Part shown: positions 1 to 64,000 of the stretch, in pieces
Numbering within the stretch: position 1 is the first letter of the stretch
Layout: every line of letters starts with the position of its first letter
The notes under the pieces: model-generated
What the model saw: the letters and a program-made list of their open reading frames with translations, nothing else
Told to the model about the DNA's origin: nothing
The model's database searches: none
DNA from: Morganella morganii
Lineage (GTDB): Bacteria > Pseudomonadota > Gammaproteobacteria > Enterobacterales > Enterobacteriaceae
DNA: 64,000 nucleotides
Reading direction: 5' to 3'
Assembly (NCBI RefSeq): GCF_019243775.1
Contig: NZ_CP069157.1
Coordinates: 1,736,001 to 1,800,000 of the forward strand
Program-made: the position numbers and the translations under genes

Positions 1-253
1 AATGTTTACTTTTTTATCCGGGCTGAGCAAAACAGCCGGATCATAAGCAGTCTTGGGTTAATGTTTTATTTCAGCGGCAGAACGGCACTGTTTGCAGATA
101 AAAACAATCACTGCCCCGGAAAATGCACATCAGGCCGGAAAACAGCACCGAAAAACAGGCTGATCCCGTCGCTGACGGCACTTATAAATAAAGCATTTGC
201 GATTTTTTAATCACGTTGTTCATTTAACAGGTGTTATTCAGAAGGGACGGAAG

Positions 254-1885
254 ATGAAAAAACACACTATTGCTGTTTCCCTCACGCAGGCGCTGCTGCT
301 GAGTGCACTCTCTTATTCCGCATGGGCGGCACAGGTTCCGCCGGGAACAAAGCTGGCGGAAAAACAGGTTATTGTTATCAATAACGGTACTGAACCGGTA
401 TCACTTGATCCGCATAAAGTGGAAGGCGTGCCGGAATCCAACATTATTCTTAATCTGCTGGAAGGGCTGGTTTCCACTGACGGTGATGGTCATATCGTGC
501 CCGGGGTGGCAGAGAGCTGGTCGTCCCCGGATAACCGCATCTGGACATTCACGCTGCGGCCGGATGCTAAGTGGAGTGACGGCTCGCCGGTGACCGCACA
601 GGATTTTGTCTACAGCTGGCGGCGGCTGACTGACCCGAAAACCGCATCACCTTACGGCAGCTATCTGCATTATGCCTATGTCGAAAATGTGGATGATATT
701 ATCAGCGGTAAAAAACCACCGGAAAGTCTCGGCGTCAAAGCGGTTGATGACAGAACCTTTCAGGTTCAGCTGACTCAGCCGGTGCCGTATTTCCCGGATA
801 TGCTGAGCCATACCGCACTGAAGCCGGTACCGAAAGGGGCGATTGAACAATTTGGTGATAAATGGACATCCGCCGGAAAATTTACCGGTAACGGCGCATA
901 TACCCTGTCTGCCTGGAATGTGAATGAACGGCTGGTGCTTAAACGCAACCCGAAATACTGGAATGATAAAGATACCGTGATTGAACAGGCGACATTCCTG
1001 CCGCTCCAGTCAGAAACCAGTGATATTAACCGCTACCGCGCCGGTGAAATAGATGTCACCAACAGTTCGGTTCCGCCGGTTCTGTTTGCCAAAATGAAAA
1101 AAGATATTCCGGCGCAGGTTCAGATTTCCCCGTATTTATGCACATTCTATTATGAAATAAATAATACCGCGGCACCGTTTACCGACCCGAAAGTACGCGA
1201 AGCCGTTAAACTGGGGCTGGATCGCGACATTATCACTCATAAAATCATGGGACAGGGACAAATTCCCGCTTACGGTTTTACCCCGCATTATATTAACGGC
1301 GGGCATTTCACCACACCGGAATGGGCATCCCTGACTCAGGAACAGCGCAATGAAAAAGGGCGCAAACTGCTGGAAGAAGCCGGTTACAGCGAAAAAAATC
1401 CGCTGACCTTTGAATTGCTCTATAACACGTCCGATCAGAATAAACAGCAGGCAATTGCCGCCGCCTCCATGTGGCAGAAAAATATCGGCGCGAAAGTGGT
1501 GCTGAAAAACCAGGAATGGAAAACCTCCAATCAGAATCGCCATGAAGGAAATTATCAGGTAGCCCGGGCGACCTGGTGCGCGGATTACAATGAGCCATCC
1601 TCGTTTCTGAACATTTTTCTGTCAGACAGCAGTAATAACACCAGTTTCTACCGGAATATTGCATTTGACAGTGCAATGCAGCGTGCTTTGCTGGCAACGG
1701 ATGAAAAAACACGTCAATCCGCTTACCAGGAGGCAGAAACTCAGTTAGATCAGGACTCTGCATTAATTCCTGTTTATTATCGCGTGAGTGTCCGGCTGAT
1801 AAAACCATCAGTCGGCGGAATTACCGGCAATGACCCGCTTGATTATATGGATATTAAGCGCTTATATATGGTAGAAACACATTAA
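254..1885 (+). CDS. Oligopeptide ABC transporter substrate-binding protein, first OppA paralogue
   Basis: Periplasmic peptide-binding protein of the SBP_bac_5 family, 543 aa, the same length as E. coli OppA. The start at 254 follows an AAGGGA ribosome site with 6-nt spacing and opens with a Sec signal peptide (KK, hydrophobic core, cleavage near SAWA|A, residue 25); an in-frame start at 197 would push the signal inward. The mature part keeps family landmarks such as SLDPHKVEGVPESN, the WTFTLRPDAKWSDG block and CADYNEPSSFLN. It lies directly upstream of a second, more OppA-like gene and in the same direction. It is clearly more divergent from E. coli OppA than its neighbour, so it probably arose by tandem duplication and may prefer different peptides. 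It could serve as an alternative receptor for the same OppBCDF membrane complex, as MppA does in E. coli. Family certain; ligand unknown. Confidence 0.93.
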   Translation: MKKHTIAVSLTQALLLSALSYSAWAAQVPPGTKLAEKQVIVINNGTEPVSLDPHKVEGVPESNIILNLLEGLVSTDGDGHIVPGVAESWSSPDNRIWTFTLRPDAKWSDGSPVTAQDFVYSWRRLTDPKTASPYGSYLHYAYVENVDDIISGKKPPESLGVKAVDDRTFQVQLTQPVPYFPDMLSHTALKPVPKGAIEQFGDKWTSAGKFTGNGAYTLSAWNVNERLVLKRNPKYWNDKDTVIEQATFLPLQSETSDINRYRAGEIDVTNSSVPPVLFAKMKKDIPAQVQISPYLCTFYYEINNTAAPFTDPKVREAVKLGLDRDIITHKIMGQGQIPAYGFTPHYINGGHFTTPEWASLTQEQRNEKGRKLLEEAGYSEKNPLTFELLYNTSDQNKQQAIAAASMWQKNIGAKVVLKNQEWKTSNQNRHEGNYQVARATWCADYNEPSSFLNIFLSDSSNNTSFYRNIAFDSAMQRALLATDEKTRQSAYQEAETQLDQDSALIPVYYRVSVRLIKPSVGGITGNDPLDYMDIKRLYMVETH

Positions 1886-1960
1886 TAATAAAAAATTTGC
1901 ACTCACAGAGTGCGAAAAAAATGAAGGTGCGGAAGTTAAAACGAAAAAGCACCTGATAAA

Positions 1961-1982
1961 AACGCAACAAACGCAAAACACA
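1961..1982 (+). promoter_or_regulatory. CA-rich leader element ahead of oppA, possible GcvB sRNA target
   Basis: The leader just upstream of the second oppA contains an A/C-rich stretch with two ACGCAA repeats and almost no G or T. In enteric bacteria the G/U-rich R1 region of GcvB small RNA pairs with such CA-rich leaders, including that of oppA. The pairing here is inferred by resemblance; the GcvB gene is not in this window. Two small stem-loops (1899-1913 and the arms 1925-1930/1949-1954) lie in the same leader and lack T-tracts, so neither looks like a terminator. Confidence 0.4.
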
Positions 1983-2007
1983 TTCGTCAATGGGGAGTTT
2001 ATGTAAG

Positions 2008-3648
2008 ATGGTTAATTCAACGAAAAAAACACTGCTGGCACTCAGTGTGGTAGCAGCAATGGGGATGGGTATTGGTACACAGGCGTTTGCTGCGGATGTA
2101 CCGGCCGGTGTTCAGCTGGCAGATAAGCAGGATTTAATCCGCAATAACGGCTCTGAGCCGCAGTCACTGGATCCGCATAAAGTGGAAGGGGTACCGGAAG
2201 CGAATATTATCCGTGACCTGATGGAAGGTATTACCCTGGAAGGACCAAGTGGTGAAATTCTGCCGGGCTCGGCAATCTCCTGGGAAAATAAAGATTTTAA
2301 AGTCTGGACGTTTAAAATCCGCGAAGATGCAAAATGGTCCAACGGCGACCCGGTCACCGCACAGGACTTCGTTTACAGCTGGCGCCGCCTGGCTGATCCG
2401 AATACCGCATCACCGTATGCCAGTTATCTCCAGTATGCTCACGTGGTGAATATTGATGATGTTATCGCCGGGAAGAAAAAGCCGGAAGAGCTGGGCATCA
2501 AAGCGCTGGATGATAAAACCCTTGAACTGACCCTCTCTGAAGAAGTGCCGTATATTCCGAAACTGCTGGCGCATAACTCCATGTCTCCGGTGCATCCGGC
2601 CACTGTCGAGAAATTCGGTGATAAGTGGACTCAGCCGGGCAATTATGTCAGCAACGGCGCATACACCCTGAAAGACTGGGTGGTTAACGAAAAAATCGAA
2701 CTGACCCGCAACCCGAAATACTGGGATAACGAAAAAACCGTTATTAATAATGTCCGTTTCCTGCCGATTTCCTCTGAAGTTACTGATGTTAACCGCTACC
2801 GCAGCGGTGAAATCGACATGACCTATAACAACCTGCCGATTGAACTGTTCCAGAAACTGAAAAAAGAAATTCCTGACGAACTGCGCATTTCGCCGTATAT
2901 GTGTACCTATTACTACGAAATCAATAACGAAAAAGCGCCGTTTGATAACCCGAAAGTCCGTGAAGCCCTGAAACTGAGCCTTGACCGCGACATTATGGTC
3001 AACAAAGTCAAAGCACAGGGTGATACCCCGGCATTTGGTTTCACACCACCGTTTGCGGATGGTATGTCAGCCAAAGAGCCTGAGTGGTTCGCGAATATGA
3101 CGCAGGAGCAACGTAACGAAAAAGCGCGCAAACTGCTGGAAGAAGCCGGGTTTACCAAAGATAAACCACTGAAATTTAACCTGCTGTATAACACATCTGA
3201 TCTGCACAAGAAAATGGCGATCGCCGCATCGTCTATCTGGAAGAAAAACCTCGGTGCAGAAGTTCAGCTGGTTAACCAGGAATGGAAAACCTTCCTCGAT
3301 ACCCGCCATCAGGGGACTTATGATGTTGCCCGTGCCGCATGGTGTGCGGATTATAACGAACCGTCTTCATTCCTGAATATGGTTCTTTCTTACAGCAGCA
3401 CCAACACTCCGCATTATAAGAGTGCGGAGTTTGATAAGCTGATGAAACAATCCCTTCAGGTGAAAACCGATGCGGAACGTGCGCAGATCTATCAGCAGGC
3501 GGAAGCCCGGCTGGATAAAGACTCTGCCATTGTGCCGGTCTATTACTATGTCAGTACCCGTTTAGTGAAACCGTATGTAGGTGGCTATACCGGAAAAGAT
3601 CCGCTGGATCACTTCCACACCAAAAACTTATATATGATTAAAAAATAA
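2008..3648 (+). CDS. oppA: Oligopeptide-binding protein OppA
   Basis: Periplasmic receptor of the Opp importer, which binds short peptides of almost any sequence; 546 aa against 543 in E. coli. Start chosen at 2008, ten bases after GGGGAG, giving a signal peptide that ends at QAFA|AD (about residue 29). The mature start, ADVPAGVQLADKQ, matches E. coli OppA closely. Long stretches are near identical to it, including NEKAPFDNPKVREALKLSLDR and WCADYNEPSSFLN. It is followed by a strong stem-loop and then oppB, the usual arrangement that lets the binding protein be made in excess over the membrane subunits. Regulation by GcvB is plausible from the CA-rich leader. Confidence 0.97.
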   Translation: MVNSTKKTLLALSVVAAMGMGIGTQAFAADVPAGVQLADKQDLIRNNGSEPQSLDPHKVEGVPEANIIRDLMEGITLEGPSGEILPGSAISWENKDFKVWTFKIREDAKWSNGDPVTAQDFVYSWRRLADPNTASPYASYLQYAHVVNIDDVIAGKKKPEELGIKALDDKTLELTLSEEVPYIPKLLAHNSMSPVHPATVEKFGDKWTQPGNYVSNGAYTLKDWVVNEKIELTRNPKYWDNEKTVINNVRFLPISSEVTDVNRYRSGEIDMTYNNLPIELFQKLKKEIPDELRISPYMCTYYYEINNEKAPFDNPKVREALKLSLDRDIMVNKVKAQGDTPAFGFTPPFADGMSAKEPEWFANMTQEQRNEKARKLLEEAGFTKDKPLKFNLLYNTSDLHKKMAIAASSIWKKNLGAEVQLVNQEWKTFLDTRHQGTYDVARAAWCADYNEPSSFLNMVLSYSSTNTPHYKSAEFDKLMKQSLQVKTDAERAQIYQQAEARLDKDSAIVPVYYYVSTRLVKPYVGGYTGKDPLDHFHTKNLYMIKK

Positions 3649-3659
3649 TACCGACGGTT

Positions 3660-3681
3660 GGCCGCCCTGCGAAGGGCGGCC
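3660..3681 (+). other. Stem-loop between oppA and oppB
   Basis: A perfect 9-bp GC-rich stem (GGCCGCCCT / AGGGCGGCC) with a GCGA loop sits 11 bases after the oppA stop. There is no T-tract behind it, so it is not a standard terminator. By analogy with other ABC operons it probably protects the 3' end of oppA mRNA, or partly stops transcription, so that receptor exceeds permease. Confidence 0.6.
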
Positions 3682-3727
3682 TGTGTAGTGTGTACCCCCG
3701 GAAGCGGGTACTGTATAGGAACGGGCA

Positions 3728-4648
3728 ATGTTTAAGTTTATTCTTCGCCGTATACTCGAGGCGATCCCGACGCTTTTTGTGTTAATTACTATCTCTTTCT
3801 TTATGATGCGTCTGGCTCCGGGCAGTCCATTTACCGGTGAGCGTAAATTGCCGCCGGAAGTGATGGCGAATATTGAAGCCAAGTACCATCTTAATGATCC
3901 GATTCACGTTCAGTATTTTGATTATTTAGTTCAGTTATCAAAGGGGGACTTCGGGCCTTCCTTTAAATATAAAGATTACTCGGTGAATGACCTGGTCGCC
4001 TCCGCGTTTCCGGTCTCCGCAAAACTCGGGCTGGCGGCGTTTGTGCTGGCGCTGATTGTCGGGGTGAGTGCCGGTGTGATAGCGGCACTGAACCAGAACA
4101 CCAAATGGGACTATACCGTCATGGGCTTTGCCATGACCGGGGTGGTTATCCCCAGCTTTGTGGTGGCGCCGCTGCTGGTTCTTATCTTTGCCATCCATCT
4201 GCACTGGCTGCCGGGCGGCGGCTGGAACGGCGGGCAGCTCAGCAATATCATTCTGCCGATGATCGCGCTGTCACTGGCCTATATCGCCAGTATCTCCCGT
4301 ATTATGCGCAGTTCCATGATTGAGGTGATGCACTCCAACTTTATCCGTACCGCACGGGCGAAAGGTCTGCCGATGCGTAAGATTGTCTGGCGGCATGCAC
4401 TGCGCCCGGCACTGTTACCGGTGGTCTCTTATATGGGACCGGCATTTGTGGGGATTATCACGGGTTCAATGGTGATTGAGACGATTTTCGGTTTACCGGG
4501 CGTGGGGCAGTTATTTGTCAACGGCGCGCTGAACCGCGATTACTCTCTGGTGCTGAGTCTGACCATCCTTGTCGGCACACTGACCATCGCCTTTAACTGT
4601 ATCGTTGACGTGCTGTATGCCGTTATCGATCCGAAAATCCGTTATTAG
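3728..4648 (+). CDS. oppB: Oligopeptide ABC transporter permease OppB
   Basis: Inner-membrane permease subunit, 306 aa, the same length as E. coli OppB and highly similar throughout. An N-terminal transmembrane helix is followed by a periplasmic stretch containing RLAPGSPFTGERKLPPE. Five further helices come next. The cytoplasmic EAA loop (about residues 195-225, EVMHSNFIRTARAKGLPMRK) docks onto the ATPases. It pairs with OppC to form the channel and is energised by OppD and OppF. It lies 79 bp after oppA and 14 bp before oppC, in one operon. Confidence 0.98.
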   Translation: MFKFILRRILEAIPTLFVLITISFFMMRLAPGSPFTGERKLPPEVMANIEAKYHLNDPIHVQYFDYLVQLSKGDFGPSFKYKDYSVNDLVASAFPVSAKLGLAAFVLALIVGVSAGVIAALNQNTKWDYTVMGFAMTGVVIPSFVVAPLLVLIFAIHLHWLPGGGWNGGQLSNIILPMIALSLAYIASISRIMRSSMIEVMHSNFIRTARAKGLPMRKIVWRHALRPALLPVVSYMGPAFVGIITGSMVIETIFGLPGVGQLFVNGALNRDYSLVLSLTILVGTLTIAFNCIVDVLYAVIDPKIRY

Positions 4649-4662
4649 TCCCGGAGCACGCT

Positions 4663-5571
4663 ATGTTACCGAATGAAAAAAACCGCGAAGCTCTGGAAAA
4701 TTTCACGGAGCAGCTTGATGTCGAAGGACGCAGCCTGTGGGCGGATGCCCGCCGCCGCTTTATGCATAACAAAGCCGCGATCACCAGTCTGTGTCTGTTG
4801 TTTTTAATTACCCTGTTTGTGATTTTTATGCCGATGCTGTCGGAGTTCGCCTATGACGATACCGACTGGGGCATGATGTCCGCAGCACCGGATACGGAGA
4901 GCGGCCACTATTTTGGTACCGACTCCTCCGGCCGTGATCTGCTGGTGCGTGTGGCTATCGGCGGGCGTATCTCGCTGATGGTGGGACTGGCGGCAGCGCT
5001 GGTCGCTGTGCTGGTGGGAACACTGTACGGCGCGATGTCCGGCTATGTCGGCGGCAAAACTGACTCGGTCATGATGCGCGTGCTGGAAATCCTCAACTCC
5101 TTCCCGTTTATGTTCTTTGTTATCCTGCTGGTGACCTTCTTTGGTCAGAATATTTTTCTGATTTTCGTGGCTATCGGCATGGTTTCCTGGCTGGATATGG
5201 CGCGTATTGTGCGCGGCCAGACACTGAGCCTGAAGAGCAAAGAATTTATTGAGGCGGCGAAGGTCTGTGGTGTGCCGACCCGCAATATCATTCTGCGTCA
5301 TATTGTCCCGAACGTGCTGGGTGTGGTGGTGGTTTACGCCTCACTGCTGGTGCCGAGTATGATCCTGTTTGAATCCTTCCTCAGCTTCCTCGGGCTGGGC
5401 ACACAGGAGCCGTTAAGCAGTTGGGGCGCGCTGCTCAATGACGGTGCTAACTCAATGGAAGTTTCGCCCTGGTTACTGATGTTCCCGGCAGCATTCCTGG
5501 TGGTGACTCTGTTTTGTTTTAACTTTATCGGTGACGGGCTGCGCGATGCCCTTGACCCGAAAGATCGCTGA
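4663..5571 (+). CDS. oppC: Oligopeptide ABC transporter permease OppC
   Basis: Second channel-forming subunit of the Opp importer, 302 aa as in E. coli. The cytoplasmic N-terminus (LENFTEQLDVEGRSLWADARRRF) is characteristic of OppC. One transmembrane helix follows near residues 45-65, then a periplasmic domain with YFGTDSSGRDLLVR, five more helices, and the EAA loop (EFIEAAKVCGVPTRN) near residues 190-205. It sits between oppB and oppD, with an 11-bp gap to oppD that carries the oppD ribosome site (GAGGAGG). Confidence 0.98.
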   Translation: MLPNEKNREALENFTEQLDVEGRSLWADARRRFMHNKAAITSLCLLFLITLFVIFMPMLSEFAYDDTDWGMMSAAPDTESGHYFGTDSSGRDLLVRVAIGGRISLMVGLAAALVAVLVGTLYGAMSGYVGGKTDSVMMRVLEILNSFPFMFFVILLVTFFGQNIFLIFVAIGMVSWLDMARIVRGQTLSLKSKEFIEAAKVCGVPTRNIILRHIVPNVLGVVVVYASLLVPSMILFESFLSFLGLGTQEPLSSWGALLNDGANSMEVSPWLLMFPAAFLVVTLFCFNFIGDGLRDALDPKDR

Positions 5572-5582
5572 GGAGGCCGCCA

Positions 5583-6557
5583 ATGACTCAGTTATTACAG
5601 GTTAACGACCTGAACGTGACATTCAAAACGCCGGACGGCGATGTCACCGCCGTAAACAAACTTAATTTTTCGCTGGCGGCGGGTGAGACACTCGGGATTG
5701 TCGGTGAATCCGGCTCCGGGAAATCACAGACAGCGTTTGCGCTGATGGGACTGCTGGCCCGCAATGGTGTGGTCAGCGGCTCTGCGGTGTTCAACGGGCG
5801 TGAAATTCTCAATCTGAAAGAAAAAGCGCTGAACAAAATGCGGGCGGAAGAGATTTCCATGATCTTCCAGGATCCGATGACCTCGCTCAATCCGTACATG
5901 AAAGTCAGCAAACAGCTGACAGAAGTGCTGATGCTGCATAAAGGTCTGAGTTCTCACGATGCGTTTGAGGAATCTGTCCGGATGCTGGACGCGGTGAAAA
6001 TGCCGGAAGCCCGCAAACGGATGAATATGTATCCTCATGAGTTCTCCGGCGGGATGCGCCAGCGCGTTATGATTGCGATGGCGCTGCTGTGCAAGCCGAA
6101 GCTGCTGATTGCGGATGAACCGACCACGGCACTGGATGTGACGGTGCAGGCGCAAATCATGACGCTGCTCAATGAGCTGAAGAATGAGTTCAATACGGCG
6201 ATTATTATGATCACCCATGACCTGGGTGTGGTCGCCGGTATCTGCGATAAGGTGTTGGTGATGTATGCCGGACGTACCATGGAATACGGCACGGCCCGTG
6301 ATGTGTTCTACCATCCGTCGCATCCGTACTCTATCGGGCTGCTTAAAGCGGTTCCGCGCCTTGACGGGCAGGAAGACAGTGAGCTCGCCACGATACCCGG
6401 CAACCCGCCGAACCTCCTGCGTCTCCCGGCAGGCTGTCCGTTCCGCCCGCGCTGCCAGTATGCGACAGACGAGTGTGCGCGGCATGAGCCGCCGTTACAG
6501 GCATTTTCTCAGGGCCGTTTGCGTGCCTGCTTCAGAACTGCAGAGGAGTTGGCATAA
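5583..6557 (+). CDS. oppD: Oligopeptide ABC transporter ATP-binding protein OppD
   Basis: ATPase subunit of the Opp importer, 324 aa; E. coli OppD is 337 aa because of a longer N-terminus. Walker A is GESGSGKS at residues 41-48, the ABC signature is FSGGMRQR, and Walker B is LLIADEPT. The C-terminal oligopeptide/dipeptide domain ([19 protein letters not shown]) carries the conserved cysteines. It works as a heterodimer with OppF on the cytoplasmic face of OppBC. Its stop overlaps the oppF start by one base (TAATG), a sign of translational coupling. Confidence 0.98.
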
Positions 6558-7555
6558 TGACACATTCAGAACGTCCGGTTCTGCTGGAAATTGAAGATTT
6601 AAAAGTCCATTTTTCCATCAGAGATAACAAACAATGGTTCTGGCAGCCGGCAAAAAGCCTGAAAGCGGTGGATGGTGTGACTGTCCGTCTGTATGAAGGG
6701 GAAACACTCGGTGTGGTCGGGGAGTCCGGCTGCGGGAAATCCACGTTTGCCCGCGCGATTATCGGCCTGGTGAAATCCACGGCCGGCCGGGTAACCTGGC
6801 TGGGCAAAGACCTGTGCGGTATGAGTGAAAAAGACTGGCACAATGTCCGCAATGACATCCAGATGATTTTCCAGGATCCGCTGGCATCACTTAACCCGCG
6901 TATGACTATCGGCGATATTATTGCGGAGCCGCTGCGCACCTATTATCCGTCAATGAGTAAGACGGAAGTGACAGACAAAGTCAAAGCCATGATGATGAAA
7001 GTCGGGCTGCTGCCAAACCTGGTGAACCGCTATCCGCATGAGTTTTCCGGCGGACAGTGTCAGCGTATCGGTATCGCCCGCGCGCTTATCCTCGAGCCGA
7101 AACTGGTTATCTGTGATGAGCCGGTTTCAGCGCTGGATGTGTCTATTCAGGCTCAGGTGGTGAACCTGCTGAAGGAATTACAGCGGGAGATGGGATTGTC
7201 CCTTATTTTTATTGCTCATGACCTGGCGGTGGTGAAACACATTTCTGACCGTGTGCTGGTGATGTATCTCGGCCACGCCGTGGAACTCGGTACGTATGAC
7301 GAGGTGTATCATAACCCGCTGCATCCGTACACCAAAGCGCTGATGTCTGCGGTGCCGGTGCCGGATCCGGACAAAGAGCAGAATAAAACAATTCAGCTGC
7401 TGGAAGGGGAACTGCCGTCACCGATTAATCCGCCGTCCGGTTGTGTCTTCCGCACCCGCTGTCCGCTGGCGGACAGTGAATGCGCAAGAACCCGGCCGCT
7501 GCTGGAAGGCAGTTTCCGCCATGCAGTTTCCTGCCTGAAGGTTGATCCGCTGTAA
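6557..7555 (+). CDS. oppF: Oligopeptide ABC transporter ATP-binding protein OppF
   Basis: Second ATPase of the Opp importer, 332 aa. Walker A is GESGCGKS (residues 55-62), the signature is FSGGQCQRIGIARAL, and Walker B is LVICDEPVSALDV. The C-terminal peptide-transporter domain holds SGCVFRTRCPLADSEC. The longer N-terminal segment with QWFWQPAKSLKAVDG is typical of OppF rather than OppD. It is the last gene of the operon and is followed within 40 bp by a strong terminator. Confidence 0.98.
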   Translation: MTHSERPVLLEIEDLKVHFSIRDNKQWFWQPAKSLKAVDGVTVRLYEGETLGVVGESGCGKSTFARAIIGLVKSTAGRVTWLGKDLCGMSEKDWHNVRNDIQMIFQDPLASLNPRMTIGDIIAEPLRTYYPSMSKTEVTDKVKAMMMKVGLLPNLVNRYPHEFSGGQCQRIGIARALILEPKLVICDEPVSALDVSIQAQVVNLLKELQREMGLSLIFIAHDLAVVKHISDRVLVMYLGHAVELGTYDEVYHNPLHPYTKALMSAVPVPDPDKEQNKTIQLLEGELPSPINPPSGCVFRTRCPLADSECARTRPLLEGSFRHAVSCLKVDPL

Positions 7556-7590
7556 ATACGGTAAAGCCGTTAATCTTATTTTTGCGACAG

Positions 7591-7616
7591 AGCGCCCGGT
7601 ACGGGCGCTTTTTTTT
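7591..7616 (+). terminator. Rho-independent terminator of the opp operon
   Basis: Perfect 8-bp stem AGCGCCCG / CGGGCGCT with a GTA loop, running straight into eight T residues. It lies 36 bp after the oppF stop. Confidence 0.93.
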
Positions 7617-7745
7617 CATCTCCGCATCCTGCTTTTCCGCACCAGCCGCAAAATCTGACAGAGCGTACTTCGCGGCCTTGCAGGCAGCTTACTGATTCCG
7701 TTATTAAAAAGCACAGCCGGTTTTTCAGGTGTGTTAATATTGGGG

Positions 7746-7776
7746 TGTTGACGAACGTCAACATATAAACTACAGT
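7746..7776 (+). promoter_or_regulatory. Palindromic operator with promoter-like elements before the two-gene module
   Basis: A perfect inverted repeat, TGTTGAC-GAAC-GTCAACA, occupies 7746-7763. It contains a good -35 hexamer (TTGACG, 7748-7753). A -10-like TACAGT lies 17 bp further on at 7771-7776, and TATAAA at 7764-7769 is an alternative. The layout, an operator over the -35 a few bases before the first gene, is typical of an autoregulated toxin-antitoxin or regulator operon. The 7771-7776 placement would leave almost no leader before the ATG at 7788, so the exact -10 is uncertain. Confidence 0.5.
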
Positions 7777-7787
7777 AGGTACAGGAA

Positions 7788-8012
7788 ATGAAGAAACATC
7801 CGGATAAACATATTCAGTCCGCGATTGAATATGCACTGTTACAGGGATGGGTATGGATTGCGCCGGGGAATTCCTCGCATGCATTCTGCCGGTTACGGTG
7901 CGGGTCACCGAATGATGAGCACCGGCAGCATCAGATGAGCGTCTGGTCAACACCACGGAATCCGGAAAACCATGCAAAGCAGATCAGACGAAAAGTGGAT
8001 GCCTGTCAGTGA
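7788..8012 (+). CDS. Small HicA-like protein, putative toxin of a two-gene module
   Basis: 74 aa, basic, no signal peptide or membrane segment. An N-terminal helix (IQSAIEYALLQGW) leads to a loop GNSSHAFCRL, then two cysteines and a conserved-looking block MSVWSTPRNPENHAKQIRRK. The small size, the GW, and a G..SH motif before a beta-strand recall HicA mRNA interferases, whose catalytic histidine lies in a similar G-S-H context. That is resemblance by eye, not a proven relationship. It has its own promoter-operator upstream and an AGGA ribosome site. A DNA-binding-type partner follows 27 bp downstream in the same direction, fitting toxin-first (HicAB-like) order. E. coli has no gene here between oppF and yciU, so it looks acquired. 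Function unproven. Confidence 0.6.
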   Translation: MKKHPDKHIQSAIEYALLQGWVWIAPGNSSHAFCRLRCGSPNDEHRQHQMSVWSTPRNPENHAKQIRRKVDACQ

Positions 8013-8039
8013 AAACGGGCAGCAGGAAAGGGGGAAACG

Positions 8040-8597
8040 ATGGCACTGTATAATTTTACGCTGACGCTGTCCGGTGTGACAGCAGATACAGAGAACCTGG
8101 AGGATGCCTTATTTGCAGGCGGTTGTGATGATGCATTACTCTGTTTTTACGGTAAATCAGTCTATCTGGAATTTGACCGGGAAGCACCGTCTCTGGATTG
8201 TGCAATCCGTACGGCGGTGGAAGATGCGGAGTCAGCCGGTGTGAATGCACGGGTGGAATCGGTGGATTCTGCTCTTGTCGGCCTGAGTGATATTGCGGAA
8301 CTGACTGGTATGTCACGTCAGGCAATCGCGTTGCTCAAAGATGGTGCGCGCGGCCCGGGCACCTTTCCGGGGCCGGTGCAGCGGCTGCGCGGGCAATCCC
8401 CGTTATGGGACTGGGCTGCGGTCGCGTCCTGGCTGATGGCACAAGGGCGGTTGGCTGCACATTCTGAGATGGCAGAAAATGCAAAAATTATCAGCAAATG
8501 GAATCTTGCATTACGTGCAGGGGCTGCAGAGGATCCCGCTGAAATTGACATTATCACAAGGTCATTAATCGCCCGGCGTGAAAAATGCCGCTGCTGA
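8040..8597 (+). CDS. HTH protein, putative antitoxin/regulator partner of the HicA-like protein
   Basis: 185 aa, acidic N-terminal half with a helix-turn-helix in the middle. Residues 1-80 look like an alpha/beta domain (YNFTLTLSGV, then LLCFYGKSVYLEFD and a helix). Residues 80-100 (LVGLSDIAELTGMSRQAIALL) read as a MerR/AlpA-type helix-turn-helix, followed by FPGPVQRLRGQSPLWDWAAVASWL, the wing pattern of excisionase-like proteins. The start follows a GGGGG ribosome site five bases upstream. It is the natural candidate to bind the palindrome at 7746-7763 and to neutralise or control the 74-aa protein. It ends 21 bp before the convergent yciU. The family is not one I can name with certainty. 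Confidence 0.65.
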   Translation: MALYNFTLTLSGVTADTENLEDALFAGGCDDALLCFYGKSVYLEFDREAPSLDCAIRTAVEDAESAGVNARVESVDSALVGLSDIAELTGMSRQAIALLKDGARGPGTFPGPVQRLRGQSPLWDWAAVASWLMAQGRLAAHSEMAENAKIISKWNLALRAGAAEDPAEIDIITRSLIARREKCRC

Positions 8598-8617
8598 CCG
8601 CGTGACCGGCGGGGAGA

Positions 8618-8950
8618 TTATTCCCGCCAGCGGACAGCGTATTCCGGTGAGCCGGTAAAATGCCGGGAAATCAGCACACGGGCAAAAATCTGATCGATAT
8701 CTGCATTTTCATCCGGAGCCAGGCCGATAACCACTTCGGCACATTCCGGGTTTTGTGCCAGAAAAGGTGCAAACTCTGACCAGTCACTGCCGGTTGGTAC
8801 AATTTCAGCACCGCCGATCTCTTCAAACTGAAGGTTAAACAGCAGGACGTCTGCCGGGTCAAGGTTATCCATTGCCTGTTCCAGAAACAGGTCATAGGCC
8901 ATTTCAATCGTTTCCTGCTCGCTGAGGCGACGGGGAAGAGAGGTACTCAT
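8618..8950 (-). CDS. yciU: YciU family (DUF440) protein
   Basis: 110 aa, acidic, close to E. coli YciU (109 aa). The shared core includes NLDPADVLLFNLQFEE, EVVIGLA and the terminal WRE. DUF440 proteins are small acidic proteins described as double-stranded-DNA mimics; the precise cellular role is unsettled. The gene lies downstream of cls on the same strand, as in E. coli, with 69 bp between them. No signal peptide. Confidence 0.93.
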   Translation of the reverse strand: MSTSLPRRLSEQETIEMAYDLFLEQAMDNLDPADVLLFNLQFEEIGGAEIVPTGSDWSEFAPFLAQNPECAEVVIGLAPDENADIDQIFARVLISRHFTGSPEYAVRWRE

Positions 8951-9019
8951 AGGTCAGGTTACATTCCGGTGATCCCCCGCCGTTTTATACCGGCGGGGAT
9001 AATAAAGAAAGTCAGTTTA

Positions 9020-10480
9020 TCACAGCAGAGGACTGAAGAAATAACATAAGCGCTCAAGAACTCGGTTGGTCAGCGGACGTTTCTCCCACTCAGTGTAATC
9101 GAGACGGGTTGCGCGTGAAATATAATCATTCTGGACAATATTCAGGTCACCGGCAAAACTTTCATCATCGATAACGGCGGTGATTTCAAAGTTGAGCCAC
9201 AGGCTGCGCATATCCAGGTTTACGGAACCGACCATACTGAGCTGGTCATCCACGAGGACACTTTTCGTGTGCAGCAGACCATCCTCGAACAGATAGATTT
9301 CCACACCGGCTTCCAGCAATTCAGTATAAAACGCGCGGCTTGCCCAGCGGACGAGGAATGAGTCATTAAGGCGCGGCATCACAATTGCAACACGCACGCC
9401 ACGCATGGCGGCGGTACAGATGGCATGCATCAGGTCATCGCTCGGGACAAAATACGGCGTGGTGAAGGTCAGACGCTCCTGTGCGGCAAAAATAGCCGTC
9501 ATCAGGGATTGCTGGATCAGCTCTTCAGGGTAACCCGGACCGGAAGCCACAATATTGACGGTATGGCCGCTGTCTTTTTCAAACGGCATTTCAATATCGT
9601 CCGGCGGCGGCGGTAACAGGCGCTCTCCGCGCTCCATTTCCCAGTCCAGTGCATAGATAATACCGAACAGGGTGGTGACAGGGCCTTCCATACGAACAAG
9701 GATATCAACCCATTCACCGACACCGGCGTCCTGTTTAAAGTAGCGCGGATCCACCATATTCATACTGCCGGTGTAGGAAATATAGTTATCGATAGTGACG
9801 ATTTTCCGGTGCTGACGCAAATCCATCCGGCGCAGGGCGAAGCGCAGAATGTTTACCGGCAGAGCTTCGACAAACTCGATCCCGGCATTGCGCATCATCT
9901 CCGGATAATCATGGCGGAAGAAGTGCCAGCTGCCGGCGGAGTCCACCATAATCCGGCATTTTACGCCCCGCTTGGCGGCGGCGAGCAGGGCATTGGTGAC
10001 ATTGTCCACATCACCGCCCGGTTTCCAGATGTAAAACACCATATCAATGCTGTGTTTAGCATTATCGATATCTTTGACAATCTGGCGTAATGAGTCCTCG
10101 CAGGTGGTAAACAACTGAATCTGGTTACCTTTTACCCCAGGAATTCCCTGGCGGTGCTCAATCAGCTGAAACAGCGGAGCAGCCTGGGTACTGTTTTCCG
10201 TAGCGAAAATGTGTTTTGACTGACGCAGATTTTCAACCCAGCCGGAGACAGACGGCCACATTCCTTTTGCCTGCTCAACCCGGCGGCGGCCGAGATGGAG
10301 TTCACCGAAGGCGAGATACGCAATAATTCCGATAAACGGCAGAATATAGATGATCAGTAACCAGGTCATGGTAGATGTTACCGGGCGGCGTTTGTACATT
10401 ACGCGGACAGAGATACCGGCGACCAGCAGCCAGTAGAAAAGAATACTCAGCCAATATAACAGCGTATAAAATGTCGACAT
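9020..10480 (-). CDS. clsA: Cardiolipin synthase A
   Basis: Inner-membrane phospholipase-D-type enzyme that condenses two phosphatidylglycerols to cardiolipin and glycerol. It is 486 aa, identical in length to E. coli ClsA. Two N-terminal transmembrane helices (about residues 3-30 and 37-60) precede the catalytic part. Two HKD motifs are visible: [18 protein letters not shown] near residue 224 and [20 protein letters not shown] near residue 404. Upstream of yciU on the minus strand and divergent from yciY, exactly as in E. coli. Confidence 0.98.
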
Positions 10481-10734
10481 AGGTATTATCTTTCTCTAAG
10501 AATAAGGTTTGCAGACAAAACAGGCTCAGGATCTGATTGATACTCCACCGGAAAATGTATCAGAAAGCTTTCTGTAATGCTGCTGTATTTGTGATTTAAG
10601 TCAGTTTAACCACTTTTTTCTGCCGGTGTTTGCAGATATTGCGGGAAAGCGGTTGGTTATTGTGTCAGGCAGTTTATAATAATTGCCCTTATTATTAGCT
10701 TATTTTTTCACACAGTCTAAAAAAGGGTTTAGTT

Positions 10735-10914
10735 ATGAGACACAGCAGACCGGAAGTTGCACGTTGGCGTATGTTACGGCAGGCAACCCGTCGTCGTCGT
10801 CGCTGGCTGGAAAGTCAGTCCCGGCGGAACATCCGGATTTTTGCTCTGCGCAAGCTGGATATCGCGAGACAACGCCGTTCGCTGCTGTTTGCTCAGGCTG
10901 AATTAAGCCACTAA
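10735..10914 (+). CDS. yciY: Small basic protein YciY
   Basis: A 59-aa arginine-rich protein starting seven bases after an AAGGG ribosome site and ending at TAA 10912-10914. It matches my recollection of E. coli YciY (57 aa), sharing the pattern R-S-R-x-E-V-x-R-W-R-M-x-R-Q, the motif WLESQSRRN and LLFA near the end. Its position between cls and tonB is the E. coli position of yciY. Function unknown; the high Arg content suggests nucleic-acid contact, which is inference only. A longer overlapping frame from 10683 has no such match and is a shadow. Confidence 0.85.
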   Translation: MRHSRPEVARWRMLRQATRRRRRWLESQSRRNIRIFALRKLDIARQRRSLLFAQAELSH

Positions 10915-10937
10915 GAAGTGACCATCAGCACGATAAG

Positions 10938-11009
10938 TGACAATGGTTGTGTCTTTCGTATTGAAATTGATTGCTATTTGCATTTACACTAGTGACCATT
11001 GTCATTATT
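10938..11009 (+). promoter_or_regulatory. tonB promoter region with Fur-box-like site and inverted repeat
   Basis: The 19 bases at 10991-11009, read on the minus strand, match 12 of 19 positions of the Fur consensus (GATAATGATAATCATTATC). A second AT-rich stretch near 10966-10984 matches about 11. Iron-Fur repression of tonB is established in enterics, so this is the expected place. In addition TGACAATGGT at 10938-10947 recurs inverted as ACCATTGTCA at 10995-11004, bracketing the presumed promoter. Confidence 0.45.
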
Positions 11010-11034
11010 AGCTGCTTATAAGATTGTATCGACT

Positions 11035-11787
11035 ATGCCTATTTTTCGCTGGATCAGCTGGCCAATTCTCATTTCTCTTTGTCTGCATGCCTCTGTGGCC
11101 GCAGCGATTTACTACAACATGAATAAGGAGGTTGAGGACGAACCTAAAGTGCTGATGGTGGAGATGGCAGCGTTTGCGCCGGCACCGGCAGCAGCTGTGG
11201 CTGAACCTCAGCCTGAACCGGAACCCGAAACAGAGCCGGAACCCGAGCCTGAACCCGAGCCTGAACCTGAGCCGGTCGTGAAGCCGGTTATTGAAAAACC
11301 GGTGGAAAAGAAACCGGTTGAGAAAAAAACCAAAACCAAAACCAAAACCGAAAAAAGAAAAAAAGTTGAGAAACCAGCCGTAAAACCGGTTGAAACCAAA
11401 GCACCGGTCTCCGATAAACCGCTGTTCAGTGGTACGCCGGAAGGTCAGCAGAATGTGCAGAAAGCCCCTGCAGGCCCGGTCGGAAATGTGGCTTCTGCCG
11501 GACAAAGTGATGTTGGCGGTGGTGACCCGAAAGCCCTGAACCGTGCTGATCCGGTCTATCCGGCACGGGCACGCAGCCTCGGTAAAGAAGGGAAGGTGCG
11601 GGTCAGATTTGATGTCGATACCGATGGCCGTATTCAGAATATCGATATTATCGAAGCATCACCGAAAAATATGTTTGAACGTGAAGTCCGTAATGCAATG
11701 CGTAAATGGCGTTACGAGAAAAAGCCGAAGAAAGGCATGACGACCACCATTATTTTCCGGATCGACGGTAAAACCTCTATTCAGTGA
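11035..11787 (+). CDS. tonB: Energy-transducing protein TonB
   Basis: Couples the inner-membrane proton gradient (via ExbBD) to outer-membrane siderophore and B12 receptors; 250 aa. Start placed at the ATG at 11035, giving an uncleaved signal-anchor with the functionally important Ser/His face (SLCLHASVAAAIY, about residues 11-24). The periplasmic spacer has about ten Glu-Pro pairs (about residues 57-80), then a Lys-rich K-P and KTKTKTK segment. The C-terminal receptor-contact domain (YPARARSLGKEGKVRVRFDVD, then NMFEREVRNAMRKWRYE) is typical. A TTG 36 bases upstream is in frame but adds nothing that fits the family. E. coli kch and yciI, normally upstream, are absent. Confidence 0.96.
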   Translation: MPIFRWISWPILISLCLHASVAAAIYYNMNKEVEDEPKVLMVEMAAFAPAPAAAVAEPQPEPEPETEPEPEPEPEPEPEPVVKPVIEKPVEKKPVEKKTKTKTKTEKRKKVEKPAVKPVETKAPVSDKPLFSGTPEGQQNVQKAPAGPVGNVASAGQSDVGGGDPKALNRADPVYPARARSLGKEGKVRVRFDVDTDGRIQNIDIIEASPKNMFEREVRNAMRKWRYEKKPKKGMTTTIIFRIDGKTSIQ

Positions 11788-11805
11788 TCCGATAAAAAAA
11801 GAAAG

Positions 11806-11833
11806 CCCGGCACATAAAAATGCCGGGTTTTTT
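11806..11833. terminator. Bidirectional terminator between tonB and the DUF4239 gene
   Basis: Stem CCCGGCA / TGCCGGG with an eight-base loop, T6 on the plus side and an A-rich stretch on the other. It can therefore stop both tonB (+) and the convergent gene ending at 11843 (-). Confidence 0.88.
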
Positions 11834-11842
11834 GTTTCTGTC

Positions 11843-12625
11843 TTATTTTGCCGGGAAAAGATCAGCGCGTAAATTCACCAGATTATCCGGTACTACATGA
11901 ATAACCCCTTCACCCGGAATATCAATTTCCGCAATCATAAACAGAGCCATGGTTGTCAGCAGCGGCAGAATTAAAATCATAATATTGCTGCCGCGCAGTC
12001 CGCGGATATTATACCCGATCAGCACATTGGCACTGACGGCAAATAAAATCAGTAATACCCAGGCGGCTCCCGGGATCTGATAGCGCCAGCTGGCCATGGT
12101 TTTTTCTTCGGACACATAGAGATCACTGAATGCGGTCAGGACGGAGGCAATCACCGGATTCGGGGCCGTGCGGGCTTCAGATGCAGCGATCTGCCAGAGA
12201 GAGGACTGAGCCTCAAGGGAGATATCCCGCCATTTTTCATTTTTTGCCTGTGAGCCGCCGTTAAAAAAATCAATACGTGCGTCAATATACGTGTTAAGCA
12301 GAGTATTTGCCCGCAGGTTATTTTCCGGAGACAGTAATTGTGCCCGCTGGAATGCATTACCGATAGCAATAGCTTCGTTTTCTTCCATCTGTTCGCGGTT
12401 ATTATAGCCGCCGATAGAGATCGTCAGTAAAAAGCCGATTAATAAGCCGAGCAGGGATAATACGGCACCGAGAACAATTTTGGTTTCATCATCTGCTAAT
12501 TCGGTTTTCCCATGACGTTTTTTGAACAGGTATTTTCCGGCATAGGCCGAGCCGACAGATAAAATAAAGATAACGACAAATAAAATAACTGAATCAGAGA
12601 CTAAAGCATTAAACAGCGCTGCCAT
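11843..12625 (-). CDS. DUF4239 (bestrophin-like) membrane protein
   Basis: 260 aa with four predicted membrane segments: residues about 10-30, 48-70, 185-205 and 215-235. The two pairs are separated by a soluble, helix-rich stretch with many charged residues (NNREQMEENEAIAIGNAFQRAQLL). The motif [29 protein letters not shown] is characteristic of the DUF4239 family, described as bestrophin-like. Ion-channel function is only suggested by that label. It stands alone between tonB and dbpA, a place where E. coli has no such gene. Confidence 0.8.
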   Translation of the reverse strand: MAALFNALVSDSVILFVVIFILSVGSAYAGKYLFKKRHGKTELADDETKIVLGAVLSLLGLLIGFLLTISIGGYNNREQMEENEAIAIGNAFQRAQLLSPENNLRANTLLNTYIDARIDFFNGGSQAKNEKWRDISLEAQSSLWQIAASEARTAPNPVIASVLTAFSDLYVSEEKTMASWRYQIPGAAWVLLILFAVSANVLIGYNIRGLRGSNIMILILPLLTTMALFMIAEIDIPGEGVIHVVPDNLVNLRADLFPAK

Positions 12626-12683
12626 ACAAAGACCCTTTAACAGAAAATGCCTCAGCAGAATACTGAGATGCAGGTGGAATAAA

Positions 12684-12703
12684 GCCGGCCTGAAAAGGCC
12701 GGC
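12684..12703 (-). terminator. Possible weak terminator after dbpA
   Basis: Perfect 7-bp stem GCCGGCC / GGCCGGC with a six-base loop lies between dbpA and the downstream DUF4239 gene. Read on the minus strand it is followed only by TTTATT, so termination would be inefficient. Confidence 0.35.
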
Positions 12704-12755
12704 CGGATATAAAACAGAGATGTCATCCGCTGACGGGAAATGCTGTCCTTTGTAA

Positions 12756-14129
12756 TTATTTCAGCAATCTGACTCTGACAGGTTTCCCTTTGATTTTACC
12801 CTGCTGAAGCAGTTTACGGGCCTGCTGCGCGATACCCTGACGCACCGCGACATAAGCATGCATCGGGTGGATCACGATTTTGCCGATATCTTCGCCGTTC
12901 AGCCCCATATCACCGGTCATGGCGCCGAGAATGTCCCCCGGACGGATTTTGGCTTTTTTGCCGCCGTCAATACACAGTGTCGCCATTGCCGCATCCAGCG
13001 GGGTGATACGCAGCCCGGCAGGGATTGGCTGCCAGTTCAGTTTCATATGCAGCATCTCTTCCAGTGCGTTTGCCCGGACCGCTTCTTCCGGTGCACACAG
13101 GCTGATCGCCAGTCCGCTTTCACCGGCACGGGCGGTACGGCCGATGCGGTGAACGTGCACTTCCGGATCCCACGCCAGTTCATAGTTGATCACCAGCTCA
13201 AGGGCTTTGATATCGAGCCCGCGTGACGCCACATCGGTGGCAACCAGCACACGGCTGCTGCCGTTGGCAAAGCGGATCAGGGTCTGGTCGCGCTCGCGTT
13301 GTTCCATATCACCGTGCAGCACTAAAACACTCTGTCCGCTGCCTTCCAGGGCTTCATACACATCCTGGCAATCTTTCTTGGTGTTGCAGAATACCACGCA
13401 GGATGCCGGTTGTTCGCGGCTCAGTAATTTCTGTAACAGTTCAGTTTTGCCACGCCGTGAAACTTCATAAAACTGCTGCTCAACCGCAGGAAGTTCGTCG
13501 GTGCTGTTGATTTCGATGGTTTGCGGATCGCGCTGAAAACGGCGGCTGACAGCTGCAATCTCATCCGGCCAGGTGGCGGAAAACAGCAGAGTCTGACGTT
13601 CTTCCGGGGTACGGGAGAGGATTTCAGTAATATCGTCAGCAAAGCCCATATCCAGCATACGGTCAGCTTCATCCAGCACCAGTGTGCGGATAGCATCAAG
13701 GTGCAGCGTGTCTTTGTTCAGATGGTCAATCAGGCGGCCCGGGGTGGCCACAATAATATGCGGCGGGTGGATCAGTGAATCGCGCTGGGCACCAAACGGC
13801 ACACCGCCGCATAAGGTCAGAATTTTGATATTCGGCAGATAACGCGCCAGGCGGCGCAGCTCACCGGCGACCTGATCCGCCAGTTCGCGGGTCGGGCACA
13901 GAACAAGCGCCTGGGTCATAAAGTGTCCGGCATCGATATGCTGTAACAGCCCCAGGCCGAATGCGGCGGTTTTCCCGCTGCCGGTTTTGGCCTGCGCACG
14001 GACATCTTTACCCGCGAGAATGGCCGGTAATGCGGCGGCCTGAACCGGGGTCATGGTTAGATAACCCAGTTCATTCAGGTTGGTAATTTGTTCTGCGGGA
14101 AGTGCATTAAGTTCAGCAAATGAGGTCAC
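12756..14129 (-). CDS. dbpA: ATP-dependent RNA helicase DbpA
   Basis: DEAD-box helicase acting on 23S rRNA during 50S assembly; 457 aa, identical in length to E. coli DbpA. Visible motifs: Q-motif region (YLTMTPVQAAALP), Walker A AKTGSGKT at residues 47-54, PTRELADQVAGEL, DEAD within LVLDEADRMLD near 150-160, SAT, and the C-terminal helicase block HRIGRTARAGESG. The last about 75 residues (CIDGGKKAKIRPGDILGA onward) form the DbpA-specific RNA-binding domain for hairpin 92. Its position between tonB and yciA is a rearrangement relative to E. coli. Confidence 0.97.
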   Translation of the reverse strand: MTSFAELNALPAEQITNLNELGYLTMTPVQAAALPAILAGKDVRAQAKTGSGKTAAFGLGLLQHIDAGHFMTQALVLCPTRELADQVAGELRRLARYLPNIKILTLCGGVPFGAQRDSLIHPPHIIVATPGRLIDHLNKDTLHLDAIRTLVLDEADRMLDMGFADDITEILSRTPEERQTLLFSATWPDEIAAVSRRFQRDPQTIEINSTDELPAVEQQFYEVSRRGKTELLQKLLSREQPASCVVFCNTKKDCQDVYEALEGSGQSVLVLHGDMEQRERDQTLIRFANGSSRVLVATDVASRGLDIKALELVINYELAWDPEVHVHRIGRTARAGESGLAISLCAPEEAVRANALEEMLHMKLNWQPIPAGLRITPLDAAMATLCIDGGKKAKIRPGDILGAMTGDMGLNGEDIGKIVIHPMHAYVAVRQGIAQQARKLLQQGKIKGKPVRVRLLK

Positions 14130-14232
14130 GATGAAAATTCCGGATTAAATAAAAAGAGAGGTTTGCGGCAATGATACTATTACCGGACGCCGGTGTCGCG
14201 GGGAACCTGTGGTTTATTCCGGCAGACAAAAC

Positions 14233-14252
14233 GGCCACTCAGAAGAGTGGCC
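14233..14252 (-). terminator. Terminator of yciA
   Basis: Perfect 8-bp stem GGCCACTC / GAGTGGCC with an AGAA loop just past the yciA stop. On the minus strand it is followed by GTTTTGT. Confidence 0.7.
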
Positions 14253-14265
14253 GGTATGAAACGCA

Positions 14266-14706
14266 TTATTTTAAATCACTGTTACTGCTGTCTAACTGAA
14301 AATGACGTTTTCCGTCGGGCAGCGGGCGGGGACGGTTATCCGCATCCACCGCAACATAACTGAAGACAGCTTCTGTTGCCCGGTAACGGTCACCGATAGG
14401 ATCGGTAGCCACTTTTTTCACCCAGACCTCAACTTTGACTGTCATGGATGAATTCCCGGTTTTCAGGCAGCGCGCATAACAGCAGACCACATCACCGACC
14501 GCGACAGAGCGCAGAAAGGTAATGCCGTCCACGCGGACGGTCACCACGCGGCCGAGTGCAATCTCCTTTGCCAGAATAGCGCCGCCGATATCCATTTGCG
14601 ACATCAGCCAGCCGCCGAAGATATCCCCGTTGGCATTGGTGTCTGTCGGCATGGTTAAGGTGCGCAGCACCAGTTCCCCGTTAGGTAAACATTGTTGTTG
14701 AGTCAT
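14266..14706 (-). CDS. yciA: Acyl-CoA thioesterase YciA
   Basis: Hot-dog-fold thioesterase that hydrolyses a broad range of acyl-CoAs in the cytoplasm; 146 aa. The core motif TNANGDIFGGWLMSQMDIGGA contains the catalytic Asn/Asp region, and VTVRVDGITFLRSVAVGDVVCCYA is typical. The start at 14706 aligns MTQQQCLPNGELVLRTL with the E. coli N-terminus; a GTG three codons upstream is also in frame. The protein extends about 15 residues past E. coli YciA. Together with yciB it keeps E. coli order. Confidence 0.96.
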   Translation of the reverse strand: MTQQQCLPNGELVLRTLTMPTDTNANGDIFGGWLMSQMDIGGAILAKEIALGRVVTVRVDGITFLRSVAVGDVVCCYARCLKTGNSSMTVKVEVWVKKVATDPIGDRYRATEAVFSYVAVDADNRPRPLPDGKRHFQLDSSNSDLK

Positions 14707-14775
14707 GAGAAACACTTACATCCGTTTAACGAAAAAGGATACCGGCGGAAACAAACCGATATCCGGTTGATTTTA

Positions 14776-15315
14776 TTATTTTTCTTCTTCCCGTGGCAGA
14801 TGACGGTAAATATATACCACACTGGCAACGGTAAATACCAGTGTTACAGCGGTCAGACCAAACACTTTGAAGTTCATCCAGGTATCCATGGATAACCAGA
14901 ACGCGACATACACGTTCACGGCCGCGCAGACGATAAAGAAAAGAGCCCAGGCGAGATTCAGACGCTGCCAGACCTGTGGCGGCAGGGTCAGTTCTTTGCC
15001 CAGCATTTTCTGAATCAGCGGCTTACCGAAGATAAACTGGCCGCCCAGTAACACGAGAGCAAACAGCGCATAAATAATGGTCACTTTCCATTTGATAAAC
15101 TGCGGATCATGGAAAACGATGGTCAGGGTGCCGAAGATGGCCACAATCACAAAGGTGATAACGGCAGATTTCTCCAGATGTTTATACATGAACCAGCGGA
15201 CAGCCAGCGCCATCGCAGAGGCGGCAATCAGGGCACCGGAGGCGTAATAGATATCCACGGTTTTATATATGGCAAAAAAGATAACCAGGGGGATAAAGTC
15301 GAGTAGTTGCTTCAT
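14776..15315 (-). CDS. yciB: Inner membrane septation protein YciB (IspZ)
   Basis: 179 aa, as in E. coli, with about five transmembrane helices and a short cytoplasmic tail ending REEEK. It begins [29 protein letters not shown], the family hallmark, and contains [24 protein letters not shown] near the middle. Linked to cell-envelope synthesis and division in E. coli and Shigella. It lies 60 bp upstream of yciA on the same strand. Confidence 0.96.
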
Positions 15316-15532
15316 AATTGAGTCTGTCCGAAATTTAAATTTATTTTAAGCACGTGGCATCCAGTCACTTATTTTTAAAGAAAAAAAATATATTACAATT
15401 GATTTTGCAATATTTTACCATAAGACGCGGTCTGACTATCTTCTTTATCCGCGTTCGGTTATAAATCAGTTTAACTATTAGCAGTAAAATTAAATTGTAC
15501 ATCTTAATACGATATTTTTATAAGGGGCGATA

Positions 15533-17290
15533 ATGCAGTCGAACCGACTATTGCGCTGGATGCCGGGACTTTCTGTTTTTCTGCACTATGAACGCAAAAA
15601 CCTGCGCTTTGATATCCGCGCAGGGCTTTCTGTTGCTGCCGTGGCATTGCCGGTGGCTATCGCTTACACGGGACTGATGGGCATTAATGCGATTGTCGGT
15701 CTCTACGCCTGTATCCTGCCGATGGTGACTTATGCGCTGTTCGGCTCCTCCCGTCAGCTGATTGTCGGGCCGGATGCGGCAACCTGTGCGGTGATTGCGG
15801 CGGCGATTATTCCGCTGGCTAAAGGTGACCCGGATACGCTGTGGCAACTGGCGATTATCATGACGCTGATGACGGGTGTCTGGTGTCTGATCGCCGGACA
15901 TTTCAAACTCGCCGCATTCGCAGATTTTTTATCACAGCCGATTTTACAGGGGCTGCTCAACGGCGTGGCGGTGACGATTATTGTCGGCCAGATAGGTAAT
16001 GTGCTCGGGCTGGATGAACTGCCGTCCCAACTGATTGAGTGCCTGGTGGCGCTGCCGGAGCATCTGCATCTTATGCATATGCCGACGCTGATCCTCTCCG
16101 CTGCCAGCCTGGCGGCGCTGTTTTTATTACGGGCTGTCCGCCGCAACTGGCCGGGACCGCTGATTGTGATGACGATTGCCACACTGATCAGTGCGCAGCT
16201 GGATTTCGCCTCAATGGGGATTGCTGTGGTCGGTAATCTCGGTAACGGGTTGCCGCATATCAAAATGCCGGCATTTGACCCGGGTCTGCTGCGTGAACTG
16301 GTGATCCCGTCACTGAACCTTGCGGTGATCAGCATTGTCAGCTTTATGATGACGGTGCGCAGTTTTGCCGAGAAAAACGGCTATGCCATCGATGTGGATC
16401 AGGAACTGCGGGCACAGGGGTATATCAACATTGCTTCCGGGTTATCCCAGGGGTTCGCGGTCAGTGCCGCGACCAGCCGTACAGCTGTCAACGATGCCAC
16501 CGGTGGTAAAACACAGATGGTATCGCTGATCGCCGCCGGATTGATCGCACTGGTGCTGTTTTTCCTGACCGGTTTCCTCGGACACATTCCGCTGGCGACA
16601 CTCGGGGTGGTGCTGATTTACTCCTCCTGGTCGATGTTCAGCATTCGTCAGATTTTCTCTTTCCGTAAACGGAATAAATCGGCTTTCACGCTGGCGCTGT
16701 TTACTCTGGTGGCGGTGCTGGTGGTGGGGCTGATCAACGGTATCGGGTTTGCGGTTCTGCTGGGACTGGTACAGTTCCTGCGCACGGTTTTCCGCCCGAC
16801 AGACCAGTTACTGGGGGTGGATGAGCAGGGGATGATCCATTCCATCAACAACAGTAACGTGGATATTAGTCAGGTTGACGGATTATTGATGTACCGTTTT
16901 AACTCGCCGCTGACCTATTTCAACGTTGCGTACTTTAAAAAGCGGGTGTTACAGGTGGTGAATACCGCACCGAAACGTCCCGGATGGGTGGCGGTGGATG
17001 CGACCGTCAGCTTTATCAATAATGACATGAGTGTGTTCAGCACACTGAATGAGCTGGTGACTGAGCTGAAAATCAAAGGCGTTACCCTGATCCTGGCGGG
17101 ACGGCGCACCGAACTGACACGCTGGGTGTCGGAAAATAAAATCAAACGCAATGATGATGATTTGATTATTGTGCCTGATCTCTATTTCGCTATCCGGCTG
17201 ATTCAGAGCAAACAGCAAAGCCGTGTCAAAGCGATAGAAGAGGCGATGGAACAGGCGGCAGAGGGAGCGGAAAAACCGCTCACCACCTGA
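15533..17290 (+). CDS. SulP family inorganic anion transporter with STAS domain
   Basis: 585 aa. A multi-helix membrane domain opens with RAGLSVAAVALPVAIAYTGLMGINAIVGLYA, the SulP signature region. About ten to twelve helices run to near residue 415. The C-terminal 150 residues form a STAS-like domain (VDGLLMYRFNSPLTYFNVAYFKKRV, then VAVDATVSFINNDMSV and LKIKGVTLILAGRR). Substrate could be sulfate, bicarbonate or a dicarboxylate; it is not a close match to E. coli DauA (YchM). A good AAGGGG ribosome site precedes the start, in a 217-bp AT-rich intergenic region. Its stop overlaps the end of convergent qseC by 11 bp. Confidence 0.88.
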   Translation: MQSNRLLRWMPGLSVFLHYERKNLRFDIRAGLSVAAVALPVAIAYTGLMGINAIVGLYACILPMVTYALFGSSRQLIVGPDAATCAVIAAAIIPLAKGDPDTLWQLAIIMTLMTGVWCLIAGHFKLAAFADFLSQPILQGLLNGVAVTIIVGQIGNVLGLDELPSQLIECLVALPEHLHLMHMPTLILSAASLAALFLLRAVRRNWPGPLIVMTIATLISAQLDFASMGIAVVGNLGNGLPHIKMPAFDPGLLRELVIPSLNLAVISIVSFMMTVRSFAEKNGYAIDVDQELRAQGYINIASGLSQGFAVSAATSRTAVNDATGGKTQMVSLIAAGLIALVLFFLTGFLGHIPLATLGVVLIYSSWSMFSIRQIFSFRKRNKSAFTLALFTLVAVLVVGLINGIGFAVLLGLVQFLRTVFRPTDQLLGVDEQGMIHSINNSNVDISQVDGLLMYRFNSPLTYFNVAYFKKRVLQVVNTAPKRPGWVAVDATVSFINNDMSVFSTLNELVTELKIKGVTLILAGRRTELTRWVSENKIKRNDDDLIIVPDLYFAIRLIQSKQQSRVKAIEEAMEQAAEGAEKPLTT

Positions 17291-18629
17291 TTTCAGCGAT
17301 AAACCCGCCCTGCGGGCTGCGGCGGAACTGTATGGTCATATGATGCAGTTCCGCAATTCGTTTCACGATAGACAATCCCAGACCGCTGCCGGTTTTTTCC
17401 TGTCCCGGCGGCCGGTAAAAACGTTCTCCCAGCCGGGCCAGTATCGCATCACTGACGCCCGGGCCATCATCCTCAATCACTAACTGCTGCGGTGTCAGCG
17501 TCAGTTGAACGGTGCCGCCGGTTTTTCCGTAGCGGATAGCATTATGCAGCAGATTGCGCAGCATGACGGTAAGCAGCAGCTGTTCGCCGCGGATCGTCAG
17601 TTCAGGCGCGGCGAGCTCAGATATCACGCTGACCTGATGTGCAGCCGCATCCGGAGCTGTTTGTGCAATGGCATCATTAATAATGGCTGACCAGCGCAGC
17701 TCTGTACATTCCTGCGGGTGAGACTGTGATTCCAGCCGTGAGAGGGTCAGTAACTGATCCACCAGGCGGGTGGCGCGGTCAATCCCGGTGATCAGATTCG
17801 CGGTCACGTGTTCACGAGTGGCGGGGTCATCCCCGGCAATCTGCATCACTTCAGTCTGTACTTTCAGTGCGGCCAGCGGGCTGCGCAGTTCATGAGCGGC
17901 ATCAGAGGTAAAGCGGCTTTCCCGCTCGCGCAGATCGCGGATACGCAGAAATAATCCGTTCAGGGCGTCCAGCATCGGGCTGACTTCTTTCGGCAGCACC
18001 GGCGGGGCCAGCGGCGTCAGCTCAGCCGGGTTACGGCGCTGTAACTGCCGTGCCAGCAGGCGCAGCGGAGTCAGTGCGCGGGTCAGCAGCCACAGGAACA
18101 GAAGCAGCATCAGCGGCAGTGCCACCAGCCACGGGATCGCCTGAGCGGTGATAATGGTCAGCCCCATATCCTCGCGGTATTCCCACTCCTGGCCGACCAC
18201 GATGATGTAGCGGCCATCGGCGGAAGGCAGCTGCACAAAGCGCCAGCGGTCGTTATCATCCGTCAGCGAGCCGTCCCGGAACCCGTTTTTCTTGTCTGAG
18301 AACGGAATTTTCCGGCCGTTTTCGCCGTCATCCAGCACCCGCTCGCCCGACGGACTGAAAATAGCAAAAGCGAATGCATCGTCATCCTGTTTTCCCCGGT
18401 TGGCGGAGAGCATTTTTTTGGTTTTCTGTATCGCAGACGGCGGGAACTCGAGCCCGGACGGCAAAACTGACAGACGTTTGGCAAAGGCCATTTGTTGTGT
18501 ATCGAATAATTCATTGATGGATTTTGTGGTCTGCATCCAGGCGAACACACTGGCGACACCCCAGGTCAGCAGGGTGAGCAGCAGCAATAATCCGCCCAGC
18601 CGCAGGCGCAGACTATATGTCTTCATCAT
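17280..18629 (-). CDS. qseC: Two-component sensor histidine kinase QseC
   Basis: Inner-membrane sensor kinase, 449 aa from the start at 18629 (GGGA ribosome site), exactly the E. coli QseC length. The order is: first transmembrane helix (about residues 12-32), a periplasmic sensor region ending [14 protein letters not shown], a second helix near 155-180, HAMP, H-box [17 protein letters not shown] (phosphorylated His near 246), N-box [10 protein letters not shown], and ATP-lid motifs DDGPGVSD and [16 protein letters not shown]. In E. coli it responds to autoinducer-3 and adrenergic signals. The start overlaps the end of qseB by 17 bp, implying coupled translation. Confidence 0.94.
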
Positions 18630-19284
18630 TTTTTCCCGCGACATAACCGACACCGTGAATAGTTTTGATAAATCCGCGCCCCAGTTTGCGGCGCAGATGG
18701 TGAATATGCACCTCAACGGCATTACTGGAGACATCTTCATCCCAGTTATACAATTTTTCTTCAATCATCGCGCGGGACAGCACTTTCTGCGGATTGCGCA
18801 GAAACAGTGCCAGCAGCGCCAGCTCTTTACCTTTCAGTGATACCGGTACGCCGTTGCGGGTGACGGTCATCGCCACCGGATCCATCTCCACGTCGCCGAG
18901 CACCAGTTTTTCAGAGAGCTGACCGTAGCGGCGGCGGATCAGTGCCTGTAACCGTGCCGCGACTTCTGCCAGGGCAAACGGTTTGCACAGATAATCATCT
19001 GCGCCCTGTTGCAAGCCGCTGACGCGCTGCTCAAGGGCATCACGGGCGGTCAGGATCAGTACCGGTTCGTCGCGCCCCTCTGACCGCCACTGTTTCAGGA
19101 TATCCAGTCCGTCCATGCCGGGCAGGGAGAGATCGAGGATCACGGCATCATAAGGAGCGGCATAGAGCGCCTCCCGGCCGGTTTGCCCATCGGTAAACCA
19201 GTCAGGGGTAAAGCCGAGCCTGCTCAGGCCGATTTTCAGCCCGTCGCCAATCAACCGGTCATCTTCAATTAATAATATCCGCAT
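18613..19284 (-). CDS. qseB: Two-component response regulator QseB
   Basis: OmpR/PhoB-type regulator, 223 aa. The receiver domain has acidic pocket EDD (residues 7-9), phospho-acceptor Asp51 ([10 protein letters not shown]) and Lys101 (LCKPF). The C-terminal winged helix ends [25 protein letters not shown]. It pairs with the adjacent QseC. Divergent from ygiW, as in E. coli, where QseB controls both. A candidate binding box lies in the shared intergenic region. Confidence 0.95.
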
Positions 19285-19388
19285 AATTCTTATCCGTATA
19301 AATAGCGCTATACTAGTTTTAACTCAGATATCTCAGGATAACCACCTGTTTTTTCTGAAATTAAAAATATAATCAAAAATGATATCCC

Positions 19389-19413
19389 CTTAAGATCCTG
19401 TTAAGAACTTAAT
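19389..19413. promoter_or_regulatory. QseB/PmrA-type direct-repeat box between qseB and ygiW
   Basis: CTTAAG at 19389 and GTTAAG at 19400 are spaced by five bases, an 11-bp period matching the PmrA-type box (CTTAA-N6-CTTAA); QseB is reported to use the same motif. A third CTTAAT follows at 19408. It lies 50-75 bp before ygiW, where this system regulates in E. coli. Confidence 0.55.
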
Positions 19414-19465
19414 GGTTTAATAGTGTCCATGAAGCAAAGACGCTTCCTCATAAAGGAGATAAATG

Positions 19466-19879
19466 ATGAAAAAATTACCTGCACTCGCATTACTTGCCAC
19501 TTTACTGGCAGGATCAGCCGGTTCCGTTTTTGCAGCCAACGGCGGTTTTGAAGGTCCCGGTGCAACAGCCGTGACAACCACCACAGCGGCACAAAACGGC
19601 GGTTTCAGCGGCCCTGATGCCCGTAAAATGACCGTTGCGGATGCACTGAAATTATCTGATGATGCACCGGTTGTGCTGCGCGGTACGATTGTCCGCCAGC
19701 TGGATAACAAACATTATGAATTTAAAGACAGCACCGGGACTATCCGTGCTGAAATTTCCCCGAAACGCTGGGACGGACTGAAAGTCACGCCGCAGGATGA
19801 AATTGAGGTCGAAGGGGAAATCGACAAAGAGTGGAATAAAACCGAACTGGATGTAAAAGCGGTACGCAAAGTACAGTAA
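19466..19879 (+). CDS. ygiW: Periplasmic OB-fold protein YgiW (YdeI/YgiW family)
   Basis: 137 aa; the start at 19466 is seven bases after GGAG, and an ATG one codon earlier is also possible. The signal peptide ends near SVFA|AN (about residue 23). A low-complexity linker repeats NGGF-x-GP twice. The BOF domain follows (DAPVVLRGTIVRQL, FKDSTGTIRAEISPKRWDGLKVTPQDEIEVEGEIDKEWN). The family is associated with stress tolerance and, in E. coli and Salmonella (VisP), with qseBC. Divergent from qseB here. Confidence 0.92.
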   Translation: MKKLPALALLATLLAGSAGSVFAANGGFEGPGATAVTTTTAAQNGGFSGPDARKMTVADALKLSDDAPVVLRGTIVRQLDNKHYEFKDSTGTIRAEISPKRWDGLKVTPQDEIEVEGEIDKEWNKTELDVKAVRKVQ

Positions 19880-19902
19880 TCACCACCGCAGATACACCGG
19901 AT

Positions 19903-19932
19903 AATCAGGCCATCTTATTGGCCTGATTTTTT
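19903..19932 (+). terminator. Terminator of ygiW
   Basis: Perfect 10-bp stem AATCAGGCCA / TGGCCTGATT with a six-base loop, running into six T residues. It overlaps the 3' end of the convergent gene at 19905. Confidence 0.85.
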
Positions 19933-20474
19933 ATCTGCACATTTCTTATTTTCTGTGACAGCAGGTGCAAAATATCTTTCTTCTGTGCCTCTGACTGAAT
20001 ATCCCGCAGCGGAATAATAATACCGTCATATTTACCGTGGTAAAGATAAAGCCCGGTAGCGCTTTCGGCATAATCAATGACCGATTCCCAGGCAAAAAAA
20101 GAATGGTAAAGGGCAGAAACCTGGTTTATCCCGTCATTATTCAGTTCAAACGTTGCCGGCCGCAGGAGGTAATGTCCGGACTGAACAGAAAGCTGCTTCA
20201 TAACCCGTCTGCTTTTGACAAAACGGCTGTAAATAAACACCAGTAGTGCTAAAAACCCGCAGCTCAGCCCGTAAAAAACAGAATAAATATCAAATTTGCC
20301 CGGCAGCGGCGAAAATGTACTGAAAATAAGTAATAACATTCCGCATAATATCAGCCAGATAAGAATATAAGGAATTCGTCTCCACCCGACCGGCTCCTGA
20401 TAAAAATGCCGGAAACTGAACGTCTGATAGTCAGCCAGATCCTGAACAGTAAGCGTGATGGGCAGAGTGATCAT
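19905..20474 (-). CDS. YcxB-like membrane protein
   Basis: 189 aa with a short N-terminal beta region, two adjacent transmembrane helices (about residues 35-53 and 63-85), and a cytoplasmic domain. The sequence FELNNDGINQVSALYHSFFAWESVIDYAESATGLYLYHGKYDGIIIPLRDI has the look of the YcxB C-terminal (PH-like) domain. Function of the family is unknown. The gene stands between ygiW and yciC on the minus strand, in the segment absent from this locus in E. coli. Confidence 0.7.
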   Translation of the reverse strand: MITLPITLTVQDLADYQTFSFRHFYQEPVGWRRIPYILIWLILCGMLLLIFSTFSPLPGKFDIYSVFYGLSCGFLALLVFIYSRFVKSRRVMKQLSVQSGHYLLRPATFELNNDGINQVSALYHSFFAWESVIDYAESATGLYLYHGKYDGIIIPLRDIQSEAQKKDILHLLSQKIRNVQIKNQANKMA

Positions 20475-20561
20475 AATCGTATTCCTTTATTTCCTGAACA
20501 GTCTGCACATCATATTGCGCACAAAAAAGACAATATCATTATCTGTACGCATTATCAGGCC

Positions 20562-21338
20562 TTACTGATAGTCGCTGGCAGATTGCGATTGTGTAAATAA
20601 CTGATAGAACCGGAACAGATAAATAATTACCAGTCCGCTGATGACATTATTAATAAACAGAATAACAGTCATCAGAATATGCTCATTTTCTATCGGTAGT
20701 TTACTAAGAAACACTACGGATGCCTGTTTCAGGGCAAACCATATTAAAATAGCAGGCAGAAGTGTTCTGATATTTTTCAGGGCAATATTTCCGCTGATTT
20801 TAATAGCGGTAAATACGCTGTTCTTTTCGGTGAACATAATGATCGGTGCCAGCGCCAGTAACATAGCCAGAATTAATCCCGGCAGATACATGGCGACGAG
20901 CCCGAGGGCAATCACCAGCGAGCAGATTAACAGCAGCACCAGCATGCGCGGAATGCGTCCGGCAGAGCCGGTGATGGCCTGCAGCGCGGATACCGGCTGT
21001 CCCTGTGAGGCACTGAAAATCAGGAAAATCATGGACGTCACAAAGACGGCATTGCCCAGCAGGGAGCTGAAGATAGTTCCGAGACCGGTTTTCAGCATCT
21101 GCCACTGGTCATCGGATGTCAGTGCGGCGACCGCCCGCTGAAAGCCGCCGGAGCCTTCAGTGGCGTAAGTGGTCTCCAGAGCACGGATAAGTGCCAGCCC
21201 GTTGGAATTGTAAGTCAGGAGGACATTGAGCCCGACGGTCACAGCGGCGGTGAGCAGCGAAATGATCAGGACAGACAACAGCTGATTACGGAAAAAATTA
21301 AGACTGTCGCGGGCAAGAACCGGCACCGGCATGGACAT
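20562..21338 (-). CDS. yciC: YciC family (UPF0259) inner membrane protein
   Basis: 258 aa with about six transmembrane helices. It begins with ARDSLNFFRNQLLSVLIISLL, matching the RDTGNFFRNQ start of E. coli YciC, and shares GNAVFVTSMI, LPGLILAMLLALAPIIMF and the tail LVIIYLFRFYQLF. Start at 21338 taken because AGGAG lies seven bases upstream; an ATG two codons later is less well placed. Function unknown. It is followed divergently by ompW, as in E. coli (yciC-ompW). Confidence 0.9.
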   Translation of the reverse strand: MSMPVPVLARDSLNFFRNQLLSVLIISLLTAAVTVGLNVLLTYNSNGLALIRALETTYATEGSGGFQRAVAALTSDDQWQMLKTGLGTIFSSLLGNAVFVTSMIFLIFSASQGQPVSALQAITGSAGRIPRMLVLLLICSLVIALGLVAMYLPGLILAMLLALAPIIMFTEKNSVFTAIKISGNIALKNIRTLLPAILIWFALKQASVVFLSKLPIENEHILMTVILFINNVISGLVIIYLFRFYQLFTQSQSASDYQ

Positions 21339-21587
21339 GGAACAACTCCTGTAAGGCATGAAATAAAAACGGTGATGCAATTGTAAAACAGTATGGCGGG
21401 GATTGTAACCTGTTCATCCGGCAGAAATACAGTGATCAGACGGAATATCCGGAAATAGAGAGCTAAAAATATACAAATTATTAACAATAATAAAACAAAA
21501 TATTCGGCTGAATAGTAAGCATCTTATTTTACAAATTGATATAAAGCACACAAATAACGATAGCGCTAAAAATGGTGGAGGTTGTTT

Positions 21588-21601
21588 TTGATATAAATCA
21601 A
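21588..21601. promoter_or_regulatory. FNR box upstream of ompW
   Basis: TTGAT-ATAA-ATCAA is a perfect match to the FNR consensus TTGATNNNNATCAA. A -10-like AATAAT at 21626-21631 places the box roughly where FNR activates class II promoters. OmpW is oxygen-regulated through FNR in E. coli. This site lies in the 424-bp gene-free stretch between yciC and ompW. Confidence 0.85.
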
Positions 21602-21671
21602 TAAATGAAAATACTACCGTGGAATAATAATTTAGATCTTTGTGAAAAATGCGGTTTTTATTTAAATGTTG

Positions 21672-21688
21672 TGATCTGTCTTAGATCA
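21672..21688. promoter_or_regulatory. Perfect inverted repeat in the ompW leader region
   Basis: TGATCT-GTCTT-AGATCA, two 6-bp arms around a 5-bp spacer, has the symmetry of a regulator half-site pair. It lies downstream of the likely FNR promoter and upstream of the ribosome site. The cognate regulator is not identifiable from sequence. Confidence 0.35.
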
Positions 21689-21731
21689 TAATTGCATTTA
21701 AGGTTGTATATTTCAAACTGTACTTATTGTG

Positions 21732-21747
21732 TTTTTTTTTTTTTTTT
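21732..21747 (+). repeat. T16 homopolymer directly before the ompW ribosome site
   Basis: Sixteen consecutive T residues end one base before AGGATGGG, the ompW ribosome-binding region. Tracts this long slip during replication. Here they would change leader length and possibly ribosome-site accessibility without touching the protein. Confidence 0.8.
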
Positions 21748-21762
21748 AGGATGGGATAGATA

Positions 21763-22398
21763 ATGAAAAAGCTTTCTGCAGTGTGTTTAGCACTGGCAAC
21801 GGTTTTACCGTCAGTTTCAATGGCACACCAGGCCGGTGATTTTATCGTTCGTGGTGGTACTGCGACTGTGCGTCCGAACGTCAGCTCTGATAACGTTCTG
21901 GGCTTCGGTTCTTTTGAAGCGAACAATAATACTCAGTTAGGTTTAACTTTCAGTTATATGATCACTGATAATATCGGTGTGGAATTACTGGCAGCGACAC
22001 CGTTTGAGCATAAAATCTCTGTTCCGGCTGCGGGTGAAATTGCCTCTGCCAAACATTTACCGCCAACCTTAATGGCACAGTACTATTTCCGTACTCCGGA
22101 AGATAAACTGCGTCCGTATTTAGGTGTGGGTGTTAACTATACCTTCTTCTTTGATGAAGGATTTAACGATACCGGTAAAGGCGCAGGCTTAAGCGATCTG
22201 AGCATGAGCAGCTCATGGGGTGTGGCAGCACAGGCAGGTCTGGATTATGAATTAGACCAGAACTGGATGCTGAACGCCTCCCTTTGGTGGATGAACATCA
22301 AAACTGATGTTGATTTCAAAGCCGGTGGTGCCAGCCAGTCTTACAAAACTAACCTGGATCCATGGGTATTCATGTTTGGTGTCGGTTACAAATTCTGA
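21763..22398 (+). CDS. ompW: Outer membrane protein OmpW
   Basis: Eight-stranded outer-membrane barrel, 211 aa, with signal peptide ending SMA|HQAGDF (residue 21). Family landmarks: HQAGDFIVRGGTATVRPN, ATPFEHKI, HLPPTLMAQYYF, LRPYLGVGVNYTFFF, WMLNASLWWMNI and the terminal GVGYKF with C-terminal Phe for BAM assembly. OmpW carries small hydrophobic molecules and is a colicin S4 receptor in E. coli. The FNR box upstream suggests anaerobic control. Confidence 0.97.
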   Translation: MKKLSAVCLALATVLPSVSMAHQAGDFIVRGGTATVRPNVSSDNVLGFGSFEANNNTQLGLTFSYMITDNIGVELLAATPFEHKISVPAAGEIASAKHLPPTLMAQYYFRTPEDKLRPYLGVGVNYTFFFDEGFNDTGKGAGLSDLSMSSSWGVAAQAGLDYELDQNWMLNASLWWMNIKTDVDFKAGGASQSYKTNLDPWVFMFGVGYKF

Positions 22399-22425
22399 TA
22401 ATCCTCGTTATCAGTACCATAAAAA

Positions 22426-22455
22426 ACGGCGCAATTATTATTGCGCCGTTTTTTT
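22426..22455. terminator. Bidirectional terminator between ompW and the BON lipoprotein
   Basis: Perfect 9-bp stem ACGGCGCAA / TTGCGCCGT with a TTATTA loop. It is followed by seven T residues on the plus strand and preceded by A6, so it can also serve the convergent gene ending at 22479. Confidence 0.92.
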
Positions 22456-22478
22456 ATCCGGTAATCTGATATTCAGAG

Positions 22479-22793
22479 TCACCGCAACTTCATTGAGTTA
22501 ATAACAACCTTCACACCCGGAACTTTACGCGCGGTATTTACCGCCAGGTTCGCTTCTTTTTCTGAAGAGACAAATCCGCTCAGCTGAACTTTACCTTTAA
22601 ATGTTTCCACGCTGATTTGAGTGGATTTAATGCCTTTCTCACCCAGTAACGCTGTTTTCACTTTAGTGGTAATGACGGAATCATCAAAATACCCCCCGGT
22701 ACCTTCACTGGTGGCAGTCGGGGCACAGGCGGACAGGGTGAAAGCCATAAACATGACAACAAAAAATGAGGTGACCAGTTTCATATACTTCAT
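22479..22793 (-). CDS. BON-domain lipoprotein
   Basis: 104 aa. The start at 22793 follows AAGGAG by eight bases; the frame stays open further upstream but without a fitting start. The signal sequence ends in the lipobox LSAC (Cys near residue 22), so a lipidated envelope protein. One BON domain follows: DDSVITTKVKTALLGEKGIKSTQISVETFKGKVQLSGFVSSEKEANLAVNTARKVPGVKVVINSM. Two-BON relatives such as OsmY and DolP bind membranes and help envelope stress resistance; this is a single-BON version. It sits between ompW and trpA and is probably transcribed alone. Confidence 0.85.
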   Translation of the reverse strand: MKYMKLVTSFFVVMFMAFTLSACAPTATSEGTGGYFDDSVITTKVKTALLGEKGIKSTQISVETFKGKVQLSGFVSSEKEANLAVNTARKVPGVKVVINSMKLR

Positions 22794-22880
22794 TATGTTC
22801 TCCTTATTACCGGCACGGATCGCAGAATAATGTGTGCCTGACCTTTTCAGTATTGATGAAAACCGGATGTTTCTCAACAA

Positions 22881-22905
22881 AAAATAACCCGCTGTTAACA
22901 GCGGG
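22881..22905 (-). terminator. Terminator of the trp operon
   Basis: Perfect stem CCCGCTGTT / AACAGCGGG directly abutting, read on the minus strand into TTATTTTTG. It lies 13 bp after the trpA stop. Confidence 0.88.
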
Positions 22906-22917
22906 CGGAATGAAAAA

Positions 22918-23724
22918 TTATAATTGCGTTGCGTTTTTCATTTTCTGCGTAAATTCCCGCAGTTTCTGACACATCACCGGTATATTATCCAGATTTGCGG
23001 CGATGATTTTTACCACAGCAGAGCCGGAAATCGCCCCTGCAGCACCATTCCGCAGTGATTCCTGTACCTGTTCCGGTTCAGAAATCCCGAATCCCTGAAC
23101 CGGCGGTGCGGCATTCAGCGCGGTCAGTTTTGCCGTCAGATCAGCCAGGGACTTTTCAGCCCGCTTTTCTGTTCCTGTCACCCCGGCACGGGAGAGCAGG
23201 TAGGTATAGCCTTTTCCGGCGGCGGCCAGTGTTTCCAGTAATTTATCATCCGCATCCGGCGGACAGATAAAGACCGGTGCGATATTACTGGCCAGCGCAG
23301 CATCCCGGAACGGCTGAGACTCATGAAGCGGCACATCGGCAATCAGCACCGAATCCACCCCGGCTTTTGCCGCTGTTTCATAAAACTGACTGATACCGTT
23401 ATGGAAAACCAGATTGGCATACATCAGCAGTCCTACCGGCAGTTCCGGGTATTTTGCACGGATTTGTGCAATCAGCTCAAAGCAGCGTGCCGGGGTCATA
23501 CCGGCCGCAAAGGCACGGAGGTTAGCGTCCTGAATTACCGGGCCGTCTGCCAGCGGGTCAGAAAACGGAATACCGATTTCCAGGGCATCAGCACCACCGG
23601 CCACCAGAGCATCAATAATTTGCAGGGAAACCTCAGCGGACGGATCACCGAGGGTGACAAACGGGATAAACGCACCCTGGTTGCGGGACTGCAAATGCTG
23701 AAAAAGTTGTTCATACCGGCTCAT
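22918..23724 (-). CDS. trpA: Tryptophan synthase alpha chain
   Basis: Cleaves indole-3-glycerol phosphate to indole and glyceraldehyde 3-phosphate; 268 aa as in E. coli. A TIM barrel with catalytic Glu49 ([11 protein letters not shown]) and Asp60 (PLADGPVIQ) in the standard positions. The phosphate-binding region [12 protein letters not shown] is near the C-terminus. Indole passes through a tunnel to TrpB. Its ATG overlaps the trpB stop by one base (TGATG). Last gene of the operon. Confidence 0.98.
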
Positions 23725-24914
23725 CAGAAATCACCTCTTGCTTTAAAAATGTCATAAACAGTGAAAATGTCTTTGTCTCCGCGACCGGAAATATTGACGA
23801 TAAGAATTTGTTCTTTCTCCGGATTTTCACGGATCATTTTCAGTGCGTGTGCCAGGGCATGGGAGGATTCCAGTGCCGGGATAATCCCTTCCTGACGGCT
23901 CAGGGTTTTAAAGGCGTCAAGTGCCTCGTCATCGGTGGCGGAAACATAATCCGCCCGGCCGATAGCATTCAGATACGCGTGCTGCGGCCCGACAGACGGG
24001 AAATCCAGACCGGCAGAGATGGAGTAAGATTCCTCGATCTGACCGTCTTCTGTCTGCATCATCGGTGATTTCATACCGAAATAGATACCGATGCGGCCAT
24101 GTTTGAGTGGTGCACCGTGCTCGCCGGTTTCAATACCGTGCCCGGCCGGCTCGACGCCGATCAGAGCGACGGATTCATCGGGAATAAACCCGGCAAATGC
24201 GCCGATAGCGTTGGAACCGCCACCGATACAGGCGATCACCGCATCAGGAAGACGTCCTTCACGGGCGAGGATCTGGGCGCGGGCCTCATCACCGATCATG
24301 CGCTGGAACTCGCGGACAATCGTCGGGTACGGATGCGGACCTGCTGCGGTACCTAATAAATAGTGGGCGCGGTCATAATTGCCGCTCCAGTCGCGCAGCG
24401 CCTCATTACAGGCATCTTTCAGCGTGGCGGAGCCGCTGTGCACCGGAATGACTTCCGCGCCCATCAGCCGCATGCGGAACACATTCGGAGACTGACGTTC
24501 CACGTCTTTTGCCCCCATATATACCCGGCATTTCAGGCCGAGCAGCGCACTGGCCAGTGCTGCCGCCACGCCGTGCTGACCGGCTCCGGTTTCGGCAATA
24601 ATTTCCGTTTTTCCCATCCGTTTTGCCAGCAGTGCCTGGCCGAGCACCTGGTTGGTTTTATGTGCACCGCCGTGCAGTAAATCTTCGCGTTTCAGATACA
24701 GTTTGGTTTTGCTGCCCGCAGTCAGGTTTTTGCACAGTGTCAGGGCTGTCGGGCGTCCGGCATAGTTTTGCAGCAGATCGGTAAATTCACGCTGAAATTC
24801 CGGGTCTTCCTGAGCGGCAATAAAGGCATCTTCGAGCTGGTCGAGTGCCGGGATTAAAATCTGCGGCACAAACTGCCCGCCGAATTCACCAAAATAGGGA
24901 TTTAATTTACTCAT
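23724..24914 (-). CDS. trpB: Tryptophan synthase beta chain
   Basis: PLP enzyme that joins indole and serine; 396 aa. The PLP lysine is Lys86 in [13 protein letters not shown]. The glycine-rich phosphate loop GGGSNAIG and the block [18 protein letters not shown] are typical. Forms the alpha2-beta2 complex with TrpA, to which it is translationally coupled. Lies 32 bp downstream of trpCF. Confidence 0.98.
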
Positions 24915-24946
24915 TGTTTTCTGATCCTTTATCTTTTCAGTTGTAG

Positions 24947-26314
24947 TCAGGCAACTTGCTGATGTAATTGATTAAATATCTGACGAAGCTTTTCTGCATC
25001 TTTAATACCGGGGGCGGACTCGGCGCCGGAGTTAAAATCCAGCCCGGCAGCACCGGAAGCGGCGGCGGAGACACAGTTTTCCGCATTCAGCCCGCCCGCG
25101 AGGGTAAAGGGCACCGGCAATGAAGGGGGCAGTGTCTGCCAGTCGAAAGTCTGGCCGGTGCCGCCTTTGCCGTTATCCAGGACCAGCCGCACCACGCCGT
25201 CAGGCACGGTGATATCCGCACCGTGCGACATATCCAGCGCTTTCCATATCTCACATTTTGCCGGAAGGTGCAGACGCAGCAGCGCGATATCGTGCTCGTT
25301 TTCATCACCATGTAACTGAATCGCATGCAGTTTCAGGCGGCGGGCAATGGCAGCGATATCTGCGGGATCGTGGTTACGGAACACACCGACGTACGCCAGC
25401 GGTGCACCGCGCATCACCTCAGCTGCCTGTACTTCATCCACATAACGCGGCGATTTGCTGACAAAAATCAGGCCGCCGAAGGTGGCACCGGCGTCATAAG
25501 CGGCGCGGGCATCGTCCGCACGGGTCAGTCCGCAGACTTTGTGTTCGCCGTAAATCAGGCGGCGGATAGCTGTGTCCAGATCAGGCTGCGCCATAATGGC
25601 ACTGCCGATCAGGAATCCGTCAGCATGGGGACGCAATTCGCGGATGTGCTGATGGGTGGTAATGCCGGATTCACTGATAATAATGCGGTCAGCCGGAATA
25701 TGCGGTGCAAAATCCGCTGTCCGGCGGCGGTCAATAGAGAGGTCGCGCAGGTCGCGGTTATTGATGCCGATAACCTGTGCATCAAGGGCAATAGCGCGGC
25801 TCAGTTCCTCTTCCGTACTGACTTCCGTCAGTACACCCATATTGAGGGAATGAGCCAGGGTCGCCAGTGAGTGATAATCCGCATCATTCAGGACGGAGAG
25901 CATCAGCAGAATCGCGTCTGCTCCATAGTGGCGGGCGAGATACACCTGATAAGCATCAATAATGAAATCTTTGCACAACACCGGCTGCGTGATCAGCGCG
26001 CGCACCTGCCGCAGATAGTCATGTTGTCCCTGAAAATATTTCTCGTCGGTCAGTACAGATACTGCTGTGGCATACGGCGCATAGGCCGCGGCGATTTCAC
26101 TGAGATTAAAATCCTGACGGATAAGCCCTTTCGACGGAGAGGCTTTTTTGCACTCCAGAATAAATGCGGTTTCCGCGCTGCGCAGTGCCTGATAAAAATC
26201 GCGGTCACTCAGCGGCAGATTATCCGCAAAACTCAGCAGCGGCTCCTGTTTCTTCCGCGCAACCAGGGAGATACGTTTATCATTCACAATCTGTTCTAAT
26301 ACGGTGCCTTTCAT
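24947..26314 (-). CDS. trpCF: Bifunctional indole-3-glycerol-phosphate synthase / phosphoribosylanthranilate isomerase
   Basis: 455 aa, the enteric TrpC-TrpF fusion. The N-terminal barrel (about residues 1-255) has LVARKKQEP, the catalytic block [16 protein letters not shown], and [12 protein letters not shown]. The C-terminal barrel (about 256-455) starts [27 protein letters not shown] with the catalytic Cys of PRAI and ends [16 protein letters not shown]. It performs two consecutive steps after TrpD. Three bases separate it from trpD. Confidence 0.98.
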
Positions 26315-26317
26315 GGT

Positions 26318-27316
26318 TTATCCTCTCGCGGCCAGGGCGGTGACGCGCTCAAAGGCGTTACCACTGCGGATCATTGCCAGCGCGTGCTGAGCATTATCCT
26401 GTAAGTCTTCGTTATCATTGAGTTTCATCAGCAGGGCGACATTGGCTGCCACGGCGTGACTTTGTGCTGCGGTGCCTTCTCCCTGTAATAACCGGGTCAG
26501 CAACTGACGGTTTTCTTCCGGGGTACCGCCGCGCAATTCCTGCATGTCATAACCCGGCAGGCCGAAATCGTCTGTGGTCAGGCGGTATTCGCGGATCTCC
26601 CCGTTATGCAATTCGGCAACCTGTGTCGGTGCGTGCAGGGAAACCTCATCCATTCCGCCGCTGTGTACTACGGCGGCACGCTGGTAGCCGAGGACTTTCA
26701 GCGTCTCAGCAACAGGGCGGATCAGCGCCGGGCTGTATACGCCGATCAGGGCAACCGGCGGACGGGCCGGGTTGATCAGCGGCCCGAGGACATTAAATAA
26801 GGTACGGGTTTTCAGCTGCTGACGCACCGGCGCGGCAAAACGGAAGCCGTCGTGATAGTGCGGGGCAAACAGAAAGCAGACGCCGACATCATCCAGTGCG
26901 CTGCGGGACACATCTGCCGGGGTATCCAGCGCGATCCCGAAGGCATTCAGTAAATCAGAAGAGCCGGTTTTGCTCGAAACACTGCGGCTGCCGTGTTTGG
27001 CGACTTTTATCCCGCAGGCCGCTGCCACAAAGGCGCTGGCCGTGGAGATATTGATGCTGTCGGAAGCATCGCCGCCGGTGCCGACAATATCACTGAAACG
27101 ATAGTCCGGACGCGGGAAGGCGCGCGCGTTATTCAGACAGGCCTGGGCGGCACCGGCAATTTCATCCGGCTGTTCACCGCGCATTTTCATGCTGATCAGC
27201 GCTGCCGCCAGCTGGGTTTCACTCAGTTCTCCCCGGATAATCGCGGAAAATAACTCCCGGCTTTCCGCCAGGGTCAGTGTTTCACCCCGGTAAAGTTTTT
27301 CAAATAATGTTTGCAT
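26318..27316 (-). CDS. trpD: Anthranilate phosphoribosyltransferase
   Basis: Transfers phosphoribose from PRPP to anthranilate; 332 aa. Key motifs: [27 protein letters not shown] (PRPP site), [21 protein letters not shown], and GGMDEVSL. In E. coli this domain is fused to the glutamine amidotransferase; here it is a separate gene, 45 bp downstream of trpG. Confidence 0.98.
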
Positions 27317-27361
27317 CTCTCTGTTCCTTAATCTGTTTTTTTATCTGTTATTCAGGTTGAG

Positions 27362-27940
27362 TTATGCCTGTGCCCACGCAAGGGTCTTCGCCAGCAGGGC
27401 TGCACCGTCCGGTGTCAGAACGGATTCGGGGTGAAACTGTAAGCCGCAGACTTTGTCCTGTTCATGGCGGACGGCCATCACAATGTTGTCGCTGGTGGCA
27501 CACACGGTCAGCGCTTCCGGGATGATTTCCGCTGCCAGTGAGTGATAGCGTGCCACTTTCATCGGGTTAGGCAGACCGGAAAACATAGATTGCTCATCGT
27601 GGTGCAGCTGGCTGGCTTTACCGTGGAGCACAGCACCGGCGTGGCTGACTTTGCCGCCGTAGGCTTCGACAATCGCCTGATGGCCGAGGCAAATACCAAT
27701 CACCGGGTAACGTCCTCTGACACGGCTCAGCACTTCCGGCTGGCATCCGGCATCCGCTGGTTTCCCGGGACCCGGAGATAGCACCAGCACCGGGTTTTTC
27801 ATGGTTTCCAGCGCGGACAGAATGACCTCCGCCGGAACCCGGTTGCGGTAAATCACCACCTGATGGCCCTGAGCACGGAACTGGTCGGCCAGGTTATAAG
27901 TAAAGGAATCGACATTATCGAGCAGTAAAATATCAGCCAT
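27362..27940 (-). CDS. trpG: Anthranilate synthase glutamine amidotransferase component
   Basis: Supplies ammonia from glutamine to TrpE; 192 aa, free-standing as in Serratia rather than fused to TrpD as in E. coli. Class I amidotransferase signature: oxyanion region [11 protein letters not shown], nucleophile Cys in [12 protein letters not shown] (near residue 84), and the His-Glu pair in [10 protein letters not shown]. Its ATG overlaps the trpE stop by one base, ensuring balanced synthesis of the two subunits. Confidence 0.98.
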
Positions 27941-29490
27941 CAGAATGTCTCCTCTGCATGATGGGCGCGGGTGATAGCGCGGATCACCGCGCGGGCTTTG
28001 TTGCGGTTTTCGTCGGCTTCCGCCTGCGGGTCGGAATCCAGTACCACGCCGCCGCCGGCCTGCACAGTGGCTATGCCGTTTTCGACATAGGCAGAGCGGA
28101 TCACAATGCAGGTATCGAAGGTGGTATCACCGCGGAAATAGCCGACCGCACCGCCGTAGCTGCCGCGACGGACTTTCTCGGCCTGTGCAATCAGTTCCAT
28201 TGCACGGACTTTCGGTGCGCCGGTCAGGGTGCCCATATTCATACAAGCCTGATAAGCATGGAAAATATCGAGGTCACCGCGTAATTCACCGGTGACGCGG
28301 GACACCAGGTGCATCACAAACGCATAACGATCCACTTTGGTCAGTTCCGCCACACTGCGGCTGCCGGGACGGCAGATACGGGCGAGGTCATTACGGGCCA
28401 GATCGACCAGCATGAAGTGTTCGGCCAGCTCTTTCTGATCCGTACGCAGGTCAAGCTCCAGACGGCTGTCTTTATCCGCATCCACCGAACCGTCTGCTGA
28501 CAGGCCGCGCGGACGGGTGCCCGCAATCGGGTAGATTTCAATCTGACGGGTTGCCGGGTCATATTTCAGGGCACTTTCCGGTGATGCGCCGAACAGAGTG
28601 AAATCCGCATCCTGCATAAAGAACAGGTAAGGGCTTGGGTTACGGGTTTTCAGTTCGCGGTAAGCGGCCATCGGGGACGGGCACGGTAACTGAAAACGGC
28701 GTGACGGCACGACCTGGAAAATATCACCCTGAACAATGGATTGTTTTAACTGATTAACAATAGTGCAGAAATCAGTATCTGAATGTGACGTTGTCACGCT
28801 GATATCTGCGGGCGTAACATCCGCAGAACCGGTTACCGGCTGTGCCAGCGCCGTTAATACCTGCTGATGCTGTGCTGTCAGGCGGGTTTGTTCTGCGGCA
28901 TCCGCTGTAAATGTCAGGGTAACCAGTTCACTGGTCTGCTGCTGGTGGTCGATGGTGAGCAGGGTTTCCGCCAGATAAAAACAGTAATCCGGGCAGCTGT
29001 TGGTGCGTTCAACCGGCGGCAGTGCCTCAAAGGCTGCGACCAGGTCGTAGCTGAACAGCCCGCCGCAGAACAGCGCGTGACGGTCATCTGCCTGTGACGG
29101 CAGGTTCATCAGAGTGCGGAGCACATCAAAGACCGATGCGGCGCGCAGGCGGGTATCTTCATCCGCATGGGCGGCCGGTGCAGTGAATTGCAGTGTCAGT
29201 GTGTTACCGCTGATAGTCCCGGCGGACAGACGATCCTGTAATACCGGCAGTAATGCCGCACCGTTGGCGGTCAGTGCTTCTGCGGTGACGGTGTGTCCGG
29301 TGCAGCGGATGCGCAGTGCGCTGTGCAGTACCAGCATGCTTTTTAAATTTGCTCTGGACGCGATTTCGGCGGATTCTAATAACAGCGTTGCAGGACGCTG
29401 CGCGCAAAGCGCAGTGAATACCGCCGCCGGGTCGGGCTGATAAGCCGGATAAGCTGTCCGGATGTGTTGTGTGAAAATCGTGCTGTCCAT
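27940..29490 (-). CDS. trpE: Anthranilate synthase component I
   Basis: Converts chorismate to anthranilate; 516 aa. Start at 29490 (AAGG ribosome site seven bases upstream); the frame is open further upstream through the leader, but that extension is non-coding attenuator. The N-terminal LLLESAEI is the tryptophan feedback site. The C-terminal chorismate-binding part has [62 protein letters not shown] and [16 protein letters not shown]. First structural gene of the operon, controlled by TrpR and attenuation. Confidence 0.98.
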
Positions 29491-29523
29491 GATAATTACC
29501 TTGCTATGTGAATTTTTTGCCAT

Positions 29524-29550
29524 AAAAAAAACCCGCCACGGGGGCGGGTT
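29524..29550 (-). terminator. trp attenuator (intrinsic terminator in the trpE leader)
   Basis: On the minus strand an AACCCGCC / GGCGGGTT stem with a 5-base loop is followed by a run of T residues, 34 bp before the trpE ATG. It lies just after the leader peptide, which is the 3:4 terminator position of classic trp attenuation. Confidence 0.92.
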
Positions 29551-29570
29551 CTGTGCTCTGGTACAGCCGG

Positions 29571-29651
29571 TTAACTGACATGCACGCACAACCATTCCGC
29601 CCGACGGGAAAGATTGCGCCACCAACGATTGTTCAGTTTGTGCATGTTCAT
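29571..29651 (-). CDS. trpL: trp operon leader peptide
   Basis: A 26-codon reading frame with a GAGGA ribosome site six bases before its ATG. It has tandem Trp codons at positions 10-11 and a third Trp at position 20. E. coli TrpL has only 14 residues and two tandem Trp codons. Ribosome stalling at the tandem pair when charged tRNA-Trp is scarce should favour antitermination over the hairpin at 29524-29550. A second in-frame ATG lies at codon 3. Position, Trp content and following terminator make the call firm although the peptide is not conserved. Confidence 0.88.
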   Translation of the reverse strand: MNMHKLNNRWWRNLSRRAEWLCVHVS

Positions 29652-29696
29652 GGGATGTCCTCAGTATAAACAGTGATTACAGATAACTCGTTCTGT

Positions 29697-29730
29697 GTAC
29701 TAGTTAACTAGATCGCGGTTGGTGTGTCAA
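29697..29730 (-). promoter_or_regulatory. trp promoter and TrpR operator
   Basis: On the minus strand, -35 TTGACA (29725-29730) and -10 TTAACT (29702-29707) are separated by exactly 17 bp, the same hexamers as the E. coli trp promoter. The TrpR operator core CTAGTTAACTAG (29700-29711) is a perfect palindrome overlapping the -10, within GTACTAGTTAACTAGATC at 29697-29714. Tryptophan-bound TrpR would block polymerase here. Confidence 0.95.
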
Positions 29731-29824
29731 GGGTTTTTGTGGAATACTGTGCGTCCCGTAAATGCGGATGAAATTTTATGAAGTCACTTCTGGCAATGCA
29801 TTGTCAGAACAGAAGGGAGACGTG

Positions 29825-30694
29825 ATGGAGCCGGAAAATACAGGTATTGACCTGTCGTGCTATGATTTACACAGCCATACCACTGCGTCAGACGGCATGC
29901 TGACACCGGAGCAGTTACTGGACAGAGCCGTTGAGATGAAGGTGACCGTGCTGGCAATTACCGATCACGACACCACGGATGCACTTCCGGCGGCACATCA
30001 TTATCAGCAGGCAAATAATTTACCGCTGACGGTGATTAATGGTGTTGAAATATCAACACTTTGGGAACATCATGAGATTCATATTGTCGGGCTGAATATT
30101 GATATTACCCATCCGGCAATGACAGAATTACTGGCGCAGCAGTCAGAACGGCGCCGGGCACGCGGGATGCTCATCAGTGAACGGCTGGCAAAGGCCGGAA
30201 TTGAAGGCACCTGGGAAGAGGCGAATGCGCTGGCGCAGGGCGGTGAAGTCACGCGCGGACACTTCGCCCGGGTGTTGATCGCCCGTGGTGTGGAACCGAC
30301 GATTCCGAAAGTGTTCAAACGCTATCTCGCCCGTAACAAAACCGGCTATGTGCCGCCGCAGTGGTGTGATATCCCTGACGCGGTACAGGCCATTCATGCC
30401 GCCGGCGGACAGGCCGTGCTGGCACATCCCGGCCGCTATGGCTTATCCGCCAAGTGGCTTAAGCGCCTGTGTGATTTCTTTAGACAGGCCGGCGGGGATG
30501 GCATGGAAGTGGCGCAGTGTCAGCAGGCTCCGGATGAGCGCCGGACTCTGGCGCAATACGCAATAACATACGGATTAAAAGCCTCCCAGGGATCCGATTT
30601 TCATCAGCCGTGTTCGTGGATAGAACTGGGCCGTAAATTGTGGTTACCGGGTGATGTAATACCAATCTGGCAGGATTGGTCACTGAAGGATTAA
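29825..30694 (+). CDS. rnm: RNase AM / 3',5'-nucleotide bisphosphate phosphatase (YciV)
   Basis: PHP-domain metal hydrolase, 289 aa. In E. coli it trims 5' ends of rRNA and degrades short RNA and pAp. Start at 29825 (AAGGGAG upstream); an earlier ATG at 29762 precedes non-conserved sequence. Metal-binding motifs: YDLHSHTTASDG, ITDHDTTDAL, GVEIST, EIHIVGLNIDI, AVLAHPGRY and GSDFH. It is divergent from the trp operon and followed by yciO, as in E. coli. Confidence 0.95.
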   Translation: MEPENTGIDLSCYDLHSHTTASDGMLTPEQLLDRAVEMKVTVLAITDHDTTDALPAAHHYQQANNLPLTVINGVEISTLWEHHEIHIVGLNIDITHPAMTELLAQQSERRRARGMLISERLAKAGIEGTWEEANALAQGGEVTRGHFARVLIARGVEPTIPKVFKRYLARNKTGYVPPQWCDIPDAVQAIHAAGGQAVLAHPGRYGLSAKWLKRLCDFFRQAGGDGMEVAQCQQAPDERRTLAQYAITYGLKASQGSDFHQPCSWIELGRKLWLPGDVIPIWQDWSLKD

Positions 30695-30707
30695 CAGAGG
30701 AAACAAC

Positions 30708-31328
30708 ATGGGCCAGATGTTTTATATCCATCCGGATAACCCGCAGGCACGCCTGATCAATCAGAGCGTGGAGATTTTTAACAAAGGCGGCGTGGTGATT
30801 TACCCGACCGATTCCGGCTATGCCATCGGCTGCCGCCTGGAAGATAAAGATGCGTTACAGCGGATCTGCCGTCTGCGTCAGATAGACAGTAATCATAACT
30901 TTACCCTGATGTGCCGCGATTTATCGGATATCTCTACCTATGCACATGTGGATAACACGGTATTCCGTTTAATCAAAAATAATACACCGGGTAATTACAC
31001 CTTTATTCTGCGGGCGACCAAAGAAGTGCCGCGCCGTCTGATGAGTGAAAAACGTAAAACGATTGGTCTGCGTATTCCGGCAAACCCGATTGCCATGGAT
31101 TTACTTGCTGCAATGGGTGAACCGCTGATGTCAGCCAGTCTGATCCTGCCGGGCAATGATTTTGCGGAATCTGATCCGGAAGAAATTAACGATACCCTGG
31201 GCAAGCAGGTGGATCTGGTGATCCACGGCGGTTATATCGGCCAGCAGCCGACCACGGTTATCGATTTGACTGACGACGTGCCGGTTGTGGTGCGTGAAGG
31301 AACCGGAGATGTAACGCCGTTCCTGTGA
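30708..31328 (+). CDS. yciO: Sua5/YciO/YrdC family protein YciO
   Basis: 206 aa, the same length as E. coli YciO. One YrdC-like domain with KGGVVIYPTDSGYAIGCRLEDKDA, LRQIDSNHNFTLMCRDLSDIS, RKTIGLRIPANPIAMDLL and PTTVIDLTDDVPVVVREGTGD. Related TsaC/Sua5 proteins make threonylcarbamoyl-AMP for tRNA t6A, but YciO itself is a paralogue with limited activity and unclear role. Thirteen bp after rnm. Confidence 0.95.
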   Translation: MGQMFYIHPDNPQARLINQSVEIFNKGGVVIYPTDSGYAIGCRLEDKDALQRICRLRQIDSNHNFTLMCRDLSDISTYAHVDNTVFRLIKNNTPGNYTFILRATKEVPRRLMSEKRKTIGLRIPANPIAMDLLAAMGEPLMSASLILPGNDFAESDPEEINDTLGKQVDLVIHGGYIGQQPTTVIDLTDDVPVVVREGTGDVTPFL

Positions 31329-31381
31329 TCGCCGTGTGCGTCACATGTGTAAAATGCGTTAGCGCCGTGCATTAACCTGTG

Positions 31382-31387
31382 TATAAT
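31382..31387 (+). promoter_or_regulatory. Likely -10 box of rluB
   Basis: A perfect TATAAT, 52 bp before the rluB start, in the 110-bp gap after yciO. The hexamer 17 bp upstream (TTAGCG) is a weak -35 with three matches. Confidence 0.45.
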
Positions 31388-31438
31388 GCTGCGGTTGATT
31401 TTTATGACGCCTGTGAAGGCGACAGCAGAGGGTGCTCA

Positions 31439-32371
31439 ATGAGCCAGAAAACAGAAAAGTTACAAAAGGTGTTGGCGCATGCAGGGCATGGCTCACGCCG
31501 CGAAATTGAAAGTTACATCGAAGCGGGTCGTATCTCTATTGACGGCAAAACTGCCACACTGGGTGACCGTATCGATGTTAATACGAATGCTAAAATCCGC
31601 CTCGACGGCCGGATTTTAGGCATCAAAGATGCACAGAAAAACCCGTGTCGTGTTCTGGCGTATTACAAGCCGGAAGGGGAATTATGTACCCGCCACGACC
31701 CGGACGGCCGTCCGACAGTCTTTGATCGTCTGCCGCGTATTCAGGGAGCCCGCTGGATTGCCGTCGGTCGCCTGGATGTGAATACCAGCGGATTACTGCT
31801 GTTCACCACCGACGGGGAACTGGCAAACCGCCTGATGCACCCGAGCCGTGAAGTAGAGCGTGAATATGCGGTCCGTGTCTTCGGTGAAGTGGATGATGCC
31901 AAACGCAATCAACTGCTCAAAGGTGTTCAGCTGGAAGATGGGCCGGCCTCATTCCGTTCGCTGAAATTCAAAGGCGGGGAAGGTATCAACCAGTGGTTTA
32001 ATGTCTCCCTGACCGAAGGCCGCAACCGCGAAGTCCGTCGGATGTGGGAAGCGGTCGGTGTGCAGGTCAGCCGCCTGATCCGTGTCCGTTACGGCGATAT
32101 CGATCTGCCGAAAGCGCTGCCGCGCGGCGGATGGGTGGAACTGAACCTGGAAAAAACCAACTATCTGCGTGCACTGGTGGGACTGCCTGCAGAAACTACC
32201 ACCAAGGTTTCTGTGGAAAGTGATAAACGCCGGATCAAAGCCAACCAGATCCGCCGTGCGGTAAAACGTCACTCACAAGTCGGCACCACCGCATCAAAAC
32301 GTAATTCCGGGCGTCCGTCATCAACCCGTCAGGGTACCGGAAATACACAGAAACGCCGTACCGGTAAATAA
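31439..32371 (+). CDS. rluB: 23S rRNA pseudouridine(2605) synthase RluB
   Basis: RsuA-family pseudouridine synthase, 310 aa. Start at 31439 after GAGGGT. An N-terminal S4 RNA-binding domain ([31 protein letters not shown]) precedes the catalytic domain with Asp in [14 protein letters not shown] and the motif [15 protein letters not shown]. The basic C-terminal tail (about residues 265-310, rich in K, R, T and S) is disordered-looking and slightly longer than in E. coli. Followed by a terminator. Confidence 0.96.
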
Positions 32372-32430
32372 TAATTCGGTTACGTAAAACCGGTATTTTC
32401 TGTTATTTCAGCCTGTATTTGTTCTTATAA

Positions 32431-32462
32431 ACGTCCTGTGCCATCGCACGGGGCGTTTTTTT
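32431..32462 (+). terminator. Terminator of rluB
   Basis: An 11-bp stem (ACGTCCTGTGC / GCACGGGGCGT, two G-U pairs) with a CATC loop, running into seven T residues, 60 bp after the rluB stop. Confidence 0.88.
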
Positions 32463-32562
32463 GTACAGGAGTCATGCAAATACCCTCAGTGTGGGTTAAA
32501 ATAATCAAAACAGTATTTCCCGCCGGTGAATGACCGGGAAACAGAGATATATCTGCGAGGAG

Positions 32563-33510
32563 ATGATTATTGCGATAACCAGATGCGGTCTGTTAACGCT
32601 CATCTTTCTGCTCCCCGGATGTGGTGACGAAACACAGCCCGACGCACCTGAGCTGAGCCGGTATTACTATAGTAATATTACCGGGGATGATCTGTTTTTT
32701 ACGGTAAACGGGAAAAGTTATCACCTTGCACATGACGCGGAGGGCATTGTTTATCTGCCGTCCGGCCTGAATAAGCTGGAAACCCCGCAGGGACAACAGA
32801 TTTCCTTTATGGCTTATCCCGGGAACAGCGGCGGGATCCTCAATCCGTCCCGTGCCCGTTATTATTCCTATACCATTCATGACGGCGATACCCTGTATTC
32901 ACCGCAATTTAATTCCATGGTAAAGACATTTAAATTTGACGGTCATTATTATCAGGGACCGTTGCGGACCAGTAATGCCGACGTTATCGATAATAACCTG
33001 TTTAAATGCCGGTATCCTTCCGATGTGCCGGATATAAAAGCCGTGCTGGACAGATTTGTTGCCGGGGAAAAAGGAATGATGACAATCTGTATGAATGAAA
33101 ATGAATTCCGCCGGTTCCTGGAATACAATCCGCGCGGTGTCAGTTTATTACCGGATAATACGGTGATCACACCGGAACAGGATGCGGATACCGGTAATAC
33201 TTTCCGCCCGCATGACATTCAGTTTCAGGATGCGGAATTGCGTGAGGATGCTGAAAAAATCACTGATATTGTGACGGAGTTCCGGCATCAGACGGATGTG
33301 ACAAAAAAATATGAAATATACAGCCGTTATCACACGGTACTGATGCGGATGGCTAATCGTTACCGTCAGATACTGCTGCAAAGCGATAAAGAGAATAAGA
33401 CAGATAAAGAAGAGAGCAGGAGATTCAGTGAGTTTGTGCAGGAAACCGGTGAAATTTTCGGTGCCGGGGTTTTACCGCTGCAAACGGATGAAACGCCCCC
33501 GGCACACTGA
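32563..33510 (+). CDS. Hypothetical lipoprotein, family not recognised
   Basis: Up to 315 aa. The N-terminus has a hydrophobic stretch (LLTLIFLLPGC) ending in a lipobox LPGC, so it is probably a lipidated envelope protein. The middle is rich in Tyr, Asn and Gly with beta-like stretches (YYYSNITGDDLFFTVNGKSYHL, YTIHDGDTLYS); the C-terminal third is charged and helical (TDIVTEFRHQTDVTKKYEIYSRYHTVLMRMANRYRQILLQ). The start is uncertain. AGGAG directly abuts the ATG at 32563, which is too close; ATG 32530, or a rare ATT at 32569 six bases after AGGAG, are alternatives. It stands alone between rluB and yciK, where E. coli has btuR or nothing comparable. No function proposed. Confidence 0.75.
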   Translation: MIIAITRCGLLTLIFLLPGCGDETQPDAPELSRYYYSNITGDDLFFTVNGKSYHLAHDAEGIVYLPSGLNKLETPQGQQISFMAYPGNSGGILNPSRARYYSYTIHDGDTLYSPQFNSMVKTFKFDGHYYQGPLRTSNADVIDNNLFKCRYPSDVPDIKAVLDRFVAGEKGMMTICMNENEFRRFLEYNPRGVSLLPDNTVITPEQDADTGNTFRPHDIQFQDAELREDAEKITDIVTEFRHQTDVTKKYEIYSRYHTVLMRMANRYRQILLQSDKENKTDKEESRRFSEFVQETGEIFGAGVLPLQTDETPPAH

Positions 33511-33525
33511 CGTTACTGCCTTTAA

Positions 33526-34308
33526 TTATTCCGCCGGTCCGGCTTTGCGTCCGGGCTGTGCATCATAGCTGATCCCGTTTTTACCGGCACTGTCATCACA
33601 CATCACATATAAATAGGTCGGCATAATATCCGCCGGGGTTTTCAGTTTTTCTGATGCCTCATCCGGAAATGCGCCGGCGCGCATGGCCGTGCGGGTACCG
33701 CCCGGATTAATGCAGCTGACGCGCAGCCCTGTGCCTTTATATTCCTCAGCCAGAACCTGCATCATACCTTCAGTGGCAAATTTTGAGACGGCATAGGCTC
33801 CCCATCCGGCACGGCCTTCGCGGCCGACACTTGATGATGTGAATACCAGCGAACTCTGCGGGGATTTCAGCAGGAGCGGTAACAGTGCCTGTGTCAGTAT
33901 AAAGGTACCATTAACATTCACCTGCATTACATCCTGCCATAACTGTACCGGCTGCTCAGTGAGCGGCGCGACCACGCCCAGAATACCGGCGTTGTGCAGT
34001 ACGCCATCCAGCCGCGGAATCTCCTGTTCCAGCGCGGCAGCGAACTGACGGCTTTGCGCTTCTGTCAGTGTCAGTAAGTCCTGATGATAAATACGTGGCA
34101 CTGACCCGTAACGCTGCGTGATTTCATCACGGACGGCCTGTAATTTGGATTCTGTCCGGCCGGTCAGGATCAGTTCCGCACCGTAGCGGGCATAGGTCAG
34201 GGCGGCTTCACGGCCAATCCCGTCACCGGCACCGGTTATCAGGATGATTTTATTCTTCAGTGCATCAGGGGAGGACGGGGAAAAGCGGGATACATCATTA
34301 TTATGCAT
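33526..34308 (-). CDS. yciK: SDR family oxidoreductase YciK
   Basis: 260 aa short-chain dehydrogenase. The NAD(P)-binding motif is ITGAGDGIGREAALTYARYGA near residues 24-44, with LHNAGILG. The catalytic triad is Ser (VFTSSSVGREGRAG), Tyr and Lys (YAVSKFATEG). The block CINPGGTRTAMRAGAFPDE is family-specific. Physiological substrate unknown. Divergent from sohB, as in E. coli, but convergent with the lipoprotein gene ending 16 bp away. Confidence 0.95.
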   Translation of the reverse strand: MHNNDVSRFSPSSPDALKNKIILITGAGDGIGREAALTYARYGAELILTGRTESKLQAVRDEITQRYGSVPRIYHQDLLTLTEAQSRQFAAALEQEIPRLDGVLHNAGILGVVAPLTEQPVQLWQDVMQVNVNGTFILTQALLPLLLKSPQSSLVFTSSSVGREGRAGWGAYAVSKFATEGMMQVLAEEYKGTGLRVSCINPGGTRTAMRAGAFPDEASEKLKTPADIMPTYLYVMCDDSAGKNGISYDAQPGRKAGPAE

Positions 34309-34487
34309 GGTGATAACTCCGGAAAAGCAAATGGACGGGTATCACATCCCGGACAGGGTGTGAACCCGTTTTTATCATACCGTCCTCAGGGCGTGATTGC
34401 CATCAAGGGTTACAAAACTAGTTGAGCATTTATCAGATTTTTTAGTTAAAATAGTGCCATTCAATTTAACAGTATTAAGGTGTGCCG

Positions 34488-35541
34488 GTGGAGTTTCTCT
34501 CACAATACGGTTTGTTTCTTGCTGAAACCGTAACTATTGTTCTGGCAATCATTGCCATTGTCGTGTTCTTTGTCATGCTCAGCATCCGTAAAGGGCAGTC
34601 TCTGGGTAAATTACGTCTGACGGATCTGGGTGAAAACTACCGCGACAGACAGCGTGAAATGCAACATGCCCGCATGAGCGAAGCAGAACAGAAAGTCTGG
34701 AATAAAGCGTTTAAAAAAACAACAAAAAAACGAAGATAAAAAAGACAAAAGCAACGCCAAAAACGGTCAGACCCGTCTGCGCAAATCCTGTATCTATGTA
34801 ATTGACTTTAAAGGCAGCCTGGATGCGCACGAGGTGGAATCACTGCGTGAAGAAATCACCATTATTCTGTCCGTGGCCGAGCCGGGTCTGGATGAAGTGC
34901 TGGTGCGTCTGGAAAGTCCGGGCGGACTGGTTCACGCCTATGGTCTGGCAGCCGCTCAGCTGACCCGTCTGCGTGAGAAAAATATCCGTATTACCATTGC
35001 GGTTGATAAAGTCGCGGCCAGTGGTGGTTATATGATGGCGTGTGTGGCGGATAAAATTGTGGCCGCGCCGTTTGCGATTGTCGGTTCGATTGGCGTGGTG
35101 GCACAGGTGCCTAACATCCATCGTCTGCTGAAGAAAAATGATATTGATGTGGAAATGCATACTGCCGGTCAATATAAACGCACGCTGACATTCATCGGGC
35201 AGAATACCGATGAAGGCCGTGAGAAATTCCAGCAGGAGCTGGATGAAACGCACGTTCTGTTCAAAAGCTTTGTTTCTCAGAACCGTCCGTCTCTGGACAT
35301 TGATAAAGTGGCGACCGGTGAACACTGGTACGGCACCCAGGCAAAAGAGCTGGGACTGGTTGATGAGCTGGCAGTGAGTGATGATTTAATTGTCGCGGCA
35401 ATTCCTGACCATGAAGTGATTCAGGTGCGTTATTTCCGCCGTAAGCGTCTTATTGATAAAATCACCCAGAGTGTGATGATGAGTGCTGACCGCCTTATTC
35501 TCCGCTGGTGGCAGCGCGGGAATGGCCCGGTTGGGAAATAA
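34488..35541 (+). pseudogene. sohB: sohB, S49 family inner-membrane peptidase, frameshifted in this sequence
   Basis: The GTG at 34488 (AAGG eight bases upstream) begins MEFLSQYGLFLAETVTIV, matching the E. coli SohB membrane anchor. That frame stops at 34737-34739, just after two A7 tracts (34713-34719 and 34724-34730). The rest of SohB (IYVIDFKGSLDAHEVESLREE, KVAASGGYMMACVADKI with the catalytic Ser region, TAGQYKRTLTFIGQNT) continues in the +1 frame to 35541. Removing a single A from either tract restores 350 codons, against 349 in E. coli. Apart from this the gene is intact and highly similar. It may be a true one-base insertion, a sequencing error, or a gene rescued by transcriptional slippage. 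An internal GTG at 34834 could start a soluble protease fragment. Confidence 0.88.
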
Positions 35542-35554
35542 CCGTCTCAATATA

Positions 35555-35586
35555 AATAACGGCAGCGCAGGCTGCCGTTATTCTTT
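35555..35586. terminator. Terminator between sohB and yciN
   Basis: Perfect 12-bp stem AATAACGGCAGC / GCTGCCGTTATT with a GCAG loop. The T-run is short (TTCTTT) on the plus side and TTATTTAT on the minus side, so it may serve both convergent genes. Confidence 0.7.
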
Positions 35587-35631
35587 GCGGATTATTATTA
35601 TCCGGCCGGTGACTATTCCGGTATCCGTCTG

Positions 35632-35883
35632 TTAATCCGCCAGATGATATTGTTCTGACAGAACGTGAGCGAGATGTTTAAACATATTAAAGACGGCCGC
35701 ACTTTTGAGTGTCGGCAGTCCCTGGTCGTCTAAAAAGTATTCACCTTTAAAAACCAATACGCCGGATTTCTGTTCAACATCATCAGCCTGCATACCCTCC
35801 AGAAAATCGTCATGTTCCTGTATGATTTTATTGGCTTTTTCTAACAGCTCTTGTTTGCTGATGGCGATGGTTTCTTTTTGCAT
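35632..35883 (-). CDS. yciN: YciN family protein
   Basis: 83 aa, the same length as E. coli YciN when started at 35883 (AAGGAG eight bases upstream). Shared core: [37 protein letters not shown] and [19 protein letters not shown]. Small soluble protein of unknown function, placed between sohB and topA as in E. coli. Confidence 0.94.
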
Positions 35884-36170
35884 TCTGTGAACTCCTTTGA
35901 AAAATAATTTGTTGCGCATCACTATTTATCAGGTAGAGTGTGAACTTTTCAAGAGCCCCGCAACGTGGCGGGAAGACTATTTGCGTAATACACTCCGGTG
36001 ACGGCGATATTAAAAATACATCATTTCCTGACAGATGTTTTGAGTTGAAACAAAGCATTAGTATAAAAAGAGTTGATCTATTACGAAAGTGCCTCAATAT
36101 AAAAGGCAGTGTATTTAACGCAAAAATTGGCGTTTTTATAATCGCCCCGAAAATTTAGGTAATGATAATT

Positions 36171-38759
36171 ATGGGTAAAGCTCTTGTCATCGTGGAGTCC
36201 CCGGCAAAAGCCAAAACGATTAACAAGTATCTCGGCAAAGACTACGTGGTGAAATCCAGCGTCGGTCACATCCGGGATCTGCCGACGAGTGGTTCAGCGA
36301 GCCGTAAACCCGCTGCTGCAGGCGATAAAACGAAAAAAGTTAAAAAAGACGAACGCACAGCGCTGGTCAGCCGGATGGGTGTTGACCCGTACCACGGCTG
36401 GGAAGCGGATTATCAGATTCTGCCGGGCAAAGAAAAGGTTGTTTCTGAATTACAGCACCTGGCCGCCGATGCATCACACATCTATCTCGCAACGGACCTT
36501 GACCGCGAAGGGGAAGCCATTGCATGGCACCTGCGGGAAGTGATCGGCGGTGATGACAGCCGCTTCAGCCGGGTTGTATTTAATGAAATCACCAAAAATG
36601 CGATAAGTCAGGCGTTTGAACAGCCGGGCGAACTGAATATTGACCGTGTGAATGCCCAGCAGGCGCGCCGCTTTATGGATCGCGTGGTGGGTTACATGGT
36701 GTCTCCGCTGCTGTGGAAGAAAATTGCCCGTGGTTTATCCGCCGGTCGTGTGCAGTCTGTCGCGGTGCGTCTGATTGTTGAGCGCGAGCGCGAAATCAAA
36801 GCGTTTGTACCGGAAGAGTACTGGCAGATCCACGCACTGCTGTCTGATAAAAAAGATCAGCTGCGCATGGAAGTGGTGCAGGAAAACGGCAAAACCTTTA
36901 AAGCGGTCAATGAGAAACAGGCACATGCTGCTGTCAGCAAGTTACAGGCTGCCACCTTTAAAATTACTGACCGCGAAGACCGTCCGACCTCCAGCAAGCC
37001 GGGTGCACCGTTTATTACCTCCACACTCCAGCAGGCCGCGAGCACGCGCCTGAGCTTTGGTGTGAAGAAAACCATGATGATGGCACAGCGTCTTTATGAA
37101 GCCGGTCACATCACCTATATGCGTACCGATTCCACCAACCTGAGCCAGGATGCCATTACAATGGCGCGTGACTATATCACTGAGAATTTCGGTGATAAGT
37201 ATCTTCCTGCCTCGCCGAATCTGTACAGCAACAAAGAGAATTCCCAGGAAGCGCACGAAGCTATCCGTCCGTCTGATATCGCTGTAACGGAAGAGATGCT
37301 CAAGGATATGGAGCCGGATGCGCGCCGCCTGTATCAGTTGATCTGGCGTCAGTTTGTCGCGTGTCAGATGACACCGGCAAAATACGATTCCACCACACTG
37401 ACCGCAGAAGCGGGTGATTTCACACTGAAAGCCAAAGGGCGCACACTGCGTTTCGACGGCTGGACCAAAGTGATGCCTGCACTGCGTAAGAATGATGAAG
37501 ATAATACGCTGCCTGCGATTGCGCCGGGCACGGTCATGACGCGCGAAGCGATTGATCCGGTACAGCACTTCACTAAACCGCCTGCGCGTTTCAGTGAGGC
37601 GTCACTGGTTAAAGAGCTGGAAAAACGCGGTATCGGTCGTCCGTCCACCTATGCGTCAATTATTTCCACCATTCAGGATCGCGGTTATGTGAAAGTGGAA
37701 AACCGCCGTTTCTATGCTGAGAAAATGGGTGAAATTGTCACCGATCGTCTCGAAGAAACCTTTGCGGAACTGATGAACTACGACTTTACCGCACGGATGG
37801 AAAATCAGCTCGACCATATCGCCAACAATGAAGCGAAGTGGAAATCGGTGCTGGACGAATTCTTTGCTGATTTCAGCAAGCAGCTGGATAACGCGGGCAA
37901 AGAGCCGGAAGAAGGCGGTATGCGAACGAACCCGATGGTCATTACCTCGATCATCTGTCCGACCTGTTCCCGCCCGATGGGGATCCGTACCGCATCCACC
38001 GGGGTATTCCTGGGCTGTTCCGGTTATGCTCTGCCGCCGAAAGAGCGCTGCAAGCAGACCATCAACCTGATTCCGGAACACGAAATCCTCAATATCCTTG
38101 AAGGGGATGACGCGGAAACCAATGCGCTGCGTGCCCGCCGCCGCTGCCCGAAATGCGGCACTGCGATGGACAGCTACCTGATCGACACCGGCCGTAAACT
38201 GCATGTCTGCGGTAACAACCCAGAATGTGAAGGGTACGAAGTCGAAGAAGGTGAGTTCCGCATTAAAGGGTATGATGGCCCGGTCGTTGAATGTGAGAAA
38301 TGCGGCTCTGAGATGCACCTGAAAATGGGGCGTTTCGGTAAGTACATGGGCTGTACCAACGACGAGTGTAAAAACACCCGTAAAATTCTGCGTAACGGTG
38401 AAGTCGCTCCGCCGAAAGAAGATCCGGTTCCGTTACCGGAACTGCCGTGCGAAAAATCAGACGCGTACTTTGTACTGCGTGATGGTGCTGCCGGTATCTT
38501 CCTGGCGGCGCACAATTTCCCTAAATCACGGGAAACCCGTGCACCGCAGGTAGCAGAACTGGTTCGCTTTAAAGATCGTCTGTCTGAGAAAATGCGTTAT
38601 CTGGCGGAAGCGCCGGTGGCGGATCCGGACGGTAATCCGACGACTGTCCGCTGGAGCCGCAAAACCAAACAGCAGTATGTGGCATCCGATAAAGACGGCA
38701 AAGCCACCGGCTGGTCTGCATTCTATATTGACGGCAAATGGGTTGAGAAAGCCAAATAA
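36171..38759 (+). CDS. topA: DNA topoisomerase I
   Basis: Type IA topoisomerase relaxing negative supercoils; 862 aa. Start at 36171 ([17 protein letters not shown]), ten bases after AGGT. The N-terminal Toprim domain has ESPAKAKT and [15 protein letters not shown]. The active-site tyrosine is in [11 protein letters not shown] near residue 316. Three C-terminal zinc-finger-like units follow (CPTCSRPMG...[10 protein letters not shown]...[10 protein letters not shown]...C), then zinc-free ribbon repeats. Preceded by a 240-bp AT-rich upstream region and followed by a strong terminator. Confidence 0.98.
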
Positions 38760-38797
38760 TCTGTCGTCATAATATCGGCGGTATCGTAATAATAAAA

Positions 38798-38829
38798 ACC
38801 GGTCAGGAATTTTCCTGACCGGTTTTTTT
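38798..38829 (+). terminator. Terminator of topA
   Basis: Perfect 12-bp stem ACCGGTCAGGAA / TTCCTGACCGGT with a two-base gap between the arms, followed by T7. Confidence 0.95.
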
Positions 38830-38986
38830 ATGCCGGAAACAGTGATCTGGCGGTGCATTGTACGGCAGACAGTGATTAATAGCTTTTTGTTATAAGCATT
38901 GATGAAAACGGCCTAAGAGGAGGTAGCCGCGATTTTCCGTACTTTCCCGTGAGATGTGCGGTATAAGGGTATTAGCCTGTTATATT

Positions 38987-40103
<1,117 letters not shown>

Positions 40104-40125
40104 ATACTTATTATCAGGGGAACAG

Positions 40126-40529
40126 ATGAGTAAATTATCCGCACTGACAGGCGCTGTCCTGCTTGCCGCCGGGCTGTTGCCGGCGGCTGTATCTGCATCC
40201 GTACCGGCGGCACCGGTCTGTAAAGAGACCGTGCGTGACCCGGAAAGCTATGATTCAACGGATGAATGCTACTACAAAGGCAGCAATCTGGTACAAACTT
40301 ACGGGCTCTACCGCAGTACAACCGGGAGCCGAAAAATCTGACGGAAAAATTGACACCCAGCACGGATCAGTCTTTCACCGGTTATGGTGATACGGTCAGC
40401 CTGGAATACAAATGGCAGGGTAATAATCACCTGACGGTAACACAGTTGTTTAATGGTGGTCAGGATACCATCTCATTTGAGACTGACGGGCAGGGCACCC
40501 GGGTTATTACGGAATACAGCCCGGATTAA
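40126..40529 (+). pseudogene. Small exported protein of unknown family, frameshifted
   Basis: The ATG at 40126 (AGGGGA five bases upstream) starts a protein with a clear Sec signal (MSKLSALTGAVLLAAGLLPAAVSA|S) and two cysteines. This frame ends at 40341 after 71 residues. The downstream part (QYNREPKNLTEKLTPSTDQSF, GYGDTVSLEYKWQGNN, then VTQLFNGGQDTISFETDGQGTRVITEY) lies in another frame up to 40529 and has neighbour-like codon use and a good protein composition. Adding one base near 40308-40316 joins the two into 134 codons. I do not recognise the family. It occupies the cysB-acnA gap, where E. coli has ymiA and yciX. Alternatively the 71-aa product could be the real protein. Confidence 0.6.
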
Positions 40530-40675
40530 TTATCCTGCAAAATTGTTAGTTTTGGTTACATTGAATTAACAAATTGTGTGGCTGCCCCCGCAAAGATTAC
40601 GGGAATATGGTATCTTTATAATGAAAATAATAAGGAAGATACCTGTTTAACCCGTACACTCTGTGTGGAGGCGTT

Positions 40676-43348
40676 ATGTCGTTAACCTTAAAGCAACAGT
40701 GTGAAACCCTGCTGACGGCGGGCGGAAAACACTACCATATCTATCATCTCTCCCGCCTGGCGGAACAGCTCGGCAATCTCGATAAATTACCCAAATCCCT
40801 GAAAGTGCTGGCCGAAAACCTGTTGCGTAATCTTGATGGCGACAGCGTGCAGGTGCGCGATTTACAGGCGCTGATCGACTGGCAAAAAACCGGCACGGCT
40901 GACCATGAAATTGCCTTCCGGCCCGCCCGTGTGCTGATGCAGGATTTTACCGGTGTGCCGGCGGTGGTGGATCTGGCGGCGATGCGCCAGGCTATCCGCG
41001 TGCTGGGCGGAGAAGAGAGTAAGGTCAATCCGTTGTCGCCGGTCGATCTGGTTATCGACCACTCGGTGATGGTGGATGAATATGCCAGTGAGCAGGCTTT
41101 TGCTGATAACGTGGCCATTGAAATGTCACGTAATAACGAACGTTACCGCTTTCTGCGCTGGGGACAGCAGGCCTTTGACCGCTTCCGTGTGGTGCCGCCG
41201 GGAACGGGGATCTGCCACCAGGTTAACCTCGAGTACCTCGGGAAATCCGTCTGGTATGAAACCCGTGACGGTAAAACCTATGCGTATCCGGATACCCTGG
41301 TCGGGACAGATTCCCACACCACCATGATTAACGGCCTCGGCGTACTGGGCTGGGGCGTGGGCGGTATTGAAGCGGAAGCTGCGATGCTCGGACAGCCGGT
41401 GTCAATGCTGATCCCGGATGTGGTCGGGTTTAAACTGACCGGCCGTCTGCGCGAAGGGATCACCGCCACTGACCTGGTGCTGACCGTGACACAAATGCTG
41501 CGCAAACACGGTGTGGTGGGCAAATTTGTTGAATTCTGGGGTGACGGTCTGGCGCAGCTGCCGCTGGCTGACCGCGCCACGATTGCCAATATGGCGCCGG
41601 AGTACGGAGCAACCTGTGGTTTCTTCCCGGCGGATGAGGTTACACTCAGCTACATGCGCCTGACCGGGCGCAGTGATGACGAAATCGCGCTGGTGGAAAC
41701 ATACTGCAAAGAGCAGGGGTTGTGGCGTCACGAGGGAGATGAGCCGCGCTTTACCTCCGGGCTGGCGCTGGATCTGGCGGATGTGCAGACCAGCCTGGCC
41801 GGGCCGAAACGTCCGCAGGACAGAGTGGTGCTGGCGCAGGTACCGGGCGCGTTTCAGGCGGCGGTTGATCTGGAACTGAACAAAAAGTCCCCGGCGGCGA
41901 AAGTGCCTGTTTCTCTGCATGGCGACGATTTTACCCTTGAGGATGGTGCCGTGGTGATTGCCGCTATCACATCCTGTACCAACACCTCCAACCCCGGTGT
42001 GCTGATGACCGCCGGTCTGCTGGCAAAAAATGCCGCTGAAAAAGGGCTGACCCGCAAACCGTGGGTGAAAACCTCTCTGGCCCCCGGTTCGAAAGTGGTG
42101 ACAGATTACCTGAATGCCGCCGGATTCACGCCGTATCTGGATCAGTTGGGATTCAATCTTGTCGGTTATGGTTGTACTACCTGCATCGGCAACTCCGGGC
42201 CGCTGGATGCGGAAATCGAAACCGCCATCAAAGAGAATGACCTGACAGTCGGTGCCGTGCTGTCCGGCAACCGCAACTTTGAAGGGCGCATCCATCCGCT
42301 GGTGAAAACCAACTGGCTGGCTTCTCCGCCGCTGGTGGTGGCTTATGCTCTGGCCGGCAATTTGCACTGTAATCTGGAAACCGATCCGCTGGGCTATGAT
42401 AAACAGGGTAAGCCGGTGCTGTTAAAAGATATCTGGCCGGATAATGCCGCAATTGCTGCTGCGGTGGAAAAAGTGAAAACCGAGATGTTCCGCAAAGAGT
42501 ACTCGGCAGTGTTTGACGGGGATGAGCAGTGGCAGTCACTGCCGGTGGAAAATACGCCGACTTACCAGTGGCTGCCGGATTCCACCTATATCCGTCATCC
42601 GCCGTATTTTGAGGGAATGCCGGTTTCCCCGGCGCCGGTCAAAGATGTAAAACAGGCGCGGATTCTGGCGATCCTCGGTGATTCTGTCACCACTGACCAT
42701 ATTTCTCCGGCGGGGAACATCAAAGCTGACAGCCCGGCGGGGCGCTATTTACAGGCACACGGCGTGAAACCGGCGGATTTTAACTCCTACGGCTCACGGC
42801 GCGGTAACCATGAAGTGATGGTGCGCGGCACGTTTGCCAATATCCGCATCCGCAATGAAATGGTGCCGGGCACGGAAGGCGGATTTACCCGCCATATTCC
42901 GTCCGGGGAAACGCTGGCTATCTTTGATGCCGCGATGCGTTATCAGGAGTCCGGGACACCGCTGGTGGTAATAGCCGGGAAAGAGTACGGCTCCGGCTCC
43001 AGCCGTGACTGGGCAGCGAAAGGCACTAATCTTCTGGGGGTGAGAGTGGTGCTGACGGAATCCTATGAGCGGATCCACCGTTCTAACCTGATTGGTATGG
43101 GTATCCTGCCGCTGGAGTTTCCGGCGGGAACCGATCGCCGTACGCTGGGGCTGACCGGGGATGAACTGATTGACGTCGGCGGCCTGAACAGCGTCACACC
43201 AAAACAGATTGTACCGGTGAAAATCACACATGCGGACGGACGTGTGACTGAACTGAATGCGCTGTGCCGTATCGACACACAGACGGAGCTGGAATATTAC
43301 CGCCACGGCGGCATCCTCTGCTATGTGATCCGGCAGATGCTGGCGTAA
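40676..43348 (+). CDS. acnA: Aconitate hydratase A
   Basis: Isomerises citrate to isocitrate and is the stress-induced aconitase; 890 aa, against 891 in E. coli. The [4Fe-4S] ligands appear in [14 protein letters not shown] and [13 protein letters not shown]. Other landmarks: [52 protein letters not shown], and the swivel-domain motif [21 protein letters not shown] ribosome site precedes the ATG. A TATAAT at 40617-40622 may be its -10. Followed by a terminator shared with ribA. Confidence 0.98.
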
Positions 43349-43370
43349 CGTATTCAGACAGGTAAAAACA

Positions 43371-43394
43371 AAGCGCGGCATTTGCCGCGCTTTT
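43371..43394. terminator. Bidirectional terminator between acnA and ribA
   Basis: Perfect 10-bp stem AAGCGCGGCA / TGCCGCGCTT with two unpaired bases. TTTT follows on the plus side and TTTGTTTTT on the minus side. Confidence 0.85.
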
Positions 43395-43421
43395 CTGTTT
43401 TTACTGACTTTTGCAGGTGGA

Positions 43422-44042
43422 TCAGTGATTACAGCCCGGAGACTGGCACAGCATGTGTCCCATTTTCTCCGCTTTGGTATCCAGATAATGGGCATTAGCC
43501 GGATTACGGCCGACAATCAGCGGCACGCGTTCAGTAATGTTAATCCCGGCCTGGGTCAGAATCTCGACTTTTTCCGGGTTATTGGTCAGCAGGCGGATGG
43601 CGTGCACATCCAGCAGTTTGTACATATCGGCGCACAATGTGAAATCGCGCTCATCCGGGGCAAAACCCAGCTTCTGGTTGGCTTCAACAGTATCCAGCCC
43701 GGTATCCTGTAATGCATAGGCGCGGATTTTATTCAGCAGGCCAATATTACGGCCTTCCTGACGGTGATACAGTAATACACCACGACCTTCTTCCGAGATT
43801 TGTTTCAGAGCAGCTTCCAGCTGGAAACCACAGTCACAGCGCAGGCTGAACAGCGCGTCACCGGTTAAACATTCTGAATGGACACGGGATAACACCGGCT
43901 CATCACCGCTGATGTCCCCGAACACCAGAGCCACGTGATCGTGACCGGTGGCAATTTCTTCAAATCCGACCATCAAAAATTCCCCGAACGGGGTAGGTAA
44001 TTTTGCCTGTGCGACACGTTTTAACTGCAACTCTTTATTCAT
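43422..44042 (-). CDS. ribA: GTP cyclohydrolase II
   Basis: First enzyme of riboflavin synthesis; 206 aa (E. coli 196). Zinc ligands are Cys58, Cys69 and Cys71 ([17 protein letters not shown]). The catalytic region is [22 protein letters not shown] and the C-terminal block is [22 protein letters not shown]. The C-terminus extends about ten residues with CQSPGCNH. Convergent with acnA and divergent from pgpB, exactly as in E. coli. Confidence 0.98.
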
Positions 44043-44231
44043 GATTTATTAACTCATTGATATAAATATCTTTATTTAAACGCACATAATCGTATTGGCG
44101 ATGTTATTATCTGCGTTGCCCGGGAAATGAAACTGACATTCCATTTGCGGGTCAAATAACTGAACATGACCATAGTAGTACATCAGTTTGACAAAAATAA
44201 TATTTATTTTTAACGGAATGATTCAACCCGG

Positions 44232-44966
44232 ATGAAAAACCTGACAAAACCCTTTATCGCCGGTGTCATATTACTGATGCTGGTACCGCTGGTGACATTA
44301 CTGACCGGCTGGCGCTGGCAGCCATCAGGTGATGATGACCTGCTGCGCGGCCTGTGGCACCTGACAGATACCGCGGCATATCCGCTGGCCATTATCGTAT
44401 CACTCATTTTTTGTATTCTGTTTGTCCGTTTGTTTCGCGGCAGCAGAAAGCAGGCACTGCGTGCAGCAGCACTGATCCTGGTGGTGGTGGCTGCCGGACA
44501 GGGTATCAAAGTAGCGATGAAAAACACCATTAAAGAGCCGCGCCCGTATGTGGTCTGGCTGACACAGCAACATATTGTGTCAGAAAAAGGGTTCTATGAC
44601 CTTTCCCGGAAAGCACGGGCACAACTGCTGGAAAATACCGTGAAAAATCATTATCAGGTGCCCGGCTGGCTGCTGAAACACTGGAAAAGTGAAACCGGTT
44701 ATGCGTTTCCATCCGGTCATGCACTGTTTGCCAGTGCGTGGGCGCTGATACTCTTTGTGTTTTTTACCGCACAGGGCCGCCGCGGGCTGGCGGGCGTGAT
44801 TCTGCTGTGGGGCATTCTGGCGGAATACAGCCGCCTGGCGCTGGGGATGCACTGGCCGTCAGATATCATTATGTCTGTGATTATTAACGCAATCCTGGCC
44901 GGAATATTCTTTATCTGGCTTAACAGACAGAAGGAAAATGGTGTGCAACCGCCGCCGCTGACCTGA
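44232..44966 (+). CDS. pgpB: Phosphatidylglycerophosphatase B (PAP2 family)
   Basis: Membrane phosphatase acting on phosphatidylglycerophosphate and undecaprenyl pyrophosphate; 244 aa with about six helices. PAP2 signature motifs: K-x6-RP in MKNTIKEPRPYVVWL, PSGH in GYAFPSGHALFAS, and SR-x5-H-x3-D in YSRLALGMHWPSDI. The N-terminal GWRWQPSGDDDLL aligns with E. coli PgpB. Upstream of lapAB as in E. coli. Confidence 0.96.
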   Translation: MKNLTKPFIAGVILLMLVPLVTLLTGWRWQPSGDDDLLRGLWHLTDTAAYPLAIIVSLIFCILFVRLFRGSRKQALRAAALILVVVAAGQGIKVAMKNTIKEPRPYVVWLTQQHIVSEKGFYDLSRKARAQLLENTVKNHYQVPGWLLKHWKSETGYAFPSGHALFASAWALILFVFFTAQGRRGLAGVILLWGILAEYSRLALGMHWPSDIIMSVIINAILAGIFFIWLNRQKENGVQPPPLT

Positions 44967-44997
44967 AATCATGTTATTATAAGGCGCGTGAAACCCG

Positions 44998-45026
44998 TTG
45001 CCGGTATTCTGTGCGGATACCGGCAA
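44998..45026 (+). other. Stem-loop between pgpB and lapA
   Basis: Perfect 10-bp stem TTGCCGGTAT / ATACCGGCAA with a nine-base loop, 30 bp after the pgpB stop. It is followed by A residues, not T, so it is not a clear terminator; it may stabilise the pgpB 3' end or structure the lapAB leader. Confidence 0.4.
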
Positions 45027-45152
45027 AAAAGCGGAAAAAACTCGGGAACACAACAAATTACTTTCATTCTCCCCGGGGTAAATGGTAACTTAAGGGGTTA
45101 GTGCGTCTGCAAGAAGCAGGCGCGGAATGCAAGCCTGATAATAGGAACGCCG

Positions 45153-45458
45153 GTGAAATATTTTCTGATTTTTATCCTTGTACTGGTGGTTTTCATCATT
45201 TCGGTGACACTGGGCGCAAATAACGATCAGGTAGTCACATTTAATTATCTGATTGCGCAGGGACAGTATTCTGTATCCACCTTGCTGGCCGTACTGTTCG
45301 GTATCGGTTTTGTGCTGGGCTGGATTGTCTGCGGTCTGTTTTATTTACGTCTGCGGTTGTCGCTGGCCCGTGCCCGGCACCGGATCAAACGTCTGGAAGC
45401 TGACCAGACGGTGCAGTCTTCCGGTTCGGTTGCACTGCGGGACACCACTAAGGAATAA
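45153..45458 (+). CDS. lapA: LPS assembly protein A
   Basis: 101 aa with a GTG start behind AGGAA. Two transmembrane helices (about residues 2-22 and 42-65) and a cytoplasmic basic helix (LRLRLSLARARHRIKRLEAD). The N-terminus KYFLIFILVLVVFIISVTLGANNDQVVTFNYLIAQGQY matches E. coli LapA (YciS). Works with LapB to tune LPS synthesis through FtsH-dependent LpxC degradation. Five bp from lapB. Confidence 0.96.
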   Translation: MKYFLIFILVLVVFIISVTLGANNDQVVTFNYLIAQGQYSVSTLLAVLFGIGFVLGWIVCGLFYLRLRLSLARARHRIKRLEADQTVQSSGSVALRDTTKE

Positions 45459-45463
45459 GCATT

Positions 45464-46633
45464 ATGCTTGAGCTGTTGTTTCTTCTGTTGCCCATTGCTG
45501 CCGCATACGGCTGGTATATGGGGCGGCGCAGCGCGCAGCAGAATCAACAACAACATGCTGACCGCCTGTCACGCGACTATGTGGCAGGCGTAAACTTTTT
45601 GCTGTCCGATCAGCAGGATAAAGCGGTTGATTTGTTCCTCGACATGCTGAAAGAAGACAGCTCTGCATTTGAAGCTCACCTGACACTCGGCAACCTGTTC
45701 CGTTCGCGCGGCGAAGTGGAACGCGCCATCCGCATCCACCAGTCTCTGATGGAAAGCGCCTCTCTCTCCTATGACCAGCGTCTCCTCGCCACACAACAGC
45801 TGGGCCGCGATTATGTGGCCGCCGGGGTCTATGACCGGGCGGAAGTCCTGTTTTTACAGCTGATTGATGAGGCGGATTTCAGACAAAGTGCACTCCAGTC
45901 GCTGTTATCGATCTATCAGTCCACCAGTGACTGGAGCAAAGCTATCGATATCGGTGAAAAGCTGCTGAAACAGGGTGATAGCGGGCAGCGGGAGAATATC
46001 GCTAATTTCTATTGTGAGCTGGCATTGCAGGCGCTGGGCAGCGATAACACTGACGGGGCATTTGCGTATCTTGCCAAAGCGGCGGGGGTGGATAAAAACT
46101 GTGCCCGGGTGTCGATTATGCAGGGGCGCATTCATATTGAACGGGCGGAATACAGCAAAGCCGTTACCGTGCTCAAGCGGGTGTTTGAGCAGGATAAAGA
46201 AATGGTCAGTGAAACACTGCCAATGCTGGAAACCTGCTACACGCACCTTGATCAGCCGGCAGAATGGGCAGAATACCTGCTGCACTGTTCGGATGAAAAT
46301 ATTGGCGCTATTGCCGAACTCTATCTTGCGGATATTATTGAACAGCAGGAAGGGCCGGAAATGGCGATCACCTATGTTAACCGCCAGTTGCAGCGCCATC
46401 CGACCATGCGTCTGTTCTGCCGTCTGATGGAATATTATCTGTCAGAGGCGGAGGAAGGGCGTGCCAAAGAGAGTCTCGGCCTGCTGCGTAACATGGTCGG
46501 CGAACAAATCCGGACAAAACCGGATTACCGCTGCGGCAAATGCGGATTTACATCACACGCCCTGTACTGGCACTGCCCGTCCTGCCGGTCATGGGATACT
46601 ATCAAGCCTATCAGAGGGCTGGACGGACAGTGA
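45464..46633 (+). CDS. lapB: LPS assembly protein B
   Basis: 389 aa, equal to E. coli LapB (YciM). An N-terminal transmembrane anchor (LELLFLLLPIAAAYGWYMGRRSAQQ) is followed by about nine TPR repeats (for example FEAHLTLGNLFRSRGEVERAIRIHQSLM). A C-terminal rubredoxin-like zinc domain has CGKCGF and CPSCRSW. It is the adaptor that presents LpxC to FtsH and balances LPS against phospholipid. Co-transcribed with lapA. Confidence 0.97.
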   Translation: MLELLFLLLPIAAAYGWYMGRRSAQQNQQQHADRLSRDYVAGVNFLLSDQQDKAVDLFLDMLKEDSSAFEAHLTLGNLFRSRGEVERAIRIHQSLMESASLSYDQRLLATQQLGRDYVAAGVYDRAEVLFLQLIDEADFRQSALQSLLSIYQSTSDWSKAIDIGEKLLKQGDSGQRENIANFYCELALQALGSDNTDGAFAYLAKAAGVDKNCARVSIMQGRIHIERAEYSKAVTVLKRVFEQDKEMVSETLPMLETCYTHLDQPAEWAEYLLHCSDENIGAIAELYLADIIEQQEGPEMAITYVNRQLQRHPTMRLFCRLMEYYLSEAEEGRAKESLGLLRNMVGEQIRTKPDYRCGKCGFTSHALYWHCPSCRSWDTIKPIRGLDGQ

Positions 46634-46696
46634 CAACGTCACATTTATCCGTAATTATTTACCCGTATTAATTCATCAACCACAGGTAATACATTC

Positions 46697-47431
46697 ATGA
46701 CATCTCTTTCTTCGCATACAGGCCGTGCAGATATCGCATCGCCTGTTATTGTTGCGCTCGATTACGACAACCCGGATGATGCGCTGGCTTTTGCCGACCG
46801 TATCGATCCGGCACAGTGCCGTCTGAAAGTCGGTAAAGAGCTGTTTACCTTCTGCGGGCCGGAATGTGTCCGCGCGTTACAGCAGCGCGGGTTTGAGGTC
46901 TTTCTTGACCTGAAATTCCATGATATTCCGAATACCGCAGCGCATGCGGTGCGGGCAGCGGCTGAGCTGGGTGTGTGGATGGTTAACGTCCACGCGGCAG
47001 GTGGTGAACGCATGATGACAGCGGCAAAAGAGATCCTGCTGCCGTACGGCAACGATGCGCCGCTGCTGATCGCGGTAACTGTGCTGACCAGCATGGAGCA
47101 ATCCGACCTGGCCGGAACCGGTATTGATGCCACACCGGCAGAGCACGCGCTGCGTCTGGCAAAATTAACACAGAACTGCGGGCTGGATGGTGTGGTCTGT
47201 TCTGCTCATGAAGCGAAACTGATGAAAGAGACCCTGGGCCGGGAATTTAAACTGGTCACGCCGGGGATCCGCCCTGAAGGCAGTGATGCCGGTGACCAGC
47301 GGCGTATCATGACACCACCGCAGGCAGTCAGTGCCGGGGTGGATTACATGGTTATCGGGCGGCCAATCACCCGCAGTGATAACCCGCAGGCGGCATTACA
47401 GGCGATTAATGCTTCAGTGGGAGTATTATAA
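46697..47431 (+). CDS. pyrF: Orotidine 5'-phosphate decarboxylase
   Basis: Final step of UMP synthesis; 244 aa TIM barrel. Active-site motif [23 protein letters not shown] carries the catalytic Lys and Asp, with [18 protein letters not shown] near the start and [16 protein letters not shown] and YMVIGRPIT for phosphate binding. One bp separates its stop from the yciH start, as in E. coli. Confidence 0.98.
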
Positions 47432-47432
47432 G

Positions 47433-47756
47433 ATGGACAATAATTCACGCCTGGTTTATTCCACAGATGCCGGCCGTATTGATGAGCCGGAAGTCAAAGC
47501 GGAACGCCCGAAAGGTGACGGTATTGTCCGTATTCAGCGTCAGACCAGCGGCCGTAAAGGTAAGGGTGTGTGCCTGATCACCGGTATTGATTTGGATGAT
47601 GCTGCACTGAGCAAGCTGGCGGCAGATCTGAAAAAACGCTGCGGCTGCGGCGGGGCGCTGAAAGACGGTGTAATTGAAATTCAGGGTGATAAACGCGATT
47701 TACTGAAGCAACTGCTGGAAGAGAAAGGCTTTAAAGTCAAACTGGCAGGCGGCTGA
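47433..47756 (+). CDS. yciH: SUI1/eIF1-like translation factor YciH
   Basis: 108 aa as in E. coli. The start at 47433 is one base after the pyrF stop, so translation is probably coupled. The SUI1 fold is evident from GIVRIQRQTSGRKGKGVCLITGIDLDD, KKRCGCGGALKDGVIEIQGDKRDLLKQLLEEKGFKVKLAGG. It resembles eIF1 and may affect initiation fidelity. Confidence 0.96.
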   Translation: MDNNSRLVYSTDAGRIDEPEVKAERPKGDGIVRIQRQTSGRKGKGVCLITGIDLDDAALSKLAADLKKRCGCGGALKDGVIEIQGDKRDLLKQLLEEKGFKVKLAGG

Positions 47757-47765
47757 CAGAGAGAT

Positions 47766-47789
47766 AAGGCGTCCGTTGCGGACGCCTTT
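47766..47789. terminator. Terminator between yciH and osmB
   Basis: Perfect 10-bp stem AAGGCGTCCG / CGGACGCCTT with a TTG loop. The T-run is only TTT on the plus side. It overlaps the last bases before the osmB stop region. Confidence 0.6.
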
Positions 47790-47790
47790 G

Positions 47791-47997
47791 TCACTGACCG
47801 GCCTCGTGGCCGATAATCCCGCCGACGGCAGCACCACCCACTGTACCCAGACCGGAACCATCCGTCAGGATCGCGCCGCTGATAGCACCTAACTCAGCAC
47901 CAATTGCGGTATCTTTCTCCTGCTCTGACAGGTTCTTACAGCCGCTGAGTGCCAGCAGGCCACCAGCAACAAGCAATGCCGTTACTATTTTCTTCAT
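47791..47997 (-). CDS. osmB: Osmotically inducible lipoprotein OsmB
   Basis: 68 aa. Lipoprotein signal ending LALSGC (Cys20). The mature part is Gly/Ala-rich: AIGAELGAISGAILTDGSGLGTVGGAAVGGIIGHEAGQ, a glycine-zipper pattern closely matching E. coli OsmB. Expected to be outer-membrane anchored and induced by osmotic and envelope stress. Position next to yciH conserved. Confidence 0.95.
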   Translation of the reverse strand: MKKIVTALLVAGGLLALSGCKNLSEQEKDTAIGAELGAISGAILTDGSGLGTVGGAAVGGIIGHEAGQ

Positions 47998-48151
47998 CTC
48001 ATTTCCCCGCTGAATGTCTGATTATCATCACTATAGCAATCACGTTACTAATTACTATCCTCATGATTTAAATAAAATTTAAATGCTGATAAAGGTATTA
48101 ATGTCCGGGATTTAATGACAGGAACAGCGGCGGGTTCTGAGTGGCAGGAAT

Positions 48152-48183
48152 AAAAAAACCGCCGTGAATACAGAGCGGCGGTT
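48152..48183 (-). terminator. Terminator of rnb
   Basis: Stem AACCGCCG / CGGCGGTT with an 11-base loop. Read on the minus strand it is followed by seven T residues. It lies 23 bp after the rnb stop. Confidence 0.85.
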
Positions 48184-48205
48184 CTTATCAGTCAGTGATT
48201 CCGGA

Positions 48206-50143
48206 TCAGAGCGGGCGGGCCAGAATACTGCGGGTTTCCATCTTAACTTCCTCAATTTTCACCGGAATGATGTCATTGAGGCGGTAACGTACTTCACCTT
48301 TAATCAGCACTGAGCCGGTTTCCTGGCTGCACTGGAGCTCATCTTTGACCGGGTGAATAAAGGTGCCGGGGATAAAGGCGACCGCGCCGTTGTCTGTCAG
48401 ACGGACACGCACGCCACCGCGGGTGATATCAATGATCTCAGCCGGGAACGGGGTATCTGTACCGGCATACGGCTGCAGATAACGGGCATATAACCAGTCA
48501 CCGACATCACGCTCTGCCATACGGTTGGCACGGCGGCGCTCTGCCAGGTGCTCGGCCAGGGCTTCAGCTGGTTTTTCCGCAGACTGACCGGCGATAATCG
48601 CTTTCAGCAGACGGTGGTTCACAATATCGCTGTATTTACGAATAGGGGATGTCCAGGTTGCATAGCCATCCAGTCCCAGACCAAAGTGCGGGCCTTTTTC
48701 CATGCGGACTTCGGCAAAGGTCTGGAAGCGGCGGATACGGCTGTCGAGGAACTGTGTCGGCTGATTATCCAGTTCACGGCGCAGACGACAGAAACCGTCG
48801 AGAGTCAGTAATTCTTCAGCGCTGAAGTTAATACCGTTTTCGGCGAGCAGGGCAACGGCCTGACTGATGGTCAGCGGATCCAGCCCGGTGTGCACGTTAT
48901 AGACACCAAAGCCGAGTTTTTTATCCAGCACTTGTGCGGCACAGATATTGGCGGTGATCATCGCTTCTTCCACAATGCGGTTGGCACTGCGGCGCTGTTC
49001 AGCCACGATATCCGTCACTACGCCGTTTTCATCAAGGATAAAGCGGTAATCAGGACGATCTTTAAAGACCAGCGCATGAGTTTCACGCCAGTGATGGCGG
49101 CGCTGATACATATCCTGCAACAGGGAAATCTGACGGCGGATAGTTTCATCCGGCGTCACGCGGTCAGCCACACCTTCCAGCAGGTCGGAAACATCGTCGT
49201 AAGCCAGCTTGGCTTTGGATTCAACCCAGGCGGCGAAGAATACGGCATCATCAGACAGAGAGCCATCCTCATTAACGGAGACCTGACACACCAGTGCCGG
49301 GCGGCGCACATGCGGATGCAGCGAGCACAGGTCATCAGACAGGTTACGCGGCAGCATCGGGATATTAAAGCCCGGCAGATAGTTGGTAAATGCGCGTTTA
49401 TGGGCAATAGCGTCCAGCTCGCTGCCGGCCGGGATGTAGCTGGTCGGGTCCGCAATCGCGATAGTCAGCTGAAGCTGATTGTTATCACCGGTAGTGATGT
49501 AAAGTGCATCATCCATATCTTCGGTGGATGCGCTGTCGATAGTGACAAAATCCAGATGGGTCAGATCAGTACGCGGCAGATTATCATCCGCCATGGTTAC
49601 CTCAACCGGCTCCGGCTCTTTCAGTGCGTGCTGGTGGCGGGTCAGTGTCACCCACCACGGCGCGTAATGGTCGTCCGCATCGGTGATAAAGCCGGTGATT
49701 TCCGCGTGGAAGCTGCGATCACCTTTCAGCGGGTGGCGGCGCATTTCCGCAACTGCCCAGTCACCCTGACGAAACTCATGATCAACGCCTTTTGCCGGAC
49801 GGCAGGGAATGGAATCTTTTAACAGCGGATGATCAGGAATGATCCAGAGACGGTCATCATTTTCCTTGCGCTGCACACGGCCGACAAACCGGTCCAGAAA
49901 CGGGGTGATCAGCGCTTCAGGCTCAGCCACATCTTTATTATTCACCGTGTGAATAGCTGCGGTGACGCGGTCGCCGTGCATGACTTTTTTCATCTGCGGC
50001 GGCGGAATAAAATAGGATTTTTGTCCGTCAACTTCCAGGAAACCGTAGCCTTTATCGGTACTTTTTACGATCCCTTCGACACGCAATGTTTTATCGTGGA
50101 GCTGTTGTTTTAGCTGAGCTAATAGCGGGTTATCTTGAAACAT
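48206..50143 (-). CDS. rnb: Exoribonuclease II
   Basis: Processive 3'-5' exoribonuclease, 645 aa (E. coli 644). Start at 50143 ([24 protein letters not shown]). Two N-terminal cold-shock domains are followed by the RNB catalytic domain with the metal-binding aspartates in [16 protein letters not shown] (near residues 200-212). A C-terminal S1 domain ([19 protein letters not shown], ending [11 protein letters not shown]) completes it. The E. coli neighbour gmr is absent; osmB follows downstream instead. Confidence 0.97.
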
Positions 50144-50244
50144 AGGTTCCCGTACTGGTTGGGTGAGCAAATTTATGGTTATTTTTACGCGAATTTACGC
50201 TGCCCGCAAGCACAGAGGGCAATTTCTGTTTAAAGCGCAGCAGA

Positions 50245-50886
50245 TTAATCTTCCGGATACACTTTTTCGCTGAATTCACACAAATCCTCAATGATGCATG
50301 AACCGCAGCGGGGTTTGCGGGCAACACAGGTATAACGCCCGTGCAGTATAAACCAATGGTGGCAGTCGACTTTAAATTCTGCCGGAACAACCCGCAATAA
50401 TTTTTGTTCCACCTCATCCACATTTTTACCGGGGGCAAATTTTGTGCGGTTACAGACACGGAAAATATGGGTATCAACAGCAATGGTCGGCCAGCCGAAC
50501 GCAGTATTGAGCACCACATTGGCAGTTTTGCGCCCCACACCCGGCAGCGCCTCAAGAGCAGCTCTGTCTTCCGGCACTTCGCCGTTATGCAGCTCAACCA
50601 GCATCCGGCAGGTTTTAATCACATTTTCTGCTTTGGTATTAAATAACCCGATGGTTTTAATATAGGATTTCACACCGTCCACACCCAGATCCAGAATGGC
50701 CTGCGGCGTATTGGCAACGGCATACAGCGGACGGGTGGCTTTATTGACACTGACATCTGTCGCCTGGGCGGATAATAAGACGGAGATCAGTAATTCAAAC
50801 GGAGAATCAAACAGCAGTTCAGTGGTGGGTTGCGGGTTGTTGTCCCGCAGGCGGGTCAGGATTTCAATACGTTTTTCTTTATTCAT
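50245..50886 (-). CDS. nth: Endonuclease III
   Basis: DNA glycosylase/AP lyase for oxidised pyrimidines; 213 aa. Helix-hairpin-helix LPGVGRKTANVV with catalytic Lys120, catalytic Asp138 (AVDTHIFRVCNR), and the C-terminal [4Fe-4S] cluster pattern C-x6-C-x2-C-x5-C in CVARKPRCGSCIIEDLC. Last gene of the rsx operon, 63 bp after rsxE, as in E. coli. Confidence 0.98.
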   Translation of the reverse strand: MNKEKRIEILTRLRDNNPQPTTELLFDSPFELLISVLLSAQATDVSVNKATRPLYAVANTPQAILDLGVDGVKSYIKTIGLFNTKAENVIKTCRMLVELHNGEVPEDRAALEALPGVGRKTANVVLNTAFGWPTIAVDTHIFRVCNRTKFAPGKNVDEVEQKLLRVVPAEFKVDCHHWFILHGRYTCVARKPRCGSCIIEDLCEFSEKVYPED

Positions 50887-50949
50887 AACGACATTGGCTC
50901 ATTCATGATAAAAGCAGCCTCCCGGAGAGGAGCCTGCTTAATTATACAG

Positions 50950-51654
50950 TTATTTGACCAGATGGCTTCCGCATCCTTTTTCAGTTTCATATTGCGGAGC
51001 GGCAGGTGCATTTTTGCGTTTTTTCATTTTCTCATCAATAAGATACTTGCCTGCCAGCATTAAGCCAAGCCCGATAAAGGCACCCGGTGGCAGCATAGCC
51101 AGCAGGAACGGGGTGTCAAGATGCAGCACATCGACGCGCAGCACTTTGGCCCAGTCACCAAGCAGCAGATCGGCACCGTCAAACAGAGTGCCGTTACCGA
51201 GAATTTCACGCATGGCACCGAGCACAAACAGCGCGGCGGTCGCACCGAGCCCCATAGCCAGGCCGTCAATCGCAGAAGGGTAAACGGCATTTTTGGCAGC
51301 AAACGCTTCGGCACGGCCGATGACAATACAGTTGGTCACAATCAGCGGGATGAAGATACCGAGCGACTGATATAAGCCGAAAGCATAGGCGTTGATCAGT
51401 AACTGAACCGCAGTCACGACGGAGGCAATCAGCATCACATAAATAGGAATGCGGATTTCTGACGGGATCCAGCGGCGCAGTGCGGAAACCGCCACGTTAG
51501 TACAAATCAGCACCAGGGTGGTGGCCAGTCCCAGACCCAGCGCATTGGTGACCGTGGAGGAAACCGCCAGCAGCGGACACAGCCCCAGTACCTGAACCAG
51601 GGCAGAGTTGTTTTTCCATAATCCGTCGGCGAATAACTCTTTAATCTGACTCAT
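50950..51654 (-). CDS. rsxE: Electron transport complex subunit RsxE
   Basis: 234 aa integral membrane subunit. Start at 51654 ([42 protein letters not shown]), overlapping the rsxG stop by one base. About six helices with the RnfE motif [21 protein letters not shown], whose Cys helps hold a [2Fe-2S] centre with RsxA. The complex (Rnf-type) moves electrons from NADH and in E. coli keeps SoxR reduced. Confidence 0.97.
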
Positions 51655-52280
51655 TATTCTGCTCCGCATTGAGGTAAGGTGTTCAGCAACGGCGGCAGTG
51701 TCTGCATATAATCCGCTGTTGCACGGACAGCATTGACGACTGCGCGCGGCGTGATGGTGGCACCGGTGAACTGATCAAAATCCCCGCCGTCTTTTTTCAC
51801 TGCCCAGTGCGGGTCATCAGCGGATTCAATGTGTTTGCCGCTCAGAGATGTGATCCAGTCGGAAATCCGGGTATCAATTTTATCACCCAGCCCCGGTGTC
51901 TCTTTGTGTTCGGTCACGCGGGAGCCGAGCACGGTACGGTTAAAATCAGCCGCAACCAGCAGCTGAATATTACCGGAATAGCCGTCCGGTGCGGTGGACT
52001 CCAGCACTGCGGCGACAGGTGTGCCGTCTTTGCGGGCAACATACAGCCGGTGCGGCAGTTCATTACCCAGGGCAGGATCGGTGACCAGATAACACTCTGC
52101 AATCACATCATTATTATAAACCGATTCCGGCAGGATTTCGGCAAACAGTGCCTTTTGCTGTGCGGCGGCCTGCTTATCAATTTCCGGTTTTGTCAGGGTG
52201 TAGACAAACCCGCTCAGCCCGGTGGTACCGGCGGCAAACAGGGCGAGGATCAGGCCGTAACGGCGTAATGTGGCAATCAT
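51654..52280 (-). CDS. rsxG: Electron transport complex subunit RsxG
   Basis: 208 aa with one N-terminal transmembrane helix (about residues 8-30) and a periplasmic FMN-binding domain. The covalent FMN attachment motif is TGAT in [15 protein letters not shown] near residue 175. Overlaps rsxD by four bases and rsxE by one, so the trio is translated as a unit. Confidence 0.97.
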
Positions 52281-53371
52281 TTATTCCCCCGTTTGTGCCC
52301 GTAAACACGCGGTTGTGTGTAGGTATCGATCAGCGGCACGGTGATATTGGCCAGCAGGACGGCAAATGCCACCGCATCCGGATAACCGCCGTAAACACGG
52401 ATAATCCACAGCAGAAGGCCGATCAGTATCCCGTATATTAGGCGGCCGCGTGGTGTGGTGGAAGCGGTGACCGGGTCGGTAGCGATAAAGAATGCCCCGA
52501 GCATGGTGGCACCGGAAAACAGCTGTATAACCGGGGATGTAAAGTGTGATGAATCAATCAGGTATCCGATCACTGACAATACCGCGAGTGTTCCCAGCAT
52601 GGCGGCCGGGATCTGCCATGAAATCACTTTACGGTTAAGCAGAATACAGCCGCCGATCAGGTAACCGATATTCACCCACTGCCAGCCGATACCGGCGACA
52701 GAGCCCTGTAAAACGGGTTGTGTCAGGATTTCGGACATATCGCGGGTCAGCAGACCGGTTTTGAAACTGTCGAGCGGAGTCGCCTGGCTCATACCATCCG
52801 CTCCGGCGCGTAACTGCTCCAGTGTCTGGCCACCGTCTGATAACCCGGTGAAAATTACATGCAGGCTGTCACTGAGCGAAACCGGGGTGATTTGCAGACT
52901 TTCCGGCGGCAGCCAGCTGGTCATCTGTACCGGGAAGGAGATCAGCAGCACCACATAACCGACCATTGCCGGGTTAAACGGGTTTTGTCCGAGGCCGCCA
53001 TATATGTGCTTGGCAATAATCACGGCAAAGAATGTACCGATAACAATCATCCACCACGGTGCCAGCGGCGGAATACTGACAGCCAGCAGCACCGCAGTGA
53101 CCAGCGCGGAGTTATCTTTCAGATACGGCATCACCGGCTGATTGCGCAGCCGGACAGCAATACTTTCTGTCACCAGCGCAGTGACAACCGCAATCAGAAT
53201 CTGAAACAGGGTACCGGCGCCGAAAAACCAGAGCTGCGCGGCAATCCCCGGGATCATAGCAATCACCACCCACAGCATGATGGCGGAGGTGTTGTCACGG
53301 TTATGCGTAAACGGTGATCCCGCAATTTTCAGCCGGTGCGGGGCGTTTGAGGAAACGGGCCTAAATTTCAT
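52277..53371 (-). CDS. rsxD: Electron transport complex subunit RsxD
   Basis: 364 aa membrane subunit with about nine helices. The FMN-attachment threonine is within [14 protein letters not shown] (the S-x-A-T-P-L pattern of RnfD). NqrB/RnfD family signs include [28 protein letters not shown] and [26 protein letters not shown]. Slightly longer than E. coli RsxD (352 aa). Sixteen bp after rsxC. Confidence 0.97.
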
Positions 53372-53386
53372 GCTTATTTCGCTTCA

Positions 53387-55615
53387 TTAATCAGTGGTTT
53401 CTTCAGAATGTTGTGCAGCGGCCTGAGCGGCTTTCTTCGCTTTGGCACGGGCAATGGCGGCAGCGACAGCGGCTTTGCGCGGATCTGTCTCTGCTTCCGC
53501 TGCCAGTTGAGCAGCTTCCGCCGGAGCTTCAGCAGTCTGAGCGGCTTTTTTCGCTTTAGCGCGGGCAATGGCGGCAGCAACAGCGGCTTTGCGTGGATCT
53601 GCCTCTGCGTCTGCGGCTGGTTGAGCAGCTTCCGCCGGAGCTTCAGCAGTCTGAGCGGCTTTCTTCGCTTTGGCGCGGGCAATGGCGGCAGCAACAGCGG
53701 CTTTGCGCGGTTCCGCTTCTGCGTCTGCGGCTGGTTGAGCAGCTTCCGCCGGAGCTTCGGCAGCCTGAGCGGCTTTCTTCGCTTTGGCGCGGGCAATGGC
53801 GGCAGCAACAGCAGCTTTGCGCGGATCTGTCTCTGTTTCCGCAGCCGGTTGTGCAGCTTCCGCCGGAGCTTCGGCAGCCTGAGTGGCTTTCTTCGCTTTG
53901 GCGCGGGCAAGGGCGGCAGCCACTGCGGCTTTACGCGGATCGGCGTCTGCTTCTGTCGCCGGTTGTGTTGTTTCAGCCGCGAGAGCCGCTTTTTCTGCCT
54001 GACGTGCGCGGGCCTGTGCTTTACGGACTTCGCGGGCAGCAATCACGGCGCTGTTATCCGGTAAAACGGACGGATTAACAGAAATCGTCATCCCTGCATT
54101 GCTGTCTTTGGCTTTCACGCGGGCAAGGGCGGCGCTGATAGCCGCACTGTCTTTCTCATCCACCTGAACAGCCGCGCTTTTATGGCGGGCTTCACGGGCT
54201 TCTTTTTCCCGTGCCATTCGTGCCTGTTTGGCTTCAAAGCGGATTTTGGCATCTGCGGCGCGTTGGGCTTCTTCGCGGATCTCAATGACCTGTGCTTTTT
54301 CCTGACGGTAATACTGCACCAGCGGAATATTGCTCGGGCAGACCCAGGCACAGGCACCGCATTCAATGCAGTCAAACAGATGGTGCTGTTCTGCTTTTTC
54401 GTGTTCATTACCTTTACTGAACCAGTAGAGCTGCTGCGGCAGTAATCCGGCCGGACAGGCATCCGCACAGTGACTGCAGCGGATACAGGCTTCTTCCGGT
54501 GCAGTTGGTTCCATCTCGTTCGTGGTTGGTGCAAGAATGCAGTTACAGATTTTTACTACCGGCACATCGAGATCCGGCAGTGTAAAGCCCATCAGCGGGC
54601 CGCCCATCACAACCATTTGTTCATGCTGAGGACGGAAACCGGCCTGTTGCAACAGGAAACGGACCGGCGTACCGAGTCGTGTCCAGAAGTTACCCGGTGA
54701 TTCAACCGCTTCGCCGGTTACTGTTACCACGCGCTGGATCAGCGGTTCGCCGTCGGTAATGGCGCGCTTGATGGCAACCACAGTTCCGACGTTCTGCATC
54801 AGCACGCCGATATCAGAAGAGCGTCCGCCGGATGGTACTTCGCGGCCGGTGAGAATTTTGGTCAGCTGTTTGGCGCCGCCGGACGGGTACTTGGTCGGGA
54901 TCACCCGCACGAAAATCTGTTTTTCCCCGGCAGTAACGTCACGCAGTGCGGCAATCGCCTCCGGTTTATTATCTTCAATGCCGATAAGCACCTGTTCCGG
55001 CTCAAGAAGGTGCATCAGAATACGGATACCGGTGAGAATTTCCCCGGCATGTTCCTGCATCAGACGGTCATCCGCCGTGATATAGGGCTCACATTCCGCC
55101 GCATTGATAATCAGAGTGCGGATAAGATCACCGCCGCCTTTCAGCTTGCTGGCGGTCGGGAAGCCTGCGCCGCCGAGACCGGCAATCCCGGCCTGATGAA
55201 TGCGGTCAGTCAGCTCTGTTTTGGAGAGAGAGGTGAAATCCGCTGTTTTTTCCGCCGGGTACGGGGTATCCAGCCCGTCAGTCCGGATACGGATGCACGG
55301 CGCGGTCAGCCCGGACGGATGCGCGGTCACACAAGGCTCCACGGCAGTCACCGTGCCGGATGATGAGGCGTGCACCGGCAGGCTGCGGCCGGTTCCGCGT
55401 GTCAGCGGCTGACCTTTCAGGACATGGTCGCCGGGGCTGACCAGCACATCGCCTTCGTTCCCGATATGCTGCTGGAGCGGAATAATCAGTTCTTCCGGTA
55501 CCGGGCACACCCGCATCGGTGTCCGGCTGGACTGTAATTTCATTTCCGGCGGATGAATGCCGCCGTCAAAATCCCATACCCGGTCTTTTTTCAGAAAGTT
55601 GAGCAAATTGAACAT
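53387..55615 (-). CDS. rsxC: Electron transport complex subunit RsxC
   Basis: 742 aa. The N-terminal region (about 1-360) has FMN/NADH-binding features ([31 protein letters not shown]). Two ferredoxin-type [4Fe-4S] motifs follow near residues 375-425: [12 protein letters not shown] and [12 protein letters not shown]. The last about 270 residues are an Ala/Lys/Arg/Glu-rich tail with nearly five copies of a 38-residue unit. This tail is typical of enteric RsxC but variable in copy number. It receives electrons from NADH and passes them to RsxB. Confidence 0.96.
53390..53941 (-). repeat. Tandem 114-bp repeats encoding the RsxC tail
   Basis: Four full 38-codon units (boundaries near 53486, 53600, 53714 and 53828) plus a 32-codon terminal unit. 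Each begins [11 protein letters not shown] and continues with A-R-A-K-A-K-K and an A-E-A-P-A-E-A-A-Q linker. Nucleotide identity between units is high, so recombination could change the copy number in steps of 38 residues without a frameshift. Confidence 0.9.
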
Positions 55616-55620
55616 AAAAC

Positions 55621-56229
55621 TTACGACGCCTCAATCTGAACAGGTTTGACAGGAGTACCGCCGGTATCCGCCGGAATATTTCTGACCGGAATGGTGTTTA
55701 AATCCCACTTCCAGTTACGCGGGGTGACGGCGACCGGGATCATCTCAATGCAATCTGTCGGGCAGGGTGCGACACACAAATCACACCCGGTGCAGAGATT
55801 TTCAACCACAGTGTGCATGGCGCGGGTGGCACCGATAATCGCATCCACCGGGCACGCCTGAATACATTTGGTGCAGCCGATGCACTGGTCTTCATGAATA
55901 AAGGCCACTTTACGCACCGGATTGAGTACGGACTCGTCACCGTCGAGCGGCTGCGGATCCACACCCAGCATATCCGCCAGTTTCAGCATCACCTGCTCGC
56001 CGCCGGGGGCACAGCGGTTTATTGCGCCGCCATTGGCAACAGATTCCGCATACGGGCGGCAGCCGGGAAAACCGCACTGGCCGCACTGACTCTGCGGCAG
56101 AATGTCATCAATTTTATCCACAATGGGATCTTCCTCCACTTTGAAGCGGCGGGAGGCGTAACCAAGTATCAGACCGAATGCCAGACCCAGCAGGCTGAGT
56201 ACGGCAACGGCAATCCAAATCATTGTCAT
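55621..56229 (-). CDS. rsxB: Electron transport complex subunit RsxB
   Basis: 202 aa ferredoxin subunit. A membrane-anchoring helix ([26 protein letters not shown]) is followed by a 4Fe-4S domain with [16 protein letters not shown] and C in NRCAPGG. Two ferredoxin clusters follow: [12 protein letters not shown] and [12 protein letters not shown]. Stop and start overlap with rsxA by one base. Electrons go from RsxC through RsxB to the membrane subunits. Confidence 0.98.
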
Positions 56230-56810
56230 CAGAATTTCACCAGACCACTGAAGCCCATAAAGGCCAGAGACATCAGACCGGCCGTGACCAGCCCGACAGA
56301 CGCCCCGCGGAAAGGCGCCGGCACATCTGCCGTTGCCAGCCGCTCACGGATAGCGGCAAACAGCACCATCACCAGGGAGAAACCGGCTGCCGCACCAAAG
56401 CCGTAAACGGCGGATTGCAGGAAATTATGCGACAGGTTTATGTTCAGCAGCGCCACACCGAGTACCGCACAGTTGGTGGTGATCAACGGCAGGAAGATCC
56501 CGAGCAGCCGGTAGAGCGCCGGGCTGGTTTTCCGCACCACCATTTCGGTGAACTGCACCACCACGGCGATCACCAGGATAAAGCTCAGTGTGCGCAGATA
56601 GAGAATATCCAGCGGGATCAGGATAAAGGTATCCATCAGCCACGAGCAGACGGAGGCGAGTGTCATCACAAATGTGGTGGCAAACCCCATGCCAATCGCG
56701 GTTTCCAGTTTTTTGGAGACCCCCATAAAGGGGCATAATCCTAAGAATTTGACGAGTACGAAGTTGTTAACCAGCACCGTCCCGACAAAAAGTAATAAGT
56801 AGTCAGCCAT
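56229..56810 (-). CDS. rsxA: Electron transport complex subunit RsxA
   Basis: 193 aa, identical in length to E. coli RsxA. Six-helix membrane subunit beginning [38 protein letters not shown], with the second conserved Cys in [20 protein letters not shown]; these cysteines ligate the intramembrane [2Fe-2S] with RsxE. First gene of the operon rsxABCDGE-nth. The 284-bp upstream gap holds two GC-rich hairpins (for example CCCCGG / CCGGGG at 56899-56914) and no recognisable gene. Confidence 0.98.
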
Positions 56811-57094
56811 TACAATGCCCAAAGCGAGTCTTTAAAAACATACAAATAAAGCACATAAAAAACCGGGATCCCCGGTAAGCGGGGTGAATAATAGCAATCC
56901 CCGGGCATCCGGGGTTATCGGGATTGTGTGAAAGCGCGGATAACTGTGTGTATCAGAATGAAAAAGCGGCAAAACTGATGAAAACCGGGCACAGCATTTG
57001 CGTCACGGAATCAGTTAGTGGTACTTTTCAGGAGGATGACAGATTCTGAAAGCATGTTTTTATCCGTTAACATGACAATCCCCCGGAGGGAGTG

Positions 57095-58135
57095 ATGACG
57101 AAAATACTGAAAGTGGGCCTGATCGGGTACGGTTTTGCCGGAAAAACATTCCATGCGCCGTTTATTGTCAATAATGCCAATATGGAACTGGCCAAAGTCG
57201 CGAGCAGTGATGCCGCCAAAGTGCATGCTGATTATCCGGATGTGCAGGTTGTCGCCACACCGGAAGATATTTTTGCTGACCCGGCCATTGACCTCGTCGT
57301 GATCCCGACCCCGAATGACACCCATTTCCCGCTGGCGCGGATGGCGCTGGCTGCGGGTAAACATGTGGTGGTGGATAAGCCCTTTACCCTGACATCGGAA
57401 GAGGCATTTACCCTGGCAAAACAGGCGGATGACGCCGGACTGGTGCTGTCTGTTTATCATAACCGCCGTTTTGACTCCGGGTATCTGACGCTCAAATCCC
57501 TGTTTGACAGTAAAAAACTCGGGGCTATCAAATATTTTGAAGTCCATTTTGACCGCTACCGCCCGCAGCCGCAAAAGCGCTGGCGCGAAGCTGCTGCATT
57601 AGGCAGTGGTATCTGGTATGACCTGGGTTCTCATCTGATTGACCAGGCACTGCAGTTTTTCGGCAAACCAACGGCGATCACTGCCGACCTGGGGATGATC
57701 CGTCCGGGTTCTGAGGCGGTGGATTATTTCCATGCGCAACTGCACTATCCGGATGTCAAAGTCGTGCTGCATGCCACCACGGTCGCGGCAGCGGAATCCC
57801 CGGTGTATATCGTTCACGGCATGAAAGGCAGCTATGTGAAGTACGGGCTGGATCCGCAGGAAAATGCACTGAAAGCAGGGCAGATGCCGGTCGGTGTCAA
57901 CTGGGGTCATGACAGCCGCGACGGGGAACTGAGCTTATCACCGGACGGTATTGAAGTGATCACAGAAACGTATCCGAACAAAGCCGGGCACTATGGCCGC
58001 TATTACGCGGAAGTGGCTGAGGCGATTATCAATAACGGCCCGACCCCGGTGACGGCGCAGGAAGGGGCGGAAATTATCCGTATTATAGAGGCCGGTATGG
58101 AATCGCATAAAACCGGACGGACTGTGACACTGTAA
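57095..58135 (+). CDS. ydgJ: Gfo/Idh/MocA family oxidoreductase YdgJ
   Basis: 346 aa, equal to E. coli YdgJ. Start at the ATG at 57095, five bases after GGAGG. The N-terminal Rossmann domain has VGLIGYGFAGKTFHAPFI and VIPTPNDTHFPLARMALAAGKHVVVDKPF with the EKP-like DKP motif. The C-terminal domain has WYDLGSHLIDQALQFFGKP and YIVHGMKGSYVKYGLDPQE. NAD(P)-dependent; natural substrate unknown. Not clearly in an operon with the next gene. Confidence 0.93.
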   Translation: MTKILKVGLIGYGFAGKTFHAPFIVNNANMELAKVASSDAAKVHADYPDVQVVATPEDIFADPAIDLVVIPTPNDTHFPLARMALAAGKHVVVDKPFTLTSEEAFTLAKQADDAGLVLSVYHNRRFDSGYLTLKSLFDSKKLGAIKYFEVHFDRYRPQPQKRWREAAALGSGIWYDLGSHLIDQALQFFGKPTAITADLGMIRPGSEAVDYFHAQLHYPDVKVVLHATTVAAAESPVYIVHGMKGSYVKYGLDPQENALKAGQMPVGVNWGHDSRDGELSLSPDGIEVITETYPNKAGHYGRYYAEVAEAIINNGPTPVTAQEGAEIIRIIEAGMESHKTGRTVTL

Positions 58136-58178
58136 CAAATAGTCATTACTTCTTATTGCAGACAAAAGTGAATAACGC

Positions 58179-59168
58179 ATGACAAACTGGTGGCAGAAAC
58201 TGCGGTTAGATCCGTTCCTGGTCATAATGATCACGGTTGTTATTTTGGCGTCACTCTTTCCGGCAACCGGCAGTGTGGCGACCGGATTCCGCTATCTGAC
58301 CACCGCCGCGATTGCGTTATTGTTCTTCTTCCACGGCGCAAAACTCTCTCGGGAAGCGATTGTGACAGGGATGGGGCACTGGCGTCTGCATCTGATGGTG
58401 TTCTCCAGTACTTTTATCCTCTTCCCGCTGCTGGGGCTGGGTTTACAGTTCCTGGTACCGGAATGGATGTCTCCGACCATTTACATGGGTTTCTTATACT
58501 TATGTGCCTTACCGGCGACAGTACAATCGGCTATCGCCTTTACCTCTGTCGCGGGCGGAAATGTGGCGGCGGCGATTTGCAGTGCATCCGCCTCCAGTAT
58601 CCTTGGTGTGTTCTTATCACCGGTCATTATCGGTTTTATGATGGAAACGCAGGGCGCGCATGAACTGGATACCCTGGGTGCTATCCGCTCTATTTTATTG
58701 CAGCTGATGCTGCCGTTTGTGGTCGGTCATTTTTCCCGTCCGCTGATTGGCAAGTGGGTGGATCGCAATAAAAAAATCATTAATAAAACAGATCGCACCT
58801 CTATTTTGCTGGTGGTGTATGTCGCTTTCAGCGAAGCGGTTGCCGAGGGGATCTGGCAGAAGATTGATGCAATGTCTATTCTGCAGATTGCGGTGGTGTC
58901 GTGCGGGTTGCTGGCGATTGTGCTGGTGATCAACGTGTACGGCTCACGGGCACTCGGCTTTAATAAGGCCGATGAAATTACCATTGTATTCTGTGGTTCG
59001 AAGAAAAGCCTGGCAAACGGCGTGCCGATGGCAAACGTTATGTTTCCGCCGGCCGTGGTGGGAATTCTGGTGCTGCCGCTGATGCTGTTTCATCAGATCC
59101 AGCTGATGGTGTGTGCGGTGATGGCGGCGCGCTATGCGCGGCAGGGGAAAGAACATTCACAGGAGTAA
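58179..59168 (+). CDS. Bile acid:sodium symporter family transporter (YfeH-like)
   Basis: 329 aa with about nine to ten transmembrane helices. Family motifs: FFHGAKLSREAIVTGMGHWRLHL, LYLCALPATVQSAIAFTSVAGGNVAAAICSASASSILGVFLSP and FCGSKKSLANGVPMANVMFP. It corresponds to the SBF-like/YfeH branch related to eukaryotic SLC10A7, whose substrate in bacteria is not established. Two bp separate it from the TPM gene, which has its own AGGAG overlapping this stop. Confidence 0.88.
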   Translation: MTNWWQKLRLDPFLVIMITVVILASLFPATGSVATGFRYLTTAAIALLFFFHGAKLSREAIVTGMGHWRLHLMVFSSTFILFPLLGLGLQFLVPEWMSPTIYMGFLYLCALPATVQSAIAFTSVAGGNVAAAICSASASSILGVFLSPVIIGFMMETQGAHELDTLGAIRSILLQLMLPFVVGHFSRPLIGKWVDRNKKIINKTDRTSILLVVYVAFSEAVAEGIWQKIDAMSILQIAVVSCGLLAIVLVINVYGSRALGFNKADEITIVFCGSKKSLANGVPMANVMFPPAVVGILVLPLMLFHQIQLMVCAVMAARYARQGKEHSQE

Positions 59169-59170
59169 TT

Positions 59171-59881
59171 ATGAGCAGGGTTATGGCAGGATGCCTGATA
59201 CTTCTTTTTGTCAGTTTCTTTGCCCGTGCGGATGTGCAGGCTCTGCCGGAACTGAAACGGGAACGGGTTATTGACAGCGCCGGTCTTCTGACCGGCTCTC
59301 AATTAACACAGCTTAACCGGCAACTCATTGAGTATGAACTGAGCCGCAATGACGGCAGCCAGTTCGTGGTGTTTATTGTGCCGTCAACCGGCGGAGAAAG
59401 TATTGAGACATTTGCGCACCGTGCGTTTAATACATGGAAGATCGGCCGCAAAGGTCAGAATAACGGACTGTTGCTGGTCGTGGCGGTGAATGACCGTAAT
59501 TTGCGTTTTGAGGTCGGCTATGGACTGGAAGGTATTCTGCCGGATGTCTCCGCAGGCCGTATTATCCGTCAGCGTATCACCCCTGAATTTAAAAAAGGCC
59601 ATTATTTTACCGGAATTGAAGCGGGTGTGACCGATGCCATTGATATTATCAGCGGAAATGAACCGGAATATATCAAATCAGAGACATCCGGAACAGAAGC
59701 ATTAAAACTCAAACGACTGACGATTATTTATCTTCTGACCTTTATTACGGTGTATCTCTGGTCATTATTTATTGGTTCTCCCCGCCGTAAGAAAAGGATA
59801 GAAAAGCAGGTTCTTAACGATATTGAATATCTGAGAGAAGAATACGCGAAATCCAAAAACAAGAAAAAAACGTCAGCCTGA
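59171..59881 (+). CDS. TPM-domain (YgcG-like) protein, N-terminal part of a frame-broken gene
   Basis: 236 aa as read. AGGAG at 59161 precedes the ATG at 59171. A signal peptide (VMAGCLILLFVSFFARA) is followed by a TPM domain: VIDSAGLLTGSQLTQLNRQL, GSQFVVFIVPSTGGESIE, GQNNGLLLVVAVNDRNLRFEVGYGLEGILPD. A transmembrane helix (LTIIYLLTFITVYLWSLFIG) and a lysine-rich end come next. The stop follows an A7 tract (59864-59870). YgcG-type proteins normally continue into a Gly/Ser-rich tail ending GGGGASGSW. That tail is present 440 bp downstream in another frame, so this is probably only the first part of a protein of about 380 residues. Role unknown; TPM proteins act in the envelope. Confidence 0.8.
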   Translation: MSRVMAGCLILLFVSFFARADVQALPELKRERVIDSAGLLTGSQLTQLNRQLIEYELSRNDGSQFVVFIVPSTGGESIETFAHRAFNTWKIGRKGQNNGLLLVVAVNDRNLRFEVGYGLEGILPDVSAGRIIRQRITPEFKKGHYFTGIEAGVTDAIDIISGNEPEYIKSETSGTEALKLKRLTIIYLLTFITVYLWSLFIGSPRRKKRIEKQVLNDIEYLREEYAKSKNKKKTSA

Positions 59882-60321
59882 ACGGATAATCCGCCTTGCG
59901 CAGAAACGCCTGACGGCATTTTTGCAGTATAAGTATATTTATCCGACACCGCTCGGCCATACTGTGAACGTATTATTTTATTCAGTTCTGATTTTTATAA
60001 TGACACGGGTTCTGATAGACGGAGATCCTGATCCTGATGCGTTGTTCATCAGTATAATGATGCTCATTTTTCTTAATGTATTTGGCTCACTATTTATTTG
60101 TTATTTGTTATTTGTTATATACATTAATTCCGGAATATCTTACTCAGGAAGCGGAAATACGGAAATTAACCGGTGTCATAGCAGGTACAGGAGGCGGGTA
60201 TTCATCCGGTTCTGATAGTGGCAGTTACAGCAGCAGTTCCGGCGGTAGTTCCGGAAGCAGCGGATCGTCCGGTGGCGGAGGCGGCAGCAGTGGTGGTGGC
60301 GGTGCTTCCGGGAGCTGGTAA
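59882..60321 (+). pseudogene. C-terminal remainder of the TPM/YgcG-like gene, two frames away
   Basis: Dropping one A from the A7 tract at 59864-59870 lets the TPM frame continue as RQPERIIRLAQKRL and then two membrane helices (VNVLFYSVLIFIMTRVLI; LFISIMMLIFLNVFGSLFI). That frame then leaves the conserved path inside a heptanucleotide repeat at 60094-60118. Removing one TTATTTG copy gives LLYTLIPEYLTQEAEIRKLTGV and the Gly/Ser-rich end GGGGASGSW at 60321, the classic YgcG terminus. With both changes 59171-60321 is one frame of 381 codons. The order TPM, membrane helices, Gly/Ser tail fits the family, so the two parts belong together. Confidence 0.72.
60094..60118 (+). repeat. Heptanucleotide tandem repeat (TTATTTG)3TTAT inside the TPM gene
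   Basis: Three perfect copies plus four bases of a fourth. A unit of seven is not a multiple of three, so each copy gained or lost switches the frame. Two copies would put the Gly/Ser tail in frame. Confidence 0.9.
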
Positions 60322-60330
60322 AAGACATAA

Positions 60331-60365
60331 AAAAGCCGTGACAAAGAATGCCACGGCTTTTTTTT
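60331..60365. terminator. Bidirectional terminator between the TPM gene and add
   Basis: Stem AAAAGCCGTG / CACGGCTTTT with an 11-base loop. Eight T residues follow on the plus side and an A6 run precedes it, so the minus-strand gene add can use it too. Confidence 0.9.
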
Positions 60366-60378
60366 ACCGGAATGGCGC

Positions 60379-61386
60379 TTACTGGCCGCGTTTTGCTGCC
60401 ATTTCTCTCAGTGCCGCTTTTTCCTCTGCGGATAAAAAGGCTATTTCCAGCCCGTTAATCTGAGCCTGTTCAATTTCTGCCTGTGTCAGACCGGCTGCCG
60501 GGGCAGCAACATTGTATTCATGGGCAATCTCAATACCCTCAACCGCCGGGTCATCCGTGTTGATGGTAGCGGCAATGCCGTGTGCCAGGAACTGTTTCAG
60601 CGGATGCGCGGCCAGTGACGGCACGGTGCTGGTCTGAATATTCGAGGTCAGGCAGGATTCCATACCGATGCGGTGCTCTGCCAGGTAATCCATCAGCGCC
60701 GGGTCTTCAATCGCCATCACACCGTGACCGATGCGCTGTGCACCCAGGTTGCGGATAGCCTGCCAGATACTGGCGGCGCCGGCGGCTTCTCCGGCATGGG
60801 CGGTGATGGCCCAGTTGACGTCACGGGCTTTGCGGAAATGATCGGTGAATAAATCGCCCGGATAACCGGATTCATCACCGGCAATATCCAGTGCCACAAT
60901 CCGCTCATGGTGAGCGAGCAGGGCATTCAGCTCTTCATGACAGGCATCTGTACCGAATGTCCGGCTCAGAATACCAATCATATTAATCCGTACCGGGCTG
61001 TTGCGGACTTCGGACGCCACACCATCCAGTACCGCTTCCACCACGCCTTCAACGGGCAGATGGTGTTTCATCGCCATATAGTAAGGGGAAAAGCGAAGTT
61101 CGGCGTAATCCAGCCCGGCACTGACGGCATCCTGCACGTTTTCAGCGGCCACACGGCGGCAGGCATCGAGGTCTGCCAGCACGGAAACACCCCAGTCCAG
61201 CTTACTCAGAAACTGCACCAGATCCGGTTCATTGCTCATCACCTGCACATGCGGGCGCAGGGTTTCAGTCTCATAAGCGGGCAGCGGCAAATTGTGCTGA
61301 CGGGCCAGATCCAGAATGGTGGACAGGCGGATATTACCATCGAGATGGCGGTGCAGGTCGGTCAGGGGAAGTGAGCGGTTAATCAT
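60379..61386 (-). CDS. add: Adenosine deaminase
   Basis: Zinc enzyme converting adenosine and deoxyadenosine to inosines; 335 aa. Start at 61386 behind GAGGAAT; an earlier in-frame ATG lacks conservation. Metal and catalytic motifs: [48 protein letters not shown] and [10 protein letters not shown]. Downstream of ydgA on the same strand but separated from it by a terminator. Confidence 0.97.
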
Positions 61387-61407
61387 TGTGGTATTCCTCA
61401 GATGATA

Positions 61408-61433
61408 AAAAGCCAGTCTGACGACTGGCTTTT
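61408..61433 (-). terminator. Terminator of ydgA
   Basis: Stem AAAAGCCAGTC / GACTGGCTTTT with a TGAC loop, read on the minus strand into TTTTTAT, between ydgA and add. Confidence 0.88.
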
Positions 61434-61463
61434 GTCTGATCAACAGATAATAACAGTGTGAAA

Positions 61464-63053
61464 TTACTGAGCAGCAGGAGCCGCAACGTCAGCAGCCGGT
61501 TCTTCACCGATAGTCACGTCTTCAGTAACATCACCGTTAGGATCCATTTCGATTGCTTCTTCCTCGTAACCTTCGTCGTCACCGCTGTTGTCGCTCAGTG
61601 CACCGTACTGGTCATATTTTTCCAGGAATTCAGCAACGGTGAATTTTTTACCGTTGAAATCGATGTTGTTGTTGCTGTATTTCAGATCCATGGTGATCGC
61701 TTTATCGGTCACTTTCACGATTTCCATCATGGCACCCATGCTGGCCATCTGAGCAACACCCTGTTCACCCTGTTCTTTGGCTTCTTTCGCGCCCATACCC
61801 TGTGACTGCATGGCAACTGCAACGAAATCAGTCAGCATCGGTTTGGACAGATCCATATTGAACCCGAACTCTTTCACCAGAACCGGCAGAACTTTCTCAA
61901 AGCTGCCTGCGTGTTCCAGTGCTTTAAAGCTCTCTTCGTTCAGTGCGTTGAAGGTCACGTTCAGGTTAACTTTTGACTCACCGCCGCTGTTTTTCCAGCT
62001 CAGAGGTGCGATAGCGAAGGACGGGCTGTACTTGAACAGACCCAGTGCATTGGATTTCATTTTCTCATCCAGTGCTTCCATTTTCGCATCGTCGAAATCT
62101 TCGGTGTACATAGACTCAGACAGTTTGGTGTACTCTTCAACAGATGCCATCAGCGTATTCGCGGAAGTGGCATCCAGATCTTTCAGAGAACCTTTCAGGC
62201 TGATAGCGCCGAGATCGATATCACGGTAGCTCAGTGAACCCAGGCTGTAATCAACATCTGCAGTCAGTTTGTTATCTTTACTGCCGGAGGTGCCGTTCAG
62301 TTTCAGATCTTTCAGAGAAACGGTATCGCTGTAATTAACAACCGCTAACTCTTTCAGGCTCAGATTCTGGTCACCCAGGTAGAAGTAGCTGTCACCGGAT
62401 TTGGCAACATCGCTGTCAAATGACAGGCCTTTCATCACGATACTTTCGCGATCGCCTTTACGGTAAGTCAGTTCATTGCTGCTGCCTTTACCTTTGACGT
62501 TTTTGAATTCTTTGTCGAATTTAACGTTCAGATCAGCACCGGAGAATGCCAGCTCTTCACCGTCTTTCTTATAGTTGATTTTGCTGACAGCAAGATCAAT
62601 ATCGAAACTCTGGTCGTAGCTGATACGGGTATCCGTTGCAACCGGGGATTTACCGCCGGTGATTTCGAAGGCTTGTTTGGTGATGTCATTGTTTTCCAGC
62701 TCAGAGTGGATAGCAGCCATATTTGGCGAGAACACCATGCTCTTAAGCTGAGATAACGGGAACGGACCGTGATCGATAGTATTGAGGATCACAAGTTCTT
62801 CGCCGGAGGTATCACCGCTTTTTTTCGTTTCTTTGATGATCAGTTTGACATCAGAGCTGAAAATACCGCGTGAAAAATCTTTGGCGGTCAGCGTGACGGG
62901 TGCATCAGGGTAGTTATCCTTGATTGCTTTATTCGCTTTGGCGATATACTCATCAAGGTTTGCTTCAATTTTCTTACCTGTCTGCCATGAAGCTACACCC
63001 CATGCGGCGCCTAATGCGACAATAACGCCAACAGCAACTAACGACTTTTTCAT
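61464..63053 (-). CDS. ydgA: DUF945 family protein YdgA
   Basis: 529 aa (E. coli YdgA 502). N-terminal signal/anchor [29 protein letters not shown], near identical to the E. coli start. The body has repeated beta-rich stretches typical of DUF945: [56 protein letters not shown] and [25 protein letters not shown]. The C-terminus adds an acidic Asp/Glu-rich tail (about residues 485-529) not in E. coli. Envelope protein of unknown function, implicated in the membrane or periplasm by its N-terminus. Confidence 0.93.
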
Positions 63054-63114
63054 AGATCAATCCATCCTTTATATGCGATTTATTTTGCAGGTTTTCGCAC
63101 GGTATCAAAATTAA

Positions 63115-63140
63115 CGGGCAGTTCAATGGCGGACTGCCCG
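63115..63140 (-). terminator. Probable terminator of manA
   Basis: 8-bp stem CGGGCAGT / ACTGCCCG with a ten-base loop, followed on the minus strand by TTAATTTTG, 21 bp after the manA stop. Confidence 0.6.
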
Positions 63141-63160
63141 GAGAAAATTAGAGAAGTTAC

Positions 63161-64000
63161 TTACACAGCATTATAAACGCGGGCAATGATTCCTTCACCA
63201 TCTATTTTAAACTTTCTTTCTATAGCAGAAAGAAAAACAGATTCACCTGAGATAACTCTTAATTGTTCTGTTTCTGTAGTGATAACTGCATGACCTTCCA
63301 CACAAAAAAGAATATTAGCACTGTTATTCTCAAGAATCATTTCCTGATTATGCAATTTCATCACCGAAAAAGAAAAATCAGCAACCGGAATCGGGAAAAT
63401 TTCAGTGTTGTTAATATGTTCCGGCTGCATAAATAAACTTTTTGCGTGTTTCGGTACAAAATCAAGGTTATTCAGCAATTCACCGACATCAATATGTTTT
63501 TGTGTCAGACCTGCGCGTAACACATTATCCGAGTTAGCCATGACTTCCAGCGCAGTTCCTTCAAGATACGCATGGGGTGTGCGGGCATACAGGAACATTG
63601 CCTCTCCGGGTTTTAATTCAACAACATTGAGCAGCAGCGGGGTGAAAAGGCCGTTATCGTCAGGATAAAACTCTGTCATCTTACGGATGGTATCCCACGG
63701 TTCACCCTGACGGCTGTTCAGTGCGGATTTCAGTACAGCGACAGCCCGTTCTTTGGTGTCCCCGCTCATGGAGAGCAGACGGGTAAACAGAACGGACAGG
63801 TGCTCCTCTGACGGCGAGGCAATAAAACGTTCAATGGCAGGATGTGCCGGAGCGACCTCACTGAGCAGTCCGGCAATGTCGGCCAGCGGACGGAATGCAT
63901 TCATTGCGCGGAACGGGGTGAGGGCATAAACCAGCTCCGGCTTATGGTTATCATCCTTATAATTACGAACCGGTGAATCCAGCGGGATCCCGGCGTTGTT
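63161..64000 (-). CDS. manA: Mannose-6-phosphate isomerase (5' end outside the window)
   Basis: Interconverts fructose 6-phosphate and mannose 6-phosphate; 279 C-terminal residues are visible. The frame runs off the window end at 64000 without its start, since family members are about 390 aa. Visible type I PMI features: NYKDDNHKPELVYALTPFRAMNAF (zinc-ligand region), GEPWDTIRKMTEFYPDDNGLFTPLLLNVVELKPGEAMFLYARTPHAYLEGTALEVMANSDNVLRAGLT and the C-terminal cupin. The Met opening AMNAFRPL is internal, not the true start. Adjacent to ydgA as in E. coli. Confidence 0.96.
   Translation of the reverse strand, partial: NNAGIPLDSPVRNYKDDNHKPELVYALTPFRAMNAFRPLADIAGLLSEVAPAHPAIERFIASPSEEHLSVLFTRLLSMSGDTKERAVAVLKSALNSRQGEPWDTIRKMTEFYPDDNGLFTPLLLNVVELKPGEAMFLYARTPHAYLEGTALEVMANSDNVLRAGLTQKHIDVGELLNNLDFVPKHAKSLFMQPEHINNTEIFPIPVADFSFSVMKLHNQEMILENNSANILFCVEGHAVITTETEQLRVISGESVFLSAIERKFKIDGEGIIARVYNAV

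Follow-up and report, generated by a model that had tools for sequence, protein, structure and literature searches.

HicA domains have been sorted by partner into 14 contexts (Gerdes 2024, PMC10865869), and as far as the available part of that article describes them, none of these contexts is HicA followed by a ferredoxin-like/MerR-type partner. In HicAB classes 3 and 4 of Gerdes, HicB carries a C-terminal helix-turn-helix (HTH) or RHH. Another described pair is Adephagia gp91/gp90, a phage HicA-like toxin and HicB-like antitoxin, for which toxicity and neutralisation were demonstrated by its authors; in the portion of their account available, the antitoxin gene comes first, and the antitoxin (65 aa) has a HicB-like fold, the system being assigned to HicAB class 2. 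The pair CYRAN_51/CYRAN_50 of Cyrano has been called HicA-HicB and, according to the available section of the report, was transcribed 30- and 14-fold over the local prophage background (PMC9928086). Finally, PDC systems are described, in the accessible parts of two articles, as candidates from guilt-by-embedding (PMC12988326, PMC10855318).

The pair analyzed here, genes A and B, is inserted between oppF and yciU in a window of 64,000 nucleotides (positions 1736001-1800000) of the 3.81 Mb Morganella chromosome (genome G000). The features of the locus, in window coordinates, are as follows.

6557-7555, oppF, 5' neighbour of the module
7591-7617, forward strand, likely opp operon terminator (intrinsic)
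7746-7763, no strand, putative operator palindrome TGTTGACG-AA-CGTCAACA, a perfect 8-2-8 repeat whose left arm holds the -35 hexamer
7748-7753, forward strand, -35 hexamer TTGACG, within the operator
7771-7776, forward strand, -10-like hexamer TACAGT, 17 bp past the -35 hexamer and matching the consensus at 4/6 positions only
7788-8012, forward strand, gene A, 74 aa, HicA-fold protein, putative toxin
8040-8597, forward strand, gene B, 185 aa, putative antitoxin and autorepressor
8618-8950, reverse strand, yciU, HI1450/DUF440 family

The initial annotation had placed two open reading frames in the oppF-yciU gap, and their coordinates and the 27-bp spacing between the co-directional genes were recovered unchanged. 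The hairpin at 7591-7617 (perfect 8-bp stem, 3-nt loop and T run; found by inverted-repeat search and by eye) probably ends the opp operon, so the A/B pair looks like a unit of its own, likely separated from oppF by this terminator. The copy between oppF and yciU was present in five of six Morganella genomes (the window, G001, G002, G004 and G005). In the sixth, G003 (L155, ~1250-1500), a deletion covers the operator, A and the 5' part of B, and a decayed piece of B is left. In comparisons with a further M. morganii genome and two genomes of M. psychrotolerans, dN/dS was 0.035-0.049 for A, 0.051-0.078 for B and 0.014-0.037 for oppF, the values for A and B being rough since dS exceeded 1 for both genes against M. 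psychrotolerans. Both A and B are under purifying selection. We regard it as probable that the locus is a self-contained type II toxin-antitoxin module, in which A would be a HicA-fold RNase masked by B, and B would repress its own promoter at the palindrome.

The module had been taken as undescribed, which did not hold: the pair matches PDC-M06A/B of PADLOC-DB and PHROG 5923/2620, and the Cyrano genes are annotated 'HicA toxin protein' and 'putative antitoxin HicB'. Protein A matched PDC-M06A with an E-value of 8.5e-21 and PHROG 5923 with 1.5e-39; B matched PDC-M06B with 2.7e-33 and PHROG 2620, 'excisionase and transcriptional regulator', with 7.2e-82. A and B are adjacent, and each matches its PDC-M06 profile over nearly its full length. 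The name PDC-M06 was not found in a text search of the literature, preprints excepted. The predicted fold, the putative operator and the damage pattern presented below are additions to this known candidate.

For A, the HicA-like character proposed earlier was supported by a predicted HicA (dsRBD-like) fold and by the alignment of H31. This histidine, invariant in 62/62 rows, lies after the first strand, where HicA-type toxins have their active-site histidine, and was aligned by hhalign to the HicA G-S-H-H loop within one residue. H4, W53, S54, T55, P56, H62, Q65 and C73 were likewise invariant in the 62 rows; the glycine upstream of H31 was not. G27 and H31 of A compare with the active-site residues G28 and H31 given for the Adephagia toxin in the text available. 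No match of A to the Pfam HicA profile PF07927 was obtained at E<=1, nor did this profile match anywhere in the same Morganella genome, and the 17 families that 62 A homologues matched did not include it. NCBIfam yielded no match for either window protein and nothing credible for A homologues, and a sequence search of solved structures with A returned no HicA. The RuBisCO small subunit family matched 27 of 62 A homologues (best E 5.9e-5) and was taken as a chance likeness, the window protein scoring 15 bits versus a cut-off of 27. In four A homologues (L053, L056, L063 and L058) an insert adds the cysteines of C-R-C-G-x-F-C to the invariant H31 and C73, which together may form a metal site in that subgroup. 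On a Xenorhabdus plasmid (L240, NZ_CP147735.1, ~2190-2420), a divergent A-like frame without the otherwise invariant WSTP block precedes a B homologue, so the A family is wider than the 62 rows.

The predicted architecture of B comprises a ferredoxin-like N-terminal domain (residues 1-78), a winged HTH of the MerR/terminase/AlpA type (~78-136) and C-terminal helices (139-183). The MerR/AlpA-like HTH noticed in the initial annotation thus reappeared in the structure model. The N-domain was modelled as beta-alpha-beta-beta-alpha-beta with an extra helix, and its listed structure matches were ferredoxin-like. Searched by sequence against solved structures, B hit an AlpA-family protein (E 0.02); a match to 8vd6_A, 'CAP repeat' (E 3.1e-5), covered profile positions 47-101, which straddle two domains. 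Among the 25 of 70 Pfam families listed for B homologues, weak HTH matches in some were the only ones. A single 230-codon open frame (G188:C1:2638224-2638784; L141, L143 and L144) contains three tandem matches to the HTH region of B.

Like HicAB classes 3 and 4, the window pair has a small HicA-fold gene first and a DNA-binding partner second, a promoter palindrome and the same place for the active-site histidine; it differs in that A lacks PF07927, the N-domain of B is modelled with a ferredoxin-like fold and one helix more, and the HTH is MerR/terminase-like. The module probably works like HicAB. It could even be an ordinary, diverged HicAB operon of the class with HTH-bearing HicB, the N-domain of B being a drifted HicB partial RNase H fold. 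Gene order, the short gap and the HicA-like fold are all shared, and the annotators of Cyrano chose the names HicA and HicB; among the best 50 of 997 chains aligned to the B N-domain, none was HicB by title, and an HMM comparison of B with HicB gave a score of 16.3 (2.7%). We consider this explanation unlikely. A bolder proposal, which we find doubtful but hold to be worth stating, is that B represents a novel type of HicA antitoxin, in which a ferredoxin-like domain replaces HicB, masks the HicA RNase and may sense a ligand that phages make or take, and in which the winged helix and the operator diverged jointly, giving at least three types of half-site (GTTGAC, GTTGTC and GTTTAC).

The putative operator had been described as a perfect 7-4-7 palindrome over TTGACG. 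The site and its position over the -35 hexamer were correct; the arms are in fact 8-2-8, each having been read one base short. Its 16-bp core GTTGACNNNNGTCAAC occurred once in the 3,814,728-base genome, at the module. Upstream of A, 84 loci were scanned (80 genome_contigs loci, the window and the three phage/plasmid loci L091-L093; a few, from Morganella, are near-copies). A GTTGAC/GTTGTC palindrome was found exactly in 54, with at most one mismatch in 65 and with at most two in 73, and 11 had none. In 2,800 control windows of equal length elsewhere in the same loci, there were no exact matches, one with one mismatch and 24 with two. With the GTTTAC form added, 31 of 37 viral contigs had the operator at no more than one mismatch and six were without the site. 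The putative operator at 7746-7763 is more than a chance palindrome, since its core is unique in the genome and A homologues from different phyla are preceded by palindromes of this kind. The palindromic operator suggested for the module promoter can therefore be regarded as a dedicated, conserved site, to which binding is putative.

At type I loci (GTTGAC, as in the window; n=46), a -10 element matching at 4/6 positions or more lay 16-18 bp past the left arm in 76%, versus 23% in shuffled downstream sequence. At type II loci (GTTGTC; n=18), it was counted from the right arm in 61% (22% in shuffled sequence) and from the left arm in 33% (23%). Promoter spacing in the window predicts a transcript start ~5 bases upstream of the A start codon. 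Since the leader would be this short, A may be poorly translated from this promoter; the start codon of B is preceded by its own purine-rich stretch. In its poorly translated first gene, the predicted A/B transcript would resemble the P2 transcript of E. coli hicAB, on which hicA goes untranslated according to the available text (PMC10865869).

The three half-site forms GTTGAC (type I), GTTGTC (type II) and GTTTAC (type III) were mapped onto a tree of B. Of 21 type II rows, seven are cyanobacterial and the remainder proteobacterial. Type III occurs in Moraxella, Actinobacillus, Oceanospirillaceae and others, and two of its five rows (L015 and L037) were assigned by eye. The cyanobacterial assembly L047 has a type I operator, and its B groups with type I rows on a long branch. 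These putative half-sites track B subfamily more than host. The recognition helix of B reads SRQN or TRQN in 19/21 type II rows, 0/32 type I rows and 0/5 type III rows, a covariation that is suggestive. A single branch sets the type II rows apart (25 rows beyond it, 21 of type II and four without a site; support 100/100), so the covariation amounts to one split and not to independent evidence. Type III is nested within the type I rows (five rows, four changes), and many B columns outside the HTH covary with operator type as highly as the recognition helix. Few splits, all in one tree, underlie the apparent association of half-site type with the recognition helix. Operator loss was also considered as a marker of HTH loss (L017, L023 and L233), which was rejected, as most loci without a site retain the HTH.

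Pairing of the two genes was strict and, as anticipated earlier, conserved across phyla. Starting from A, a downstream B match was present at 80/80 genome_contigs loci (80 kept of 158 confirmed), with gaps between matched parts ranging from -14 to 236 bases, the window included. Adjacency was scored by script, which failed at viral locus L235, seemingly by picking a spurious fragment of a long frame. Starting from B, 369 genomes of the class included 16 with E<1e-30, and A adjoined B in all 16; ten other genomes had only a partial or HTH-only B match. Among 150 genomes of the phylum, A adjoined B in seven of eight. Pairwise identities of A and B correlated (r 0.79 over 59 rows), which is not telling, since shared descent alone would give it.

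Damage to the pair was one-sided. Intactness was scored by one fixed rule. Of 37 viral loci, 35 had both genes intact, one a broken A with intact B and one an intact A with partial B; 19 of the 37 nearly duplicate each other, and L217, the locus with the broken A, shares 99.9% identity with a locus that was scored intact. Among 81 genome loci (80 plus the window), the corresponding numbers were 74, four and two, the latter including L039, which is cut by a contig end, and both genes were damaged at one locus. In the 20 B-first loci, both genes were intact in 15, A was broken in four and one was without A (remnant readable); one B-first locus (L169) repeats genome locus L065, several other loci are draft assemblies, and the A-first sets cannot reveal loci that lost A altogether. 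By these counts, B outlives A at ten distinct loci. Discounting L039, an intact A coexists with a partial B at two loci, L017 and L233, and at both the B N-domain was kept and the HTH lost. Such a pattern would be expected if A on its own were harmful and were restrained by the B N-domain. At L233 (~4270-4870), B is the N-domain alone, the operator was not found, and a further small open reading frame appears by eye to encode an XRE-type HTH.

In the proposed toxin-antitoxin mechanism, A would most likely be an mRNA-cutting toxin of the HicA (dsRBD-like) fold with H31 as active-site histidine, and B would bind and mask it, most likely through the ferredoxin-like domain. B would dimerise, probably via its C-terminal helices, and so place its MerR-type winged helix on the palindrome overlapping the -35 hexamer, repressing its own promoter. 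Loss of B would then both free A and raise transcription. The module might be used in abortive infection against phages or in maintenance of a carrier, for example an SSU5-type phage-plasmid, the Morganella copy being an inherited chromosomal one. If confirmed, this would add a HicA partner class reaching from Enterobacterales to cyanobacteria and phage-plasmids, give an orphan defence candidate a mechanism testable with one plasmid pair, and provide a natural repressor-operator set with three half-site types for the study of specificity change.

For the neighbourhood, the nearest open reading frame of 80 aa or more was taken to either side of the pair at L004 and L006-L080, leaving out frames >2.7 kb and the Morganella loci. 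No Pfam or PADLOC family matched more than three of these 146 frames, i.e., no conserved third gene was found. Among the 25 of 94 families listed, PDC-M42C matched three frames, and mad3, mad8, IetA, AriA and AbiLi two each. Ferredoxin-like folds often bind ligands. Together with the PADLOC candidate status of PDC-M06, these defence neighbours would fit a dedicated anti-phage effector pair, distinct from a classical labile-antitoxin module, in which B senses infection via its ferredoxin-like domain and releases A; however, the listed neighbour families are diverse and mostly non-defence, and sensing by B is hypothetical; we judge this explanation extremely unlikely.

The module is widespread in bacteria and occurs on phage-plasmids as well. 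By tblastn against 72,556 plasmid records, A was found in 230 and B in 281; 217 of the 230 A plasmids were predicted to be non-mobilizable, and the 40 plasmids listed were 91-139 kb long. Of 50,697 phage records, three contained A (Cyrano and two SSU5 records). CYRAN_51/CYRAN_50 and SSU5_055/SSU5_054 are homologues of A/B in SSU5-type phage-plasmids, whereas the Morganella pair is chromosomal; the SSU5 annotators used the name AlpA-like, in contrast to HicA/HicB for Cyrano. Such homologues in phage-plasmids and viral contigs, the AlpA-like annotation and the filing of PHROG 2620 would suit a phage-derived regulatory pair, with B as an AlpA/Xis-type regulator of mobile elements and A as a small RNA- or DNA-binding cofactor, not a toxin. 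Yet, within the Morganella genome, no copy of the operator core lies outside the promoter of the module, no neighbour family recurs beyond the limit given above, and the oppF-yciU position is kept in most Morganella genomes, so that we judge this explanation very unlikely and retain the toxin-antitoxin reading.

The module had also been noted as absent in E. coli. This applies to the site itself, which is empty in K-12 MG1655 (oppF-yciU distance of 52 bp), but not to the species: among 5,426 complete E. coli genomes, megablast detected the Cyrano-type pair in 110, with 110 places on plasmids and none on chromosomes. Among 60 relatives searched with the window protein, ten had A. In the E. coli phage-plasmid L239 (NZ_CP141793.1, ~2846-3516), a separate deletion has left B without the operator, A and its own first residues.
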